A stretch of 64,000 nt of DNA from Synechococcus sp. M44_DOE_062 (GTDB taxonomy: Bacteria > Cyanobacteriota > Cyanobacteriia > Thermostichales > Thermostichaceae), in NCBI GenBank assembly GCA_015295985.1, contig DVDX01000001.1, positions 1 to 64,000 on the forward strand. Direction: 5' to 3'. This document shows positions 1-64,000 of the stretch, in pieces (the first letter of the stretch is position 1; each line of letters opens with the position of its first letter). Both the position numbers and the translations under genes were made by a program. The notes under the pieces are model-generated. The model had not been told where the DNA came from and searched no databases. It saw nothing but the letters and a program-made list of their open reading frames with translations.

Positions 1-1
1 G

Positions 2-103
2 CTAAGAGGGGCAAACCTAAAGGATGCAGTGCTCGATCCTGGATGGGATCGGTTCAAAGATCTAACAGGCACAATTCTTCCCGATGGGGAAGTCCATCCC
101 TAA
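2..103 (+). CDS. Pentapeptide-repeat protein, C-terminal end (partial)
   Basis: Only the last 33 codons lie in the window; the 5' part is off the left edge. The frame starting at base 2 reads LRGANLKDAVLDPG and ends with LTGTILPDGEVHP before TAA at 101-103. The A(N/D)LxxA spacing is the pentapeptide-repeat pattern, and an ending of the type GTILPDGxxH is common in cyanobacterial members of this family, which form a right-handed quadrilateral beta-helix. The function of such proteins is mostly unknown. The family call rests on a short stretch. Confidence 0.55.
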   Translation, partial: LRGANLKDAVLDPGWDRFKDLTGTILPDGEVHP

Positions 104-147
104 CTTTTCCCTGGCTAAACTGCTTACAGCCGTTCTAGCTGAACCCT

Positions 148-1773
148 ATGAGCGCTCCAGGTCTCTCTTTTACCGGCAACCACCAAGACATCTTTACGCT
201 GCTGGACTTGGTGATCCGTGCCCGCTACCCTCTGCTCTATCTGGTCACATCTGAAGAGGCTCCTGCGGAAGAATTGCTGCAAATCTTGGCCGACTCTCTG
301 AAGCCCAAGCGCAAGCTCTTGATCTAGGATATTGTCTCTGGCTGGTCAGATAACGGCCAGAACAAGGGGCAATTGATGCCTGCCTTGAGCCGCATTGGCA
401 CCATCAAAGAAGACGAACCCGTGATTTGTGTCTTGAAAGACTTTAACCCTACCCTGAGAAATCCCGAACGCTCGGATAATTATCCCGTCATTCGCTACCT
501 GAAAACCTTAGCCAGGCAGAGCCGCAACAGCCGCAAATCCATTATTCTCATGGGCCAAGAAGCGGTTGTGCCCTCAGACCTGAGGGAGGAAATGGTGGTC
601 TGTGACTTTCCTCTGCCCAGCATTCCTGAAATTGAACGAATTATTACCAGCGTTATTCCTGCCAATCAACTGCAGGTGAGCGGTCTTGCTCTTGAACAAC
701 TGATCCGAGCCTGCCAAGGACTTACCCGACAGCGCATCGAGCGGATTCTAGCCCGTGCTTTAGCTGCTAAGGGTAAGGTCAGCGAAGGGGATATTGATCT
801 CGTTTTGGAAGAGAAAAAGCAATACATCCGCTAAACTGAGATTCTGGAGTTTTACAATCCCTCTGAAACTCTGCAAAATGTTGGTGGCCTGGAAAACCTC
901 AAAGCTTGGATTAGAGGACGCCGCAACAGCTTCAGTGTTCAGGCCCATGCTTATGGCCTGCCGAGTCCCAAAGGAGTTTTGCTGGTTGGCATTCAGGGCA
1001 CCGGCAAATCCCTATGTGCCAAAACCATCGCCCGCCAGGGGCGAATGCCTCTGCTCAAGCTGGATGTGGGACGATTGTTTGGGGGCATTGTCGGGGAAAG
1101 CGAAAGCCGTGTGCGCCAGATGATCCAAATTGCCGAAGCTATGGCCCCCTGTGTCCTCTGGATTGACGAACTAGACAAAGCTTTTGGGGGCATCAGCAGC
1201 GAGTTTTCTGGTGATTCGGGCACCAGCAAGCGGGTCTTCGGCAGCCTGATTACGTGGATGCAAGAAAAGACCAAGCCTGTTTTTATTGTTGCCACTGCCA
1301 ACAATGTCCGCGTCTTGCCCGCCGAGCTGCTTCGCAAGGGCAGGTTTGATGAAACTTTCTTTGTTAATTTACCCAACCAAAGGGAGCGCGAAGAAATCTT
1401 TCGAGTCCATGTCCAACGGCTACGACCCAACCGGGTACGAGACTTTTCCTATACCGAGCTGGCCGTGGCTGCAGAGGATTTCAGCGGGGCGGAAATTGAA
1501 CAGACCATTTACGATGCCATGCACATGGCCTTTAATCAGGATCCACCCCGCGAGTTCACCCAAGAAGATATCCTGACCGCCATTCACCAAACCGTTCCTC
1601 TAGCCGCCATTGCCCGCGACCAAATTCAAAGCCTGAAAGAATGGGCTGCCGAGTCAGGAGCACGTACTGCTTCTCAAGATCAAGAGTTGATGCAGGAGCT
1701 ACAGACCATCGTTCAAAAGAGAGGGTTAGGTCCCATTGAAGTCGATAGTCCTTCATCCCTTCCTCATGCCTGA
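148..1773 (+). pseudogene. ycf46: Ycf46-type AAA+ ATPase interrupted by two in-frame stop codons
   Basis: From ATG 148 to TGA 1771-1773 a single frame (541 codons) encodes a Ycf46-like AAA ATPase, near the usual length of about 500 residues. The N-terminus has ARYPLLYLVTSEE; the ATPase domain has Walker A GIQGTGKS (about 985-1008) and Walker B VLWIDELDKAF (about 1156). The frame is broken by TAG at 325-327 and TAA at 832-834, with no frameshift. Context suggests each stop is one transition from the ancestral codon: TGG (Trp) before DIVSGW, and CAA (Gln) after KQYIR. The piece from 979 onwards could still give a 264-residue ATPase domain. Ycf46 has been linked to CO2 uptake/photosynthesis regulation in Synechocystis. 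It is probably a recent pseudogene; sequencing error or stop readthrough are alternatives. Confidence 0.8.
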
Positions 1774-2118
1774 GCTGATTCGGCTGGCTCGTTCCGAGAT
1801 GTGGCAGCTCTGGGGAAGTAGGTTTGGCAGCATTTTCTCCTGCAAGACACGGAAAAGCTCTCATCGTCGCTCTGCTTGAATTCGCCGCCTGTAGGTCAGC
1901 TCATATCGGATCTGTCCCCCCCAGGAAAGCCGCCGATTGCTCCGAGCTGCTCAGGTGAACCCTTTTGGATCAACTTCCGGCAGCTCTCAGGCAGGGCACT
2001 GGGATCGGACTCCACACGCTAGGATGCATGACCAGCAGTTTTCCGTTTTCGTATCCTTAACTACAGATTTTTTGGTAGGATTGATCGTGTAGAGGTACCA
2101 GCGATGTAGAGCAGCCCT
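1774..2118. other. Intergenic stretch, no gene seen
   Basis: About 345 bases between the broken ATPase and the next gene. Short minus-strand pieces look compositionally coding (for example around 1870-1960) but all frames close quickly. No tRNA or convincing terminator was seen. Confidence 0.4.
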
Positions 2119-2508
2119 ATGAATGCAGCCGCTGAAATGAGTGGAACCAGTTTCCTTGCCCGCCATCGCCAAAACATAGCAGCTTCCCTGGCCCATCGCT
2201 TGGAAGCAGCTAGGGCGGCCAACAACACCCGCTTGGTGGAGCTGCTGGAACAAGAAGAGCGGCAACTGGCAGCCGAGTATGGCAGGAGGGATCCTTCCTC
2301 TCCAGCACTATTCAGAGGACTGCGCCATCTTTGGCAGAGCTTGAAGGAAGTCTTGGCGGCCCGCGATGAACTGCGTGTGCGGCAGTGGGTAGATGGCAGC
2401 GGCATGGTCTGGTGGTCTGTTCAAGACCCGATCACAGGGGAGCGCCTGTGTACCCACTCCGATGGGGAGCTGATGGATTGGATCGAGAAGCACTGCCGGG
2501 ACCAGTAG
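2119..2508 (+). CDS. Small conserved-type hypothetical protein (129 aa)
   Basis: An uninterrupted ORF starting MNAAAEMSG. The first half (about residues 12-60) is rich in Ala, Glu, Arg and Leu and probably helical (RLEAARAANNTRLVELLEQ). The second half holds a compact Trp-rich segment (GSGMVWWSVQDPITGERL) and ends with WIEKHCRDQ. There is no signal peptide or membrane segment. Codon use matches neighbouring genes, and nothing competitive lies on the other strand, so it is probably real. The family was not recognised and no function is proposed. It lies 132 bases upstream of the GvpG-like gene on the same strand and could share its transcript. Confidence 0.6.
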   Translation: MNAAAEMSGTSFLARHRQNIAASLAHRLEAARAANNTRLVELLEQEERQLAAEYGRRDPSSPALFRGLRHLWQSLKEVLAARDELRVRQWVDGSGMVWWSVQDPITGERLCTHSDGELMDWIEKHCRDQ

Positions 2509-2640
2509 TCTTCCTGAAGAGGCTGCTGGGAGTGGGATGAGGGGAACAAAAAGGCTCACAGCTAGGCCGGAGCAATAGCCACCTGAGAATCCAAATTGAT
2601 AGGATGGCGAAGACCCATCATCTGCTTCAGGGGGCCTGGG

Positions 2641-2910
2641 ATGGTTTGGCAACTGTTGACGTGGCCAGCCCAAAGCTTGCTTTGGCTAGCGGAGCAGATC
2701 CAAGAACGCGCCGAAGCACAGCTAGATAGCAAAGAAAACCTGCAAAAAGAACTTACAGCCCTGCAAATTCAGCTAGATTTGGGAGAAATTGACGAAGAAA
2801 CCTACGCCCGTCGAGAAGAAGAGATTTTGCTGGCCCTGGAAGCCTTAACCCAAGCGGAACGAGAAGCCGAAGCACAGAGTGCTGATGGTGGGCTGGAAAG
2901 GGATCCCTGA
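2641..2910 (+). CDS. GvpG-like small protein (gas-vesicle GvpG family)
   Basis: The frame is open from 2596, but ATG 2641 (MVWQLLTWPAQ) is preferred: it gives the family's usual start (a short hydrophobic Leu/Trp-rich N-terminus followed by WLAEQIQERAEAQLDSKENL) and about 90 residues, the normal GvpG size. The motif LGEIDEETYARREEEILLAL is typical of GvpG. In gas-vesicle clusters GvpG is an accessory protein, but no gvpA or other gvp gene is nearby. Stand-alone GvpG-like genes probably have another role here. The gene is followed 69 bases later by the DUF3727 gene on the same strand, suggesting an operon. Confidence 0.7.
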   Translation: MVWQLLTWPAQSLLWLAEQIQERAEAQLDSKENLQKELTALQIQLDLGEIDEETYARREEEILLALEALTQAEREAEAQSADGGLERDP

Positions 2911-2979
2911 ACATTGGGAGGGGGCAGAACATGGGAGAATGAGCTTCTGTACACCCCCATCTTTCCTGGGCTGTTTTCA

Positions 2980-3585
2980 ATGACTGGATCCCATGAAACC
3001 TTGGTGCTCCGCGACGAGCAAAACCAGCCTCTCAAGTGCGAAATCCTGCGGCAAGTGGTCATCGATGAGCAGACCTATGCCCTGGTAACCCCCGTTGATG
3101 CTGTGATCAAAGTGCTGGTTTGGGAAGGGGAAGAGGAACCCAGCCAAGCGGTGAACGGCGATGCCGATACGGAAGGGATCCTGGACGAGCCGGATCCTGA
3201 AGAGTTACAGGCCGCCCTGCCCACCATCCAGGCTGTTCTGGGGGAGTTGAACCTGACCTTGCAGCAAAATGGCTTCGACATCCTCACGGTTCAGGGGGAA
3301 TTGCCCCCAGTCGAAGAAGAAGATGTGTTCGAGCTGGGCGAGAGCGAGGAAGATGCCCAGGAGTTTCAACTGCTGGCTACCTTTTTCTACCAAGAGAAGA
3401 AATACGGCATTTTTACTCCCCTCGATCCTGTTTTGCTCTACGCCGCTTTGCCCGACGAGGGGGATCCCTACCTGCTCACCCCCGATGAGCCGCCAGAGCT
3501 TTTCGATCAGCTCTATGCTCTGCTGCTGGATCTGGATGAGGAATGGGAAGACGGAGATGACGAAGAAGATGAGGACGAAGATTAG
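2980..3585 (+). CDS. DUF3727 family protein, acidic C-terminus
   Basis: The ORF is open from TTG 2914, but ATG 2980 (MTGSHETLVLRDEQNQPL) gives the normal family start, so 201 residues are called. Two related beta-rich halves are visible: residues about 5-60 (LRDEQNQPLKCEIL, QTYALVTPVDAVI) and about 110-170 (FQLLATFFYQEKKYGIFTPLDPVL). This is the DUF1292/DUF3727 arrangement found in cyanobacteria and plastids. The last 20 residues are almost all Asp/Glu (WEDGDDEEDEDED), so the protein is strongly acidic. No signal peptide is seen. The function is unknown. Confidence 0.7.
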   Translation: MTGSHETLVLRDEQNQPLKCEILRQVVIDEQTYALVTPVDAVIKVLVWEGEEEPSQAVNGDADTEGILDEPDPEELQAALPTIQAVLGELNLTLQQNGFDILTVQGELPPVEEEDVFELGESEEDAQEFQLLATFFYQEKKYGIFTPLDPVLLYAALPDEGDPYLLTPDEPPELFDQLYALLLDLDEEWEDGDDEEDEDED

Positions 3586-3606
3586 GGGATCAACCCCTGT
3601 TGTTTT
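3584..3606 (+). terminator. Weak hairpin terminator after the DUF3727 gene
   Basis: The stem AGGGG (3584-3588) pairs with CCCCT (3594-3598) around a 5-base loop and is followed by GTTGTTTT (3599-3606). It overlaps the DUF3727 stop codon. The stem is short and the T-tract impure, so this is a moderate call. Confidence 0.4.
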
Positions 3607-3845
3607 GCTGGGTTAGAGACTTCTGCCAAGCCAACGCGGCTGGCGGGCAAAGGCAACGGAAGTGCCTGGGAAAGTTTTCCCGGAGTTTTTCGTCGGCCAC
3701 TCCAAACGCGCCCCGACATCTGCTGAGGGACGGTTTCGGGCTTCCGGCAGGGATCCTGGAGCTGAGGAGTGCGCCCCACGCCTGTTGTCAGAATGAAGAT
3801 AGCCCTAGCCGTCTGAGCGTTGCCTAGCGATAAGGAGCAACAGGG

Positions 3846-5759
3846 ATGCAACCGGTTGATCTGACCACCCTGCGTGCTGTGCTGGCGGATCTGACCCAGG
3901 ACAAGACAGGTCGGGATTCAGTGCTGCCTGCCCGTGTGGAATGGATCCAACAGACCGATCTGTGGACGGTGGTCATCGGTTTGCGCACCCTCACCGCCCG
4001 CCCCTGCCTGCTGTTGTCCTGGCACCCTCAGGCGGCCCGTCTCCACCTCTGTCAGCCTCCTCCCAAAGAGTCGGATGGCTTTCAATTCAGCCAATTCCTC
4101 CAACGGCAACTGAAGGGTTTGGCTCTGACGGAGTTGGCTCTGCTGGACGATTGGGAACGGGTGGTTGACTTTCGCTTTGCCCTTCGGCTTGGGGATCCCC
4201 CTCATCGCCATCTCTATCTAGAGGTGATGGGCAAGCACAGCAACGCCATTTTGGTGGACGAGGCAGGCATGATTTTGGCCAGTGGCCATGGGGTAAGCGA
4301 GCGCCAATCGCGGATCCGTCCAGTGCAACCGGGCCTGCCCTACGAAGCTCCCCCCGCCCTAACCAATTCGATCCCGCAGCGATCCGAACCCTTCTCCTGC
4401 TGGCAAGAGCGCGTTGCCCTGATCCCTGGCCCCATTGGTCAACGGCTGTTGCACTGTTATCGCGGCCTCAGTCGACACCTGGTGGAAGCGATGTGCCATC
4501 AGGCTGGGATCTCGCCGCAAACCCCCATCGATCACCTCTCTGCCCAGGATTGGCAGGCGCTGTTTGCCAGGTGGCAAGACTGGTTAACTCGTCTGGAAAC
4601 CGGCCAGTTTGACCCAGCTCCAACTCCCCAGGGATACACTGTTCTCGGCTGGGCAAGCGGTGCCGGGACGGAATCCCGGCAGCAATCTTCTCCACCCAAC
4701 CTGCACCAACTTCTGGAAAGCTACTACCAGGCTCAGCTTAACCGTGAACAGTTTGAGCGAGGGCGCCACCGCCTGCTGCAAAAGGTATCCACTCTGCTGA
4801 AAAAGCTCCATCAGCGGCGAGAGCAATTTGAGGCAATGCTGGCCGACTCTACCCAGGCGGAAGCCTCCAAGCAGGCTGCCGACCTGTTGATGGCGCACCT
4901 CCACCTCTGGCGGCCAGGGCTGCACTCCATTGAGCTGCCGGATTTTGCCAGCGGCCAGACGGTCAAGATCCCCCTTGACCCTGAGAAAAATGCCATTCTT
5001 AATGCCCAAGCCTATTACCGCAAGCACCGCAAACAAAAACGGGCTCAGGATGCCCTCCGACCTTTGCAAGAAGCGCTCGGCCAAGAGATCCTCTACCTTG
5101 AGCAGGTGGAAGCATCCCTACAGCAGCTAGACACCTGTCGCGCCAGCGGGACGGAGTCCTTTCGGGATCCCCAAGACTTAACCACCCTCCAGGAAATTGA
5201 GACCGAGCTGATTCAACAGCGCTATTTGGAGAGTCCCACTCGCAACAGTGGGACGGAGTTCCTGGGGGTGAGCTCAAAACATGCCTCACCGGCAACCTTT
5301 AACCCCTACCGCTTTACCAGCCCCAGTGGCTTCTCCATCTGGGTGGGGCGCAACAATCTGCAAAATGACCAGCTCACCTTTCGCGTGGCCCAGGAACACG
5401 ATTGGTGGTTTCACGCCCAGGAGATTCCTGGTAGCCATGTGCTGCTGCGCTTGCCCCCCGGCGCTGTAGCAGAAAGCGAAGATCTGCAGGCGGCTGCCGA
5501 TTTGGCGGCCCATTTCAGCCGCGGTCGCCTCAGCGAACAGGTACCCGTGGTCTATACCCGCCCGAAACTGGTGTTCAAACCCAAGGGATCCCCGCCTGGC
5601 ATGGTCGTTTACAAGCAAGAGCAGGTGCTTTGGGGGCGGCCCAGCCGTGCACAACCGCTCATTGCGTTAGCCCTTGCCAACACCGACGCGACCGCTGGTT
5701 TTGTTTCTGGCCAAGTGGCTGCCCCAGGCAGGCTTGAGGGATCTAAGGAAGAACCCTGA
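3846..5759 (+). CDS. rqcH: RqcH/Rqc2 (NFACT, 'fibronectin-binding A') ribosome quality-control protein
   Basis: 637 residues. RqcH-type proteins bind the 50S subunit carrying a stalled nascent chain and direct C-terminal Ala tailing. An NFACT-N domain spans about 1-150, including a WERVV segment where many homologues have DR and the core LYLEVMGKHSNAILVD. A long helical, coiled-coil middle follows (about 275-400). The NFACT-R domain at about 495-605 carries FRVAQEHDWWFHAQ and IPGSHVLLRL. AAGGAG lies just upstream of ATG 3846. The gene contains copies of the dispersed repeat, read as RASGTESF (5138-5161), RNSGTEF (5240-5262) and a degenerate GAGTES (4653-4678), in linkers between domains. Its 3' end overlaps the convergent macroglobulin gene by 17 bases. 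Confidence 0.88.
   Translation: MQPVDLTTLRAVLADLTQDKTGRDSVLPARVEWIQQTDLWTVVIGLRTLTARPCLLLSWHPQAARLHLCQPPPKESDGFQFSQFLQRQLKGLALTELALLDDWERVVDFRFALRLGDPPHRHLYLEVMGKHSNAILVDEAGMILASGHGVSERQSRIRPVQPGLPYEAPPALTNSIPQRSEPFSCWQERVALIPGPIGQRLLHCYRGLSRHLVEAMCHQAGISPQTPIDHLSAQDWQALFARWQDWLTRLETGQFDPAPTPQGYTVLGWASGAGTESRQQSSPPNLHQLLESYYQAQLNREQFERGRHRLLQKVSTLLKKLHQRREQFEAMLADSTQAEASKQAADLLMAHLHLWRPGLHSIELPDFASGQTVKIPLDPEKNAILNAQAYYRKHRKQKRAQDALRPLQEALGQEILYLEQVEASLQQLDTCRASGTESFRDPQDLTTLQEIETELIQQRYLESPTRNSGTEFLGVSSKHASPATFNPYRFTSPSGFSIWVGRNNLQNDQLTFRVAQEHDWWFHAQEIPGSHVLLRLPPGAVAESEDLQAAADLAAHFSRGRLSEQVPVVYTRPKLVFKPKGSPPGMVVYKQEQVLWGRPSRAQPLIALALANTDATAGFVSGQVAAPGRLEGSKEEP
4653..4678 (+). repeat. Dispersed repeat, degenerate copy in rqcH
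   Basis: A GCAAGCGG...GGGACGGAATCC sequence related to the core GCGGGACGGAGTCC. It is translated as GAGTES in rqcH. Confidence 0.5.
5138..5161 (+). repeat. Dispersed repeat copy in rqcH
   Basis: TCGCGCCAGCGGGACGGAGT followed by CCTT; a near-exact match to the repeat core, translated as RASGTESF. Confidence 0.75.
5240..5262 (+). repeat. Dispersed repeat copy in rqcH
   Basis: TCGCAACAGTGGGACGGAGT followed by TCC; translated as RNSGTEF. It lies 100 bases after the preceding copy. Confidence 0.65.
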
Positions 5760-8700
5760 GGGAGTAAGGGGCGCTGCGGCCGTAGCGGCTGGGATCGTAC
5801 ATTTCTTCGGCCAAGGCAGGAGCCACCTGGAATTGGCCGGGGATCTCCGGACGGAAGAGATAGACAAACTCGTGGCGGCCCCGCTTGAGCTCGGTGCTGA
5901 AAAAGGCCACGCGGTCATCCCGATTCTCTTGATGGGTCCAAAACCAGTCCCACCAGTAGTCTGGAGCAGTGAACTCTCGCGGATCCTGTTCGCGCCAGTG
6001 GGACGGAGTCCCTGAGGCGATCTCGGCACCGCTGGGCAAGGGAGCCTCGATCACCACGTAGTGGCTATCCCGCTCGGCTTCCACCGTCAACCGAGCCAAG
6101 AGCATTTCTCCTGCCCGTACTGCGTCGCCAGGACGCAGCGGCTGTTCCCGATAGCGAATCTCCCCGTTGAGCTGGGGCTGGGGCTGTAGGCGGAAGTAGC
6201 TACGGCTCACTGCAAAGCCTTGGGCTTGAGAGGGCAGAGGGTTGGGGACGAAGGCTTCTCCCCTCAAGCTGTAGTAAAGGGGGCCAGCGCCGGACTTTTC
6301 CAGGCGCAGGCTGCTCAGGTTCCCCACCTCTGCATCGGCCCAATCTAACTCGTAGCGGGGATCCCCAGCACTGGCCTGCCAGCGATCAAGAAGGGCTCCA
6401 GTTTTCCCATCCAACACCCGCACCTCGCCGGGGCCGGGAAGCTGTTGCTGCTGGGCTTGGTAGTAGGCGGACAGGCCGAGGAGAGCATCGGCGGTGGCTT
6501 TGGTGGTGCGCCAGCGGTTGTTTTGCCGCTGCTGGAGAAGGGCATCGGCAATCTGGGCAGCCCGGTCATCCTGCAACCGAACGGCCAACTGCAACAGGGG
6601 GCCAGCCACCTCCATGTCATCGTAGGTGGAGCGCTCTTGGGTCGCCGTTCGCGTTAGCGGGACGGAGTCCTTGGAAGAGGCAGCCGGGATAAACCAGCGC
6701 CCTTGGGGATCCTGTTGCCGCCGTTGCAGGGCTTGATCCAGATCCGCCTGGGCAGTGTTCCTCTGGCCCAGTTGCAGGGCAGCCAGGCCGCGGTAGGCCA
6801 GGCCAAAGGTGGAAAGCTGGGCCGGTGGCGGCAGGTCAGTAGTCACTAAGGCGGGATCCCAGAGGGACAGGCTGTAGGCAACAAAAGCCCGCAGATCGGG
6901 GGAGAGGGCTTGGGGCTGGGCCAGTTGAGCGGCCAGATAGTCCAAAGCCTGCCGCACTCGCCAATCTTTGAGGGCATAGCCAGCGGCTTGGGCAAGATGA
7001 TATCCCTGCAGGACGTATCCGGTCAGGTAGGGGCTGCTCCGGTCATAGGCCCACCAGCCCCAACCCCCATCGTAGTTCTGGGATTCCTCCAGCCGCTGCA
7101 AGCCGGATCGAAGCACTCGCGGCAGCCGCTCCAGGGTTTGCAGTCGCGTCGGCGTTGCGGTTCCCGTCAGGGTGCCGTAGGCATAGCAACAGCGCAGGTT
7201 TAAGCCCAACTGCTCGCTAACTTGGGCGACGGCCAGGGCGGGCAAGAAGCGGCTCAGGGTTTGCTCGGTACAGCCGTAGGGGAACTCCACCAGGTAATCC
7301 AGCGGCCCCAGGAGGGTTGCTGCCGGGCTAGCGGCCAGTTCCAGGTGAAGCTGCCGGGATCCCGGCACCCAGGTGGCGGGCCAATCCAGCGGCAACTCCA
7401 GACTGCTAGAGTCCCCTTCACGCAAGCCGGACGGAGTCCCCAGTTGGCCCACTTGGGAGAAGCGATGCGCCGCCCCAAAGGGCTGGCTGGGAATCTGCAG
7501 TTGCAACGCATCTTGCAGCCCATCCCCTCCCGCCCAGACCCGCAGAGAGGTATCTCCGGCCCCCAGAACCTGGAGAGGCCATTCCACCCGCCCCGCTCCT
7601 TGGGCTGGCACGGTGAGGCGTTGTCGTTCTGGGCCTTGCAATTTCAAGATCCCACCGGCAGGAACAGGAACTTCCAGCCGCACCTCCACCGTTTGGGCTT
7701 GACCCGTGCGGTTTTGCACAATGGCTGCTAAGGTGAGCTGATCCCCCACCCGGAAAAAGCGGGGAGCGGCCAAGCGCACCAACAGGTCTTTGCTAACCGA
7801 GACTGTGGCAAGAGCGGATCCCACCTGGGTGTCGGCAGTGGCGGCGCGGGCGGTCAAGCGCCAGGTGGTGAGGTTGTCGGGCCAGCGCACCTGCACCTGA
7901 GCCAGGCCATCGGCATCGGTGACCAGATCCGGAAACCAGGCGGCGGTATCGCGAAAGTCCTCCCGCACCTGTCCGGCCAGCTTGTCGGCACCGCCGGGAT
8001 ATTGCTGAGGGAAAGAGGTAGTGGTGGTAACTTGGTTGTCCTGGCGCCCGTAGAAGAAGCGGCGGATATCCGGGGTGGAATCGGGCCGCAGCAGGTACAG
8101 GGCATTGTCCACGATCCCCAAGCTCACCTCGGCGCTCACCGGTTGCCCCTGGGCGTCGCAGGTGCGGATTTGGATTTGGGCAGTCTCGCCCGGATGATAG
8201 GTGGGTTTGTCGGTTTGCAGCTCCACCTGCAAAAAGCGATCCAGGGGGGAGACCCGCAGCAGGGTCTCGTTTTGGTACAGCCGCCGCTCTGGGCCGATGG
8301 CAGTGGCAGTGACGTAGAGGTTGGGGCGATAGTCGCCGCGGATGGGCAGCCGCAGTGTGGCCGTATGCCCCTGGAGACGCAACACCTGCACTTGGTGTAG
8401 CCGGGATCCCTCAATGCCCACCAGTACCGGCACATCCGGCAGCGGTGAGACAATCAGGATCTGGGCCTCTTCCCCCACCTGGTAGATCTGCCGATCCGCC
8501 ACCACCTCCAGACTGGGCAGGGATCCCCAACTTTGCAGGGGGCTGCCCGGCTCCACCACCCAGAGATAGTCCACCTCCTGCACCCGTTCGCGCCAGCGGT
8601 GCAGAGCACTTTGACGGCGGGGATCCCAGGCCGTCAATCGCACCCGGTAGTCTCCCGGCTCCAGGTCGGCGAGCAAGCTGAGGGTGAGGCTGCCCTCCCC

Positions 8701-10695
8701 GTTGACAATCTGAAAAGGCTGCCGCAGCAGGGTACCTTGCCATTGGTAGGTGCTGCTCTTGGGATCCCAGCGCCAGCGCTCCAGGCTCAGCTCTCCGGTG
8801 GCGCTGACGGGGCGGCCATCGTAATCGCGGGCTTGCAGCCGGTAGGTGAGGGTATCCCCCGGAGCCGGCAGATGGCGGTTCACTTCCGCAAACAGGGCAA
8901 ATTCGCCAGCCGTGACCCAGGCCCGCGCCGATCCTGTTACCGTCCGGCGGCTGATGTCGGTCACCTCCACCTCGATGCGCAGTTGCTGCACCTCCTGGGG
9001 GCCCCAGTAGCTGTCTTCTTCCCAGTCCAGATTGGCCAACAGGCGGGGTAGGTGAAAGGCGGCCCGTCCCTGGGCATCCGTCACCCCTTCTCCTTCCGCC
9101 ACCAACTGGCCGTAGCCGCCGTAGTAGCCCTGCTCCTCTCCCAGGTCATCAGCGAAATAGTCTTCCTCGGCAGAGCGGGGCAACAGCCCATAGCGCAGGC
9201 TCCAGTCGGGGCTGCTGTAAACTCGGTAGCGGAGCTGGGCAGTGGCCACCGGCGCGCCGAAAAGATACTTGGCCTCCACCTGCACCTTCAGGGATCCCCC
9301 CCGCACCAGCCAAGGTCGGTCGGGCACCACCGCCACCGCAAACTCCGGCTTGCGGTAGGCTTCCACCTGAAAAGAGGTGTATTCGCGGCTGGATCCCTGG
9401 GGCTGTGACACCTGCCACTCCAGGCCGTAGCTGCCCAGAGGCGCCTCCTCCGGCAGTTGAAACTCCCCATGCACACTGCCAAAAGCATTGGTGGCCAGGG
9501 TTTGTTCGCTCAACACATCCCCGTTGGGAGCGGTGAGGGTCAGTTGCACCGGTTGCCCTGCCGGGGGCGGCGTAAGGCGGGTTTGCTCTCGCACCAAGGC
9601 GCGGAAATAAACGGTTTGGCCAGGACGGTAGAGGGGACGATCGGTGTAGGCGTAGATTCGGTGGGGCTGATTCCAGCCATAGGCGTAGCTGCGGGACAAA
9701 GCCTGTAATGTGTTGTCGGCGCTGCGGCCATAGACCACTACGGAAGAACCCTCTCCCGCCGGCAGGCCAAAGCGGGCCAGCCCTTCTGCATCAGTGGTGG
9801 CCGTCAAGGGATCCCCCCACTCTCCAAAGACCTGGATCTGGATCCCCGACAGAGGGCGCAGCTCCCGCAAATGCACCGCCTGCACCACCAACTGAGTGGC
9901 ATCTTGCTTTTGGATCAGGCCGAGATCGCTCACCAAAAACCAATGAAAGGACTCCGTCCCGCTGACGCGAACGGAACGGGGCAAAGGTGCAGCCGTTTGC
10001 ACCAGCGGCTCCCGGCCCTCCGCCTCCACCCAATAGGCCCCCGGCGGCAGGATCCCCAGCTCCACAGTTTGGACTGCCCACCCCTCTCCTGGCCGTCGCG
10101 GTACCGGCTGCTGCCAACTGCGTACAAGCTCCCGCCGCAGAGTGGGATACAGGGCCGGATCCAAGGATCCGTAACCAGCATCCGCCAAATCCTGTAAGAG
10201 AGAGGATCCCTGCAACTCTGTTAGGGAAAAGCGATAGAGGCTGAACTGCACCCAGCCCAGACTGGTGGCCCGCCACTGCAGCCGCACCGGTTCTGCGGTC
10301 GTGAACACCTGGCTGGTGCTGTAGAGATAGAGACCAGGGGCCACAAGCTGGGGGCGCAAGGTGGGGATCCGAACCGTTGCCCCCTCTTGCACCAGAACGG
10401 ATCCCTCGCTGCCCACCGTTTCCAGGCCGCTCCCCTGCACCGTCACCTGGTATTCCCCAACAGGCAATCGATCCAAGCGATATTCGCCGTCTAAGGCCAA
10501 GCTGGCACTGCGAGTAACCGGGCCAGCCACAATTACCCGGACATCCTCCGGCACCACTCCTGCCGGCAGCTCCACCTGTCCTGCCAGGGATCCCGTCGGC
10601 TGTTCGGAAAGCAAAACTGCCAGCCCCACCCCCAAAAACAGCACCAGGGCCGCCAACCAAAGGACTACGTCCCGCTGTCGCGATCGCCTCAGCAT
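5743..10695 (-). CDS. Large alpha-2-macroglobulin-like protein with thioester motif
   Basis: 1650 residues, the usual size for bacterial alpha-2-macroglobulins, which trap proteases in the periplasm or at the outer surface. Residues about 10-30 form one hydrophobic segment, a signal anchor or uncleaved signal; no lipobox Cys is seen, unlike the lipoprotein E. coli homologue. Many MG-type beta domains follow (for example RIYAYTDRPLYRPGQTVYFR at about 345). The bait region and alpha-2-macroglobulin core have PGGADKLAGQVREDF and LVTDADGLAQVQVRWPDNLTTW. The thioester motif YGCTEQTLSRFLPAL (about 1150) begins the alpha-barrel domain. A good Shine-Dalgarno (GGAGAGG) precedes the ATG. No pbpC-type penicillin-binding protein partner is adjacent. 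Several dispersed-repeat copies lie inside the gene in different frames. Confidence 0.88.
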   Translation of the reverse strand: MLRRSRQRDVVLWLAALVLFLGVGLAVLLSEQPTGSLAGQVELPAGVVPEDVRVIVAGPVTRSASLALDGEYRLDRLPVGEYQVTVQGSGLETVGSEGSVLVQEGATVRIPTLRPQLVAPGLYLYSTSQVFTTAEPVRLQWRATSLGWVQFSLYRFSLTELQGSSLLQDLADAGYGSLDPALYPTLRRELVRSWQQPVPRRPGEGWAVQTVELGILPPGAYWVEAEGREPLVQTAAPLPRSVRVSGTESFHWFLVSDLGLIQKQDATQLVVQAVHLRELRPLSGIQIQVFGEWGDPLTATTDAEGLARFGLPAGEGSSVVVYGRSADNTLQALSRSYAYGWNQPHRIYAYTDRPLYRPGQTVYFRALVREQTRLTPPPAGQPVQLTLTAPNGDVLSEQTLATNAFGSVHGEFQLPEEAPLGSYGLEWQVSQPQGSSREYTSFQVEAYRKPEFAVAVVPDRPWLVRGGSLKVQVEAKYLFGAPVATAQLRYRVYSSPDWSLRYGLLPRSAEEDYFADDLGEEQGYYGGYGQLVAEGEGVTDAQGRAAFHLPRLLANLDWEEDSYWGPQEVQQLRIEVEVTDISRRTVTGSARAWVTAGEFALFAEVNRHLPAPGDTLTYRLQARDYDGRPVSATGELSLERWRWDPKSSTYQWQGTLLRQPFQIVNGEGSLTLSLLADLEPGDYRVRLTAWDPRRQSALHRWRERVQEVDYLWVVEPGSPLQSWGSLPSLEVVADRQIYQVGEEAQILIVSPLPDVPVLVGIEGSRLHQVQVLRLQGHTATLRLPIRGDYRPNLYVTATAIGPERRLYQNETLLRVSPLDRFLQVELQTDKPTYHPGETAQIQIRTCDAQGQPVSAEVSLGIVDNALYLLRPDSTPDIRRFFYGRQDNQVTTTTSFPQQYPGGADKLAGQVREDFRDTAAWFPDLVTDADGLAQVQVRWPDNLTTWRLTARAATADTQVGSALATVSVSKDLLVRLAAPRFFRVGDQLTLAAIVQNRTGQAQTVEVRLEVPVPAGGILKLQGPERQRLTVPAQGAGRVEWPLQVLGAGDTSLRVWAGGDGLQDALQLQIPSQPFGAAHRFSQVGQLGTPSGLREGDSSSLELPLDWPATWVPGSRQLHLELAASPAATLLGPLDYLVEFPYGCTEQTLSRFLPALAVAQVSEQLGLNLRCCYAYGTLTGTATPTRLQTLERLPRVLRSGLQRLEESQNYDGGWGWWAYDRSSPYLTGYVLQGYHLAQAAGYALKDWRVRQALDYLAAQLAQPQALSPDLRAFVAYSLSLWDPALVTTDLPPPAQLSTFGLAYRGLAALQLGQRNTAQADLDQALQRRQQDPQGRWFIPAASSKDSVPLTRTATQERSTYDDMEVAGPLLQLAVRLQDDRAAQIADALLQQRQNNRWRTTKATADALLGLSAYYQAQQQQLPGPGEVRVLDGKTGALLDRWQASAGDPRYELDWADAEVGNLSSLRLEKSGAGPLYYSLRGEAFVPNPLPSQAQGFAVSRSYFRLQPQPQLNGEIRYREQPLRPGDAVRAGEMLLARLTVEAERDSHYVVIEAPLPSGAEIASGTPSHWREQDPREFTAPDYWWDWFWTHQENRDDRVAFFSTELKRGRHEFVYLFRPEIPGQFQVAPALAEEMYDPSRYGRSAPYSLRVLP
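5989..6013 (+). repeat. Dispersed repeat copy in the macroglobulin gene
   Basis: TTCGCGCCAGTGGGACGGAG followed by TCCCT. It is antisense to the gene and read there as SGTPSHWRE. Confidence 0.65.
6648..6671 (+). repeat. Dispersed repeat copy in the macroglobulin gene
   Basis: TTCGCGTTAGCGGGACGGAG followed by TCC; a near-perfect consensus copy. The gene reads the opposite strand in another frame, giving KDSVPLTRT. Confidence 0.75.
7417..7440 (+). repeat. Dispersed repeat, divergent copy in the macroglobulin gene
   Basis: TTCACGCAAGCCGGACGGAG followed by TCCC; the 3' half matches the core exactly. Confidence 0.55.
9948..9973 (-). repeat. Dispersed repeat copy in the macroglobulin gene
   Basis: On the minus strand it reads TTCGCGTCAGCGGGACGGAG then TCCTT, in the SGTES frame of the gene (VSGTESFHW). 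Confidence 0.75.
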
Positions 10696-10807
10696 GGGAT
10701 CCCTCTCCTCCGTTGCTCTGACTTTGCCTCTTTCGACCCAAGCTATCAGGAGCCAGCAGCAGAACCTGTGTAGGATTTACCGTCCAACTTCGAGGGATCC
10801 CTTCCGG

Positions 10808-12034
10808 CTACTTCACCAAATCGAACACGCGGAACATGGGCAAGTACATGGCCACGATAATGCAGCCCACCATACCCCCCAGGATCACGATCATCAACGG
10901 CTCGATCAAGCTGGTCAGGGCGCGCACCGCCTCCTCCACTTCCAGCTCGTAGAAGTCTGCCGTCTTCATCAACATGGCATCCAGCTCGCCCGTCTCTTCG
11001 CCCACACTGATCATCTGTACAGCCATGATGGGGAAGACATTAGACTTAGCCAGGGCGGGGGCAATCTGCCCTCCCTCTGAGACGGCCTGCCGCGAGGCAT
11101 CGATGGCGTTGGCCACCACCTGGTTGCCGGAAGTGTCGCGCACGATCTCCAGAGAAGTCAGCACCGGCACTCCAGAGCGGGTCAGGGCCCCAAATGTGCG
11201 GCAAAAGCGGGCCACCGCCGACTTCTGGATTAGATCCCCAAAAATGGGGAGCTTAAGAGCCAGAGCGTCGATGGTTTCTTTGCCGGCGGGAGTGCGATAA
11301 AAGCGGCGGAAAACAAAAGCAACAAGCACCAAAAAGGCCACCAACCCCAAGCTGTACTGGGGCGTGCGCAGAAACTTGCTGATGTTGATGAAAAACTGGG
11401 TAAAGGCAGGCAGCTCCCCCCCCAGGTCGTTGTAGATGCTCTCAAACGTGGGCAAGATGAAGAGCACCATGCCCAGAAAGATCAAAATGGCCAAGATCGT
11501 CACCACCACCGGATAGGTCATGGCCGATTTAATCTGCTTCTGCAGGCGATCCATGTCTTCCAGCAGCTTGGCCAGACGGTTGAGCACTTCATCCAGAACC
11601 CCCCCCACCTCTCCGGCCTGCACCATGCTGCAGTAGAGGCCATCAAAGGCATCCGGGAAAGGGCGGATGGAGTCGGAAAGGTTCTTCCCGGCTTCCACGT
11701 CTGAGCGGATGGCCCTTAGGTATTTTTTGAGCTTGGGGTTGCCGGTTTGCTCCTCCATGATGGTAAGAGAGCGCACCATCGACACGCCGGCATTGATCAG
11801 GGCAGCGAACTGCCGGGAAAACACCGCCTTGTCGCGAATGTCGATGGATCCCAGCATCGACAAATCGAAAGACGTCTCTAAGGAGAAAAAGGGCTTTTCT
11901 TCCTGAATGTCCTCCTGTTTGGCGAAAATCCCGTCTCGGCGCAGCCGTGCGCGGGCCTCAGTCAAGTTGTTGGCCACCACCGTCAGGCGTACCGGCTGAC
12001 CGGCCTTTAACCCCCGAACCTTGTAGCGCGGCAT
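10808..12034 (-). CDS. pilC: PilC, type IV pilus inner-membrane platform protein
   Basis: 408 residues, the usual PilC/GspF length. Two T2SSF domains are visible (about 70-195 and 275-400), each ending in hydrophobic segments: MTYPVVVTILAILIFLGMVLF and MIVILGGMVGCIIVAMYLPM. Motifs FSRQFAALINAGVSMVRSL and FCRTFGALTRSGVPVLTSLE mark the paired repeats. The protein forms the membrane platform on which the PilB and PilT motors act. It is the last gene of a pilB-pilT-pilC set on the minus strand, 195 bases after pilT. Confidence 0.95.
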   Translation of the reverse strand: MPRYKVRGLKAGQPVRLTVVANNLTEARARLRRDGIFAKQEDIQEEKPFFSLETSFDLSMLGSIDIRDKAVFSRQFAALINAGVSMVRSLTIMEEQTGNPKLKKYLRAIRSDVEAGKNLSDSIRPFPDAFDGLYCSMVQAGEVGGVLDEVLNRLAKLLEDMDRLQKQIKSAMTYPVVVTILAILIFLGMVLFILPTFESIYNDLGGELPAFTQFFINISKFLRTPQYSLGLVAFLVLVAFVFRRFYRTPAGKETIDALALKLPIFGDLIQKSAVARFCRTFGALTRSGVPVLTSLEIVRDTSGNQVVANAIDASRQAVSEGGQIAPALAKSNVFPIMAVQMISVGEETGELDAMLMKTADFYELEVEEAVRALTSLIEPLMIVILGGMVGCIIVAMYLPMFRVFDLVK

Positions 12035-12229
12035 AGCTCTACCCCCGGTTAGATCGTTCTAACGAAATGGCTCTAGGTGTTTCGCAGGTGTAAAAAAAGA
12101 TCCCCGCCCAACCCTTGGGCAGAGCAACAACTCTTTCAGCTAGAGCTTAGCCACAAATTGAGGCAGAGGCTAGAGATGGGCGATGAACCCTTATGCGGGG
12201 ATCCCTGCGCTGCCCGGTGGGGACGAAGT

Positions 12230-13372
12230 TTAGCGACGGGCGGCAACTGCTGCTGGCCGCTGTTGTTGGGCAGCCGCGGCTGGGGAGGGCCCGGTAACGT
12301 TGCCCAAAAGCCGCTGCAACTCCTCAGGGCGGGAGGTCTTGGACATGGCCGTATCGAAGTCGATCTTGCCCTGTAGGTAGAGGTTGGCCAGATCCTGCTC
12401 CAGCGTTTTCATGCCGTGCTTGCCCCCCGTCTGGATGGCCGAGTAAATCTGGGCCGTTTTGCCCTCCCGAATCAGGTTGGCAATGGCCGGCGTCACCACC
12501 ATGATTTCCTGCACCAGCACCCGTCCAGGCTCGCCCGGCTTGGGGTTAAGGCGGCGGGCCAAAGTTTGCGAGAAGACGGCTTTGAGGGAGTTGGAGAGCT
12601 GCACGCGAATCTGCTGCTGTTGCTCGGGTGGGAACACATCCACCAAGCGATCCACCGTCTGGGCGGCAGAGCTGGTGTGTACTGTGGCGAAGCAGAGGTG
12701 GCCGGTCTCAGCAGCAGTAATGGCCAACTGAATGGTCTCCAGATCCCGCATCTCCCCAATCAGAATGACATCGGGATCCTCCCGCATCGCCGCCTTTAGG
12801 GCATTGGCAAAACTCTTGGTGTCTTCCCCCAGTTGTCGCTGGTGGATGATGCTGCGAATGGGGGTGTAGATGTACTCAATGGGATCCTCGATGGTGAGGA
12901 TGTGCTCGGCCCGCTCACGGTTGATCATGTCGATCATGGAGGCCAGCGTAGTGGATTTGCCGGATCCCGTTGGGCCGGTTACCAGCACCAAGCCTCGCGG
13001 TAGGCGAGCTGCTTCCTTGCACACATCCGGCAGGCCCAGCTTGTCAATGTTGGGAATCTCAGAAGCCAAAGCCCGCATGGCGCAAGCATAAGTGCCGCGG
13101 TCGCGATAGACATTCACGCGGAAGCGACCGATCCCGCGCACCCCATAGGAGCAGTCCAATTCCCAGTTTTGCTCCAACTGCTTGCGCTGGTTATTGTTCA
13201 ACATGCTGAAGATCAACCGCTGCACCTCCTCTGCCGAGAGAGGCTCATGCTCTGTCGGCTCAAGGTGACCATTGATGCGGAAGTAGGGAGGCAAACCCGC
13301 TGAGATATGAATGTCAGAACCGCCCTTCTGGACGATTGCTTCCATTAGGTCTTCGATCATCAGTTGGGGCAT
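12230..13372 (-). CDS. pilT: PilT, pilus retraction ATPase
   Basis: 380 residues. PilT powers retraction of type IV pili for twitching, phototaxis and DNA uptake. Seen: N-terminal PAS-like domain (MPQLMIEDLMEAIVQKGGSD), Walker A GPTGSGKST, the Asp-box segment EDPIEYIYTPIRSIIHQRQ, Walker B region DPDVILIGEMRD, and the His-box region TVHTSSAAQTVDRLVDVFPP. The C-terminus ends in an Ala/Gln/Arg-rich tail (AAAAQQQRPAAVAARR), low-complexity and slightly longer than in many homologues. It sits between pilB and pilC on the same strand, with 137-base and 195-base gaps. Confidence 0.95.
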   Translation of the reverse strand: MPQLMIEDLMEAIVQKGGSDIHISAGLPPYFRINGHLEPTEHEPLSAEEVQRLIFSMLNNNQRKQLEQNWELDCSYGVRGIGRFRVNVYRDRGTYACAMRALASEIPNIDKLGLPDVCKEAARLPRGLVLVTGPTGSGKSTTLASMIDMINRERAEHILTIEDPIEYIYTPIRSIIHQRQLGEDTKSFANALKAAMREDPDVILIGEMRDLETIQLAITAAETGHLCFATVHTSSAAQTVDRLVDVFPPEQQQQIRVQLSNSLKAVFSQTLARRLNPKPGEPGRVLVQEIMVVTPAIANLIREGKTAQIYSAIQTGGKHGMKTLEQDLANLYLQGKIDFDTAMSKTSRPEELQRLLGNVTGPSPAAAAQQQRPAAVAARR

Positions 13373-13509
13373 AGGGTTGGGTTCTCCAAAGGCGAGTAGA
13401 GCTATCTGTCAAAATCAAAAGAGTTGTCGGCCAAAGCCACGCTAGAGAGGCAACTGTATAGGACTGTTATAGTCGGCACTCTAGCATCGTCAAGGGCCAA
13501 GTCGACTTG

Positions 13510-15570
13510 CTAAAACTTCGGCGTCAGGCAATAGGGGCAATCCATCCAGTCTACATGCAAGGCTGCGCCACAGTTGCGGCAGGTGCTGAGAGCCTTGGCA
13601 CGGGCCTTCAGCTCGCTTTCTAGGCCCTTGTCGGTAAGGGTCACCCGATCCACCTCCTCCAGCGTGGTGAGGCCCTGCTTCACCAGCATCAAGCTGTAGG
13701 CCAGCAGGGTTTTCATGCCACTTTCCACCGCCGCTTCCTTGATCACCTCAGTGGGGGCTTCTTTGTTGATCAAATCCGCGAGGCGGTCGTTCATGCGCAT
13801 GAATTCGTACACCCCTATCCGGCCTTTGTAGCCCACGCCCCCGCAGTTCTCGCAGATGGGCTTGCCGGTGGCCTTGCGCTGTTCTACCTCTTTGGGGGAG
13901 AGCTTGTTGGCTTTGTAAAAGGTGAGCTGCTCGCCGTCGCCGCTGAGGGTAAGGCCGTAGCGGGCCAGCTCCTCAGGTGTGGGGTGGTAAGGGATCCGAC
14001 AGGCCGTGCACACTCGGCGCATCAAGCGCTGAGCCAGCACCCCCAGCAACGAGCTGGAGATCATAAAAGGCTCGATTCCCATCTCCGTCAGGCGGGCGAT
14101 GGCACCGGGGGCATCGTTGGTGTGTAGGGTGGTCAACACCAGGTGGCCCGTGAGGGAGGCCTCGATGGCGGTTTTGGCCGTCTCGTGGTCGCGGGTTTCC
14201 CCCACCAGGATCACATCCGGGTCTTGCCGCAGGAAGGCGCGCAGGATCATGGCAAAGTCCATGCCCTTTTCTCGGATCACCTGCACTTGGGTGATCCCCG
14301 GCAGCGAGTATTCAATGGGATCCTCGGCGGTGCTGATGTTGATGCCCGGATCGTTCACCTCCGCCAGAGCCGAGTAGAGGGTGGTGGTCTTCCCGGATCC
14401 TGTTGGCCCGGTCACCAAGATCAAGCCAAAGGGTCGCCTGACAATCTCCTTGAAACTTTCCAAGGTCTCTGGGTCGGTGATCAGCTTATCCAGTCCCAGT
14501 TGGGTGGCGGAGTTGTCCAGGATCCGCAGCACGATCTTCTCCCCATAGCGGGAGGGCAGGGTGCTGACCCGGAAGTCCACCTTGCGCCCCTTGAAGACCC
14601 GCCGGATCCGCCCATCCTGGGGCATGCGCCGCTCGGCGATATTCAGGTTGGAGATGATTTTGAAGCGGGCAGTGAGGGCGGGGACGATCTTCTTGGGAAA
14701 GTTTTCAAAAGCCTGCCGCAACACCCCATCTTTGCGGAAGCGGATGCGCAGGTATTCTTCTTGCGGCTCGATGTGGATGTCAGACGCCCCGTCCTGCAAG
14801 GCCTTGACCAGGATCTGGTTGGACAGTTTAATAATCGGGGCATCATCTGCCGATTTGACCTGCTGCTCCAGGGATCCCTCGCCAACCTCATCGGCAGTCA
14901 CATCCTCGATGCTGTCCAGATCGATTTCGGCGGTATTGACCACCACCTCTTCTTCCTGCTGGGCAGCAACGTCGTTGATCCCCTTGATGGCCAGCAGATC
15001 TGCCTGTACATCCATGTAGCGGTTGATCAGGGTCTCGAAATCCCGCTGGGTGAAGACCCGCCGCTGCAGCTTGAGCCCTTGGATGCGAAAGCGCCGTTGG
15101 ATATCGTCCAACGCCTGCAGGTTGTCCGGCTTGACCATTGCCACCATCACTTGGTTATCCTGGCGGCGGATGGGCAAGAACTTGTAGCGGTTGCAGATGT
15201 CGAGGGGCAGGATCGAGTCGATCAGCCCAATCATCTCCGAGATCTCCACCGGCTCCAGGTCGATGTCGAGGGAGGGGATCCCGTAGATAATTTTGAGTTC
15301 AAAAAGCTGTTGCCGCTTGTAGGCCCGCTCCAGGTCAGGGGTGATCTCTTTGCCCACGATATCCTTGACCACCAGAGCCAGGGCCTTGCTGTTGCCCTCT
15401 CGATCTGCTTTGAGGGCATTTTGAATGTCCTGGATTTGCTTATCATCGGCAAAGCCCAGCTCCTTTAGCTTGCGGCCAAAGGGGGTAATGCTGACGTTGG
15501 CGATAGCCAGAGCTTTGCTGGCAGCGCCAGCGCGGCGCGAGGTAAAAGGAGGGGGAGGAAGATCGTTCAT
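13510..15570 (-). CDS. pilB: PilB/GspE, pilus extension ATPase with extra C-terminal zinc ribbon
   Basis: 686 residues. Two MshEN/T2SSE N-terminal-type segments (about 25-190) precede a central acidic linker (EEEVVVNTAEIDLDSIEDVT). The ATPase domain has Walker A GPTGSGKTTTL, the Asp box AEDPIEY, Walker B DPDVILVGETRD and the His box LHTNDAPGAI. The usual tetra-Cys zinc site (CTAC ... CENCG) is present. A second small zinc-ribbon-like motif, CRNCGAALHVDWMDCPYC, lies in the last 22 residues. PilB drives pilus assembly. It is the first gene of the pilB-pilT-pilC cluster. Confidence 0.95.
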   Translation of the reverse strand: MNDLPPPPFTSRRAGAASKALAIANVSITPFGRKLKELGFADDKQIQDIQNALKADREGNSKALALVVKDIVGKEITPDLERAYKRQQLFELKIIYGIPSLDIDLEPVEISEMIGLIDSILPLDICNRYKFLPIRRQDNQVMVAMVKPDNLQALDDIQRRFRIQGLKLQRRVFTQRDFETLINRYMDVQADLLAIKGINDVAAQQEEEVVVNTAEIDLDSIEDVTADEVGEGSLEQQVKSADDAPIIKLSNQILVKALQDGASDIHIEPQEEYLRIRFRKDGVLRQAFENFPKKIVPALTARFKIISNLNIAERRMPQDGRIRRVFKGRKVDFRVSTLPSRYGEKIVLRILDNSATQLGLDKLITDPETLESFKEIVRRPFGLILVTGPTGSGKTTTLYSALAEVNDPGINISTAEDPIEYSLPGITQVQVIREKGMDFAMILRAFLRQDPDVILVGETRDHETAKTAIEASLTGHLVLTTLHTNDAPGAIARLTEMGIEPFMISSSLLGVLAQRLMRRVCTACRIPYHPTPEELARYGLTLSGDGEQLTFYKANKLSPKEVEQRKATGKPICENCGGVGYKGRIGVYEFMRMNDRLADLINKEAPTEVIKEAAVESGMKTLLAYSLMLVKQGLTTLEEVDRVTLTDKGLESELKARAKALSTCRNCGAALHVDWMDCPYCLTPKF

Positions 15571-15725
15571 GCTAGCAGGCCACCCACAATGACTCTATTT
15601 CACTGCACTTGGCTACAAGGGTCAACGGTGAAGATACATAGGTCTGGACTGCCCAGATGCCGCCAACCCTGGGCTTACTATGCCCCAACTCGGCTCAAAT
15701 CTCGCCTTCCCATCCATCTGGTTCC

Positions 15726-17363
15726 CTAAGCCTCGCAGACCAGCGCTTGCGACCGCTGGGTCAAGTAAAGATTTTCGCTGTAATCGACAGGGCAGTCGAT
15801 GAGGGTGGGTACTGGCTGCTCGAGGGCATGCTTCAGGGTGGGGATCAGCTCGGCAGCCTTTTCAACACGGTAGCCCTTGAGGCCCATGCTCTCCGCCAGC
15901 TTGACGAAGTCTGGATTACCGAACTTGACGAAAGCAGCCTCGCCATACTGGTTGTGTTGCTTCCACTCGATCAACCCATAGCCGCCATCGTTGAAGATGA
16001 GGGTGACAAAGGGGGTGCCCACCCTGAGGGCAGTTTCCAGCTCTTGACAGTTCATCATGAACCCCCCATCTCCAGTCACGGCCACAACGCGCCGGTCGGG
16101 ATGCACCAGTTTGGCGGCCAAGGCCCCCGGAATGGCAATGCCCATGGCGGCAAAGCCGTTGGAGATGAGACAGGTGTTGGGTTTGTCACAGTGGTAGAGG
16201 CGGGCCATCCACATTTTGTGGGTACCAACATCGGAGATGACGATGTCTTCCGGTTCCAGGACTTGGCGCAGGTCGTAGATCAGCTTTTGGGGTTTGATCG
16301 GGTAGCTCTGATCCTGGGCATAGCAGGTGTACTCGCGGACGATGTTCTGCCGCAGGCTGACGCCATAGGGATCCGGCTTGCCCGTGCGATCGCAGCGGCG
16401 CAGGATCTCCATCAGGGAGTCGGAAATGTCTCCCACCACCTCTACCTGCGGGATGTAGCTGCTGTCGATTTCTGCCGGCAGGGCAGCAATGTGAACAATG
16501 GGGATGGTGCCGTCGGGATTCCATTTCTTGGGGGAGTATTCGATGAGGTCGTAGCCGACGGCGATCAGCAGATCGGTGCGGTCGAAACCACAACTGATCA
16601 GATCCCGCTGCTGCAGGCCAACGGCCCACAGGGATAGGGGGTGGGTATAAGGGATCACCCCTTTGCCCATGAAGGTGTTGGCCACGGGGATATTCAGGCG
16701 GGTGGCAAATTCGGTGAGGGCATTGCTGGCTTGGGCGCGAATGACCCCATTGCCGGCCAGAATCAGGGGGTTGCGGGCGCGGGAGATCAGGGATGCCGCT
16801 TCGTTCAGGCTTTGATAGGAGGCGTAGGTTTTGTCCAGGCGATCTCTCCTCAAAGGAGTGCCGCTGGCTTCCATGGCGGCGATGTTTTCCGGCAGGTCGA
16901 TGTGAACGGCTCCAGGCTTCTCGGTTTGGGCCAATTTGAAAGCCTTGCGCACGATCTCCGGGGTGATGCTGGGACGGACAATCTGGGCATTCCACTTGGT
17001 GACGGGGGCAAACATGGCCACCAGATCCAGGTATTGATGGGATTCGATGTGCATGCGGTCGGTGCCCACTTGGCCGGTAATGGCCACCAAGGGGGCTCCA
17101 TCCAGGTTGGCATCCGCAACTCCGGTCATCAGGTTGGTGGCGCCCGGCCCCAAGGTGGAGAGACACACCCCCGCTTTGCCCGTCAGCCGACCATAGACAT
17201 CGGCCATGAAGGCAGCCCCCTGTTCGTGGCGGGTGGTGATGAACTGAATCGAGGAGCGGCGCAGGGCTTGCAGAACTTCCAGGTTTTCTTCGCCGGGAAC
17301 GCCGAAGATGTACTGCACCCCCTCATTTTCCAGGCAGCGAACCAGCAGTTCGGCGGTATTCAT
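15726..17363 (-). CDS. Acetolactate-synthase-like ThDP enzyme (IlvB/IlvG family)
   Basis: 545 residues from ATG 17363 (MNTAELLVRCLENEGVQYIF). The frame is open further upstream, but that extension would run into the divergent epimerase gene and lacks family similarity. Thiamine-diphosphate enzyme features: the catalytic Glu region (ITTRHEQGAAFMADVYGR), STLGPGATNL, and the cofactor motif GDGGFMMNCQELE ending in NDGGYGLIEW. The compact length and N-terminus resemble the cyanobacterial IlvG-type group rather than the longer anabolic IlvB. The likely reaction is condensation of two pyruvates to 2-acetolactate; other 2-keto-acid decarboxylating activity is possible. No ilvN small-subunit gene is adjacent. 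Confidence 0.8.
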   Translation of the reverse strand: MNTAELLVRCLENEGVQYIFGVPGEENLEVLQALRRSSIQFITTRHEQGAAFMADVYGRLTGKAGVCLSTLGPGATNLMTGVADANLDGAPLVAITGQVGTDRMHIESHQYLDLVAMFAPVTKWNAQIVRPSITPEIVRKAFKLAQTEKPGAVHIDLPENIAAMEASGTPLRRDRLDKTYASYQSLNEAASLISRARNPLILAGNGVIRAQASNALTEFATRLNIPVANTFMGKGVIPYTHPLSLWAVGLQQRDLISCGFDRTDLLIAVGYDLIEYSPKKWNPDGTIPIVHIAALPAEIDSSYIPQVEVVGDISDSLMEILRRCDRTGKPDPYGVSLRQNIVREYTCYAQDQSYPIKPQKLIYDLRQVLEPEDIVISDVGTHKMWMARLYHCDKPNTCLISNGFAAMGIAIPGALAAKLVHPDRRVVAVTGDGGFMMNCQELETALRVGTPFVTLIFNDGGYGLIEWKQHNQYGEAAFVKFGNPDFVKLAESMGLKGYRVEKAAELIPTLKHALEQPVPTLIDCPVDYSENLYLTQRSQALVCEA

Positions 17364-17541
17364 GGCGGCAAGGGTACGGAGAAGGATGGATCTGGATCCC
17401 ACCATAGACGGCGGAGGGGGCAAGGGATAACTTTTTTCCTGGGCTTGGAGACGGGAGCAGGCTGGGTGGGCGGTGGGAAGCAAGCTAAGCTCAAAGGGGC
17501 GGCTTAGGCCCAGTTGTCCCCTCAAGCTCCCCCCTCTGGAA

Positions 17542-18600
17542 ATGCCCATGCGGCTCTACGTCGAACCCTTCACCGTTCACAAGCGCTATGCCTTGACCAT
17601 CAGCCGGGGCACCCACAGCGAGACAACCCTGGCTTGGGTGCGGATTGAGGAGGAGGGAATTGAAGGGTGGGGAGAGGCTTGCCCTTTTTCAGTGAGCGAG
17701 GATTGCCAGCAGTCTCTGGACGACATCCTGATGGGCCTGGACGTGGCCAAAGGGATCCTACGCCGCCACTCCCCCTGGGAGCGCCAGCCAATCGAGGCGG
17801 AACTGCTGCAGGCCGGGATCCCTTCGGCAGCGCGGGCGGCGGTGGACATGGCTCTGCACGATTGGATGGGCAAACGGCTGGGGCAGCCCCTGTGGCAGTT
17901 GTGGGGGCTGGATCGCTCCCGCATTCCGCCCACGACGATGACAATTGGCATCTCCACCCCGCAAGCGGCCCGCCAGCGAGCCTTGGCCTGGATGGAGCAG
18001 ACCCAAGCGCGGGCTTTTAAGATCAAGCTGGGCAGCAACTTCGGGCTGATGGCGGATCAGAACATGCTGATTGCCGTGCAGGAGGTGATCCCGCTGGGAT
18101 CCCTGATTACGGTGGATGCCAACGGCGCTTGGACGGTGGAACAAACCCTGAGCATGAGTAACTGGCTGGCAGGGCAAGGGGTGAGTTATCTGGAGCAGCC
18201 TTTGGAGAGGGGGCAAGAAGCGAAGCTGATCACCCTCTGGCACGAGTCGAAGCTGCCCATTTTTGTGGATGAGAGCTGTATGGACAGCCGCGACATCCCC
18301 CCTCTGGCGGATCGCGTCCATGGGATCAACATTAAGCTGATGAAGTGCGGGGGCCTTAGCGAAGCTTGGCGGATGATCCACACCGCCAAAGCCCACGGCC
18401 TGCAGGTGATGTTGGGCTGCTACAGCAACACAGCCCTGGGGAACACGGCGGCAGCCCACTTGGCTCCTCTGGTGGATTACCTGGACTTGGATAGCCACCT
18501 CAACCTCACCGACGATCCCTTCGCCGGGGCCATCCTGCAGGACGGCTGTCTGCTCCCCACTGATCGACCGGGTTTGGGGGTAGAGCTGAGGGGGGAATAA
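17542..18600 (+). CDS. Dipeptide epimerase / N-acyl-amino-acid racemase of the enolase superfamily (DgcA-like)
   Basis: About 352 residues from ATG 17542 (MPMRLYVEPF). Muconate-lactonizing-enzyme subgroup features: the KxK base motif (RAFKIKLGS), the metal ligands TVDANGAW, YLEQPLE and FVDESCMD, and the second base region IKLMKCGGLSEA. Family members epimerise L-Ala-D/L-Glu from peptidoglycan, or racemise N-acyl amino acids. The next gene (DUF1611, DgcN-like) overlaps by one base (TAATG), as expected for translational coupling. In marine bacteria DgcN N-acetylates D-Glu and DgcA racemises the product; that pathway is inferred here from neighbourhood only. Confidence 0.85.
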   Translation: MPMRLYVEPFTVHKRYALTISRGTHSETTLAWVRIEEEGIEGWGEACPFSVSEDCQQSLDDILMGLDVAKGILRRHSPWERQPIEAELLQAGIPSAARAAVDMALHDWMGKRLGQPLWQLWGLDRSRIPPTTMTIGISTPQAARQRALAWMEQTQARAFKIKLGSNFGLMADQNMLIAVQEVIPLGSLITVDANGAWTVEQTLSMSNWLAGQGVSYLEQPLERGQEAKLITLWHESKLPIFVDESCMDSRDIPPLADRVHGINIKLMKCGGLSEAWRMIHTAKAHGLQVMLGCYSNTALGNTAAAHLAPLVDYLDLDSHLNLTDDPFAGAILQDGCLLPTDRPGLGVELRGE

Positions 18601-19661
18601 TGGGAAGGCCGGGATCCCTGTCCAGCGAAAGTCGCGTGGCCATCCTGCTCCACGGGGGGTTGCTGGGGGAGCATGGGAAAACGGGGCTGGGGCTGCTGCG
18701 CTACGGCTCCTTCCCGGTGGTGGCGGTAATCGACCGGGAGCAGGCGGGGGGATCCCTGGCCCATCTGACCGGAATAGCCAAAGACATCCCCATCGTGGCC
18801 TCGGTGGAGGAGGCGCTGGCCTACCGGCCTGAAGTTTTGGTGATTGGGATCGCCCCTTCCGGGGGGCAGTTGCCGCCAGCATGGCGGGAGGAGTTGGGCC
18901 TGGCCCTGCGAGCTGGCTTATCTCTGGTGAATGGGCTGCACACGCCTCTGGCCGAGGATCCCCAGTTTCGGCAGTGGTTGCAGCCGGGGGCCTGGATCTG
19001 GGATATTCGCCGCGAGCCCCCCAACTTGTCGGTGGGGAAAGCCCTGGCCCGCACCTTGCCCTGCAGGCGGGTGTTGACGGTGGGCACCGACATGAGCGTG
19101 GGCAAAATGTCCACCAGCCTGGAGCTGCACCGGGCTAGCCTGAGACGGGGCCTGCGCTCCCGCTTTTTGGCCACCGGGCAAACCGGGATCCTGATTGGCG
19201 GCGAGGGGATCCCTTTGGATGCGGTGCGGGTGGACTATGCCAGTGGGGCGGTGGAGCAACTGATCATGCGCTATGGCTTTGACCACGACATTCTGCATCT
19301 GGAAGGTCAGGGATCCCTGCTCAACCCCGCCTCTACGGCCACCTTGCCCCTGTTGCGTGGATCCCAGCCCACCCACCTTATCCTGGTACACCGCGCTGGC
19401 CAGACCCACATCAAAGGGATGGACTACGTGCCCATTCCACCTCTATCCAAGGTAATCGAGCTGTATGAACAGGTGGCAGCGGCTGCTGGGGCCTTTGCCC
19501 CTGCACCCGTGGTAGGGGTTGCCCTCAATACCTTCGGCTGGGAGGAAGAAGCGGCCCTAGAACAGATCCGCCAGGCGGAAGCCGAGACCGGACGGCCCTG
19601 TACGGATGTGGTGCGCTTTGGGGCGGATCCCTTGTTGGAGGCAATTTTGACGGCAGGTTGA
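18600..19661 (+). CDS. DUF1611 family protein (DgcN-like, putative D-amino-acid N-acyltransferase)
   Basis: 353 residues. Its ATG shares one base with the stop of the epimerase gene, so translation is probably coupled. A Rossmann-like N-terminal half (VAILLHGGLLGEHGKTGLGL) precedes a P-loop-like C-terminal half with GTDMSVGKMSTSLEL, TGQTGILIGG and HLEGQGSLLNPA, all typical of DUF1611. No membrane segments are seen. DgcN of this family was described as a D-glutamate N-acetyltransferase working with a DgcA racemase. Conservation of the pair here suggests a similar scavenging route for D-amino acids from cell-wall turnover. The substrate is not shown by sequence. Confidence 0.8.
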   Translation: MGRPGSLSSESRVAILLHGGLLGEHGKTGLGLLRYGSFPVVAVIDREQAGGSLAHLTGIAKDIPIVASVEEALAYRPEVLVIGIAPSGGQLPPAWREELGLALRAGLSLVNGLHTPLAEDPQFRQWLQPGAWIWDIRREPPNLSVGKALARTLPCRRVLTVGTDMSVGKMSTSLELHRASLRRGLRSRFLATGQTGILIGGEGIPLDAVRVDYASGAVEQLIMRYGFDHDILHLEGQGSLLNPASTATLPLLRGSQPTHLILVHRAGQTHIKGMDYVPIPPLSKVIELYEQVAAAAGAFAPAPVVGVALNTFGWEEEAALEQIRQAEAETGRPCTDVVRFGADPLLEAILTAG

Positions 19662-19694
19662 CTCAGTCTGCCGACACCGGATCCCTGCCCACTG

Positions 19695-20115
19695 TCAGTC
19701 GGGGAAAAGCCTATTATCCCAAAGCTGCTCCCAGCCGCGGCTCAAGGTGCTGGGCAGGTCTTTGTCGTTGAGGGGAGTTTCTCTGACCACCTGATCCACC
19801 CCCTGCTCAAAAGCTCAAGGCAAGATCTCCACCAAATGGGACTTTGGCAAGTCTTGCACTTCTCGTCTTTAGAAGGTGTTTAGAACATGCAGGGTGGCAA
19901 CCCAACTTTTGCTTCGCAACACAGGTTGAAGCTGCCACTTCAACAGGTGAGCGATTCAGATGGCTCCCGGCGCCGTTGTGTTCTCTGAGATGCGATCTCC
20001 TCAGCCAGGTATTCTCGATCCAATCGCTCCCATTGGCCGGGGACCAGGAACTGGGCTTGCTCCGCGTTCAGTCGATGGGCACACCTGCACAGCCAAGATG
20101 GGATCCTAGAGTCGC
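19695..20115 (-). pseudogene. Decayed DUF29 family gene
   Basis: Fragments of a DUF29 protein are spread over more than one minus-strand frame. The first piece reads QWERLDREYLAEEIASQ and stops at 19940-19942. After a frame change it continues HLLKWQLQPVLRSKSW (around 19945-19900), the characteristic DUF29 core. A last piece reads PLNDKDLPSTLSRGWEQLW and ends RLFPD with a stop at 19695-19697. At least two frame changes and an internal stop are needed to join them. DUF29 genes are numerous and of unknown function in cyanobacteria. The limits are approximate. Confidence 0.6.
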
Positions 20116-20135
20116 AGTCTTCCTCAGAACTCCAG

Positions 20136-20297
20136 ATGACAACTCCCCCCGAAAAGCCTGACCCCAAGATGGAATCGGGATCCCTGCCCTCTGCCCTGCG
20201 ATCCGGGCTGAGCATTGCCCTGTTCCTGTTTTTGGTGGTGCTGGTTTCCTACTTGGGTCTTAACTTCGTGCTGGCCTTGGTGGACAAGCTCAGCTAA
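20136..20297 (+). CDS. Small single-span membrane protein (53 aa)
   Basis: A short ORF from ATG 20136 to TAA 20295-20297. The N-terminal 22 residues are polar and Pro-rich (MTTPPEKPDPKMESG). They are followed by one strong hydrophobic helix (LSIALFLFLVVLVSYLGLNFV) and a short DKLS tail. This layout, cytoplasmic leader plus one membrane span, is typical of cyanobacterial small membrane proteins. It lies between a DUF29 relic and the DUF2062 gene on the same strand. The family was not recognised; coding status rests on the clean hydrophobic pattern. Confidence 0.55.
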   Translation: MTTPPEKPDPKMESGSLPSALRSGLSIALFLFLVVLVSYLGLNFVLALVDKLS

Positions 20298-20429
20298 GCA
20301 GCCTGGGATGCCAGCGTCACCCCGTTGCTGCTGGCCCAGATTTGCCGATGGCCCTTTGTCGCCAAGGGCAGGAAAGATACACTGGATTTACAGGACTTAA
20401 CACCTTCTCTCAGTTGCCCCCTTGCCACC

Positions 20430-21017
20430 ATGAGCCCCCTCTTTTGGTTGAGGCTGCCCTCTTTCTCCTGGCCTTCGCCGGGATCCCCTAGGCTTTATTC
20501 CGGATCCTACTCTGGATCTCAGCCAGGGCCGACCCTGGCCCGCCGGGATCCTTCCTGGAAGCGTTGGCTGCGCTACCTTTACCTACGCCTGTTGCGGCTG
20601 CAATCGTCACCCAAGGAAATTGCCCGCGGCTTGGCGGTAGGGGTTTTTGCCGGCTGTTTCCCCATCTTTGGCTTTCAAACGTTGGCTGCTCTGGTGTTGG
20701 CTGTTCCCTTTCGGGGCAACAAGCTGGCGGCAGCGGCAGGAACCTGGGTGAGTAACCCCTTCACCTATGTGCCCATCTATGCATTTAACTACCAGGTGGG
20801 AGAATGGCTGCTGGGATCCCGAACCGCCCTTCCCACCACGGAGCTGGTGGCGGCTACTTGGCAAAACTGGATGCAGTGGGGCTTGGAAATGTCGGGCACG
20901 CTATTTGTCGGCTGCGCCTTTGTCGGTTTTTGGGGATCCCTCGTCAGCTATTTTCTGGGGCTGTGGTTGGTGCAGCGGATTCGTCGGCGGCAGAGAATGG
21001 CCGGCAGAGGTCTGTGA
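20430..21017 (+). CDS. DUF2062 membrane protein
   Basis: 195 residues from ATG 20430 (MSPLFWLRLPSF); a TTG at 20325 would add a poorly conserved leader. The DUF2062 signature spans most of the protein: SPKEIARGLAVGVFAGCFPIFGFQT, FRGNKLAAAAGTWVSNPFTY, then two C-terminal hydrophobic segments (about 140-185) and a basic tail (RIRRRQRMAGRGL). The domain is found in small membrane proteins, sometimes fused to glycosyltransferases. Its function is unknown. It lies about 100 bases upstream of map, same strand. Confidence 0.75.
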   Translation: MSPLFWLRLPSFSWPSPGSPRLYSGSYSGSQPGPTLARRDPSWKRWLRYLYLRLLRLQSSPKEIARGLAVGVFAGCFPIFGFQTLAALVLAVPFRGNKLAAAAGTWVSNPFTYVPIYAFNYQVGEWLLGSRTALPTTELVAATWQNWMQWGLEMSGTLFVGCAFVGFWGSLVSYFLGLWLVQRIRRRQRMAGRGL

Positions 21018-21121
21018 GTGGGCGCAAGGCGATTCGGAATCCCAACTGAGAACCCAATCTCAGACAGTCTGCAGGTGCAGAGATTCATCGGTTTTCACAG
21101 AGATTTTCACAGAAAGGTTCA

Positions 21122-22000
21122 ATGATGGAAGACATGCGAGCATTGTTGACAGACCTCAGCCGTCGCTCTCAGCGATGGGGGGAGCAGTTGGGATCCGCTT
21201 TGCAGACGGGCATGAGCCAGCTCACCCAAGCCCCTCAGCCCATTGTGTTGCTCTCTTCGCGGGAGCTGGAGAAAATGCGGCGGGCTTGTCGCCTGGCGGC
21301 AGATCTGCTCAAGCACTTGGAGCCGATGGTGCGGCCAGGGGTCACCACCCAAGAGCTCAACGACGAGGCCGAGCGGTGGACACAGGCGCATGGGGCCAAA
21401 AGTGCCCCTTTGGGCTACCATGGCTTTCCCAAGTCCATCTGCACCAGCGTCAACCACGTGGTCTGCCACGGCATTCCCAGCCCCAAGCAGATCCTGCGAG
21501 AAGGCGACATCATCAACATCGATGTCACCCCGGTTTTGGATGGCTACCACGGCGATACGTCCAAAACCTTCTTTGTCGGACAGCCTTCTGAGCGGGCGCG
21601 GCGCTTGGTGGAGGTGACCGAAGAATGTCTGCGGCGAGGCATTGCTGCTGTAAAGCCAGGGGGGAGAGTTGGCGACATTGGCGCTGCCATCCAAGAGTAT
21701 GCCGAGGCCCAGGGCTATAGCGTGGTGCGGGATTTTGTCGGCCATGGGGTGGGACGGCAATTCCACACTGCTCCCCAGATCCCCCACTACGGCGAACGAG
21801 GAAAAGGGGAGAAACTCCGCCCCGGCATGGTGTTCACCATCGAGCCGATGATCAACGAGGGCACCTGGGAGGTGAAGGTGCTCTCCGACGGGTGGACGGC
21901 GGTCACTCTGGACGGCAAGCTGTCGGCGCAATTTGAACATACAGTCGCCGTTACCGAAACCGGTGTAGAGATCTTGACCCTGCCTTCCCAAAGCCCCTGA
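21122..22000 (+). CDS. map: Methionine aminopeptidase, type I
   Basis: 292 residues. It removes the initiator Met from new proteins. The catalytic core begins around residue 40 (LLSSRELEKMRRACRLAADLL). Metal ligands and active-site residues are visible in order: His in GYHGFPKSICTSVNHVVCHG, Asp in INIDVTP, Asp in GYHGDTSKTF, His in FVGHGVGRQFHTAPQIPHY, Glu in FTIEPMINEG, and Glu in QFEHTVAVTE. The first 40 residues are an extension beyond the minimal enzyme; alternative ATGs exist at 21125 and a few codons further. The next gene (ClC channel) starts 8 bases after the stop, so the two are probably co-transcribed. Confidence 0.93.
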   Translation: MMEDMRALLTDLSRRSQRWGEQLGSALQTGMSQLTQAPQPIVLLSSRELEKMRRACRLAADLLKHLEPMVRPGVTTQELNDEAERWTQAHGAKSAPLGYHGFPKSICTSVNHVVCHGIPSPKQILREGDIINIDVTPVLDGYHGDTSKTFFVGQPSERARRLVEVTEECLRRGIAAVKPGGRVGDIGAAIQEYAEAQGYSVVRDFVGHGVGRQFHTAPQIPHYGERGKGEKLRPGMVFTIEPMINEGTWEVKVLSDGWTAVTLDGKLSAQFEHTVAVTETGVEILTLPSQSP

Positions 22001-22007
22001 GCCGATC

Positions 22008-23885
22008 ATGAACAGCGCTCCCGCTCTCCGCCTGCGCCTCTCCTCTGAGAACCTGCTGCTGCTGCTGGCGGCGGCAGTGGGGTTGGGCACGGGGCTGTCG
22101 GTGGTTGGATTTCGCTACTTAATTGGCTGGTGGCGCTATCTGCTGCAGGACACCCTCGTGGATGGCATCGGTAAGGCCGCAGAACACTATGGCCTGTGGC
22201 TGCTGGGATCCTGGCCGCTGGCTTTGGCACCGGTATTGGGGGGCCTGCTGATCGGCGCTTTGGGGGCAGTTGTGCCCTTTCCCAACCTAAGCCTCTCCAG
22301 CTTGGTGAGTCCTGCTCGTCCTTTGGCACTTCAGCCCTGGTGGATCCCGCTCAAGCTCCTGGCGGCTGCCATCTCGTTGGGTGCGGGAGCTTCCCTTGGC
22401 CCTGAGGCTCCCAGTGTAGAAAGTGGCGCTTTGCTGGGATCCCTGCTGGGGCAAAACCTATGCCTCTCGCGGGAGCGGGTGCAACTGCTGATGGCTGCCG
22501 GAGCGGCGGCTGGCCTGGCGGCAGGGTTTAATGCCCCCATTGCCGGGGTGTTTCTGGCGCTGGAGCTGGCCTTGGCCCGCACCTTTACCACTTCTGCTGT
22601 CAGTGTGGTGGTGTTGGCGGCGGTGGTCTCCGCTTTGATTGCCCAGGTGGGGTTGGGGGCACAGCCTGCTTTTCTTTTGCCCACCATCACCCAGCCAGCT
22701 TTTGTCTTGCCGGACTACGAGATCCACAGCTTGCTGGAGGTGCCTCTGTATCTGGGCTTGGGCTTTTTGGCCAGCCTGGTTTCTATGGCCTTTAGCTACA
22801 CCCTGGAGTGGGGCAAGCACCTGTTCAACAGTGGCCCCCTGGCGGCTTGGCCGGCTTGGAGCAAACCCATTTTGGGAGGTGGGATCCTGGGCTGCGCGGG
22901 CTTGGGGATCCCGTTGGCGCTGGGAGTGGGCTATGAAACCATTGAGTCGATTTTGCAGGCGGTGCCCTTTTCTCTTGGCCATCTGGGCTTGCTCCTACTG
23001 GGCAAGCTCTTGCTGAGCGCTGTGAGCCTGGGCAGTGGCTTTGTGGGGGGAACCTTCGCCCCGGCTTTGTTCATGGGGGCGGTGCTGGGGGCAGGCTACG
23101 GTCAGGTGCTATCCCAAGCTTTGCCCTCGATTGCCCTATCTCCCCCTGCTGCCTACGCCATGGTGGGCATGGCGGCTGTGTTGGCGGCCAGTGTGCGGGC
23201 TCCGCTGACGGCCATTTTGCTGCTGTTTGAGATGACGCGGGACTACCACATTGCCCTGCCGGTGATGGCGGCAGTGGGTTTGAGCATCTGGCTAACGGAG
23301 CAGTTGCATTCGCCGGCCATCTACCCTTCTGCCCGTCGTTCTCGCCACGCCATGCTTCCGGGAGAAGGAGTCCTTGGGCGGGAGCCTAAAGAGCTGACGG
23401 TGCAAGAGGTGATGGTGCCGCCGTCCCTCTTGCTTCGCCAAGATACACCGCTGCGAGAAGCTCTGGAGAGTTTGCTGCAGCAGAAGTGCCACAGCGCGTT
23501 GGTGGTGGACGGACAGGAGCGGCTGCGGGGCATTCTCACCCTGGAAGACCTGGAGCGGGCCTTGGCCCACAAGGAGGCGGCGGAGTTGGCGAAGCTAACC
23601 GTGCAGGAGGTCAGTCAATCTCCGGTTCTTACCACCTTCCCAGATGAGGCGGTAGCGGTGGCAGCCGAGCCGATGTACGCATACGATTTGCGCCAATTGC
23701 CGGTGGTCTCGCGGGAAGACCCAGAACAGATTGTCGGCCTGTTGGATCGGGAGCGGGTGCTGCTCTCTCAAGAGATTCAGTCGGTACGGCAAGCCTTGGA
23801 GCCGGAAGTTCCCCCAGCAGAGAGAAACGGCGGCAGGAACGGACAAGAGGGGATCCCGGATGCTTCTGTTGCGCCTGCAGAGTAG
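22008..23885 (+). CDS. ClC-family chloride channel/antiporter with CBS domain pair
   Basis: 625 residues. The ClC membrane domain (about 15-430) has about ten or more hydrophobic segments. The selectivity motifs are GAGASLGPEAPSVESG (keeping the gating Glu in GPEAP) and GSGFVGGTFAPALFMGAVLG. A cytoplasmic pair of CBS domains follows (about 465-520 and 530-590; for example VQEVMVPPSLLLRQDTPLRE and ILTLEDLERAL), likely nucleotide-sensing. It moves Cl- or other anions across the plasma or thylakoid membrane; channel versus H+/Cl- exchange cannot be told by eye. It directly follows map by 8 bases. Confidence 0.92.
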   Translation: MNSAPALRLRLSSENLLLLLAAAVGLGTGLSVVGFRYLIGWWRYLLQDTLVDGIGKAAEHYGLWLLGSWPLALAPVLGGLLIGALGAVVPFPNLSLSSLVSPARPLALQPWWIPLKLLAAAISLGAGASLGPEAPSVESGALLGSLLGQNLCLSRERVQLLMAAGAAAGLAAGFNAPIAGVFLALELALARTFTTSAVSVVVLAAVVSALIAQVGLGAQPAFLLPTITQPAFVLPDYEIHSLLEVPLYLGLGFLASLVSMAFSYTLEWGKHLFNSGPLAAWPAWSKPILGGGILGCAGLGIPLALGVGYETIESILQAVPFSLGHLGLLLLGKLLLSAVSLGSGFVGGTFAPALFMGAVLGAGYGQVLSQALPSIALSPPAAYAMVGMAAVLAASVRAPLTAILLLFEMTRDYHIALPVMAAVGLSIWLTEQLHSPAIYPSARRSRHAMLPGEGVLGREPKELTVQEVMVPPSLLLRQDTPLREALESLLQQKCHSALVVDGQERLRGILTLEDLERALAHKEAAELAKLTVQEVSQSPVLTTFPDEAVAVAAEPMYAYDLRQLPVVSREDPEQIVGLLDRERVLLSQEIQSVRQALEPEVPPAERNGGRNGQEGIPDASVAPAE

Positions 23886-23886
23886 A

Positions 23887-23905
23887 GCTCCGTCCTGTTA
23901 ACGGG
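23887..23905 (-). repeat. Dispersed repeat, degenerate copy in the clc-nth gap
   Basis: AGCTCCGTCCTGTTAACGG resembles the reverse form of the repeat (ACTCCGTCCCGCTAACGCG) with several changes. It sits between the two convergent genes. Confidence 0.35.
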
Positions 23906-23907
23906 GA

Positions 23908-24663
23908 TCAGCGCTGCCGCCCAGAAGGGCAGGTGGGACGCAGCGGGCAGCGGCCACATTCGGGCATGCGGGTCTTGCAGATGCGCTTGCCCAACCGGAT
24001 GAGGTTGACATGCAGGGAATAGGCTTTGCCCCTGGGGATCTGAGGGGAAAGCTGAGCAAAGGTGTCGTCGGGATGTTTGGCCCGCACCAGGCCCAGACGG
24101 TTGGCCACCCGATGCACGTGGGTATCCACCGGGCAGAGATCCCGACCCAGGCCGAACAACAACACACAGGTGGCGGTCTTCAGCCCCACCCCTTTCAACG
24201 AGAGCAGAAAGTCGAGGGCGCCGGCGTCGTCCAGGTCGCGCAGAAAGTCGAGGCTCAGGGATCCCTGTCGTTCTTGAATGGCGGCCAAGATCTCCTGAAT
24301 GCGGGCTGCCTTAAGGTGGGCCAAGCCGCCGGGGCGAATCACCTGGGCCAGATCTGCCGGATCGGCGGCCAAGACCACTTCCCAAGAGGGAAAGGCGGCT
24401 TTGAGGGTGCGGAAGGCACGGCTGCTGTTGGCATCGGTGGTGTTCTGGGAAAGGATCGCGCCCACCAACTCGTCCAGGAGATCCGGGCGGGGGGAAAGCC
24501 TATCGGGAGCCTGTTGGGGGATCCCGAAGCACTGCTCTAGCCGCATCAACAGCGATTCTATCCTGTCGGCGGGCGGGAGTTCTGTCAGCAGGGTTGGGGA
24601 CTCCGCTACTTTGGCGGGCACAGGCGGGCGTTGGGAAAGGCTGTCCAATCTTGGCTGTACCAC
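23908..24663 (-). CDS. nth: Endonuclease III, DNA glycosylase/AP lyase
   Basis: 251 residues. It repairs oxidised pyrimidines. The helix-hairpin-helix is LLSLKGVGLKTATCVLL with the catalytic Lys (GLKTA), and the catalytic Asp is in PVDTHVHRVANRLG. The 4Fe-4S cluster motif is complete: C-x6-C-x2-C-x5-C in CKTRMPECGRCPLRPTC. The Glu/Asp-rich N-terminal 40 residues are an extension. The start at 24663 lies 3 bases after the murG stop, so murG and nth form an operon with murG first. Confidence 0.93.
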   Translation of the reverse strand: MVQPRLDSLSQRPPVPAKVAESPTLLTELPPADRIESLLMRLEQCFGIPQQAPDRLSPRPDLLDELVGAILSQNTTDANSSRAFRTLKAAFPSWEVVLAADPADLAQVIRPGGLAHLKAARIQEILAAIQERQGSLSLDFLRDLDDAGALDFLLSLKGVGLKTATCVLLFGLGRDLCPVDTHVHRVANRLGLVRAKHPDDTFAQLSPQIPRGKAYSLHVNLIRLGKRICKTRMPECGRCPLRPTCPSGRQR

Positions 24664-24666
24664 GGC

Positions 24667-25770
24667 TTAACGGGCAGAACTTTGGCGGATCTCCTGCAAC
24701 AGATGGGCGACGGCCTTGCTGGCATTGGGAGGAGCTGCGGCTTGCAAGCAAGCGGCCATTTGGGCAACCACCTGTGGCTGAGCCAACCAGGTCAACACGG
24801 TTTGCCGCAGCAAGTCCAGATTCTCTTCGGATTCTCGCATGACCACTCCCCCACCCCGCCCCACAAAGGCCAGAGCATTCTGATACTGATGATCCTCAGC
24901 AGCAAAGGGATAGGGGATCAAAATGGCCGGGGTAGCAGTGGCCAGCAACTCCGCCAGGCTCATGGCTCCAGCCCGGCTAATGGCAAAGTTGGCCCGCTGC
25001 AGTAGGGCAGCTACATCTCGACGGAAAGGAAAGCGCCGGTAGCGGGGATGGGTGGGGATCCCAGCTTCCGGATCTTGAGCTTCGCTGCTGCCGGTCAAAT
25101 GCACAATCCAGGCCCCCGTCTCCAACCAAGCTTCAGCGCAGGCGGCCACCATGCGGTTGAGGCCCCGCGCTCCTTGGCTGCCCCCCATAACCAGGATGAG
25201 GGGATCCCCGTTAGGAATGGGGAGGTCGGCAGGGAAAGGCTGGGGCGTGTAGAACTCGGCCCGCACCGGCGTACCCACCACTTGGGCAGCCACCCCTGGC
25301 AAATGCTCTGCCGTCTCTGCCATGCCCAGCGCCACCACCTGACAAAATCTCCCCAACCAACGGGTCACTTTGCCCGGGATCCGATTGGACTCGTGCAGCA
25401 ACACCGGTACCCCCAGCGAGCGGGCGGCCAAAATGGCCGGAGCGGCAATGTACCCGCCAGTGGTCAGAACAACGTCAAACCGTCCCAACTTGAGGAGTTG
25501 GCGCACTTGCAGGGTGGCGCGGGCCAGTTGGGCCAAGGCTTGCAGCTTGCGGAGAGGGGATCCCTGCCAGCCCGACATGACGACCCGGTGCAAGGGATAC
25601 CGCTCCCGCACCAGCTTCCCTTCCATGCGATCCGGCACCCCCAGCCATTCGATCTGCCAGTCAGGCAACTGCTCGGCAACGGCCAAGGCCGGAAAAATGT
25701 GGCCACCAGTGCCGCTGGCAGCAACCAGCAGCCGAGGGCGTGAAGCTGGATCCTTGGCGCGTGTGTCCAC
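24667..25770 (-). CDS. murG: MurG, lipid II-forming GlcNAc transferase
   Basis: 367 residues. It transfers GlcNAc from UDP-GlcNAc to lipid I at the inner face of the plasma membrane, the last cytoplasmic step of peptidoglycan precursor synthesis. Seen: the N-terminal glycine-rich loop ASGTGGHIFPALAVAEQL, LTTGGYIAAPAILAARSLGVP, HESNRIPGKVTRWL, the second-domain loop VMGGSQGARGLNRMV, and the UDP-GlcNAc site FAISRAGAMSLAELLA with PYPFAAEDHQYQNA. It lies 31 bases after ycf48 on the same strand. Confidence 0.95.
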   Translation of the reverse strand: MDTRAKDPASRPRLLVAASGTGGHIFPALAVAEQLPDWQIEWLGVPDRMEGKLVRERYPLHRVVMSGWQGSPLRKLQALAQLARATLQVRQLLKLGRFDVVLTTGGYIAAPAILAARSLGVPVLLHESNRIPGKVTRWLGRFCQVVALGMAETAEHLPGVAAQVVGTPVRAEFYTPQPFPADLPIPNGDPLILVMGGSQGARGLNRMVAACAEAWLETGAWIVHLTGSSEAQDPEAGIPTHPRYRRFPFRRDVAALLQRANFAISRAGAMSLAELLATATPAILIPYPFAAEDHQYQNALAFVGRGGGVVMRESEENLDLLRQTVLTWLAQPQVVAQMAACLQAAAPPNASKAVAHLLQEIRQSSAR

Positions 25771-25800
25771 CCGTGTGCCGGTTAGGGATCCCTGAGACCT

Positions 25801-26790
25801 TCAGGAGTTGTTGGAGCTGACATAGCGCAAGAGGGTGCCCCGTTGCCCCAGAATAAACCCTTGCTCGGGGCCGAAAAACTCAATGCTGTAGAAGTTGGCG
25901 GGGATGTTGCTGAGTTTCTTGGCCTGTTCCCAGGTTTTGCCACCATCAGGGCTGTGGATCAGGGTAGCACCACCCCCCACCACCCACAGGTCGTGGTCGT
26001 TCTGGTAGGCGGCATTGAGGTAGCCAAAGCTAAGGGCCCGCCCTGGACGCAGCGGTGACGACCACTGGCCGGAGGTGAAGTCATCGGTGAAGGTAATCTC
26101 CGCCCCTTGGTTCAATTTCCAAGCGCTGCCGTGGGGGCCAAAGCCCATGTTTTGAATGCGGCGGGAGCTTTCCCGCGGGTAGGGCTTCCAGGCCCGACTT
26201 TCTGGAGTGTACAGAAAGTAGAAGCTGCCCCGCGACGACACTGCCAGATATTCGCCCGCAGGGCCGCGGGCAATGTTCTTGATCACCCCAATCGGCTCAT
26301 CCACCTGGGCATGCCAGGTCTGCCCGCCATCTTCGGTGCGGTAGATAGCCCCCACATTGGTCACCAGCTCAGCCGCCCCCGCTCCCAGCGCCTGGATCAG
26401 CAACGGTTCACCCGGCAGTTGGTTGTTGAGGCGAATGGAAGTCCAGTCGGATCCCTCATTCAGAGTGTGGAGGAGGATCTTCGGCTGCCCGGCCACCCAG
26501 CCCTCTGCTCCGACAAAGCTAATCGAGGCCAGGTAGGCTTCCGGCTCCAGACCCGGCAGCTCCCGCACCTGCCAGTGCAAACCCCCATCGCGGGATTCCA
26601 GCAGCGTCGCTTTGTCTCCCACCAACCAGCCATGGGAAAGGGAGTCGCCTGTGAAGGTGATGTCCAACAAGGTGTTCTGGGTGGGCACTTCCACTTGCTC
26701 CCAGGGCACCACCCGCATGTTTGGCATCCGCGCCGCCATCAGCAGCACCGAGACAGCAATCAGCAGCACCAGCCTCAGGGGTTTGAACAT
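25801..26790 (-). CDS. ycf48: Ycf48 (HCF136), photosystem II assembly factor
   Basis: About 329 residues from ATG 26790 (MFKPLRLVLLIAVSVLLMAA); an in-frame GTG at 26802 overlaps the rubA stop (GTGA) and would add four residues. The protein is a seven-bladed propeller of BNR/Asp-box-like repeats (SRDGGLHWQ, RTEDGGQTWHA, SPDGGKTWEQ) that binds early D1 intermediates in PSII assembly. The N-terminus is hydrophobic, but the lipobox Cys found in many cyanobacterial homologues is absent (LLMAARMPN). It is co-transcribed with rubA. The psbEFLJ genes that often follow this pair are not present; murG follows instead. Confidence 0.93.
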   Translation of the reverse strand: MFKPLRLVLLIAVSVLLMAARMPNMRVVPWEQVEVPTQNTLLDITFTGDSLSHGWLVGDKATLLESRDGGLHWQVRELPGLEPEAYLASISFVGAEGWVAGQPKILLHTLNEGSDWTSIRLNNQLPGEPLLIQALGAGAAELVTNVGAIYRTEDGGQTWHAQVDEPIGVIKNIARGPAGEYLAVSSRGSFYFLYTPESRAWKPYPRESSRRIQNMGFGPHGSAWKLNQGAEITFTDDFTSGQWSSPLRPGRALSFGYLNAAYQNDHDLWVVGGGATLIHSPDGGKTWEQAKKLSNIPANFYSIEFFGPEQGFILGQRGTLLRYVSSNNS

Positions 26791-26798
26791 CTTGACCC

Positions 26799-27215
26799 TC
26801 ACTCAACGAAATAGAAACTCATCAAAAATAAAAATCCCAGCGCCAGTCCCAGGAAGATCAGCAGGTTCTTTTGAGCAGGGGTCATCACGTTCACCCCCAG
26901 GCCGTAGCGCAGGTTCTCCTGAAAACCCGAAGGCTTGCCCTTGGCACCCACTGCTTGGAACAAGCGCTTGTTGGCTCGGCACACCGGACATTTCCAATCG
27001 GCTGGCAATTCCTCAAACGGCACGCCCGCCGGGATCCGATTGAGCTGATCCCCCTTGGCCGGTTCGTAAACATAGCCACAAGAACGACATTCGTAGCGCT
27101 GCATCCGCAGGGGATCGCTGAGCTGCGCATCGGTTTCGTCTTCCGGCAACTCAATGAGCCTCGGTGTCTTGGGAGAACGGGGCTGAACACCGGGATCCGG
27201 TTGCGAGCCATTCAT
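26799..27215 (-). CDS. rubA: RubA, membrane-anchored rubredoxin for photosystem assembly
   Basis: 138 residues. The rubredoxin fold has both iron-binding CxxC pairs: CRSCGYVYEPAKGD (about 44-57) and WKCPVCRANKRLF (about 78-90). A C-terminal membrane anchor (NLLIFLGLALGFLFLMSFYFV) tethers it to the thylakoid, as in cyanobacterial RubA, which is needed for PSII (and in some species PSI) assembly. The N-terminal 40 residues are polar and variable. The stop overlaps or abuts the ycf48 start, showing tight coupling. Confidence 0.95.
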   Translation of the reverse strand: MNGSQPDPGVQPRSPKTPRLIELPEDETDAQLSDPLRMQRYECRSCGYVYEPAKGDQLNRIPAGVPFEELPADWKCPVCRANKRLFQAVGAKGKPSGFQENLRYGLGVNVMTPAQKNLLIFLGLALGFLFLMSFYFVE

Positions 27216-27435
27216 GGTCAGGGAGCCATCCGCATCGTCGATCCTATTATGAGAGGAATTGTTACAAAAATCTACTCAGACCCTTTCCTGTTGCTCAAGG
27301 GGATCCCGCTCCAGCTCAGGGTGATGGGCAGGCTCTGCCGCTCCTGAAGAGACTCATCCAGGAGGTATAGAGATGGGGATCCTATGTTATGTTTTGACTA
27401 TCCTGCCCTCGGTGTTGTGCAAGCGGGTGCCTTTC

Positions 27436-27846
27436 ATGACCACGCCCCCTCGCCGACCAGCCCTCAATCACGTGCTAATCGTCAAGGATCGTCATGGGCC
27501 AAAAGCCTACTGGTTGACGGCTGAGCTTTACTCCTTGGGCCGGGATCCACGCAACAGCATTCGCATTGACTCCCAGTACGCCTCTCGCTACCACGCCATT
27601 TTGGTCAAAACAGAATCTCCCTCTTCTCCCGATGGGTTCACCTACCAAATCATCGACGGAGACATTCAGGGCACCCCCAGCACCAATGGCCTTTATGTGG
27701 GCGGGCAACGGGTGGAATTTTGGGATCTTAAGGACGGAGACGAGATTCAGTTTGGCAGCGATGCCACTGCTACCTACTCGCTCCAGAACAGAGATCTGGA
27801 TGAAATTCTGGCTACTTTTGAAAGCACTCAGATCGTCGGGCTTTGA
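27436..27846 (+). CDS. FHA-domain protein
   Basis: 136 residues from ATG 27436 (MTTPPRRPALNHVLIVKD); the frame is open from 27373, but the added part looks non-conserved. It is nearly all one forkhead-associated domain: LYSLGRDPRNSIRID with the phospho-Thr-binding Arg, SRYHAILV with the conserved Ser/His region, and STNGLYVGGQRV. FHA domains bind phosphothreonine peptides. No kinase gene is adjacent. It lies about 150 bases upstream of tpiA on the same strand. Confidence 0.85.
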   Translation: MTTPPRRPALNHVLIVKDRHGPKAYWLTAELYSLGRDPRNSIRIDSQYASRYHAILVKTESPSSPDGFTYQIIDGDIQGTPSTNGLYVGGQRVEFWDLKDGDEIQFGSDATATYSLQNRDLDEILATFESTQIVGL

Positions 27847-27980
27847 GAGGCTGGGGATGGCTTGCTGGTAAACTGTGTCATACGAAAAAACAAAGCTGGG
27901 ATCCCTGTTGTTCTTCCCAGAGTCCTTACGTAGTCCTTGGGCTTTCTGCGTGCGGGATCCCTTCTTTCTGCTGTCTCTAA

Positions 27981-27986
27981 AGGAGG
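27981..27986 (+). promoter_or_regulatory. Strong Shine-Dalgarno deciding a TTG start for tpiA
   Basis: AGGAGG at 27981-27986 lies 8 bases before TTG 27995. TTG is the first codon that gives the conserved N-terminus [14 protein letters not shown]; no ATG or GTG is suitably placed. Confidence 0.8.
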
Positions 27987-27994
27987 ATCTCATC

Positions 27995-28747
27995 TTGCGC
28001 CCCATCCTCATCGCCGGCAACTGGAAAATGCACAAGACTCAGGCTGAGGCTCGCGAGTTTCTGCGAGAGCTGGGCCTGGCTTTACGATCATTGCCCTCAG
28101 GGTCAGCATCCCGGCGGCAGATCATCTTGTGTGTACCCTTCACAGACCTAGCGGTGGTGGCAGAGCAAAGCCGTGGATCCGACATAGCCGTGGGAGCACA
28201 AAACCTGCATTGGGAGGATCAAGGGGCCTTTACCGGGGAAATTTCCGGCCCCATGCTGGTGGAATTGGGGGTGCGCTATGTCATCGTCGGCCACAGCGAA
28301 CGGCGGCAGTACTTCGGTGAGACGGACGAAACCGTCAATCGGCGTTTGGCAGCGGCCCAGCGACATGGTCTCACCCCCATCCTCTGTGTGGGAGAAAGCC
28401 AGCCGCAGCGGGAGCAAGGCTTGACCGAGTCATGGATTGTGGGGCAGTTGGATCGCGCCTTGCCAGGGATCGATCTGGAGAACTTGGTGATTGCCTATGA
28501 GCCCATTTGGGCCATCGGCACCGGCCATACTTGCGCAGCCCAAGAGGCCAACCGGGTCATCGGCTTGATCCGCCAACACTTGGGCAATGCCCAACTGCCC
28601 ATTCTGTACGGCGGCTCGGTGAAGGCCGGCAACATTGATGAGCTGATGGCCCAGCCTGAGGTCGATGGTGTGTTGGTGGGAGGGGCCAGCCTAGACCCCC
28701 AAGAGTTTGCCCGCATCGTCCATTTTCAGGCCCTAGCCCCCGCCTAG
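27995..28747 (+). CDS. tpiA: Triosephosphate isomerase
   Basis: 250 residues, the normal length, starting at TTG 27995. The frame is open 40 codons further upstream, but that part is not TIM-like. It interconverts glyceraldehyde-3-phosphate and dihydroxyacetone phosphate in glycolysis and the Calvin cycle. Catalytic residues are all visible: Asn/Lys in AGNWKMHKT, His in [11 protein letters not shown], Glu in [13 protein letters not shown], and the phosphate loop [11 protein letters not shown] with [10 protein letters not shown] at the end. It is convergent with treY, with only 4 bases between them. Confidence 0.96.
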
Positions 28748-28751
28748 GCCG

Positions 28752-31553
28752 CTAGCGGGATTGTCCCCACAACAGGGCCACCGGGAAGGATTTCAAGACA
28801 ACACCCACCGGTAAGGTTTCACCGGCAGGGATCCTTTCCTGGGTTAGCCCGTTCACCCAGTCCAGCCGCTTCCAACGCGGCAGATAAATTTCGGTATCTG
28901 ACCAAATGGATTCCCCCAAAGGATCTTGGGTTTCGTCGATCAACTTTGTTAAAAAACGCGGCACTACCGTGAGCAATACCTGCTTGCCGTGCTGACGGGC
29001 AAAAGCCACAATGTGGTCGGCATAGGATCCGCTGACTTGCAGAGGAATGTAGCTGCCCTCGAGAAACAATTGGGGCTGTTCCTGGCGGGCCTTGAGCACA
29101 TGATGAATCAGAAACAGCTTAATACGTCCGTCGCTGCGGTGCAGCAACAAATCCGTAATGAGTTGGAGAGGATCCTGTTTAACCCGCCGTTGAATTTCTT
29201 CTAGATAGGCGAGGCGACGGGAAAAATCCACAGGCCGACGATTGTCGGGATCCACCATGCTCAAATCCCACAGCTCCGTGCCTTGGTAAATATCCGGGAT
29301 CCCAGGGCTGGTAAGTTTGATCAGGGTCTGCGAGAGGGAATTAAAAATGCCAAAGTGAGCAACTTTTCGTTGGAAAGGTAAAAAGGACTCCAAAAAGGGG
29401 TTGGGGGCTTGAAGGATTCGTTCGATAAAGGCAGTAGTGGCTTCTTCGTATTCGGTGTCGGGGCGAAGCCAAGCGGTGTGAACTTTAGCTTCCCGCACTG
29501 CTTTGATGGCATAATCCTTGACCCGCTGTACAAACTGGGGCACCTCTTCCGTTTGGAAGGGATAAGAGCCGAGCAATGTCTGGTAGAGCAAATACTCGTC
29601 ATTGCAATCCGGCAGTTCTGAGCGCTTAGCTTGTTTGCTGCGGACTTTGTAGCCGAGATTCAGCTCATGCCAAAGGTTAATGTGCTTTTCCCACTCGGCG
29701 GGGATCTCAGAAAGCACATTTAGTCGAGCCCGCACATCTTCGCCACGCTTGGTGTCGTGGGTGGCGGAAGCATTCATGGTCAGAGGCCACCGAGCTGCCC
29801 GCTCTTGATTAAAGCGGTGAAACTCTTGCACCGAAAGGCCAAAGCGACAGGGATCCCCGCCGACTTCATTGAGAGATAAAAGGCGGTTGTATACATAAAA
29901 AGCAGTATCTTCTACCCCTTTAGCCATGAGGGGGCCGGCCAACTGCTGCAAGCGCATGGCAAAATAGATCTGCTCATTTTTCTCTTGGTCTGACAAGTTG
30001 TCCAGAGACTCCAGGCAGAGAAAACGCTGAATAAAATTCAGCTCATTCACCAAAACGGGCAGGTTCTCTTTGGCCTTCTCTACGGCTTGACGAATAACCT
30101 GTTGACCTTCTGGGCTGAGGATCCCTTCATGGATATAGACGCGGTAAACCGGGAAGCACACCAAAACTTCTACCAAAGCTCGACGTAAGCTGTAGAGGGT
30201 AAAGTCATTGGCATAGCGATGATGGCTGGTGATCTGCTTGAGCAAAATAGCAAGATTATCCATATCCCCTGACAGGTTGCGCTCGATGATCAAGCGTTTT
30301 TTATCTTCGATAACCTGCTCTGGAGTGTGTCGCAGATTTGTGAAATCTTGATAGAGAGAATCAAAAGCCTCTGCATTTTCTTCTTGACAAAAGAGGCCGT
30401 TGAGCTTAGCCAAAAAATCGTAACCCGTTGTGCCCTGAACCGGCCAGCTTTGGGGCAGACTTTCATTGGCCCCTAGTATTTTCTCTACCACGATGTAAAG
30501 ATTTGGGCAGCGTTCCCGCAGGCGATGGAGATACTCTTCGGGATTGAACAAGCCATCGATGTGATCAATGCGCAAACCATTAAATCGCCCCTGTTCTACA
30601 AGCTTAAAGATGAGCTGATGGGTTTTGCGAAACACTTCGCGATCTTCCACCCGCAGCGAGATCAGCTCGTTGATGGTAAAGAAACGACGATAATTGATCT
30701 CCTCAGCACCCACCTTCCAGAAGGAAAGGCGGAAATGTTGCCGCGCCAGAAGACTATCCAGTAGGTCAAAGCTCGATGGATTCCCTGGCTTGCCGTTAAA
30801 AATGGCAATGTTCTCGTCAAAAAAGCTCTGGATAGGTTGGCTAGAGGTGTAGAGTTCCCACAAAGAATGCTTGGCAAAGCTAATTTGATCGGTGCGCTCT
30901 AGGAGATCTTCCTTGCTGGGAATGAATTTCAGGCTGAAGAGGATCCCAAGCAGCTTGATGTAGTCGGGATGGCTCCGCCCCAATTTTCGTCGCAGCTTAC
31001 TCAGGTTGTAGGTAAAAACATCCGCATAGGTGTCAATGTTGAGGGGAAATCTCAAGTTGTAGTAGTTGATGCTTAGGCCATCGGCATCGTAGCGGAGCTG
31101 GATTTGTCCCGACTCCAAGCATTTGTCATAGAAATCTCCCAAAAAGGGAGCTAAGATTCTGCCCTTGATCCCCAGGTAAGAGTGATTCCAATTCACATCA
31201 AAGTAGTCAATAAAATCTGAGTTGGGGCCGCTCTCCAGAACATCCATGAGCATCTGGTTCTGACCATCGTAGGCCATGTGATTGGGCACAATGTCCTGGA
31301 TCCAGCCTATTCCCTGCTGATTGAGGGTTTCCCACAAGAGCTCAAACTTTTCGCTTCCCCCCAGCTCCTGGTTAATTTGCCTCGGATCCGTCACGTCGTA
31401 GCCGTGGGTGCTGCCTCTGCGGGCTTGGAAGATGGGAGAGGCATACAAGTCACTGATGCCCAGCAACTTCAGGTAGGGAACAATTTGCCGTGCTGCCTCG
31501 AAGTCAAACCCAGCATGAAACTGAATGCGATAGGTGGAAGTCGGGATCCGCAT
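28752..31553 (-). CDS. treY: TreY, malto-oligosyltrehalose synthase
   Basis: 933 residues from ATG 31553 (MRIPTSTYRIQFHAGFDFE). The frame stays open about 100 codons upstream, but that part has no family character. This GH13 enzyme converts the reducing-end maltose unit of maltodextrins to an alpha,alpha-1,1-linked trehalosyl end. Catalytic regions: DIVPNHMAYDG, the nucleophile Asp in GLRIDHIDGLFNPE, the acid/base Glu in YIVVEKILG, and THDTKRGEDVRARL near residue 600. Long, variable TreY-specific insertions fill the middle. Its partner TreZ is encoded about 27 kb away at 58.9 kb. Confidence 0.93.
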   Translation of the reverse strand: MRIPTSTYRIQFHAGFDFEAARQIVPYLKLLGISDLYASPIFQARRGSTHGYDVTDPRQINQELGGSEKFELLWETLNQQGIGWIQDIVPNHMAYDGQNQMLMDVLESGPNSDFIDYFDVNWNHSYLGIKGRILAPFLGDFYDKCLESGQIQLRYDADGLSINYYNLRFPLNIDTYADVFTYNLSKLRRKLGRSHPDYIKLLGILFSLKFIPSKEDLLERTDQISFAKHSLWELYTSSQPIQSFFDENIAIFNGKPGNPSSFDLLDSLLARQHFRLSFWKVGAEEINYRRFFTINELISLRVEDREVFRKTHQLIFKLVEQGRFNGLRIDHIDGLFNPEEYLHRLRERCPNLYIVVEKILGANESLPQSWPVQGTTGYDFLAKLNGLFCQEENAEAFDSLYQDFTNLRHTPEQVIEDKKRLIIERNLSGDMDNLAILLKQITSHHRYANDFTLYSLRRALVEVLVCFPVYRVYIHEGILSPEGQQVIRQAVEKAKENLPVLVNELNFIQRFLCLESLDNLSDQEKNEQIYFAMRLQQLAGPLMAKGVEDTAFYVYNRLLSLNEVGGDPCRFGLSVQEFHRFNQERAARWPLTMNASATHDTKRGEDVRARLNVLSEIPAEWEKHINLWHELNLGYKVRSKQAKRSELPDCNDEYLLYQTLLGSYPFQTEEVPQFVQRVKDYAIKAVREAKVHTAWLRPDTEYEEATTAFIERILQAPNPFLESFLPFQRKVAHFGIFNSLSQTLIKLTSPGIPDIYQGTELWDLSMVDPDNRRPVDFSRRLAYLEEIQRRVKQDPLQLITDLLLHRSDGRIKLFLIHHVLKARQEQPQLFLEGSYIPLQVSGSYADHIVAFARQHGKQVLLTVVPRFLTKLIDETQDPLGESIWSDTEIYLPRWKRLDWVNGLTQERIPAGETLPVGVVLKSFPVALLWGQSR

Positions 31554-31728
31554 GATGACCTTAGAACAACGACAGAGGGGCCTAGCTCGCGAACGGCATA
31601 GGGTCAAGAGAAGAGATGTATCCAGGGTAGCGGCTAAGATCAAGAAGCCATGCAGAAGAGGGTCGAGGTTGGTGAACTTTTCAAGGCCACAGAGGAGCGC
31701 TTCAACCCCAGTGCAGGGGCCGGCAAGG

Positions 31729-32049
31729 ATGGCAACCTGGGCAGGAAGCGAGTTTCGGGTGGGGAGTGAGCCGGTTTTGACCTTGCGCACCCCCGATGCC
31801 TCTGCCCGTCTCCGTCTGCTGAAGCAACGGTTGGAAGAGATTTTGCTACAGGCCAACAGCCCTCAGTTGCAGGTTAGTCTGGATATCCCCAGTTCCAATC
31901 CCTCGACGACAGGCAGTGGGGATCCCCCAGCTCAAGCTGCCCGCATTCTCTTGAACCTGGAGATGACCCTAGCCGATGCAGAGGCTCATGCTGCTCCCCA
32001 ACCAACAGATCTGGCAAGGATCTGGGCGGATGCCTGCAAACGGTGTTAA
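31729..32049 (+). CDS. Hypothetical protein, first ORF of an overlapping pair (106 aa)
   Basis: From ATG 31729 (MATWAGSEFRVGSEPVLTL). Helical segments RLRLLKQRLEEILLQ and ARILLNLEMTLADAEAHA flank a Ser/Pro-rich linker. It ends LARIWADACKRC with TAA at 32047-32049. The next ORF begins 7 bases before this stop in another frame and reads on smoothly in sense (NQESSRQQLFLGLGL). The two may be one gene split by a single-base deletion near 32043, or two coupled genes. The family was not recognised. Confidence 0.5.
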   Translation: MATWAGSEFRVGSEPVLTLRTPDASARLRLLKQRLEEILLQANSPQLQVSLDIPSSNPSTTGSGDPPAQAARILLNLEMTLADAEAHAAPQPTDLARIWADACKRC

Positions 32050-32327
32050 ACCAGGAATCAAGCCGGCAGCAACTGTTTTTGGGATTGGGGCTGCCCCAGC
32101 GCTTGAACTGGCAAGGGCAACTCTATCGCCGCGCTGAGCGTGCTACCGCCGATACCAGGCGCTTTGTTACCGACAGCACTCCCATTCAGGCTCATGGGAT
32201 CCATTGGAAGATCCTCTCTGGAGAGAACCCCTTTGATTTGACTGACCAGCCAACTCTGCCGGATCCCCCGCCGGAGCGGCTATTTTTGTTGCATCGCCAC
32301 TGCCAGTTTGTGCCCCAGGAGTTGTAA
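32043..32327 (+). CDS. Hypothetical protein, second ORF of an overlapping pair (94 aa)
   Basis: The start is GTG 32043, overlapping the preceding ORF by 7 bases. Sequence: LPQRLNWQGQLYRRAERATA, then PERLFLLHRHCQFVPQEL at the end. No signal, membrane span or known motif is seen. If the two ORFs are one gene, the intact product would be about 200 residues. The M48 protease gene follows after 28 bases on the same strand. Confidence 0.5.
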   Translation: MLNQESSRQQLFLGLGLPQRLNWQGQLYRRAERATADTRRFVTDSTPIQAHGIHWKILSGENPFDLTDQPTLPDPPPERLFLLHRHCQFVPQEL

Positions 32328-32355
32328 CCGGAAGTTTTTCCCCCTCTGCTGTCTT

Positions 32356-33225
32356 ATGTCGCCCATTCAACGAGAACCTCGCATTCTGTTGGGCCTGCGG
32401 GCCGACCAATTTCGTCATCCCGTGGATCTGCAAGCCACCCGCTCTCTGCAGCAAGTGCCGGGGCTGGGCCTGCTGATTCAAAATTGGCTTGGCTCAACGG
32501 CAGGACAGATGTTTTATCTGGATAACATCGCTTCCAGCATCCAAATTAACGAGCATCAGTTGCCGGAAATTCATCAGCTTTTGGTGCAGGCCTGTCGCAT
32601 CTTGGATCTGGAGGTGCCCCAGCTCTACGTGCGGCAGAACCCCACGCCCAATGCCTATACCTTTGCCATGCAGGGGAAAAAGCCCTTCATCGTCTTGCAC
32701 AGCTCTCTGCTGGATCTGTTGGAGCCGCCGGAAATTCAGGCCGTGATCGCCCATGAATTGGGCCATTTGAAATGCAATCACGGCGTCTACCTGACGATGG
32801 CCAATATTCTCATGCTCTCCACCAGCTTGCTCCCCTTCGGCGGATTGTTTTACCAGGCGTTGCAGGATCAGCTAATGCACTGGCTGCGGTGTGCCGAGTT
32901 TACCTGTGACCGGGCGGCGCTGCTGGTAACCCAGGATGCCAAGACGGTGATCTCGGTGTTGATGAAATTGTGTGGGGGATCCCCGCAATTGGCCTCTAAG
33001 CTGAACGTGGACGCCTTTTTGGAGCAGGCCCGTACTTATGACGAGCTGGACGGGGATCTGTGGCAGATGGAGCTGAAGCAGATGCAAACGGTGGGGCGCA
33101 CCCATCCGCTGCCGGTGCTGCGGGCCAGAGAAATCGAGCGTTGGTTCCGCAGCAATACCTATCAGCAGATCCTGGAACTCCAGGGATCGGGCTCTGCACC
33201 GCCGACGCAAACGGCTGCTTCCTGA
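32356..33225 (+). CDS. M48-family zinc metalloprotease (HtpX-like)
   Basis: 289 residues from ATG 32356 (MSPIQREPRILLGLRADQF). Zinc site: HELGH in AVIAHELGHLKCNHG, with the third ligand Glu in RCAEFTCDRAALLV. A hydrophobic segment follows the active site (MANILMLSTSLLPFGGLFY). The N-terminal 60 residues include HPVDLQATRSLQQVPGLGLL, common in cyanobacterial and plant members. It likely degrades misfolded membrane proteins; the substrate is unknown. The pfkB gene starts a few bases after the stop, suggesting co-transcription. Confidence 0.9.
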   Translation: MSPIQREPRILLGLRADQFRHPVDLQATRSLQQVPGLGLLIQNWLGSTAGQMFYLDNIASSIQINEHQLPEIHQLLVQACRILDLEVPQLYVRQNPTPNAYTFAMQGKKPFIVLHSSLLDLLEPPEIQAVIAHELGHLKCNHGVYLTMANILMLSTSLLPFGGLFYQALQDQLMHWLRCAEFTCDRAALLVTQDAKTVISVLMKLCGGSPQLASKLNVDAFLEQARTYDELDGDLWQMELKQMQTVGRTHPLPVLRAREIERWFRSNTYQQILELQGSGSAPPTQTAAS

Positions 33226-33231
33226 GTGCCC

Positions 33232-34146
33232 ATGATGGATTCCTCTGATGTGCCCCTGGGCTTGCCGCTCATCTTGGGAGAGGTGCTTTTCGACTGCTTC
33301 CCCACAGAGGTTGTGCTGGGTGGGGCAGCTTTGAATGTAGCTTGGAACCTCAAGGGGCTGGGATCCGATCCCCTCTTGCTCAGCCGTGTTGGCCAGGACG
33401 AGGCCGCCAGAGAGCTGCTGGGGGCCTTGCGACGGCAGGGGCTACGCCTGGAGGGTTTGCAGCAGGATTCTGTTCACCCCACCGGTAAGGTTCAGGTAAC
33501 CCTGGATGAGCAAGGGATCCCCACCTTCGCCATCTTGCCCGACCAAGCCTACGACTACATTCAGTTGCAGATCGGGGCTCTGCAAGCTCTCCAGCCCAGC
33601 CTGCTTTACCGGGGTAGCCTGGCAGCCCGCCGGGAGGCAGCCCATCGCCACTTTCAAGAGGGGATCCCGGCTTTGGGCTGTCCCGTGTTTCTGGATCTCA
33701 ACCTGCGGGATCCCTGGTGGCATCCAGACGCCATCCGGGAGATGCTGCGCACCTGTGATTGGCTGAAGCTGAACCAGACAGAGCTGGAGCAAGTAGCCCG
33801 GCTAGAAGGGATCCCTGCCGGAGACCTGCTGGAGCAAGGGCAGATCCTACAGGCCCATCTGAACCTGAAAGGTCTATTTTTAACTCTGGGGGCGGCAGGC
33901 GCACTGCTGATTACCCCTGCTCAGGTCTATCGGGCCGACCCGGTTCCTGTGCCTCAAATGGTGGATACGGTGGGGGCGGGAGATGCGTTTAGCGCCGTGG
34001 CCATCCTGGGGCTATTGCGGGGATGGCCGGAGGCAGTTCTAGTGCAACGAGCCGTGCAATTTGCGGCAGCCATCTGCGGGATCCCGGGGGGAGCGCCTGC
34101 AGATCCGGAGTTCTACCGGCCCTTCCGGCAGACGTGGGGGATCTAG
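33232..34146 (+). CDS. PfkB-family carbohydrate kinase (fructokinase-like)
   Basis: About 304 residues from ATG 33232; GTG 33226 directly after the protease stop is an alternative. Ribokinase-fold features: the N-terminal GEVLFDCFP, the substrate-site glycines VLGGAALNVAWNLKGLG, and the C-terminal catalytic motif VDTVGAGDAFSAV with the Asp base and anion hole. It resembles fructokinases. It phosphorylates a sugar with ATP; the exact sugar cannot be read from sequence. It is convergent with the ABC exporter gene, 11 bases away. Confidence 0.87.
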   Translation: MMDSSDVPLGLPLILGEVLFDCFPTEVVLGGAALNVAWNLKGLGSDPLLLSRVGQDEAARELLGALRRQGLRLEGLQQDSVHPTGKVQVTLDEQGIPTFAILPDQAYDYIQLQIGALQALQPSLLYRGSLAARREAAHRHFQEGIPALGCPVFLDLNLRDPWWHPDAIREMLRTCDWLKLNQTELEQVARLEGIPAGDLLEQGQILQAHLNLKGLFLTLGAAGALLITPAQVYRADPVPVPQMVDTVGAGDAFSAVAILGLLRGWPEAVLVQRAVQFAAAICGIPGGAPADPEFYRPFRQTWGI

Positions 34147-34157
34147 AGGCCAAGGGA

Positions 34158-35882
34158 TTAGTGAAACTGGCGCAAGTGAAACTGGGCATAGCGCCCCCCT
34201 TTGCCCAGCAATTCTCGGTGATTTCCCTGCTCCAGCAATTGCCCCTGCTCCAAGACGAAAATGCGGTGGGCGGTGCGCACTGTCGAGAGGCGGTGGGCAA
34301 TCACAAAAACAGTACAGCGTTGCATCAGCCGTTGTAGCGCTTCCTGGATCAACGCTTCCGACTCGTTGTCCAAAGCCGAGGTGGCCTCATCCAGGATCAA
34401 GATCTTGGGGTTGAGCAACACGGCGCGGGCAATGGCCAGCCGTTGCCGTTGTCCACCCGAGAGGGTGACCCCGCGTTCTCCCACGCGGGTGGCGTAGCCA
34501 TCGGGCAAGCTCTCGATAAAGGTGTCAATGTTGGCCACCTGGGCCGCCTGGCGCACCGCTTCCAGGTCGAAATCCTCCTGTCCGTAGGCGATGTTGCTGG
34601 CAATAGTTCCCGAAAATAGGGTGATCTCCTGGGGCACAATGCCAATCTGCCGGCGCAGGCTCTTGAGGGTAACAGTGCGGATGTCAATGCCGTCGATGCG
34701 GATACAGCCCTGCTGGGGATCGTAAAAGCGGGGGATCAGGCTCACCAGGGTGGATTTGCCGGCACCGGAGGATCCCACTAAGGCTACAATCTCGCCGGGA
34801 GACACCTGAAAGCTGATCTGTTTGAGCACCGGCTGATCCGGTTTGTAGGAGAAGGAAACTTGGTCGAACTCCACCCAACCCTGAATGGGAGGCATGGGAC
34901 GAGCGCCGGGCAGCTCCCGGATCTGGGAGCGGGTATTTAGCAGCTCGAAAATCCGCTCCACCGAAGCCTCACCCTGTTTCAGTTCACTGTAGTTGTTGGT
35001 GATGTGAACAATGGGGTCAATTAACATGGCAACGCCGGCAATAAAGCCGAGAAACTGGCTGCCGGTCAGGTTGCCCTGGCTAATTTGCCAGCCGCCCACC
35101 CAAAACACTCCCAACACACTCATGGCGTATAGGAAACCCACCACCGGGTCTTGGATGGCTTTCACCTGTTCGGTCTGAAACCGGGCCAGGCGGTTGCTTT
35201 CGGCAATGGCACTGAAGCGGCGAATTTCGTAGTCCTCAGCCGCAAAGGCACGCGTGAGGCTGATGCCGGCAAACACCTCTGTCAAGAGGGCGGCCAAATC
35301 CGACATCTTCTCTTGGTTGAGGCGGGAGCGAAACAAGAGGCGATCCCCAAACCAACTGATCAAGGCTCCCATCAGGGGGGCGATCAGCAAGGTGGTCAAG
35401 GTGAGAATGCCGTTGAGATAGAACAGGTAGGCCACCACCGCCAAGATGGTGAGCACGCTGGGGATGAAGCGATGGAAAAATCGTTGCACCACTTCTCCCA
35501 CCCGATCCAGATCCCCCGTGAGGCGATAGACCAGATCGCCGGTGCGGCTGCCGGAAAAATAATCCAGATCCAGCGCCTGCAGGTGGGCATAGATCTGTTG
35601 GCGCAGTTCCAAAACCATTTGCAAGGAGGCCCTCGCCATCAGGGTGTCTTGGCCATATTGGAAAGCGCCGCGCACCAAGAAAAACACCACCCCAATCAAG
35701 GCCAGCATCCGCAATTGCTCCAGATCCCCGGCGCCGATGGAGCGGGCCACCCACTCAATCAAGTAGGCAAGGGCGGGCATGGTCAGCACAAAGCCCAGGG
35801 TGCAAGTCAGCCCCAGCAGCAACATCCACAGGTGGGGCCGAATAAAGGGAATGAGACGGCGATAGCTACGACCCGGATGCAC
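34158..35882 (-). CDS. ABC exporter (MsbA/MDR-like, fused membrane and ATPase domains)
   Basis: 574 residues, one half-transporter that would act as a homodimer. Six membrane helices lie within about 10-310. The nucleotide-binding domain (about 335-570) has Walker A VGSSGAGKSTLV, a Q-loop IGIVPQEITLF, signature TLSGGQRQRLAIARA, Walker B ILILDEATSALD and the H-loop VIAHRLSTV. The family exports lipids, lipid-linked sugars or drugs from the cytoplasmic membrane. No neighbouring glycosyltransferase or accessory gene points to a substrate. Confidence 0.92.
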   Translation of the reverse strand: MHPGRSYRRLIPFIRPHLWMLLLGLTCTLGFVLTMPALAYLIEWVARSIGAGDLEQLRMLALIGVVFFLVRGAFQYGQDTLMARASLQMVLELRQQIYAHLQALDLDYFSGSRTGDLVYRLTGDLDRVGEVVQRFFHRFIPSVLTILAVVAYLFYLNGILTLTTLLIAPLMGALISWFGDRLLFRSRLNQEKMSDLAALLTEVFAGISLTRAFAAEDYEIRRFSAIAESNRLARFQTEQVKAIQDPVVGFLYAMSVLGVFWVGGWQISQGNLTGSQFLGFIAGVAMLIDPIVHITNNYSELKQGEASVERIFELLNTRSQIRELPGARPMPPIQGWVEFDQVSFSYKPDQPVLKQISFQVSPGEIVALVGSSGAGKSTLVSLIPRFYDPQQGCIRIDGIDIRTVTLKSLRRQIGIVPQEITLFSGTIASNIAYGQEDFDLEAVRQAAQVANIDTFIESLPDGYATRVGERGVTLSGGQRQRLAIARAVLLNPKILILDEATSALDNESEALIQEALQRLMQRCTVFVIAHRLSTVRTAHRIFVLEQGQLLEQGNHRELLGKGGRYAQFHLRQFH

Positions 35883-35925
35883 AAATTACAAATTACAAAT
35901 CAGAAAGGGCTCTGACCCAACCAGC

Positions 35926-37941
35926 TTACAGGATAGTGTCGTGAACTGCTGCCGGGATCCCTGAAACTGGCCGGTAGAGTTGAAAGCCGCTGCGACCCTT
36001 TTCTTTGACCTGGTAGAGGGCCAAGTCGGCATGGTGCAAAAGGGTAGATGCCTCCACTCCGTCTTGGGGGTAGAGGGCGACGCCAATGCTGCAGGTCATG
36101 GAAAGGGAATGGCCCTCGCAGGAGAAGGGAGTTTGAAAGGCATCGACAATCCGCTGAGCCAGACGCGCTGCCACTGTGGGGCTGCCAATTCGGGGCAACA
36201 GCAGGGTGAACTCATCGCCCCCCCAGCGGGCGACGATATCTCCAGGGCGAACGCACTTGGTTAACCGTTCAGCTACCCCCTGCAACAGGGCATCGCCGAC
36301 ACTGTGGCCGAAGGTATCGTTGATGTCTTTGAAGTGATCCAAATCCACAAAGAAGAGGGCCAGAGATTCACTGTAGTATTGCTGCAGGGCCTGCTGCAGC
36401 CGCTCCCGAAAGGATTCGCGGTTCACCAAACCTGTCAGGGCATCATGATGAGCGCGAAACTCCATGTAGGCTAAGTTCTGCTTTTGGGCGGTGATGTCTT
36501 CGCAGATGCCTTCATAGCCGAGGAGGTTTCCCGCTTTATCTGTAACCAAACGGGCTTTTTCTCGTGCCCAGATGATCGAGCCATCCCGCCGCCGCAGCCG
36601 GTACTCAAAGCCGCGTACGGATCCCTGCTCCTGCAATAGCCGCACAAATTCCTCCCACTGGCTGGGATCCACATAGAACTGCCGCTTGCCCGCCTCTTTC
36701 GCCTCGCGCATCAATTCTTCGGGGGAGCTGTAGCCGCAGATTTGGGCCAGCATCGGGTTGGCGGAGAGATACCGACCTGCCGCATCGGTAAAAAAAATGC
36801 CCTCTACCGCATTCTCGAAAAAATTGCGATAGCGCTCTTCAGCCTGGCGCAGCTTCTCTTCCACTTGCCGGCGCTCCGAGATCTCGAGGGCAAGAGACAC
36901 CAAATCCGCCAGGGATCCGGCGAAGTTTTGCTCTTCTAAGGTCCAGTGGCGAGGGGATCCAATGTGCTCGTGGCAGAGAACTCCCACCATCCGTCCTTCC
37001 AGTCGAATGGGGGCATCCAGCATCGAGACCACTCCCATTGCCGTCAGGTAGGAATTGCTGAACTCGGCGGTGCGGGGATCCGCCACCACTTGGTCGGCGG
37101 CAATGGTGCGCTCTTGCTCCAGGGCTTGAAAATAACGGGGATAGTCTTTGGCCCAGATCTCCGCCCCTTGAGTATGGGATCCCTCGGGGTTGTCCGGGGT
37201 AATTTCAAACTGATTGATGCAACGAATACTGCAGCGCTCCGACGTGTAGAGCCAGACCCCCACCCGTGCCACCCGCAGGGTATGGGCGGCTGTGGTACAA
37301 ATCTGCCGCAGAGCAGCTTGTAAGTCTCCTTGGCTGAGGGCCTTGTGTCGGGTGAGTTCCATCAAAGCCCGATTGTGCTCCAACAATTGCTGTTGGCTGC
37401 GCTGTAGCTGCCACTCCACCTGTTTGCGTGCTGTGATGTCCTGACAGGAGCCGACAATTCGGCTGATCGGCTTGTTCTCCTCAGCAACCGGAGAAAGAGT
37501 GACAATCAGAACATGGGTCGGCTCTGGGTCGGGAGCGGCAGAGGCAGTTAAGCTCAGCTCGAAGCTCACTTGCCGGCGATGGGTGAGGCAGCGCTCGGTG
37601 TACAGTTGAATCTGCTCAGCTAGAGAAGGGGGTAGACACCTCTGGAGCTCTTCTCCCTCGATAGGTCGAGAGGAGAGAAAAAACATCCTGCGAAAGGCCG
37701 GGTTACCCACCAAAAACCGATAGCGCGGCTGGCGTAAGCCTTGTTCTGGCTCCGGGGGCAGGTACTCGAGGACAAACAACCCATCGCTGACACTCTCAAA
37801 CATGGTGCGCAGCACAGCCCGCCCCCGAACCGGCACCGGGCGCCCACGGTACATGACCTGGGGATTCCACAGACCAGCCCGCGCCAGCGCATCATAAACG
37901 CCGCCAGCCTGATCTAGCCCAGCAGTCCCCCTTTCAACCAT
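35926..37941 (-). CDS. Multi-sensor diguanylate cyclase (PAS-GAF-PAS-GGDEF)
   Basis: 671 residues. Domains in order: a PAS-like domain ending in GSCQDITARKQ (about 45-180), a GAF domain (about 195-345, with VARVGVWLYTSERCSI), a second PAS/PAC (about 365-490, FFENAVEGIFFTDAAGRYLS to GICEDITAQKQ), and GGDEF (about 500-660). The active site WGGDEF is intact. The inhibitory I-site RPGD lies five residues upstream, so product feedback is likely. No membrane segments are present; it is a cytoplasmic c-di-GMP synthase responding to signals on PAS/GAF. No EAL domain is fused. c-di-GMP in these organisms affects pili and aggregation, and pilus motor genes lie elsewhere in the window. Confidence 0.93.
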   Translation of the reverse strand: MVERGTAGLDQAGGVYDALARAGLWNPQVMYRGRPVPVRGRAVLRTMFESVSDGLFVLEYLPPEPEQGLRQPRYRFLVGNPAFRRMFFLSSRPIEGEELQRCLPPSLAEQIQLYTERCLTHRRQVSFELSLTASAAPDPEPTHVLIVTLSPVAEENKPISRIVGSCQDITARKQVEWQLQRSQQQLLEHNRALMELTRHKALSQGDLQAALRQICTTAAHTLRVARVGVWLYTSERCSIRCINQFEITPDNPEGSHTQGAEIWAKDYPRYFQALEQERTIAADQVVADPRTAEFSNSYLTAMGVVSMLDAPIRLEGRMVGVLCHEHIGSPRHWTLEEQNFAGSLADLVSLALEISERRQVEEKLRQAEERYRNFFENAVEGIFFTDAAGRYLSANPMLAQICGYSSPEELMREAKEAGKRQFYVDPSQWEEFVRLLQEQGSVRGFEYRLRRRDGSIIWAREKARLVTDKAGNLLGYEGICEDITAQKQNLAYMEFRAHHDALTGLVNRESFRERLQQALQQYYSESLALFFVDLDHFKDINDTFGHSVGDALLQGVAERLTKCVRPGDIVARWGGDEFTLLLPRIGSPTVAARLAQRIVDAFQTPFSCEGHSLSMTCSIGVALYPQDGVEASTLLHHADLALYQVKEKGRSGFQLYRPVSGIPAAVHDTIL

Positions 37942-38557
37942 AGGCTAGAGGTACCCAGTAGATTGGGCAATAGGAAGGATGAGTCGCAAGAGACAGCTCA
38001 GCAGTACGCTCTACCTTTTACCTTTTATAAGCATTCATCCTACAGACATTTACCCATTGATTGCAGATTGCTTAAGAAGTGTTTGTATCACTTGGTACAA
38101 AAAATCCCAGGGCTAGCACGGGCTTCTTTCAAGGTGAAATCGCTTTTTGCTCCGCAAGCTGCAACCCTCAGCCTTTTCCCCCGTGCCCTGCCCTACCCGT
38201 ACATTGATACACCTGAGCAGAAACCATGCTCCTGTGGTTGGAATTAATCTCATTAGCACAGAACCTTGGCCAGACCCGGAAAAGGGATCCCTTCACATCT
38301 TTACTCATGGCTGCCTTCTGGCCTTTGCCAAGATGGATGCGGGATCCCGCACGGCAGATGGCAGTTGACTTTGCCCGGTTTTGACGCTGGGATTGAGTCG
38401 ATTGGGGAGCGAATCAGAGGTTTAGGCGTATCGACAGGAGCTATCCTCTGTGACAGGATGCGAACAGGATATCGAGGCCAATGTTCTCCCAGACTCTGTT
38501 TAGCCTTTTGTTGTCTGTGTGATCTGTCTGTACTCTGTCTTTTTCTTGGATGGTCTC
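37942..38557. other. 616-base gap without a convincing gene
   Basis: Between two divergent genes. Short ORFs here have no coding character. One GTA-N8-TAC match (38085-38098) exists but has no correctly spaced -10 box on either strand. No tRNA or strong terminator was seen. Confidence 0.4.
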
Positions 38558-39607
38558 ATGAGCGATAACTTGTATTCCTGGTTTCCCCGGGCCTTGGTGA
38601 TTGGCGCTGCGGTTGTGGGGTTGTCGAGCTTGCCTGCAAGGGCTCAGCAAATTACGGATCCCAGCCCAGCTCAGGCGGCCACTAATGTTGAACCCACCTC
38701 CCCGATCTCGGCTTCTTTCCGCAGCCAGGATGGTGTCAGCGTACGCCCGGAAACGGTGAGGGTTTTTGTGGATGGTCAAGATGTCACGTCCCAGTCGGTG
38801 ATCACCCGCGATTTCTTCACCTACCGCCCTGCCCAACCTCTGCCGCCGGGGCGTCGGGAAGTCTTGCTGGAGTTCACCAATACCCAAGGGGTGACCCGCC
38901 GCGTGACCTGGAGCTTCACTGTGGGTAACCCTGTCCGCGCTTCCATCGACCTGGTGGATCACAATGCCGGCAGTCGTCCCTTGGCAGCGGGGGAAATCCT
39001 GCTGGTTACCGTCAAAGGCACTCCTTCCAGCCGGGTGACGGTCTACCTCATCCAGGATGGACGGCAAGTGCAAACCCTGCCGGCTCAGGAAGTCTCCAGT
39101 GGCACCTATGTGGTGAATGCTCTAATCGAGGCGAAGGATACCACCCGTGAAGGGATCGTTGTCGCCCGCTTGGAAAATGGTGGCCAAGTGCGCTTCATGA
39201 CCGCCGAACAACCGGCCCGCCTGATTGAAGGGGCCACCGGGGGCATCCAGCGGCTGACCACCCAAGAGGTTTCTGCTACGGTCAGCGCCCCCAGCCCACT
39301 CTTGCCTCAAATCACCAACCTGCGGGATGGGGATCGGGTTTCCGGTTCTTCGTTTACGCTGCAGGGCACTACAGCTCCCAATGCTTCGGTGCGGGTGAAT
39401 GTAACAGCTTCCACCTCTCTGGGTGGCATCATCAGCGCCCAACAGACCGTGACCAACCAAACTGTGCAGGCAGATGCCCAGGGCCGTTTCACCATCACCG
39501 TTCGGCCTCCCATTCCGGCCTCTGGCACGGTGTATCAGGTGAATCTCACGGCCACTTCCGGCAACCAAACCAGCCCAACGGTAACCTTGCGCCTTACCCA
39601 GCAGTGA
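38558..39607 (+). CDS. Secreted protein with Ig-like (Big/bacterial adhesion type) domains
   Basis: 349 residues from ATG 38558 (MSDNLYSWFPRAL). A Sec signal peptide is clear: LVIGAAVVGLSSLPARAQ, with cleavage probably after ARA. Residues about 30-110 form an Ig-like domain (PSPAQAATNVEPTSPISASF, VRVFVDGQDVT, YRPAQPLPPGRREV). A linker domain rich in Val/Thr follows. Residues about 250-345 form another beta-sandwich (ITNLRDGDRVSGSSFTLQGT, ARGRF-like region, NLTATSGNQTSPTVTL). It is probably periplasmic or surface-exposed. No catalytic motif is seen and the function is unknown. Confidence 0.75.
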   Translation: MSDNLYSWFPRALVIGAAVVGLSSLPARAQQITDPSPAQAATNVEPTSPISASFRSQDGVSVRPETVRVFVDGQDVTSQSVITRDFFTYRPAQPLPPGRREVLLEFTNTQGVTRRVTWSFTVGNPVRASIDLVDHNAGSRPLAAGEILLVTVKGTPSSRVTVYLIQDGRQVQTLPAQEVSSGTYVVNALIEAKDTTREGIVVARLENGGQVRFMTAEQPARLIEGATGGIQRLTTQEVSATVSAPSPLLPQITNLRDGDRVSGSSFTLQGTTAPNASVRVNVTASTSLGGIISAQQTVTNQTVQADAQGRFTITVRPPIPASGTVYQVNLTATSGNQTSPTVTLRLTQQ

Positions 39608-39689
39608 GGGGTTCAAGGGATCCCAATCCATCCCGATAGCCTTCCTCCCACCCATCAGGGGATCTGGGCAGCCTTCCATGTCCAGCAGC

Positions 39690-39977
39690 TCAGACTTCCC
39701 TCTCTTCTCTGGAAGAGGAACTGGGGGTGAAAGCTCTATCATCTTCAATTCCCAGGGATCCCTTGCCAGCTTGTAGGGAAGTTTTTGATAGAGGAGACTG
39801 CATTTGCCAGCGCCACAGGATCCCGGCCATGATCAGGGTGGGCAAAACGATCATCCCGATCACCACTGGCATTTGCTCCGGCAAGGCCAAGTAAGGGCCA
39901 CCGTATTTGATGGCTGTGCTGATCCCAGCGGCAGCCAGCATCAGCTTCAGGGCAAACCAGACTGTTTTTCGATCCAT
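39690..39977 (-). CDS. Small membrane protein with two spans (95 aa)
   Basis: MDRKTVWFALKLMLAAAGIS begins the first hydrophobic segment. MPVVIGMIVLPTLIMAGILW (about 35-54) is the second, followed by a polar Ser/Glu-rich C-terminus (SSSSREEREV). It follows the PD-(D/E)XK-like gene with a 14-base gap on the same strand. The family was not recognised. Confidence 0.6.
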   Translation of the reverse strand: MDRKTVWFALKLMLAAAGISTAIKYGGPYLALPEQMPVVIGMIVLPTLIMAGILWRWQMQSPLSKTSLQAGKGSLGIEDDRAFTPSSSSREEREV

Positions 39978-39991
39978 GACTTACTTTTAAT

Positions 39992-40609
39992 TCACGATTG
40001 GCTAGGGTTGCTGACCATAGCGGTGAGAATGCCGGCAATGGTTTCTAGCTCCTCAGGTACTCGATACAGCGTTAAGTCTTGTTTGATCACCTGCTGATCG
40101 GCAAGAATTTGTCCGAACTGCCAGATAGGCCCCATCGTCACTGCACCATAGATCTGAGCTTGCTGCTCCACCTGCGTCAGGGCAATCATTTCTACAGCCA
40201 TTTGCACAAAGGCCCGCGTTAGATCGTCCTTTTGGGCTTCAACCACCAGCAGGATGTTCTTTCCTCGCAGGAGATAATCGAGGCTGCCCTTCAGCCAATT
40301 GTTGACCATCAGGGGATACTCCAGCCGCAAAGGAACTCGACAATGAAGAGCCACTTCGGTCAGCACAGGAGCCACCAGCAATTCCCGCCGCGCTGTTTCG
40401 CTAGTGAGGCTAACCAAAGGTAACAATTGTCGGATCCGATCTTTGAGAACTGGGGTTTGGGGCGGAGCAGGGGCAACAGGCCATGTCCACTCCCCAATTT
40501 CCAGTTGATAGCCAAACTGAGCCAAGATTTCATCTGGCTCGTAGGGCATCTCAAAATAAGAGCGAAAAGTATAGGATTCGTTTTCTTTAAGAATGGAGAT
40601 GTTTAGCAT
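39992..40609 (-). CDS. Hypothetical protein with PD-(D/E)XK-like nuclease core
   Basis: 205 residues. The core reads GSLDYLL (candidate metal-binding Asp) then ILLVVEAQKDDLTRAFVQMAVEM, where E-A-Q-K fits the (D/E)xK half of the motif. The preceding RLEYPLMVNNWLKG is typical of a widespread cyanobacterial unknown family with this fold. No DNA-binding domain or methyltransferase partner is nearby. Whether it is an active nuclease is not known. It ends just before a small membrane protein gene on the same strand. Confidence 0.65.
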   Translation of the reverse strand: MLNISILKENESYTFRSYFEMPYEPDEILAQFGYQLEIGEWTWPVAPAPPQTPVLKDRIRQLLPLVSLTSETARRELLVAPVLTEVALHCRVPLRLEYPLMVNNWLKGSLDYLLRGKNILLVVEAQKDDLTRAFVQMAVEMIALTQVEQQAQIYGAVTMGPIWQFGQILADQQVIKQDLTLYRVPEELETIAGILTAMVSNPSQS

Positions 40610-40630
40610 CGGGTTCAGGAGGAGCCACGC

Positions 40631-42460
40631 TCAGTCTGGCACAGCTAGAGCTGCTTCAATTCGCTCTCTCAGAGTAGTCACCACTTCTTCAATGGGAATT
40701 TCCGTGGCCTGGCCGCTGGCCCGCTCGCTGAGTTCCACCTTGCCCTGTTTGAGGCTGCGCCCGGTGGTAATGCGGTAAGGGATCCCGATTAGATCCGCAT
40801 CTTTGAATTTCACCCCAGCCCGCTCGTCTCGGTCGTCCCAGAGGGTCTCGATGCCGGCAGCAGCGAGATCCTGCACCAATTTTTCCGCCACGCTCATCTG
40901 CTCGGGGTCGGAGATGTTGGGCACTACCACCACCACATGATAGGGGGCAATGGCCACGGGCCAGATGATGCCATTGGCGTCGTGGGACTGTTCCACCGCC
41001 GCCTGGGCCAAGCGGGATACCCCAATGCCATAACAGCCCATCCACAGCGGCTGCTCGGATCCCTGCTCGTCGGTAAAGGTGGCCCGCATCGGCAGTGAGA
41101 ACTTGAGGCCCAACTGGAAAATATGGCCGATCTCGATGCCACGAGCGGTTTCCAGAATCTGGTCGGGGTTGAGCAGGGAACGATCCCCCGCTTGCGCTTT
41201 GCGCACATCCACCACTTCCGGCAGGGGATATTGCTCGCCCCAGTTGGCCCCCACCACGTGCCGCCCCACGTGGTTGCTACCGGTTACAAAGTTCTGCAGC
41301 AGAGCTGCCGTCTGGTCGGCCAAGCGCAAGATCTGGGGGGCAAGGTTTTTCTGCCGGCCCAAACAGCTATCCGGCAAATCAGGAGCGATGTAGCCCACCG
41401 GGATGGGATCCCCCTGCCAACTGTTTTGGATCTCGGCATCCGCCAAGGTGAGCTTGAGCAGCTTGTTGGCTTGGTAGCGCTCCGCCAAGCGGCTGAGGTG
41501 GTTGGCCAGTTTGACCTCGTTGACTTCTTGATCCCCGCGGATGCTGAGCAGCACTGCCACTCGCAGGCCGTTGTCGTAAAGGGCTTGGTAGAGGACGTTT
41601 TTGACAATGAGGGTAGGGGAAATCTTCAAAAAATCGGCCAGCTTGTCAATAGTCTCCGTCCCCGGTGTATCCAACACCTGAAAAGATCTGTAGGGAGAAT
41701 CTGCAGCCTGCGGCGGGATGGAGACAGCCTTTTCCACATTGGCAGCATAGGAGCCATCGGGCGTGTAGAGGATCTCATCTTCCCCCGCAGAGGCCAGCAC
41801 CATAAACTCCTGCGAGGCCGCCGACGGCCCCCCGATTGCCCCGGCATCGGCATCTACCACACGAAACGCCAGCCCACAGCGCTTGAGGATGCGGCTATAG
41901 GCTCGGTACATATCTTGGTAGGTCTGGCGCAGGCTTTCCTCGTTGGCGTGGAAGGAGTAGGCGTCTTTCATGATGAATTCCCGCCCTCGCATCAGGCCAA
42001 AGCGGGGCCGAATCTCATCCCGGAACTTGGTCTGGATCTGGTAGAGGGTTTGGGGCAATTGCCGGTAAGAGCGGATGAGATCGCGGGCCAGCAGGGTAAT
42101 CACCTCCTCGTGGGTAGGGCCGAGGCTCTGTTCCCGCCCCTGCCTGTCCTTGAGGGCAAACATGATCCCCTCGGCTTGGGTGTACACATCCCACCGCCCC
42201 GATTCCCGCCAGATCTCCGCCGGCTGCAACTGGGGCAGCAGACATTCTTGCCCACCGATGGCGTTCATCTCCTGGCGAACGATCTCCGAGATCTTTTGCA
42301 GCACCCGCCAGAGGAGCGGCAGATAGGTGTAGATCCCTGGGGAGAGCCGCCGGATAAAGCAGCCCCGCAGCAGCAATTTGTGGCTCGGCAACTCGGCCTC
42401 AGCGGGATCCTCCCGCAGCGTGACAAACAGCATCTGGCTCAGTCTCTGGCTTTGTTGCAT
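40631..42460 (-). CDS. proS: Prolyl-tRNA synthetase, bacterial type with editing domain
   Basis: 609 residues. Class II motifs are visible: motif 1 region [18 protein letters not shown], motif 2 [19 protein letters not shown], and motif 3 [15 protein letters not shown]. An editing (INS/YbaK-like) domain is inserted at about 235-390 ([17 protein letters not shown]). The C-terminal anticodon-binding domain (about 465-600) has [10 protein letters not shown] and [20 protein letters not shown]. It charges tRNA-Pro. It lies about 100 bases after infB on the same strand, with a dispersed-repeat copy in the gap. Confidence 0.96.
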
Positions 42461-42475
42461 CCCTTCCCTCCCTCT

Positions 42476-42497
42476 AAGGACTCCGTCCTACTGATGG
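42476..42497 (-). repeat. Dispersed repeat copy between infB and proS
   Basis: AAGGACTCCGTCCTACTGAT matches the reverse form of the core with a change near its 3' end. An intergenic copy. Confidence 0.6.
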
Positions 42498-42559
42498 GAT
42501 CAGCTCAAACTTTCCCGCCCTGTCTGGGGCAGACCGACCTAAAATCCCCTTGGGTGAAG

Positions 42560-45500
42560 CTAGGCAGGAGTGAGTGTCCGCCGCTTGGTAACCATCTGGT
42601 ACACCTCGATGATGTCGCCTTCCTGCCAGGACTGGAACTTGTCGATGCCGATCCCACACTCGAAGCCAGCAGCCACTTCCCGCACATCGTCCTTGAAGCG
42701 CTTCAGAGAGTCCAGACGTCCTTCGTAAACCACTTCCCCTCTGCGGCGGACTCGCACCAGAGCATTGCGCTGCACCTTGCCCGAGAGCACATAGCTGCCA
42801 GCAACCGCGCCGCGCCCGATGGGGATCACCATGCGCACCTCTGCTTGACCCAGCGGCTCCTCTACTTCTTCCGGCTCTAGCAAGCCCTCCATCGCCGCCC
42901 GCAGATCGTCCAGCAGGTTGTAGATGATGTCGTACTCCCGCACATCCACGCCCTTATCATCGGCAGCTTGGCGGGCACCGGGGGCCAGGGTGGTGTTGAA
43001 ACCGAGGATGATGGCGTCGCTGGCCGCAGCCAAATCCACATCGGTTTCCGTGATCTCGCCAGGAGCCGCCAGCAGAACCCGCAACTGGACTTCCTCTTGG
43101 GGCAAATCCCGCAGCGCCGTCTGGATGGCTTCGGCGGATCCCTGGACATCCGTCTTAATGATCAAGTTCAACTCCTTGAGCTGACCTTCTTGGGCTTTGG
43201 CGGAAACGCTACCCAAGCTCACGCGACGAGACAGCAGCGCCTGTTGCAGACGGGTTTGCCGCAGCGCCTCTGCCCGCTCTTGGGCAATGCGACGGGCCTC
43301 TTTTTCGTCGGTGTAAACCTGGAACTCATCCCCGGCTGCGGGGACTTCATCCAAGCCCAGCAGTTGTACTGCCGAAGAGGGCCCGGCTTCCTGCAACCGC
43401 TGACCGCGATCGTCCATCATTGCCTTGACCCGACCCAGGACGGCCCCGGCCACCAGGGTATCCCCGACCCGCAAAGTGCCATTTTGCACCAAGAGGGTAG
43501 CCACTGGCCCGCGAGCTTTGTCCAGATGGGCCTCGATCACCGTGCCACGGGCGGGGCGGTTGGGATTGGCCTGCAGCTCCGCTACATCGGCCACCAACAG
43601 GATCATCTCCAGCAGAGCATCCAGGTTACGGCGGGTGAGGGCACTCACCTCCACCATCGGGGTATCCCCACCCCACTCTTCTGGCAATAGGCCGTGCTCC
43701 GCCAACTGCTGCTTGATGCGTTCCGGCTGGCTGCCGGGTTTGTCGATCTTGTTGATGGCTACAATGATCGGTACCTGAGCTGCCCGCGCGTGGCTGATTG
43801 CCTCCAGAGTTTGCGGTTGTACCCCATCGTCGGCGGCCACCACCAAAACCGCAATGTCAGTCACACGGGCTCCCCGAGCACGCATGGCAGTAAAAGCCTG
43901 GTGGCCGGGAGTATCCAGGAAAACGATGCGCCGCTTCTGGCCTTCAAAGTCCACATCCACATGGTAGGCACCGATGCGCTGGGTGATCCCACCCGCCTCT
44001 CCCTGCGCCACTTTGGTGTCGCGGATGGCATCGAGGAGAGTGGTTTTGCCGTGATCCACGTGACCCATGATGGTCACCACCGGCGGACGGGAGACCAGAT
44101 GGTCGATGTCCTCCACATCCAGCATTTCGGTTTTTTTGGCCTCGAGTTTTGCCTCAGGCCGACGAATCTCATAGCCCAACTCTTTGGCCACCAACTCGGC
44201 CAGCGACTCATCCAAGACTTGGTTGATGGTCACCATCACCCCTTTGAAAAAGAGGGTTTTGATGATCTCGGTTTCGGCCACGCGCAGGCGGTGGGCCAAT
44301 TCCTGAACGGTGAGGCTGCCATCCAAGAACAACACCTTCTCTTCGGGCAGGGGCTCTGTTGTGGCCAGGCGACCAAAGGACTCCGTCCCGCTAGCCCGAT
44401 TGGCAGCGCTGGCTTCAGCGGAGGTGGGTTGCTGCTGCGAACGGGCAGCAGGGCGAGGGCGAGCAGTGGGAGCAGCCGTTGCTGCGGGTGGGCGATAGGA
44501 AGGGGGCTTGGCGGTGGGGCGAGCCAAAGGCTTGAGGGCGTTCAGCTCAGCCTGCTTGACCACTGGAATGAGGGTCATGGGATCCAAATCCAAACCATCT
44601 CCGTCTCCTTCCCCCCGTCTCCAACTGCGTTTGCGTTTGGCTTGGGCGCGAGCAGCCCGTCGACTGAGAGCTTGTAGCTCCTCGTCCTCTTCCTCTTCCG
44701 TTTTGCGCTTGACCTTGGGCGGGGTAGGTCTTACAGGAGCCTCCGCCAACACCGGGCTGGGACGTTCCCCCGGGATCCTTTCTGGCAGGGGAGAGGCGGC
44801 GTCTGGGTCAGGGGAAGTCGGCTTGGCCACAGGACGGGTAGGGGGCCCCACCAATTCCATTCGCCGCTGTGGACGAGGGGCTTCACCGACTTTGCTGCTG
44901 CTGGAAGTGTCTTCTTTGGTCGCCGGGGAGCGTGTGCCAGGGCGAACGGGTGCGCCCACCAGTTGTGGACGCGGTCGCTGCGCAGGTGGAGGAGAAGGAG
45001 CTTTTTCTTCCGCAGGCTGAGGAGCACGGGCGCGGCTGGGGGATGCTGCTTCTGAGGGGCTGGGGCGACTGGGCTCAGGAAGTTTTTGCGGCGGTTCGGG
45101 TTGCTCTGCCGGCAGTTCTGTCTCGGAGGTAGCTCGTCGAGGGGGAGGGAGCACAGTTGGATGCTTGGCCACAGGACTGGGCTCCGAGCCCCTGGCTTTG
45201 GCCGCAGCAGGCTCAGGGCGACTGGGAGGGGTTGCCGCTTGAGAAATAGTCTCCGGCTCTTGGGGGGCCTCAGACGAGCGGACAGGAGGGGTGACCTGCC
45301 GCCGCGGTGGGCCGATGAGCTGAGCACCAGATCCCTTTTCAGGGGAGACTCGCTCAGGTCGAGATAGCGAGGGCTTGGCAGCCGGCGGAGTTTCAGCCGT
45401 CTTGGTCTCGCCAACTGGGGCTTGCTGCTGAACAGGTGCGGGCCGACGAATGCCGACGATCGCGCTAGTGGTGCCGGGCACTTTCTGCTGAGGGCGCTCA

Positions 45501-45745
45501 CTGGCTTTGGCTTCAGCAGGAGGCGCCGACGGCGGGTCTTCAGATGGGGATTTGGGCCGGGGTCGAGGCGGTCTCACAATGCGGGGGGCGCCCAGCTTGC
45601 TGCGCACCAACTCAGCTTGCTCCGGAGAGATGGTGCTGCTGTGGGTTTTGAAAGGGATCCCCAGTTGCTCACAAATCTCCAGCACCTCCCGACTGTCACG
45701 CCCCATCTCACGGGCAATGTCATAGAGTCGAACTTTGTCGGTCAT
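42560..45745 (-). CDS. infB: Translation initiation factor IF-2
   Basis: 1061 residues from ATG 45745 ([18 protein letters not shown]), the usual IF2_N start; the frame is open to ATG 45946, which would add 67 residues without clear similarity. A long Pro/Ala/Ser-rich, charged N-terminal region (about 75-480) is typical of cyanobacterial IF-2. The GTPase domain has [16 protein letters not shown] (G1), DTPGHQAF (G3) and NKIDKP (G4), followed by domains II-IV. A dispersed-repeat copy (44377-44399) is read as [12 protein letters not shown] in the linker just before the conserved core. It places initiator tRNA on the ribosome. The ylxR gene lies upstream on the same strand. Confidence 0.96.
44377..44399 (-). 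repeat. Dispersed repeat copy inside infB
   Basis: On the minus strand CGGGCTAGCGGGACGGAGTC plus CTT, translated as RASGTESF within the disordered IF-2 linker. Confidence 0.75.
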
Positions 45746-46149
45746 TCGTCTGCTAGCCTCTGCTCCTTTCTCCTCGTCAGTTTTACTCTCCAAGTCAACG
45801 GGAACCCGGTTATTGGGTTGGGCCGAACCTTTTGGGCTTGCGGGGGCTTCCTCCGGTGCATCGAGAACAGCTTGGCGATCCTCTAGAGATCCGGACTGGA
45901 GGGAACTCAGGTCTGAAGCTGCTCTGGCAACATCCGCAGGGGACATCCAGTAGGGCAGCCGGGGAAAGAATAGGTGGAAACAGCGCCTCCAGAATAACCT
46001 CTCTGCAGCTCCTCCAGCCTGACCTCAGTTTTCCGGCCAACTCCCATTCTGACAATTGAGGGGGGCTGCCGTGTAGTTCGCAACCTGATGAACCCAAAAG
46101 AGCGTTTAAATATCTTACCTATGTTTCTTACCTATGTTTGGGAATACCT

Positions 46150-46440
46150 CTAAGGCTCAGGCTTTTGGAGGAGATGTCCCTGGGGATCCTGCTCAAGAGA
46201 ATCCAACAGCCGTTGAAACAACGAATCAGGCACAGCTGCCTTGAGGGCTCGGTTGATCTGCTGCTTGCGTCTGGCCGCCTGCAGACATTCTAGCCGACGA
46301 CAGACATAGGCAGAACGCCCCATACCCTCATCCAAAAGCACTTGGTGGGAATCAAATTGCCTAACCAGCCGCCACAGTTGTGAGCGAGGAAACAACTGGC
46401 GACAGCCTACACAACGGCGCAGGGGATCGGCACCCGGCAA
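46150..46440 (-). CDS. ylxR: YlxR (DUF448) RNA-binding protein
   Basis: 96 residues. The YlxR signature is complete: RRCVGCRQLFPRSQLWRLVR near the N-terminus and GMGRSAYVCRRLECLQAARR in the middle, both basic. YlxR is usually encoded between nusA and infB and is thought to bind RNA or nucleoid. Here infB follows on the same strand, but nusA and rimP are not upstream; an HD-GYP regulator lies there instead. Confidence 0.9.
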   Translation of the reverse strand: MPGADPLRRCVGCRQLFPRSQLWRLVRQFDSHQVLLDEGMGRSAYVCRRLECLQAARRKQQINRALKAAVPDSLFQRLLDSLEQDPQGHLLQKPEP

Positions 46441-46484
46441 AAGACTCGATCCTGCTGATACACTACAGGCAAGCTCTATCCAGC

Positions 46485-47537
46485 CTACTCCAAATCTGGC
46501 GCCCGTGATCGCAGAAACTCAAAGAAACACTCCACCAACTGGGGATCCCGCCACCCCCTGGCTGTTTCTTCCCGCAAAATGTCTATAGCCTCTTGAGCAG
46601 TGAAAGCTCGCTTGTAAGGTCGCTCCGAGGTGAGGGCGTCGTAGATGTCGATGATCTGGAAGATACGAGCCACCAGGGGGATCTCTTCCCCCTTGAGGCC
46701 GTCGGGATAACCGCTGCCATCCCAACGCTCGTGGTGGTGACGGATGAGGGGCAGCACCTCTCTCATGGTGCGCAGTGGGCGGCAGATCTGCTCCCCAATC
46801 AAAACATGGGATTTCATCACCTCCCACTCTTCCGGGGTATGTTTGCCTGTTTTACTCAAGATGGCATCGGGTATGCCCACTTTGCCGATGTCGTGCAGGT
46901 AACCTCCCCACATCAGCACCTTGATCAGGGGACGGGGCAGATGTAAAAACTCGCCGAAGCTCTTGGCCATTTGTACCAAGCGCTCACAGTGATCCCCAGT
47001 GGTGGGATCCCGGCTTTCCACACTGCGGGCAATGGCGAACAAAACCTGGGCAGCATGATCCAAGTCTTCATTGAGGTGCTTTTGGCGAACGAGGGAACGC
47101 ACCCGCGCCAACAATTCCGACTCGTCAAAGGGCTTGCTCAAGAAATCATCTGCCCCAGCCTCAATACCGCGCACGCGATTTTTGCGATCGCTGGCCGCTG
47201 TGACCAATACCACCGGGATCAAGCGTGTCTCGTCATTGGCTTTGATGCGCCGACAGACCTCAAACCCATCCAACCCCGGCATCATCACATCCAGCAAGAT
47301 TAGATCCGGCTGGAAGGTTTTCAACATCTGCAGAGCTTGATTGCCGCTTTCAGCCTCGCTGACCCGGTAGCCAATGCCTTTCAGCAGATCCCCCAGCAGT
47401 AGGCGGCTGTTGGGCTGATCATCCACGATCAAAAGGTGACCCGCCTCATCCCCAGAAGGTGTGACAAGGATCCCAGCTGTCACAGGCAGCTTGGGCATCT
47501 CGGGTCTGGCAAGTTGGGCCCAGGAAAAGCTGGTCAC
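46485..47537 (-). CDS. Response regulator with HD-GYP domain (c-di-GMP phosphodiesterase type)
   Basis: 350 residues. The receiver domain (about 32-150) has acidic pocket LIVDDQPN, phospho-acceptor Asp in LILLDVMMPGLDG, and Lys in FLSKPFDESEL. The HD-GYP output domain (about 170-345) has GDHCERLVQMA, YLHDIGKVGIPD, HVLIGEQICRPL and HHHERWDGSGYPDGLKGEEI. It likely hydrolyses c-di-GMP when phosphorylated; no histidine kinase gene is adjacent. A GGDEF cyclase is encoded at 36-38 kb, so both directions of c-di-GMP turnover are present in the window. Confidence 0.93.
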   Translation of the reverse strand: MTSFSWAQLARPEMPKLPVTAGILVTPSGDEAGHLLIVDDQPNSRLLLGDLLKGIGYRVSEAESGNQALQMLKTFQPDLILLDVMMPGLDGFEVCRRIKANDETRLIPVVLVTAASDRKNRVRGIEAGADDFLSKPFDESELLARVRSLVRQKHLNEDLDHAAQVLFAIARSVESRDPTTGDHCERLVQMAKSFGEFLHLPRPLIKVLMWGGYLHDIGKVGIPDAILSKTGKHTPEEWEVMKSHVLIGEQICRPLRTMREVLPLIRHHHERWDGSGYPDGLKGEEIPLVARIFQIIDIYDALTSERPYKRAFTAQEAIDILREETARGWRDPQLVECFFEFLRSRAPDLE

Positions 47538-47587
47538 TGTAGGATCTCAGGTGCAACACCTCTACAGTCAAAGTATTCCCATCTGAG

Positions 47588-47631
47588 AAAAAAAGCATCG
47601 GGGCTTACCCGAAAACTGGGTCTAAAGCCCC
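47588..47631 (-). terminator. Rho-independent terminator on the minus strand
   Basis: On the minus strand a GGGGCTT stem (47625-47631) pairs with AAGCCCC (47600-47606) around a loop with a further CC/GG pairing, followed by GATGC and seven T (47588-47594). It ends a transcript arriving from the right, from the ORF-poor hairpin region or psbV-psbV2, before the HD-GYP gene. Confidence 0.7.
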
Positions 47632-47754
47632 GTCTCTGAGCGCTACAGCCTGCTTACATAAACTACTCCCAGCTAAAGCAGGGAGCTTTCAGTAGCTCTG
47701 CAGTTGATAAGCCAACCACGAGCCCCCGGGGTGGTTTACAGCACCCCCAAGCGC

Positions 47755-47776
47755 GCTCCGCGCCGCTAGCGCGAAC
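47755..47776 (-). repeat. Dispersed repeat, variant copy
   Basis: GCTCCGCGCCGCTAGCGCGA resembles the reverse form of the consensus (CTCCGTCCCGCTAACGCGA), with TC to GC changes. Confidence 0.4.
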
Positions 47777-48210
47777 GACCGTTACCAGTGCCTCAAACAA
47801 CCGTTTCTGGTGCCCGCGCCACTGTAATAACACAAGGCAACTGAAGTTGCCAAAGGAGCCTTCCTCCCCGCACTAAGGTACGGGGCTTCCAGCCTAACCC
47901 AATGTGAGCCTTAGGGCCTAGGCCCAGGGAGCCAGCAACTCTACGCTGCTGTAAAAGCCTTAGCTTATTCTGTGCGATACGTGGCTCTGCCGTAACTCGG
48001 CATAAGGGAACGGTGACATACTCCCGACGCTCACCCTAAGGGATAGAGCACAGACCTCTCGCTTCAACGGGGAGCCTACGCAAGAACCCTCTGCGAGCAG
48101 ACACGGGATGTCCCATCACGTAGCTGTACCCAATTCCGACAACGCCGTTTTATACAGCCATGCTGATTGTAGCGCAGAAGATGTCCGCCTTTCATCCCGA
48201 CCCTCCTGCT

Positions 48211-48237
48211 GTTCGCGAAAGCGGGACGTAGTCCTTT
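48211..48237 (+). repeat. Dispersed repeat copy in the hairpin region
   Basis: GTTCGCGAAAGCGGGACGTA followed by GTCCTTT; it matches the consensus with one change in the core (ACGTAGTCC for ACGGAGTCC). Confidence 0.6.
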
Positions 48238-48639
48238 GCAGAGAGGGCGGGGCTTCCCGGCGGGCTAGCTAACGCCTGGGAAGATGAGCACCCCTGCTAG
48301 GGAGTCTGTTCCGCTGCTGCGAGTAGCAGGTCAACTGGATAGAGTAAGTGCTGTCGCAGAACCAGGAGTTCAGAATCCTAGCCCTACTGCCAGGCAGTTC
48401 CCCTTAGCGGATGTGGGCCTTAGCAAGCCAGTAGGGTGAGGAGCGCGTCAAACTATGCTGCCCCCTGAAGCGGAAGGCTTTTCTTTCATCAATCCAGGCC
48501 TTTGTGAGTGCTTGTACAGAGCCTAGATATCCTGGAGACCTCTTTCTGTCCAGCCTGATACAGATGATCCCGAGAATGGATGCCCCAGTCAACTCCCCAG
48601 GCTCCCATGTCAGTGCAATTGGCCACTCCTATTTGCCGG

Positions 48640-49170
48640 TTAGCCGACATCAATCAAATCGTTGGATCCCCAGCCGGGGGCGACCTGAGCCGCTCTGAGA
48701 ATAAAGGCAGCCAGGTTTCTCAGGGCTTCGTCGTCCATCCAGGAAGGGGGCACAGGGCGGCATCCAAAGCTGGAATCCGAACCATCGTAGCTACGGGGAT
48801 CCCGCTGATACTCCATCAAGGCTTGGAGAGTATCTCGGGGTGGAGTGGCACCGCGCAAGTCCCTCAAAGAGAGGGAAATGTTGGGAGCTGGCAGGGTGGC
48901 ACCGCCCACATGACAATTCAAGCAGGCAGACTGAAAACGATTTTTGCCATCCGTGAGCTGCTCTGGGGTAAAGGTGAGGGTGTGCCCTGCAGCATCTAAA
49001 GGCAATTCCACCGGGCCACTCACCCGCAAATACTGATTCACGTAAGGATCAATACGAGCCGCCACCGGACTGGCCAGCCCCAGCCACAACAAAGCCAGGA
49101 TCCCGACCCAAGACCAGAGGCGAGACGGGATCCGCCAACTCGTAGGCAACTTGCAATGCAGATGCGGCAT
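48640..49170 (-). CDS. psbV2: PsbV2-like cytochrome c (c550 paralogue)
   Basis: 176 residues. The ATG shares one base with the psbV stop (TAATG), so translation is coupled. An N-terminal signal peptide (WVGILALLWLGLASPVAARI) targets the thylakoid lumen. A single haem site, CLNCHVGG, is followed by LRDLRGATPPRDTLQALMEY as in PsbV. Where PsbV has its distal haem ligand His (LLEYHPN), this protein has FGCRPVP, with Cys near the position. The PsbV2 of Thermosynechococcus was reported to have an unusual His/Cys-ligated, low-potential haem. The function is unsettled; it may partly replace c550 in PSII. Confidence 0.85.
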   Translation of the reverse strand: MPHLHCKLPTSWRIPSRLWSWVGILALLWLGLASPVAARIDPYVNQYLRVSGPVELPLDAAGHTLTFTPEQLTDGKNRFQSACLNCHVGGATLPAPNISLSLRDLRGATPPRDTLQALMEYQRDPRSYDGSDSSFGCRPVPPSWMDDEALRNLAAFILRAAQVAPGWGSNDLIDVG

Positions 49171-49712
49171 TAGAGATAGGCCGATAGGTCGCTGTGGCTT
49201 TCATTCTTGGTACCGCCCCAGCCGGGGATGGTCTTGGCCTGCACCAGAATGTAGCCTGCAATCAGCTTCAGATCCTCGTCAGTGAGGTTGCGCAGACGAG
49301 GATACTCACTGATGAGCTGCGTGTTGGGGTGATACTCCAGCAGAGACTCCACTCCGTCATAGGTGACCGGGTTTTTGATGTAATCCACAATTGCCAGCAC
49401 ATTATCCCGTGGGGGAGTTGCCCCCTCGAGATCGGAAAGCTTCAAGCTCACATCCGGGTTGGGATAGGTCTGGCCGCCCACATGGCACTGGGCGCACGCA
49501 GCGTTGAACAGCTTCTTCCCTTTGGCCAACTGGGCTTCGGTAAAGGTAATGGACTCAGTTGGCGACAGAGCTACCGCAGGAATATCTTTAGCTGCGAACA
49601 CCGGAGCTAGACCCCAGCCAAACCCGGCCATCAATACAGCCAACAGCAGGACAAGCAACCGACGACGCGCTGGCGCAAACACCTTCTGAAAAGAAAAAGC
49701 TTTGCTAAACAT
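49170..49712 (-). CDS. psbV: PsbV, cytochrome c550 of photosystem II
   Basis: 180 residues. The signal peptide (RRLLVLLLAVLMAGFGWGLAPVFA) cleaves before KDIPAVALSP, the mature start. The haem site is CAQCHVGG; the distal ligand His is in LLEYHPNTQ; the C-terminal half LRNLTDEDLKLIAGYILVQ and PGWGG are conserved. It is an extrinsic lumenal subunit that stabilises the Mn cluster of PSII. It is the first gene of a psbV-psbV2 unit on the minus strand. Confidence 0.95.
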   Translation of the reverse strand: MFSKAFSFQKVFAPARRRLLVLLLAVLMAGFGWGLAPVFAAKDIPAVALSPTESITFTEAQLAKGKKLFNAACAQCHVGGQTYPNPDVSLKLSDLEGATPPRDNVLAIVDYIKNPVTYDGVESLLEYHPNTQLISEYPRLRNLTDEDLKLIAGYILVQAKTIPGWGGTKNESHSDLSAYL

Positions 49713-50041
49713 GGTTCTCCGTAGATCAGCCTAGAAAGAGGAGAGGTGGGCTCCACTCCAGCCACAAACCCGACACCAGGATCAAGAATAGACCATCAAG
49801 AGATCATTTGCAGAGGGGATCCAAAATAGTTTCCCAATGGTTCTATTTGCCTTGATGTTAAGTTTGATTGCGGAGCTATGGCCTATTGGTTGGGAGTCTG
49901 TTGGCCGGGAGCTGATTTGGTCACAGCCCGGTCGAGGCTGGGGAAACTGAGCAGGTAATATAGAGCTTGGCTTGCTTGCCCGGCAACCTCAGAGCAGGAG
50001 AGCACGGCAGACTCCGTTCCAGGTTTTTGCAGGATTGCCCC
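49713..50041. other. Divergent intergenic region upstream of psbV
   Basis: 329 bases between psbV (minus) and the DUF4384-like gene (plus). It should hold both promoters, but no box could be picked with confidence. No RNA gene was seen. Confidence 0.35.
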
Positions 50042-50929
50042 ATGTCCTCTGTCCGATTCCAGCCGTTGCGGGTGGCTTTCACCTGTGCGGATCCCAGTCA
50101 AGTCCAAATGCCCGTTGCCGATTTGCTGGCAGCGTTGCCGGCCTCACCGCTTCTGGCCTACACAGACCCGGAAGCAGCGGACTTGCGGGTAGAGCTGCTG
50201 CCCGATGCCATTTATCACTTTTACCGGCGGGGGGAAGAGGTGGCTCTGGCAGCCTTCCGGATCCCGGTGAAAAAGCTACAGGCCCTGCCTCGCAAGCTGG
50301 TGCGGCTGTTGGAGCACGTGGCCGCCTTCGGCAACCTCTTGAATCTGCAACCTCCCAGCGAGGCGCTGAGCAGCATCTTGGAAGTGGAATTTCTCCAACT
50401 GGAAACCCCGGCCAGCAGCTCTGCCCCTGCCGAAGTAAGCCCCCTGCCGCGGGATCCCCAGGGACAGGTGCAAATCCAAGCGGGCCGCAACCTGGCCATT
50501 GCCCTGAGAAACAGAGCCCCCACCCCAGTGCATGTCTATGTCACTGTCTTTGACGAGCGGCGGTACAGCGTGGATTTGGTTTACCCCTATCAACCGGATC
50601 TGCCTGCCCGTCTGCGCCCCAGCGAGAGCCTGTTGATCGGCTCTGGCCCCCGCTACTTGCTGCAGATGCAACTGCCAGAAGGGATGGATGTAGCAGTGGA
50701 TCACTTCAAAATCTGGGTCAGCGGCACCAGCATGCAGCCAGGCATTATGGTGATGCCCCCCCTAGGGCAACGGCTAGACCCCCCCTCCGAGGATCCCTAC
50801 GGATCCGGATCCCGCCTAGATCGAGAAGTAAGGCTGGCGATTCTGGGCAAGGCAGGCAGCACTCCCATGCCGGCTTTTGCCGAGGATCCCTGGTGGTGCA
50901 TGGAACAAGCCGTCAAGATTGTGGCCTGA
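50042..50929 (+). CDS. Orphan DUF4384-like protein (C-terminal part of cyanobacterial caspase-family proteins)
   Basis: 295 residues from ATG 50042 (MSSVRFQPLRVAFTC). Resembles the C-terminal region that follows the peptidase domain in cyanobacterial metacaspase-like proteins: ALPRKLVRLLEHVAAFGNLLNL, then a DUF4384-type beta domain (IALRNRAPTPVHVYVTVFD, LRPSESLLIGSG, LPEGMDVAVDHFKIWVSG). No caspase His-Cys dyad or signal peptide is present, so it is either a stand-alone member or the surviving half of a longer gene. The upstream region shows no caspase fragments. Confidence 0.6.
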   Translation: MSSVRFQPLRVAFTCADPSQVQMPVADLLAALPASPLLAYTDPEAADLRVELLPDAIYHFYRRGEEVALAAFRIPVKKLQALPRKLVRLLEHVAAFGNLLNLQPPSEALSSILEVEFLQLETPASSSAPAEVSPLPRDPQGQVQIQAGRNLAIALRNRAPTPVHVYVTVFDERRYSVDLVYPYQPDLPARLRPSESLLIGSGPRYLLQMQLPEGMDVAVDHFKIWVSGTSMQPGIMVMPPLGQRLDPPSEDPYGSGSRLDREVRLAILGKAGSTPMPAFAEDPWWCMEQAVKIVA

Positions 50930-50959
50930 GCCAATGCTCCCAGGGACTTTTTCAGACTT

Positions 50960-51580
50960 TTAGAGATGGTTTTTTAGAATCCCATCAAAGGTAGCCTTAA
51001 CCTCATCAACGCCGATCACTGACAGATGGTAGAGGGAAGAAAGATCGCTTCTTATATCTTGGCTAACATCAGTTAAAACCATGAAAACTTGGCTTCTCTG
51101 AAGACCAAGTTCATCAGCAATCCTGGAGTATTTCTGTATTTTATCCTGATACTCACCTGTCTTCGATTCTACCCAGTAGAATTGATTGTTGATATGGAAG
51201 AAAAGATCTATCTCAAAGTCAACTCCGTTTGACAAAGTAACTTGAGCATTTGCGATGTAAGAAAAACTGAACTTGCCGGTGTAAGCTGCAACAAGGCGGA
51301 TTAGGTTGCACCTAACATATCTTTCCAGCCAGTTTCCTGACAGAAAATTCAGCGCTTGGGGTGACCTACTGGGTCTTGCTACCAAGAGATATCTAGGTGC
51401 CCTAAAGTATCTGTACTCTTCCAAAAATGCGATGCCGTGCAACTCTTTAGCAACTTGGCAAGTTGCACTGATTACTTGTGGAGGTTCATCTCTAAGGTTT
51501 AGGGAAAAAGAGCTTCCGCTATTCATATTTGATTTAATCATTCCATAAAATCTTTTAATCAAAGAGTATCGGCTGCCCAT
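50960..51580 (-). CDS. PD-(D/E)XK nuclease-like protein, Card1/DUF1887-type nuclease domain without CARF
   Basis: 206 residues (the start may instead be ATG 51541 or 51526). The C-terminal half fits a PD-(D/E)XK nuclease: GNWLERYVRCNLIRLV (helix with the first Glu), FEIDLFFHINNQ (metal Asp), YWVESKTGEYQDKIQKY (ExK plus basic helix). This order resembles the nuclease domain of CARF-linked Card1/Can2 proteins, but no CARF domain is present. The gene is clearly AT-richer than all neighbours, suggesting transfer. It follows the membrane coiled-coil gene by 36 bases on the same strand and was probably transferred with it. Activity is inferred only. Confidence 0.7.
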   Translation of the reverse strand: MGSRYSLIKRFYGMIKSNMNSGSSFSLNLRDEPPQVISATCQVAKELHGIAFLEEYRYFRAPRYLLVARPSRSPQALNFLSGNWLERYVRCNLIRLVAAYTGKFSFSYIANAQVTLSNGVDFEIDLFFHINNQFYWVESKTGEYQDKIQKYSRIADELGLQRSQVFMVLTDVSQDIRSDLSSLYHLSVIGVDEVKATFDGILKNHL

Positions 51581-51616
51581 AGAGGCAGCTATTTGATCTA
51601 GCTTTTCCTCTTTTTC

Positions 51617-52255
51617 CTACACAGCTATACTTTTTATCTTTATGTTTTTCGAGTTTAAGAACAACTCTATCTTTGATATATCAACAGTAGCTGTTCCATC
51701 CTTGTCTCTTGGTACGTTATCTATTGACTCAGGCTCTAATGCTTTATCAATAACCTGAATAACCTGATCGCTCTGGAAATTCTGGTCTGTAGTTTGGCGT
51801 ATCTCTAATCCATGAAAACTTTGAATAGCAGACCGTAGTCGCTGATAAATATCTTCGGCTTCTTTTACTAAGTTTTCCAGAATGGCTCGTTGATTATTTA
51901 GTTGATCATCATACTCAGCTAACTTTACAGACATGGCCTGTAGAAGGTTCCTGCCCCAGTCTTGCAGCAAGCTTTGGTAGTTATCGGCAAAGCGAAATTT
52001 AAACTCTTCAAGATTAGCTTGGCCATCCTGTAGCTTTTGAGAGATTTTGTCTGCTAATCCTTCGCTCAACTTGATTAGCGCTTCGTTTGCGTCGTTAAGT
52101 TTTTGGCTATGTTGGCTTAGCTGTGAAGATATCTCTCTGATAATCTCTCGTTTCCAAATCTCTAGTTTAGGATTTTCCTTATACTGACGAGCAACGTAAA
52201 TACCTGCCGAGAAACCGATAGCTACCCCAATCAATAAAATCAAAACTAAGTCCAT
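51617..52255 (-). CDS. Membrane-anchored coiled-coil protein, partner of the nuclease-like gene
   Basis: 212 residues. An N-terminal membrane anchor (MDLVLILLIGVAIGFSAGIY) precedes a long coiled coil (about 30-160: ISSQLSQHSQKLNDANEAL, LENLVKEAEDIYQRLRSAI) and a polar C-terminus ending IELFLNSKNIKIKSIAV. GGAG lies 6 bases before the ATG. No enzymatic motif is seen. The layout, anchor plus coiled coil, recalls the front half of RmuC, with the nuclease on the next gene. Same AT-rich composition as the nuclease gene and unlike the flanks. Function unknown. Confidence 0.7.
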   Translation of the reverse strand: MDLVLILLIGVAIGFSAGIYVARQYKENPKLEIWKREIIREISSQLSQHSQKLNDANEALIKLSEGLADKISQKLQDGQANLEEFKFRFADNYQSLLQDWGRNLLQAMSVKLAEYDDQLNNQRAILENLVKEAEDIYQRLRSAIQSFHGLEIRQTTDQNFQSDQVIQVIDKALEPESIDNVPRDKDGTATVDISKIELFLNSKNIKIKSIAV

Positions 52256-52384
52256 CAGGTGCTCCTGCCCTCTGCTGCCGTCGCTTTTCTTTCAAGTTGA
52301 CTGGGCTACCCGCCTGCCTCAACATGCTAGGGGGAGGTGAGCGAATTTTCAAGTGGAGGGGGCTTGCCCTTGGCCGCTGAGGAG

Positions 52385-54202
52385 CTAGGTGCGAATGAGG
52401 GATCCCAGCCAGCCTTGCTGGAGGGCTTCTTGAGCAGGAGTCAGTTCAGGCAACACCTCTAATGTGTAGACATCGGGCCGAGGGGGATCCAACGGGATCC
52501 AAAAGTGTTTCAACTGATCCGCTTGAAAAACGCTCAAACAAATGATCTGGTGGGGCTGATAGGCCGCCAAGCGTTCTGACAAGTTAGCAGCGCTTACCCG
52601 GAAGCCATCCAGGGCCACCAGCTCATCGCCGGCCCAGATGCCTGCTTTTTGCGCCGGGGATCCCATCTCTACTGCGCTAATGCGATTGCCCTCGCCGTTG
52701 AAATTGAGGCCTAAGTAAGGGCTGGGGTTAGGGCGGCTGAAGTGGGCTTTGAGGGTGAGGCCAAAAGGGTGTAGGTAGGCATTGTAGTCCAGCTCTTCTG
52801 TGCCTTCCACATAGGCTGCGAAAAACTGCCCAAGTTCGGCACCGGCTGCCCGCTCAAACGCCTCCCGCAAATCTTGATCGCTGTAGCCCTTCCCTGACTG
52901 ACCAAAGCGCTGCCACAGATCCTGCAATGCCGTGTCCAGGGATCCCCGACCGCCGGAAAGGTGGCGAATGTGCAGATCCAGGAGCCAACAGACCAAAGCT
53001 CCTTTTAAGTAATAAGAAACCTGGCTATTGAGGCTGTTTTCGTGGGGGCGGTAGAGTTTGATCCAAGTGTCGAAGCTGGATTCCCGCAGTGATTGCACGG
53101 CCCGGCCCGGAGTACGCTGCAAGCGGCCAATCTGTTCGGAAAGAACCTTCAAAAAATCGTTGGCACTGAGGATCCCTGACCTCAACAAGATGACATTTTC
53201 GTAGTAGCTGGTCGCCCCTTCGCAAAACCACAGACATTCCAGATAGTTTTCTTGGTTGTAATCGATCTTTTCCAATGGCAGCGGACGCAGACGCTTGACA
53301 TTCCAGGCATGAAACAACTCGTGGGCCAGCAAAGACAAAAAGCGCCGATACTGCCCCGGCTGATGCAGCTCTAGCCCAGAGTAAAGAAGGGTGGTGCTGT
53401 ACTTGTGCTCAAGGCCACCAAATCCTCCCGGTGACAAATGCACAATGAACCAGTAACGGTCGTAGGGTAGCCCACCAAAAAACGCGGCTGTGGTTTTGAC
53501 AATGACCTTGGCATCAGCGACAGCCCGATCCACATCCAGAGTGCCCGCCCCCCAAACCACAAAGTAATGGGGGATCCCTTCCACCTCAAACGATTGCATC
53601 CGATGCAGACCCACCTCCACCGGACTGTCCACCAGCTCGTCGTAGTCTTCTGCCACAAAAGACTGGCCGGAAGTGGGATCCCCAGAAGGAGAGGTCAAAG
53701 GTCGCAAACTGGTGGCGATGCGCCAATCCGGCTTGGGGGGGATCACCGTCAAGGTGTAAGGTTCCCGCTCGCGACCGGGCACGTAGAGGAAGAGCGCTGC
53801 CCCGTTGAAATAGGCGTGGGTCAAATCCAGATGGTTTGTGCGCACCGTCAGCTCATAGGCATAGACCCGGTAGCCCACCTTCACGGCAGAACAGCCCGGC
53901 GGATCGATCTGCCAGGTGTTCTTGTCCACCTTCCGCCAGGCCAAAGGGATCCCTTGCTCGGTTGCCGCCTGAAACTCCTGCACATGACGGGCATATTCTC
54001 GCACCAGGTAGGATCCCGGCGTCCACACCGGCAGCCGCAGCCGCAAAGGCATCTTGGGATCCACCTCTTGGAGCAGCAGCTCCACCTCCAGCAGGTGATT
54101 GGCCGGATCCGGCATCCGCACCGTGAAATGCTGGCGGCTCAGTCGAGAAGATGCAGCAACAACGGCCTCCGGGATCCCCATAGATAGAATGTTCCAACCC
54201 AT
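52385..54202 (-). CDS. M61-family metallopeptidase with PDZ domain
   Basis: 605 residues. The M61 N-terminal beta domain (VWTPGSYLVREYARHVQEF, NHLDLTHAYFNGAALFLYV) is followed by the zinc site HELFHAWNVKRLRP with the downstream Glu in CEGATSYYENV. A C-terminal PDZ domain starts near residue 500 (PYLGLNFNGEGNRISAVEMG to DELVALDGFRVSA). M61 enzymes are glycyl/acidic-preferring aminopeptidases. No clear signal peptide is seen. It is divergent from ntcA, sharing the gap with the NtcA box. Confidence 0.9.
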   Translation of the reverse strand: MGWNILSMGIPEAVVAASSRLSRQHFTVRMPDPANHLLEVELLLQEVDPKMPLRLRLPVWTPGSYLVREYARHVQEFQAATEQGIPLAWRKVDKNTWQIDPPGCSAVKVGYRVYAYELTVRTNHLDLTHAYFNGAALFLYVPGREREPYTLTVIPPKPDWRIATSLRPLTSPSGDPTSGQSFVAEDYDELVDSPVEVGLHRMQSFEVEGIPHYFVVWGAGTLDVDRAVADAKVIVKTTAAFFGGLPYDRYWFIVHLSPGGFGGLEHKYSTTLLYSGLELHQPGQYRRFLSLLAHELFHAWNVKRLRPLPLEKIDYNQENYLECLWFCEGATSYYENVILLRSGILSANDFLKVLSEQIGRLQRTPGRAVQSLRESSFDTWIKLYRPHENSLNSQVSYYLKGALVCWLLDLHIRHLSGGRGSLDTALQDLWQRFGQSGKGYSDQDLREAFERAAGAELGQFFAAYVEGTEELDYNAYLHPFGLTLKAHFSRPNPSPYLGLNFNGEGNRISAVEMGSPAQKAGIWAGDELVALDGFRVSAANLSERLAAYQPHQIICLSVFQADQLKHFWIPLDPPRPDVYTLEVLPELTPAQEALQQGWLGSLIRT

Positions 54203-54313
54203 CCCACTCTCTGCCGCTAAGGATCGGCGCAGTCCTTTGCGGCAATGGCTCTTATCCTAACCCCTGCCTTCGGCTGGGGATCCCTTTCTGGAACAGAAAG
54301 GAGACTCAAAAAT

Positions 54314-54327
54314 GTAGCGCGTGCTAC
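54314..54327 (+). promoter_or_regulatory. NtcA-binding site upstream of ntcA
   Basis: A perfect palindrome TGTAGCGCGTGCTACA contains GTA-N8-TAC at 54314-54327. A -10 hexamer TACTTT (TA-N3-T) lies at 54351-54356, 23 bases downstream, within the 20-24 range of NtcA-activated promoters. Expected transcription start is near 54363, about 115 bases before the ntcA start. Autoregulation of ntcA is known in other cyanobacteria. Confidence 0.85.
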
Positions 54328-54350
54328 AAAGATGTCTGGGCAGAACCTTC

Positions 54351-54356
54351 TACTTT
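54351..54356 (+). promoter_or_regulatory. -10 box of the ntcA promoter
   Basis: TACTTT fits TA-N3-T and sits 23 bases after the NtcA box. No -35 is needed in class II NtcA-activated promoters. Confidence 0.7.
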
Positions 54357-54478
54357 AGGGTAAATCTTGGTATCGTCATCGATTCTGAAGTTAATGGGTT
54401 GCAACCTAGCCTAATGCTTCTAGATTGATCTTAATAGGTTGATCTTAGGTATAAACTGACCTTAAAAGGTTGATGAGT

Positions 54479-55153
54479 ATGGCGGTGGCCGTAGCGGAAA
54501 AATCTCTGATCACAGCCTTCAAGCAATTGGGAGGCCCTCACCATCCTCCGGTTATCGAAACGTTTGAGCGCGGGAAGACCATTTTTTTTCCAGGGGATCC
54601 GGCGGAGCGGGTTTACTTTTTGGTGAAGGGAGCCGTTAAGCTCTCGCGGGTCTACGAAATGGGGGAGGAAATCACCGTCGCCCTCCTGCGCGAAAACAGC
54701 ATCTTCGGCGTGCTCTCCTTTATCACAGGACAGCGCTCCGACCGCTTTTATCACTCGGTGGCTTTTACGCCTACTGAGTTGCTCTCTCTGCCGATTGAGC
54801 AGGTGGAAAAATCCCTGCAGGAGAACGCCGAGCTGGCCATGTTGCTGGTTAAGAGCCTGTCGTCCCGCATTTTGCAAACGGAGATGATGATCGAGACGCT
54901 GGCTCATCGCGACATGGGATCCCGTCTGGTCAGCTTTTTGTTGATCCTCTGCCGTGATTTCGGGGTGCCTGGCCCAGATGGGGTCACCATCGATCTCAAA
55001 CTGTCTCACCAGGCCATCGCCGAAGCCATTGGCTCAACCCGCGTCACCATCACCCGCCTGTTGGGAGAGCTGCGCAAGAAGAAGTATATTTCCATTCATA
55101 AGAAAAAGATCACCGTACACGACCCAATGCGACTGAGCCATCGCTTTGCCTAG
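54479..55153 (+). CDS. ntcA: NtcA, global nitrogen regulator (CRP family)
   Basis: 224 residues from ATG 54479 ([18 protein letters not shown]). AAAAGG at 54464-54469 is 9 bases upstream, better placed than for ATG 54473. The cNMP-binding-like domain (about 25-140, here sensing 2-oxoglutarate) has [19 protein letters not shown] and [14 protein letters not shown]. The dimer helix [20 protein letters not shown] and the [22 protein letters not shown] are highly conserved. It activates ammonium-repressed genes. Its own upstream region carries a canonical NtcA promoter. Confidence 0.97.
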
Positions 55154-55401
55154 GAGGAAGAGGAGCACGCTTCCTGAGCGGCAATCTCACCCTGCCGAGA
55201 CAGGCGCCGCTCGACGACTGATTGAAGCTCAACCCAGCCGATGTTCAATCCACCCCTGCAGCTTTGGAGGATCCTTGTGCTTGAAGGACAGACTGCCGAT
55301 TATCCCTTAAAGTTTTCTGGAAGCTGAGGGGATCCCGGGCAAGAATCCACTAGCCTATGGGGGGATCTGGCTTTGGCCAGAGCTGTCTAGCCAATTGCTG
55401 A

Positions 55402-58802
<3,401 letters not shown>

Positions 58803-58888
58803 TCCACTATGGCAGAGGGAGAAGCCGGAAACTCACCCTGAAGACTTCTGAGATCAAGCCCCGCTATAGTAGAAACCGGGTTTTGCGG

Positions 58889-60772
58889 GTGAGTTTCGTG
58901 CCACACCTTTTCTCCACTCCCTTGCAACACGCAGAGATCGGGCGAATTGGGGCCTATCCCCTACGCCAAGGCCGCTATCGCTTCTCCGTATGGGCGCCTC
59001 TGCTTGAACGAGTGGAGCTGAAGCTGCTCACCCCTGTTGAGCGATGCCTTCCTCTGGCTCAAGATGACCAGGGCTATTGGCGGTTGGAGGTGGACGGGAT
59101 CCCGTCTGGGCCGGTGGACTATCTCTACCGTCTGTACACCCAGGCAGGGTTGGTAGAGCGACCAGACCCGGCCTCCCGCTGTCAACCGCATGGCGTTCAT
59201 GGCCCCTCGCGGGTGGTGGATCCCCACTTCGACTGGCAGGATCAGGGGTGGAAGGGGATCCCGCTGCCCCAGTGGATCCTTTACGAGCTGCATGTAGGCA
59301 CCTTTACCCCTGAGGGCACCTTTGCCGCTTTGATCCCTCGCCTGCCGGAACTGGTGGAGTTGGGGGTGAACGTGCTGGAGCTGATGCCGGTGGCCCAATG
59401 CCCAGGGGGACGCAACTGGGGCTACGACGGCGTCTATCCCTACGCGGTGCAGACTGCCTATGGGGGGGCCAAAGATCTGAAAGCCCTGGTGAACGCCTGC
59501 CACCAACTGGGCTTGGCCGTCATCTTGGATGTGGTCTACAACCACCTGGGGCCGGAGGGGAACTACCTGCGGGATTTTGGCCCCTACTTCACCACCAAGT
59601 ACCACACCCCCTGGGGAGAAGCCCTCAACTTCGACGACCGCCATTCTGACGGGGTGCGGGAATTTTTCCTGCAGAATGCCGAGTACTGGCTGGAGGAATT
59701 TCACCTGGATGGGCTGCGCCTGGATGCCGTTCACACCATCTATGACTTCAGTGCCCGGCCCTTTTTGCAGGAGCTGGCGGAGCGGGTGGATGCCCTGGAA
59801 GCTCGCACTGGCTGGCCCAGGGTTCTCATTGCCGAAAGCGACCTCAACGATGTTCGCCTCATCACCCCCAGGGAGCAAGGGGGCTACGGCCTGGATGGAC
59901 AGTGGTGCGACGACTTTCACCACTTGGTTCACACCCTGCTGACCGGCGAAACGGCGGGCTACTACCAGGATTTTGGCCAATTGGAGCAACTGGCCAAGTC
60001 TTACCGAGAAAGCTACGTCTTTTCCGGCCAATACTCCCGCTACCGCGCTAGGCGTTACGGCAACTCTGCCACCGGACGGCCAGGCTCCCAGTTTGTGGTC
60101 TGCATCCAAAATCATGATCAAATCGGCAACCGCATGTTGGGAGAGCGCCTCAGTCAGCTCACCTCTTTCGAGGGCCTCAAGTTGGCTGCTGCTGCCCTGC
60201 TGTTGGCTCCCATGCTGCCGTTGCTGTTTATGGGGGAAGAATACGGAGAGGTGGCCCCCTTTCTGTATTTTGTCAGCCACGGGGATCCCGATTTGGTGGA
60301 AGCGGTACGCCAGGGACGCCGCCGCGAGTTCAGTGCCTTTGCCTGGCAGGGAGAGCCGCCGGATCCCCAAGCTGAGGAGACTTTCCTGCGCTCCAAGCTG
60401 AATTGGGAGTTGAAAAAGGCCGGTCACCACCAGGTTCTCTGGAAGTGGTACCAGACCCTGATCCGGCTGCGCAAAACTCAACCGGCTCTCCAGCACCTGG
60501 AGCGGGATGGAGTGGAAGTGGAGCTGTTTTCGGGCTCCGGCCTTGCCCTGCACCGCCGCTATGGATCCCAGTCTTTGCTTGCCCTTTTCAATTTCAGCCC
60601 TGATCAGCCGGCCACCTACGCCCATTGGCCCGGCGGCACCTGGGAGAAGCTTTTGGACAGCCACGAGGCCCAGTGGTTGGGAAAGGGATCCCAACTGCCG
60701 GCAGAAAGCCAAGGGGATCCCGTTGATGTACTGGGCTATGGCGTGGGCCTCTATGGTGCTTTGCACCGCTAA
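58889..60772 (+). CDS. treZ: TreZ, malto-oligosyltrehalose trehalohydrolase
   Basis: About 627 residues. The start is uncertain: GTG 58889 is chosen; GTG 58898 and TTG 58883 are alternatives. The N-terminal CBM48-like domain (YRFSVWAPLLERVELKLL) precedes the GH13 barrel: YELHVGTFTPEGTFAALI, DVVYNHLGPEGNYL, nucleophile Asp in GLRLDAVHTIYD, acid Glu in VLIAESDLND, and QNHDQIGNR. It releases trehalose from the malto-oligosyltrehalose made by TreY. Trehalose would serve heat, salt or desiccation tolerance. It is not in an operon with treY. Confidence 0.94.
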   Translation: MSFVPHLFSTPLQHAEIGRIGAYPLRQGRYRFSVWAPLLERVELKLLTPVERCLPLAQDDQGYWRLEVDGIPSGPVDYLYRLYTQAGLVERPDPASRCQPHGVHGPSRVVDPHFDWQDQGWKGIPLPQWILYELHVGTFTPEGTFAALIPRLPELVELGVNVLELMPVAQCPGGRNWGYDGVYPYAVQTAYGGAKDLKALVNACHQLGLAVILDVVYNHLGPEGNYLRDFGPYFTTKYHTPWGEALNFDDRHSDGVREFFLQNAEYWLEEFHLDGLRLDAVHTIYDFSARPFLQELAERVDALEARTGWPRVLIAESDLNDVRLITPREQGGYGLDGQWCDDFHHLVHTLLTGETAGYYQDFGQLEQLAKSYRESYVFSGQYSRYRARRYGNSATGRPGSQFVVCIQNHDQIGNRMLGERLSQLTSFEGLKLAAAALLLAPMLPLLFMGEEYGEVAPFLYFVSHGDPDLVEAVRQGRRREFSAFAWQGEPPDPQAEETFLRSKLNWELKKAGHHQVLWKWYQTLIRLRKTQPALQHLERDGVEVELFSGSGLALHRRYGSQSLLALFNFSPDQPATYAHWPGGTWEKLLDSHEAQWLGKGSQLPAESQGDPVDVLGYGVGLYGALHR

Positions 60773-60834
60773 CACAGATGGCTGCGGCCAGAAGGGAAAT
60801 CTCGACCGCTCCAGACCTGGCAAATGGAAACGGT

Positions 60835-61224
60835 TTAGCCAATCTTCGCGCCGCGGAAATAGAGAGAGTCAGGCAAGGGCCTGCGGGCGAGGCTGGGATT
60901 TCCGGAGAGTTTGCTCATCGATTGGCCGCGATAGGTCAGCTTGGGTTTGGCAGGGTTGCCTGTAGGAGCAGCCTCTGGTTGGGACTGCATGGGTACGCCC
61001 GGCGACAGTTGAGCCCATACTTCCGCGTGGTTCTCAAACTGCACCACGATGCTGAGAAATCCCCTTTCAATGTCGGCGCGGCAGGCAGATATCGCGTCTT
61101 GGGCGCGTTTGTACACTTGCCGAGGGGCGTAGAAGTGATTCTGAAACTTGATCACCTCCACCCAACCTTGGGGAGTCGAAGCCCAGAAGCCACTGTCTGC
61201 TTCGCTGTAGTCGAGAATAACCAT
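60835..61224 (-). CDS. Hypothetical protein with a YRGQ (DUF4278-like) tail
   Basis: 129 residues. Residues 1-60 form a compact part (MVILDYSEADSGFWASTPQG, DAISACRADIERGFLSIVVQ). A Pro/Gln-rich linker follows. The end has KLTYRGQSMSKL and SLYFRGAKIG, two RG-containing segments like the short DUF4278 repeats of cyanobacterial proteins. No membrane segment is seen. The function is unknown. An AT-rich 470-base upstream region could hold its promoter. Confidence 0.65.
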   Translation of the reverse strand: MVILDYSEADSGFWASTPQGWVEVIKFQNHFYAPRQVYKRAQDAISACRADIERGFLSIVVQFENHAEVWAQLSPGVPMQSQPEAAPTGNPAKPKLTYRGQSMSKLSGNPSLARRPLPDSLYFRGAKIG

Positions 61225-61696
61225 GGTTAACTCCTACCCTGACGAGTGGATGGATAAAGAATTCCCAGCTCTCCCACTATGGATATCAAACGTAGTAGAA
61301 CTTAATGGTGAGTTTGATCACATTGGTTATGTTTTGATGTCTTGAATGTCTTAATTACAGCTATGGCCTTTCAGGTTAGGGTGAGACGCTTGGGCTACTG
61401 GGAAAGGCCTTCTGGTTCCGTGCATTCAACATTATTTTAGATGTGAACATTTTAGGTGTGGTCACATTGTCCTAGCTTGGATCGAGACCATATTTTAAGT
61501 TGAAGTAAAGCCGATTGCGGGCTTTCTACTCCCCTCTCCTCTTGTGAGTGAGCGGAGCATCTTAATTCTTATGAGAGGAAGGTTGGAAGTGGTTGTCTGT
61601 AGCGGTGTGGAGTGCTTAAGAAATCCCTGGTTGGAAGAGGGGTTGAAAGCGTTTGCTTTGGCGGTGCAGAGTGCTAGGCGAATATCTCAAGTTTGT
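61225..61696. other. 472-base AT-rich gap with an inverted repeat
   Basis: No ORF of coding quality. A perfect 8-bp inverted repeat GGCCTTTC (61365-61372) / GAAAGGCC (61402-61409) encloses 29 bases. Two related segments GCGGTGTGGAGTGCTTA and GCGGTGCAGAGTGCTAG lie near 61600 and 61665. No RNA family was recognised. Confidence 0.4.
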
Positions 61697-63328
61697 TTAG
61701 GACTCCGTCCCGCTAACGCGACAGGACTCCGTCCCGCTAACGCGACAGGACTCCGTCCCGCTGACGCGACCGGAATGGCTCCCCAAAAGGTAATCTCGAC
61801 CACAGCCGTAGCGCCAAGCCTCGCGGCGCCGCTTCCAGAAGTAGTCTTGGGGGTCAGTTTCCAGCTCCGGGCGATCCGTCAGCTTCTGCAACAGCTCGTA
61901 GAGGCCGAGCGCGCCAAAGTGGCCCGCCCATTCCACCAACTCCGGCAACCCCAACTGGGGCAAAAGTCCGGCCACCAGCCGGGGATCCCGACTCATCGCC
62001 CCCCACAGGGCCTGGGCCAAGCCGCCGAACCGCACCACATCCTGCAAAAAGGGCTTCACCACCTGGGGGCCAGCGGCAAACATGGCCTCGAACACCCTGC
62101 TCAACAAGCGGTTAATGCTATTGGGATCCCAGCTTTTCTCCCGCAGCGGGGGGATCATGGCCTTCTGAAAGAGCCAGGTCACGGCCAAGTTGGGCTGGTA
62201 GGGTTGCAGCAGGGCCAGGGCCGCCCGGTTCAACTGCTGCTGGGCAAGGGCCTCGTGGATCCCTTGTTGCAGGCGATCCAGATGGCGCAGCATGGCCCCA
62301 AAGCCGCCAAAGCTGAGAGGAGACTGGCTGCCACTGCCGTCCCCCACTGCCAACAGGCGATCCCAGGGCAGTTGCAGAGGGCTACGGCGGTAGGCAGGAA
62401 AAACGCCGCACAGCTTGCGCACCCAGTGGATCTGCCCCAGTTCAACCCCTTGATAGGCCGGCAGCAGCCGGCAGTAATCTTGCCAAAGGGTGTGGAGGCT
62501 GGGCCGCTCCGGATCCCGGTCGCAGTAGGTGAACAGATAGGTGGTGCGCCCATCGCGGGCGGGGAAGGCTTCCCAAAAGGGCTGATAGCCGTTCTGGGCC
62601 GGGGTAAAGCTGTAGAAGAGATCCCCGGTGGGTTGGTCTGGCAGCCCTTGGGCACAGGATCCCACCACCAGACACACGCTATCCGGCGGCTGCCCTTGGC
62701 GGGCCTGGGCCACGAGGGGGGAGCGATGCCCCATGGCATCCACCAGCAACTGGGCAGAGAGGGATCCCGTGTCCGTTTGAATGCAGACCCCATCCGGGTG
62801 AACGGTAGCGCCCAGAAAGCAAGTGTTTTCCCGCAACTGGCCACCCCATTCCAGAAAGTGGGCTTTGCAGTGCTCCAGCAAGCGGGCGGGATCCACCCCC
62901 ACATTCAGCACCCCTTCCACCCACCAACTGGGGCCATCCCCAAAGCCAATCCGCCCGCCAGGATAATGGGTCACCTGCACCTTCTCCCATTCCCTTAGGG
63001 TGAGCAGTTCCAGCTCCAGCAACACCTGCAATTCCTGCCGGGAGGTGTTCCACTCCTGCTCTCGGCCCCGCAGGATCCCTCGCTCCAGCAGGATCACCCG
63101 CCAGCCTCGCTTGGCCAAAGCCGCCCCCAGGAGGATCCCCAAGGTGCCGCCGGCAATCACCACGTCGGCATCCCGGAGTTGGCTGCCCAAACGGGTGGAA
63201 GAAGGGTGAACCACCGCCGGGGGCAGTTCCGCCTGCAACTGCCGCAGGGATCCCCACCAGCGATCCAGGGCAGGCAGGGCTTCTGGCGGGGGGACGAGTT
63301 CAGCCATCGGCAGAAGGAACCTCTTCAC
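61697..63328 (-). CDS. FAD-dependent oxidoreductase (lycopene-cyclase-like fold), repeat-made C-tail
   Basis: 543 residues. The dinucleotide-binding motif is DADVVIAGGTLGILLGAALA with KRGWRVILLERG at the end of the first beta-alpha-beta unit (about 54-85). LLVDAMGHRSPLV and DRLLAVGDGSGSQSPLSFGG are FAD-contact regions of the flavoprotein monooxygenase/lycopene cyclase type. The substrate is unknown. The last 25 residues are three copies of RVSGTES separated by Cys, made by three tandem copies of the 24-bp dispersed repeat just before the stop, so the natural C-terminus was replaced or extended. The start could also be Met 8. Confidence 0.8.
   Translation of the reverse strand: MKRFLLPMAELVPPPEALPALDRWWGSLRQLQAELPPAVVHPSSTRLGSQLRDADVVIAGGTLGILLGAALAKRGWRVILLERGILRGREQEWNTSRQELQVLLELELLTLREWEKVQVTHYPGGRIGFGDGPSWWVEGVLNVGVDPARLLEHCKAHFLEWGGQLRENTCFLGATVHPDGVCIQTDTGSLSAQLLVDAMGHRSPLVAQARQGQPPDSVCLVVGSCAQGLPDQPTGDLFYSFTPAQNGYQPFWEAFPARDGRTTYLFTYCDRDPERPSLHTLWQDYCRLLPAYQGVELGQIHWVRKLCGVFPAYRRSPLQLPWDRLLAVGDGSGSQSPLSFGGFGAMLRHLDRLQQGIHEALAQQQLNRAALALLQPYQPNLAVTWLFQKAMIPPLREKSWDPNSINRLLSRVFEAMFAAGPQVVKPFLQDVVRFGGLAQALWGAMSRDPRLVAGLLPQLGLPELVEWAGHFGALGLYELLQKLTDRPELETDPQDYFWKRRREAWRYGCGRDYLLGSHSGRVSGTESCRVSGTESCRVSGTES
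61700..61771 (-). repeat. Three tandem copies of the 24-bp dispersed repeat
   Basis: Units at 61700-61723, 61724-61747 and 61748-61771. The first two are identical; the third differs by one transition near CTAACG/CTGACG and at its end. Each encodes RVSGTES plus a Cys at the unit junction on the minus strand. Confidence 0.9.
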
Positions 63329-63329
63329 T

Positions 63330-64000
63330 CTAGACTAAGCCCCGACTTTTGAGGCGACGATGAATCAAAACCAGCGTATCCGCCTCGCCGACATTGCCCG
63401 GAAACAGCACCACCGGCAGGTTGGGAAAGCGGGGATGCTCTGACGGGGTGATCACCATCGAGATCCCAGGGTAGATCTGCCCCAGCAGACGCACTGCCGG
63501 CAAGTTGAGGCCAATGCTGAGGGTGTCGTTGGAGGTGATGCCACCCTTGCTGATGAGGTAGCCAATTCCCGGCGGTAACCCCTGCACCACGCCCATCAAC
63601 AACCGCGAAACCTTTTGCCCAAAAGCTAGGCGCATTTCTACGGAGTCCTTCTCAAAAGTCAGTTCCTCCCGGCTGGTGTAGACCACCGGCGTCAGGCCCT
63701 TCTCGTAGGTGCTGTGAACTTGGGCCAGGATCCCTGGCAGCAGCTCCGCGTCGGGATCCAACAGCCGCCTCACCTCCACCTCAATGCCTTGGATTTCAGG
63801 CTCCTGCAGAAGGCGGGCCAACTGCTGGCTGGACTTTTGCACGTGGGATCCCACGATCACCACCCCCGGTCGAGAGGAGCAAACAAACTGCCCCATCTGT
63901 TCCGGGGGAATGGGCTGCGGCGGCAACTGCGCCAGAGCCGTCAGGAGGCTAGCGGCACTGCGAAACAGAAAGCGTTTGCCCTGAGAGGCTGCCGCCAAAA
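63330..64000 (-). CDS. DUF1537 / four-carbon acid sugar kinase-like protein, C-terminal part (partial)
   Basis: The frame is open to the right window edge; a TTG at 63998 is unlikely to be the true start because the family is about 420-450 residues long. Present are the hinge VVIVGSHVQKSSQQLARLL and the C-terminal nucleotide-binding domain: GYLISKGGITSNDTLSIGLNL, GISMVITPSEHPRFPNLPVV, LFPGNVGEADTLVLI. Members phosphorylate four-carbon sugar acids such as erythronate or threonate. It is separated from the FAD oxidoreductase by one base pair only, so the two are in one operon. Confidence 0.85.
   Translation of the reverse strand, partial: LAAASQGKRFLFRSAASLLTALAQLPPQPIPPEQMGQFVCSSRPGVVIVGSHVQKSSQQLARLLQEPEIQGIEVEVRRLLDPDAELLPGILAQVHSTYEKGLTPVVYTSREELTFEKDSVEMRLAFGQKVSRLLMGVVQGLPPGIGYLISKGGITSNDTLSIGLNLPAVRLLGQIYPGISMVITPSEHPRFPNLPVVLFPGNVGEADTLVLIHRRLKSRGLV

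What the first reader, a model, noticed from the sequence alone, without database searches (positions are those of the whole stretch)
50960..52255. AT-rich two-gene cassette: membrane-anchored coiled coil plus CARF-less Card1-like nuclease
Two adjacent minus-strand genes (36-base gap) are visibly AT-richer than everything around them. One encodes an N-terminal membrane anchor and coiled coil (51617-52255). The other (50960-51580) has a GNWLERYV / EIDLFF / ESKTG series like the PD-(D/E)XK domain of CARF nucleases (Card1/Can2, DUF1887), without the ring-nucleotide sensor. Together they look like a split RmuC, or a membrane-tethered nuclease with possible anti-phage or DNA-processing function. 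No such named pair is known to me.
Basis: partly seen in the sequence, partly recalled or inferred. Interest (0 to 1): 0.75.

Follow-up and report, generated by a model that had tools for sequence, protein, structure and literature searches.

The report
Broken membrane-anchored Can2-like nuclease gene
What looked like two neighbouring genes is one gene cut in two by a stop codon; intact relatives, scattered across many bacterial phyla, encode a predicted DNA/RNA-cutting enzyme closely related to CRISPR-linked nucleases whose usual alarm-molecule sensor has been replaced, in this branch by a membrane anchor and coiled coil.

Summary
The AT-rich stretch, the two ORFs, the membrane anchor, the predicted coiled coil and the Card1-like nuclease are all there. 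The two-gene cassette is not. The ORFs lie in one frame, separated only by an in-frame TAG (51617-51619). A same-genus genome carries one uninterrupted 435-aa gene at the same place, another a 374-aa version, and a third has an empty site. A predicted structure puts the TAG inside a folded module (residues 194-428) that matches the whole post-CARF half of Can2 (Z 18.9), Cdn1, VC1899, Card1 and Can1, with the catalytic ExD/ExK residues kept.

The window therefore holds a nonsense-interrupted copy (or a sequencing error) of a CARF-less Can2-type nuclease. The intact family is patchy (31 of 390 cyanobacterial genomes; many other phyla; one archaeon), horizontally transferred, usually AT-rich, and has no conserved partner gene. 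Three cyanobacterial members carry the module inside VMAP-MoxR-type conflict systems. Most likely function: a membrane-tethered effector against mobile elements, activated by something other than cyclic oligoadenylate. Activity, trigger and defence role are inferred. RmuC is not supported.

The parts
50960..52255 (-). One reading frame (431 codons, one internal TAG, then the final stop): N-terminal anchor, coiled coil, CARF-less Can2-type nuclease module. Interrupted gene, not two genes.
   Evidence: Continuous frame; uninterrupted 435-aa and 374-aa orthologues at the same place in G004 and G001.
51617..51619 (-). In-frame TAG at codon 213, inside the folded module
   Evidence: only stop inside the domain among relatives in 390 genomes apart from a natural terminator in G008; model has a strand at 206-210 and a helix at 217-228.
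52190..52255 (-). Predicted membrane-anchor helix, about residues 1-22
   Evidence: Best 19-residue mean hydropathy 2.57; helix 2-26 in the model at moderate confidence.
51806..52171 (-). Long helices, residues 29-150, predicted coiled coil
   Evidence: Model helices 29-76 and 82-150, pLDDT about 70-85.
50972..51676 (-). Post-CARF module, residues 194-428: small domain plus PD-(D/E)XK nuclease
   Evidence: pLDDT mostly above 90; Can2 Z 18.9, Cdn1 17.6, VC1899 15.8, Card1 12.3, Can1 11.4.
51206..51214 (-). Catalytic E348-x-D350
   Evidence: Invariant in 32 sequences; aligned with the ExD of Can2, Cdn1 and Card1; SthCan2 E276/D278 needed for activity (PMC7969007).
51161..51169 (-). Catalytic E363-x-K365
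   Evidence: Invariant in 32 sequences; aligned with the ExK of Can2, Cdn1 and Card1.
52385..54202 (-). Upstream neighbour: M61 glycyl aminopeptidase, not part of the feature
   Evidence: Pfam; marks the conserved site in all six genomes of the genus.
49967..50929 (+). Convergent neighbour without Pfam match; with the M61 gene it bounds the site that is empty in G003. Start uncertain.

Best explanation
One accessory gene, present at this site in three of the six genomes of the genus, encodes a membrane-anchored, coiled-coil, CARF-less Can2-type nuclease; in this genome it is interrupted by an in-frame stop codon and probably no longer works (shown by comparison, barring a sequence error). In intact relatives the N-terminal helix would hold the protein at the inner face of the membrane and the coiled coil would bring copies together, taking the place of the CARF dimer of Can2/Card1. 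A signal at the membrane, or oligomerisation, would then open the nuclease cleft so that it cuts DNA and/or RNA, limiting an invading phage or plasmid (inferred from the fold, the transfer pattern, and use of the same module in VMAP-MoxR-type conflict systems).
For: Same frame with a single TAG; uninterrupted orthologues at the same site, 88% DNA identity through gene and flanks; TAG is a normal terminator of five of nine neighbouring genes and the second ORF lacks a Shine-Dalgarno-like sequence. High-confidence module matching the complete post-CARF part of Can2, Cdn1, VC1899, Card1 and Can1; invariant ExD and ExK. Hydrophobic N-terminal segment in 28 of 61 relatives. Patchy, cross-phylum distribution with up to 89% core identity between phyla. 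Module inside VMAP-C/AAA-linked proteins (PMC7159879).
Against: No experiment on any member of this lineage was found. No conserved partner and no defence island in the window. The nearest intact copy reads ESR at the catalytic lysine, and the three FGE-fused copies have lost it. No relatives in the phage, plasmid or viral collections. The trigger is unknown, and membrane topology and dimerisation were not tested.
Confidence: 0.62

Rival explanations
1. The TAG is a sequencing or assembly error and the organism carries an intact single gene like its relatives.
For: Draft assembly of 90 contigs; a single in-frame stop with the rest of the frame conserved and low dN/dS in both parts (0.33 and 0.19).
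Against: No direct evidence of error; accessory genes often decay, and other copies in the family are also broken or degenerate (L068, L086).
Confidence: 0.2
2. A genuine two-gene cassette: a separate membrane coiled-coil protein and a separate nuclease that work together.
For: Both ORFs have start codons, and the nuclease ORF keeps its catalytic residues.
Against: Relatives with the anchor are single genes; the TAG cuts inside the folded module, so the second ORF lacks its first helices and strand; no ribosome-binding sequence before the second ATG.
Confidence: 0.04
3. The TAG is read through or recoded, giving a full-length protein.
For: The frame downstream is intact and conserved.
Against: TAG terminates several ordinary genes in the same window; relatives have no stop there; no recoding signal was looked for.
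Confidence: 0.03
4. The intact protein is an ancillary effector of type III CRISPR that works without its own CARF domain.
For: 29 of 31 genomes with the gene match the Cas10 palm2 model, against 184 of 359 without it, Fisher p about 2e-6; a Cas1-type gene next to L082 and two Csx1-type genes next to L087.
Against: The Cas10 model is unspecific (it also rings in E. coli) and lineage was not controlled; two genomes have the gene without a match (G016, G343); nearly all loci have no cas neighbour; no CARF to sense cyclic oligoadenylate.
Confidence: 0.12
5. A housekeeping DNA-processing protein of RmuC type rather than a defence effector.
For: Shared outline of membrane helix, coiled coil and nuclease; the genome has no RmuC match of its own.
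Against: No RmuC profile match; the structural match is to Can2/Card1; patchy presence, absence in three of six genomes of the genus, and transfer between phyla do not suit housekeeping.
Confidence: 0.06

Closest known systems
Can2 / Card1 / Cdn1 / VC1899 (DUF1887, PF09002): CARF plus PD-(D/E)XK effectors of type III CRISPR
   Same: Entire post-CARF module by fold (Z 12-19), ExD and ExK active-site motifs, weak but consistent PF09002 match.
   Different: No CARF domain; an anchor and coiled coil (or other front ends) instead; not in a CRISPR locus in the window.
VMAP-MoxR-vWA ternary conflict systems (PMC7159879)
   Same: Three cyanobacterial relatives carry this module in a large protein with an FGE domain, next to VMAP-C and AAA genes.
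   Different: The window gene has no such neighbours or domains; the three embedded copies have lost the catalytic lysine.
RmuC (PF02646)
   Same: General outline only: membrane helix, coiled coil, nuclease-like domain (from general knowledge of RmuC).
   Different: No profile match in the ORFs or the genome; fold match is to Can2/Card1.

Membership tests
Can2/Card1 (DUF1887) CARF nucleases | C-terminal PD-(D/E)XK nuclease module with ExD and ExK | tested here: met
   Fold match and invariant catalytic residues.
Can2/Card1 (DUF1887) CARF nucleases | N-terminal CARF domain | tested here: not met
   Residues 1-190 are a hydrophobic helix, long helices and a low-confidence linker; PADLOC CARF-nuclease models match only the nuclease part.
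Can2/Card1 (DUF1887) CARF nucleases | Located in a type III CRISPR locus | tested here: not met
   Neighbours in the window are ordinary genes and no CRISPR-like array was found in the window. Some relatives do have CRISPR-type neighbours.
Can2/Card1 (DUF1887) CARF nucleases | Activation by cyclic oligoadenylate | not testable with these tools
   Needs biochemistry.
RmuC | RmuC domain (PF02646) | tested here: not met
   No match at E up to 1 in either ORF; none in the genome.
VMAP-MoxR ternary system | Adjacent VMAP and MoxR-type ATPase genes | tested here: not met
   Not among the window's neighbours; met for relatives L063, L066 and L067.
Two-gene membrane/nuclease cassette | Two separate genes that recur together in other genomes | tested here: not met
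   Relatives are single genes; no recurrent neighbour in PADLOC scans of 184 neighbouring proteins.

The most novel reading that the evidence does not exclude
The CARF-less Can2 lineage is a broad, uncharacterised family of sensor-swapped nuclease effectors: the module that CRISPR uses under cyclic-oligoadenylate control is elsewhere placed under a membrane anchor and coiled coil, a presumed extracytoplasmic sensor, a short N-terminal helix, or a VMAP-MoxR system. The membrane-anchored branch would be a new stand-alone anti-phage system that detects events at the membrane.
Probability: 0.35. Interest if true: 0.7.

Novelty: new variant of a known kind. Interest (0 to 1): 0.45.

Why it matters
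Can2 and Card1 are known as CRISPR effectors switched on by cyclic oligoadenylates. A widespread, horizontally moving lineage that keeps the whole effector half but lacks the sensor would show that this nuclease is a general effector module with interchangeable inputs, and it gives directly testable candidates for new defence systems. For this window it corrects the reading: the pair is one broken gene, so it should not seed a 'two-component' family. Searches of the held open-access library found no paper describing CARF-less members; that covers only part of the literature.

Tried and rejected
RmuC reading: no profile match. Defence island around the window: the nearest genes are YlxR, an HD response regulator, two cytochrome c550 genes, M61 peptidase, a Crp/NtcA-type regulator, enolase and prolyl oligopeptidase. 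Conserved partner gene: none seen among 184 neighbouring proteins of relatives (only PADLOC families were scored there). CRISPR arrays near relatives: none found with a simple exact-repeat scan, which could miss short or divergent arrays. Viral, phage and plasmid collections: no relatives. Cas10 co-occurrence: strong on paper but the model is unspecific and the test not controlled for lineage, so not relied on. An alignment of all ten first sequences was too divergent to scan with and was replaced by a closer set. Matches of the middle part to ribosomal protein S8 (Z about 7) are in the range the tool calls common and were set aside.

Full report
1. The observation. The two ORFs are at the stated coordinates on the minus strand, 36 bases apart. 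GC over 50960-52255 is 0.397; no sampled non-overlapping window of the same length in the 64 kb is below 0.473. The first ORF begins with a hydrophobic helix and the second carries a Card1-like nuclease match.

2. It is one gene. The 36-base gap is a multiple of three, and translating straight through gives a single protein broken only by one TAG at codon 213. In G004, a genome of the same genus, the same place holds one 435-aa ORF, and the DNA aligns at 88% through the gene and both flanks. In G001 it is one 374-aa ORF between the same neighbours. In a profile search of 390 cyanobacterial genomes only the window's copy has a stop inside the domain; the stop flagged for G008 is its natural end. 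TAG is a normal terminator here: five of the nine surrounding genes listed end with it. The first ORF has an AGGAG sequence shortly before its ATG; the second has none. The simplest reading is a nonsense-interrupted gene, or a sequencing error; I cannot tell these apart without reads.

3. What the protein is. The window frame, read through with the TAG as glutamine for folding only, was aligned with 31 relatives and modelled. Residues 194-431 are mostly above pLDDT 90. This part matches solved structures of Cdn1, VC1899 and Can2. In the second alignment model residues 194-428 lie on Can2 141-365 (Z 18.9, rmsd 2.9 over 198 residues); Cdn1 gives 17.6, VC1899 15.8, Card1 12.3 and Can1 11.4, and the next rows fall to about 7. 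Can2's CARF domain is residues 3-151 and its nuclease domain 166-366 (PMC7969007), so everything after CARF is present and CARF is not. E348-x-D350 and E363-x-K365 are invariant in the alignment and align with ExD and ExK of Can2, Cdn1 and Card1; the E276A/D278A variant of Can2 is inactive (PMC7969007). In front lie a membrane-type helix (about residues 1-22) and long helices (29-150), the latter a predicted coiled coil. The TAG falls between a strand (206-210) and a helix (217-228) of the folded module, so the second ORF alone lacks its first elements.

4. The intact family. Relatives occur in 31 of 390 sampled cyanobacterial genomes and in 33 named loci that include Chloroflexi, Proteobacteria, Bacteroidota, a spirochaete, Meiothermus, Clostridia, a planctomycete (Gemmataceae), an acidobacterium and a Methanobrevibacter. 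Many of these are metagenome-assembled genomes, where stray contigs are possible. Copies in different phyla can be very close: 89% core identity between a cyanobacterium and a spirochaete, 87% between that cyanobacterium and Meiothermus, which indicates horizontal transfer (with the same caution about binning). The gene is AT-richer than its own surroundings in 47 of 54 cases, so the low GC noticed here is a family trait rather than a recent local event. In the genus it sits between two convergent genes that lie about 100 bases apart in G003, an empty site.

5. Changing front ends. Of 61 relatives, 28 have a membrane-type segment before the module, 27 of them in the cyanobacterial sets. Most others begin with a short LLERIAxALERIA-like helix. 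Three have a hydrophobic segment at about residue 200-240 in addition to one near the N-terminus, with a presumed outer domain between (L070, L071, L073). Three carry the module inside proteins of more than 1000 aa with a C-terminal FGE domain, next to VMAP-C and AAA genes: the layout of the VMAP-MoxR ternary conflict systems of PMC7159879. Those three copies have lost the catalytic lysine.

6. How it probably works. Shown here: the gene structure, the distribution and the sequence motifs; predicted: the fold and the anchor. Inferred: the anchored protein faces the cytoplasm, pairs through its coiled coil in place of the CARF dimer, and opens its nuclease cleft on a membrane or assembly signal, cutting nucleic acids of an invader or of the host. 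I give 0.62 to the combined statement. That the two ORFs are parts of one ancestral gene I take as above 0.95.

7. Rivals. A real two-gene cassette (0.04), read-through (0.03), sequencing error (0.2), a type III CRISPR ancillary role (0.12) and RmuC-like housekeeping (0.06) are set out in their sections; some concern the state of the gene and others its function, so they are not exclusive. The CRISPR link rests on an unspecific genome-level association (29 of 31 against 184 of 359) and two loci with CRISPR-type neighbours.

8. State of the gene in this genus. One copy is intact with ESK (G001), one is open but reads ESR at the catalytic lysine (G004), one carries the TAG (window), and three genomes lack it. 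dN/dS between the window and G004 copies is 0.26, above the 0.10-0.14 of the two flanking genes, and dS is higher as well (0.41 against 0.20-0.25). This looks like an accessory gene that is gained, decays and is lost.

9. Verdict. The window copy itself is ordinary gene decay. The interest lies in the intact CARF-less Can2 lineage, a new variant of a known kind.

Noticed in passing
L063:2217-5492, L066:6202-9453, L067:7875-11351: The same module sits inside proteins of more than 1000 aa with a C-terminal FGE domain, next to VMAP-C and AAA (MoxR-like) genes; the catalytic lysine is replaced (ECF or ECQ), so it may be a dead or binding-only version.
   Followed up: partly
L070:7316-9283, L071:6573-8330, L073:6092-7867: Members with a presumed extracytoplasmic sensor between two hydrophobic segments, then a coiled-coil-like stretch and the nuclease; the gene next to L071 encodes a MacB/FtsX-type exporter subunit.
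   Followed up: partly
L002:814-2121 (G004): The intact orthologue closest to the window reads ESR instead of ESK in the catalytic motif and may be inactive.
   Followed up: no
L068:6904-8219, L086:7791-8774, L072:7479-8102: Further copies that are split over two frames or pieces (L068, L086) or start late (L072), suggesting repeated decay in the family.
   Followed up: no
L044, L051, L052, L055, L059, L060, L061, L064, L065, L104, L106: A C-terminal extension of roughly 145-215 residues follows the nuclease in many members; its fold was not examined.
   Followed up: no
cyanobacterial genome sample: Genomes with this nuclease nearly always also match the Cas10 palm2 model (29 of 31 against 184 of 359); unspecific model, lineage not controlled.
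   Followed up: partly
window 48640-49712: Two tandem cytochrome c550 genes (psbV-like pair) on the minus strand.
   Followed up: no
L087:8973-11557: Two adjacent Csx1/CARF-HEPN genes beside the Methanobrevibacter copy.
   Followed up: partly
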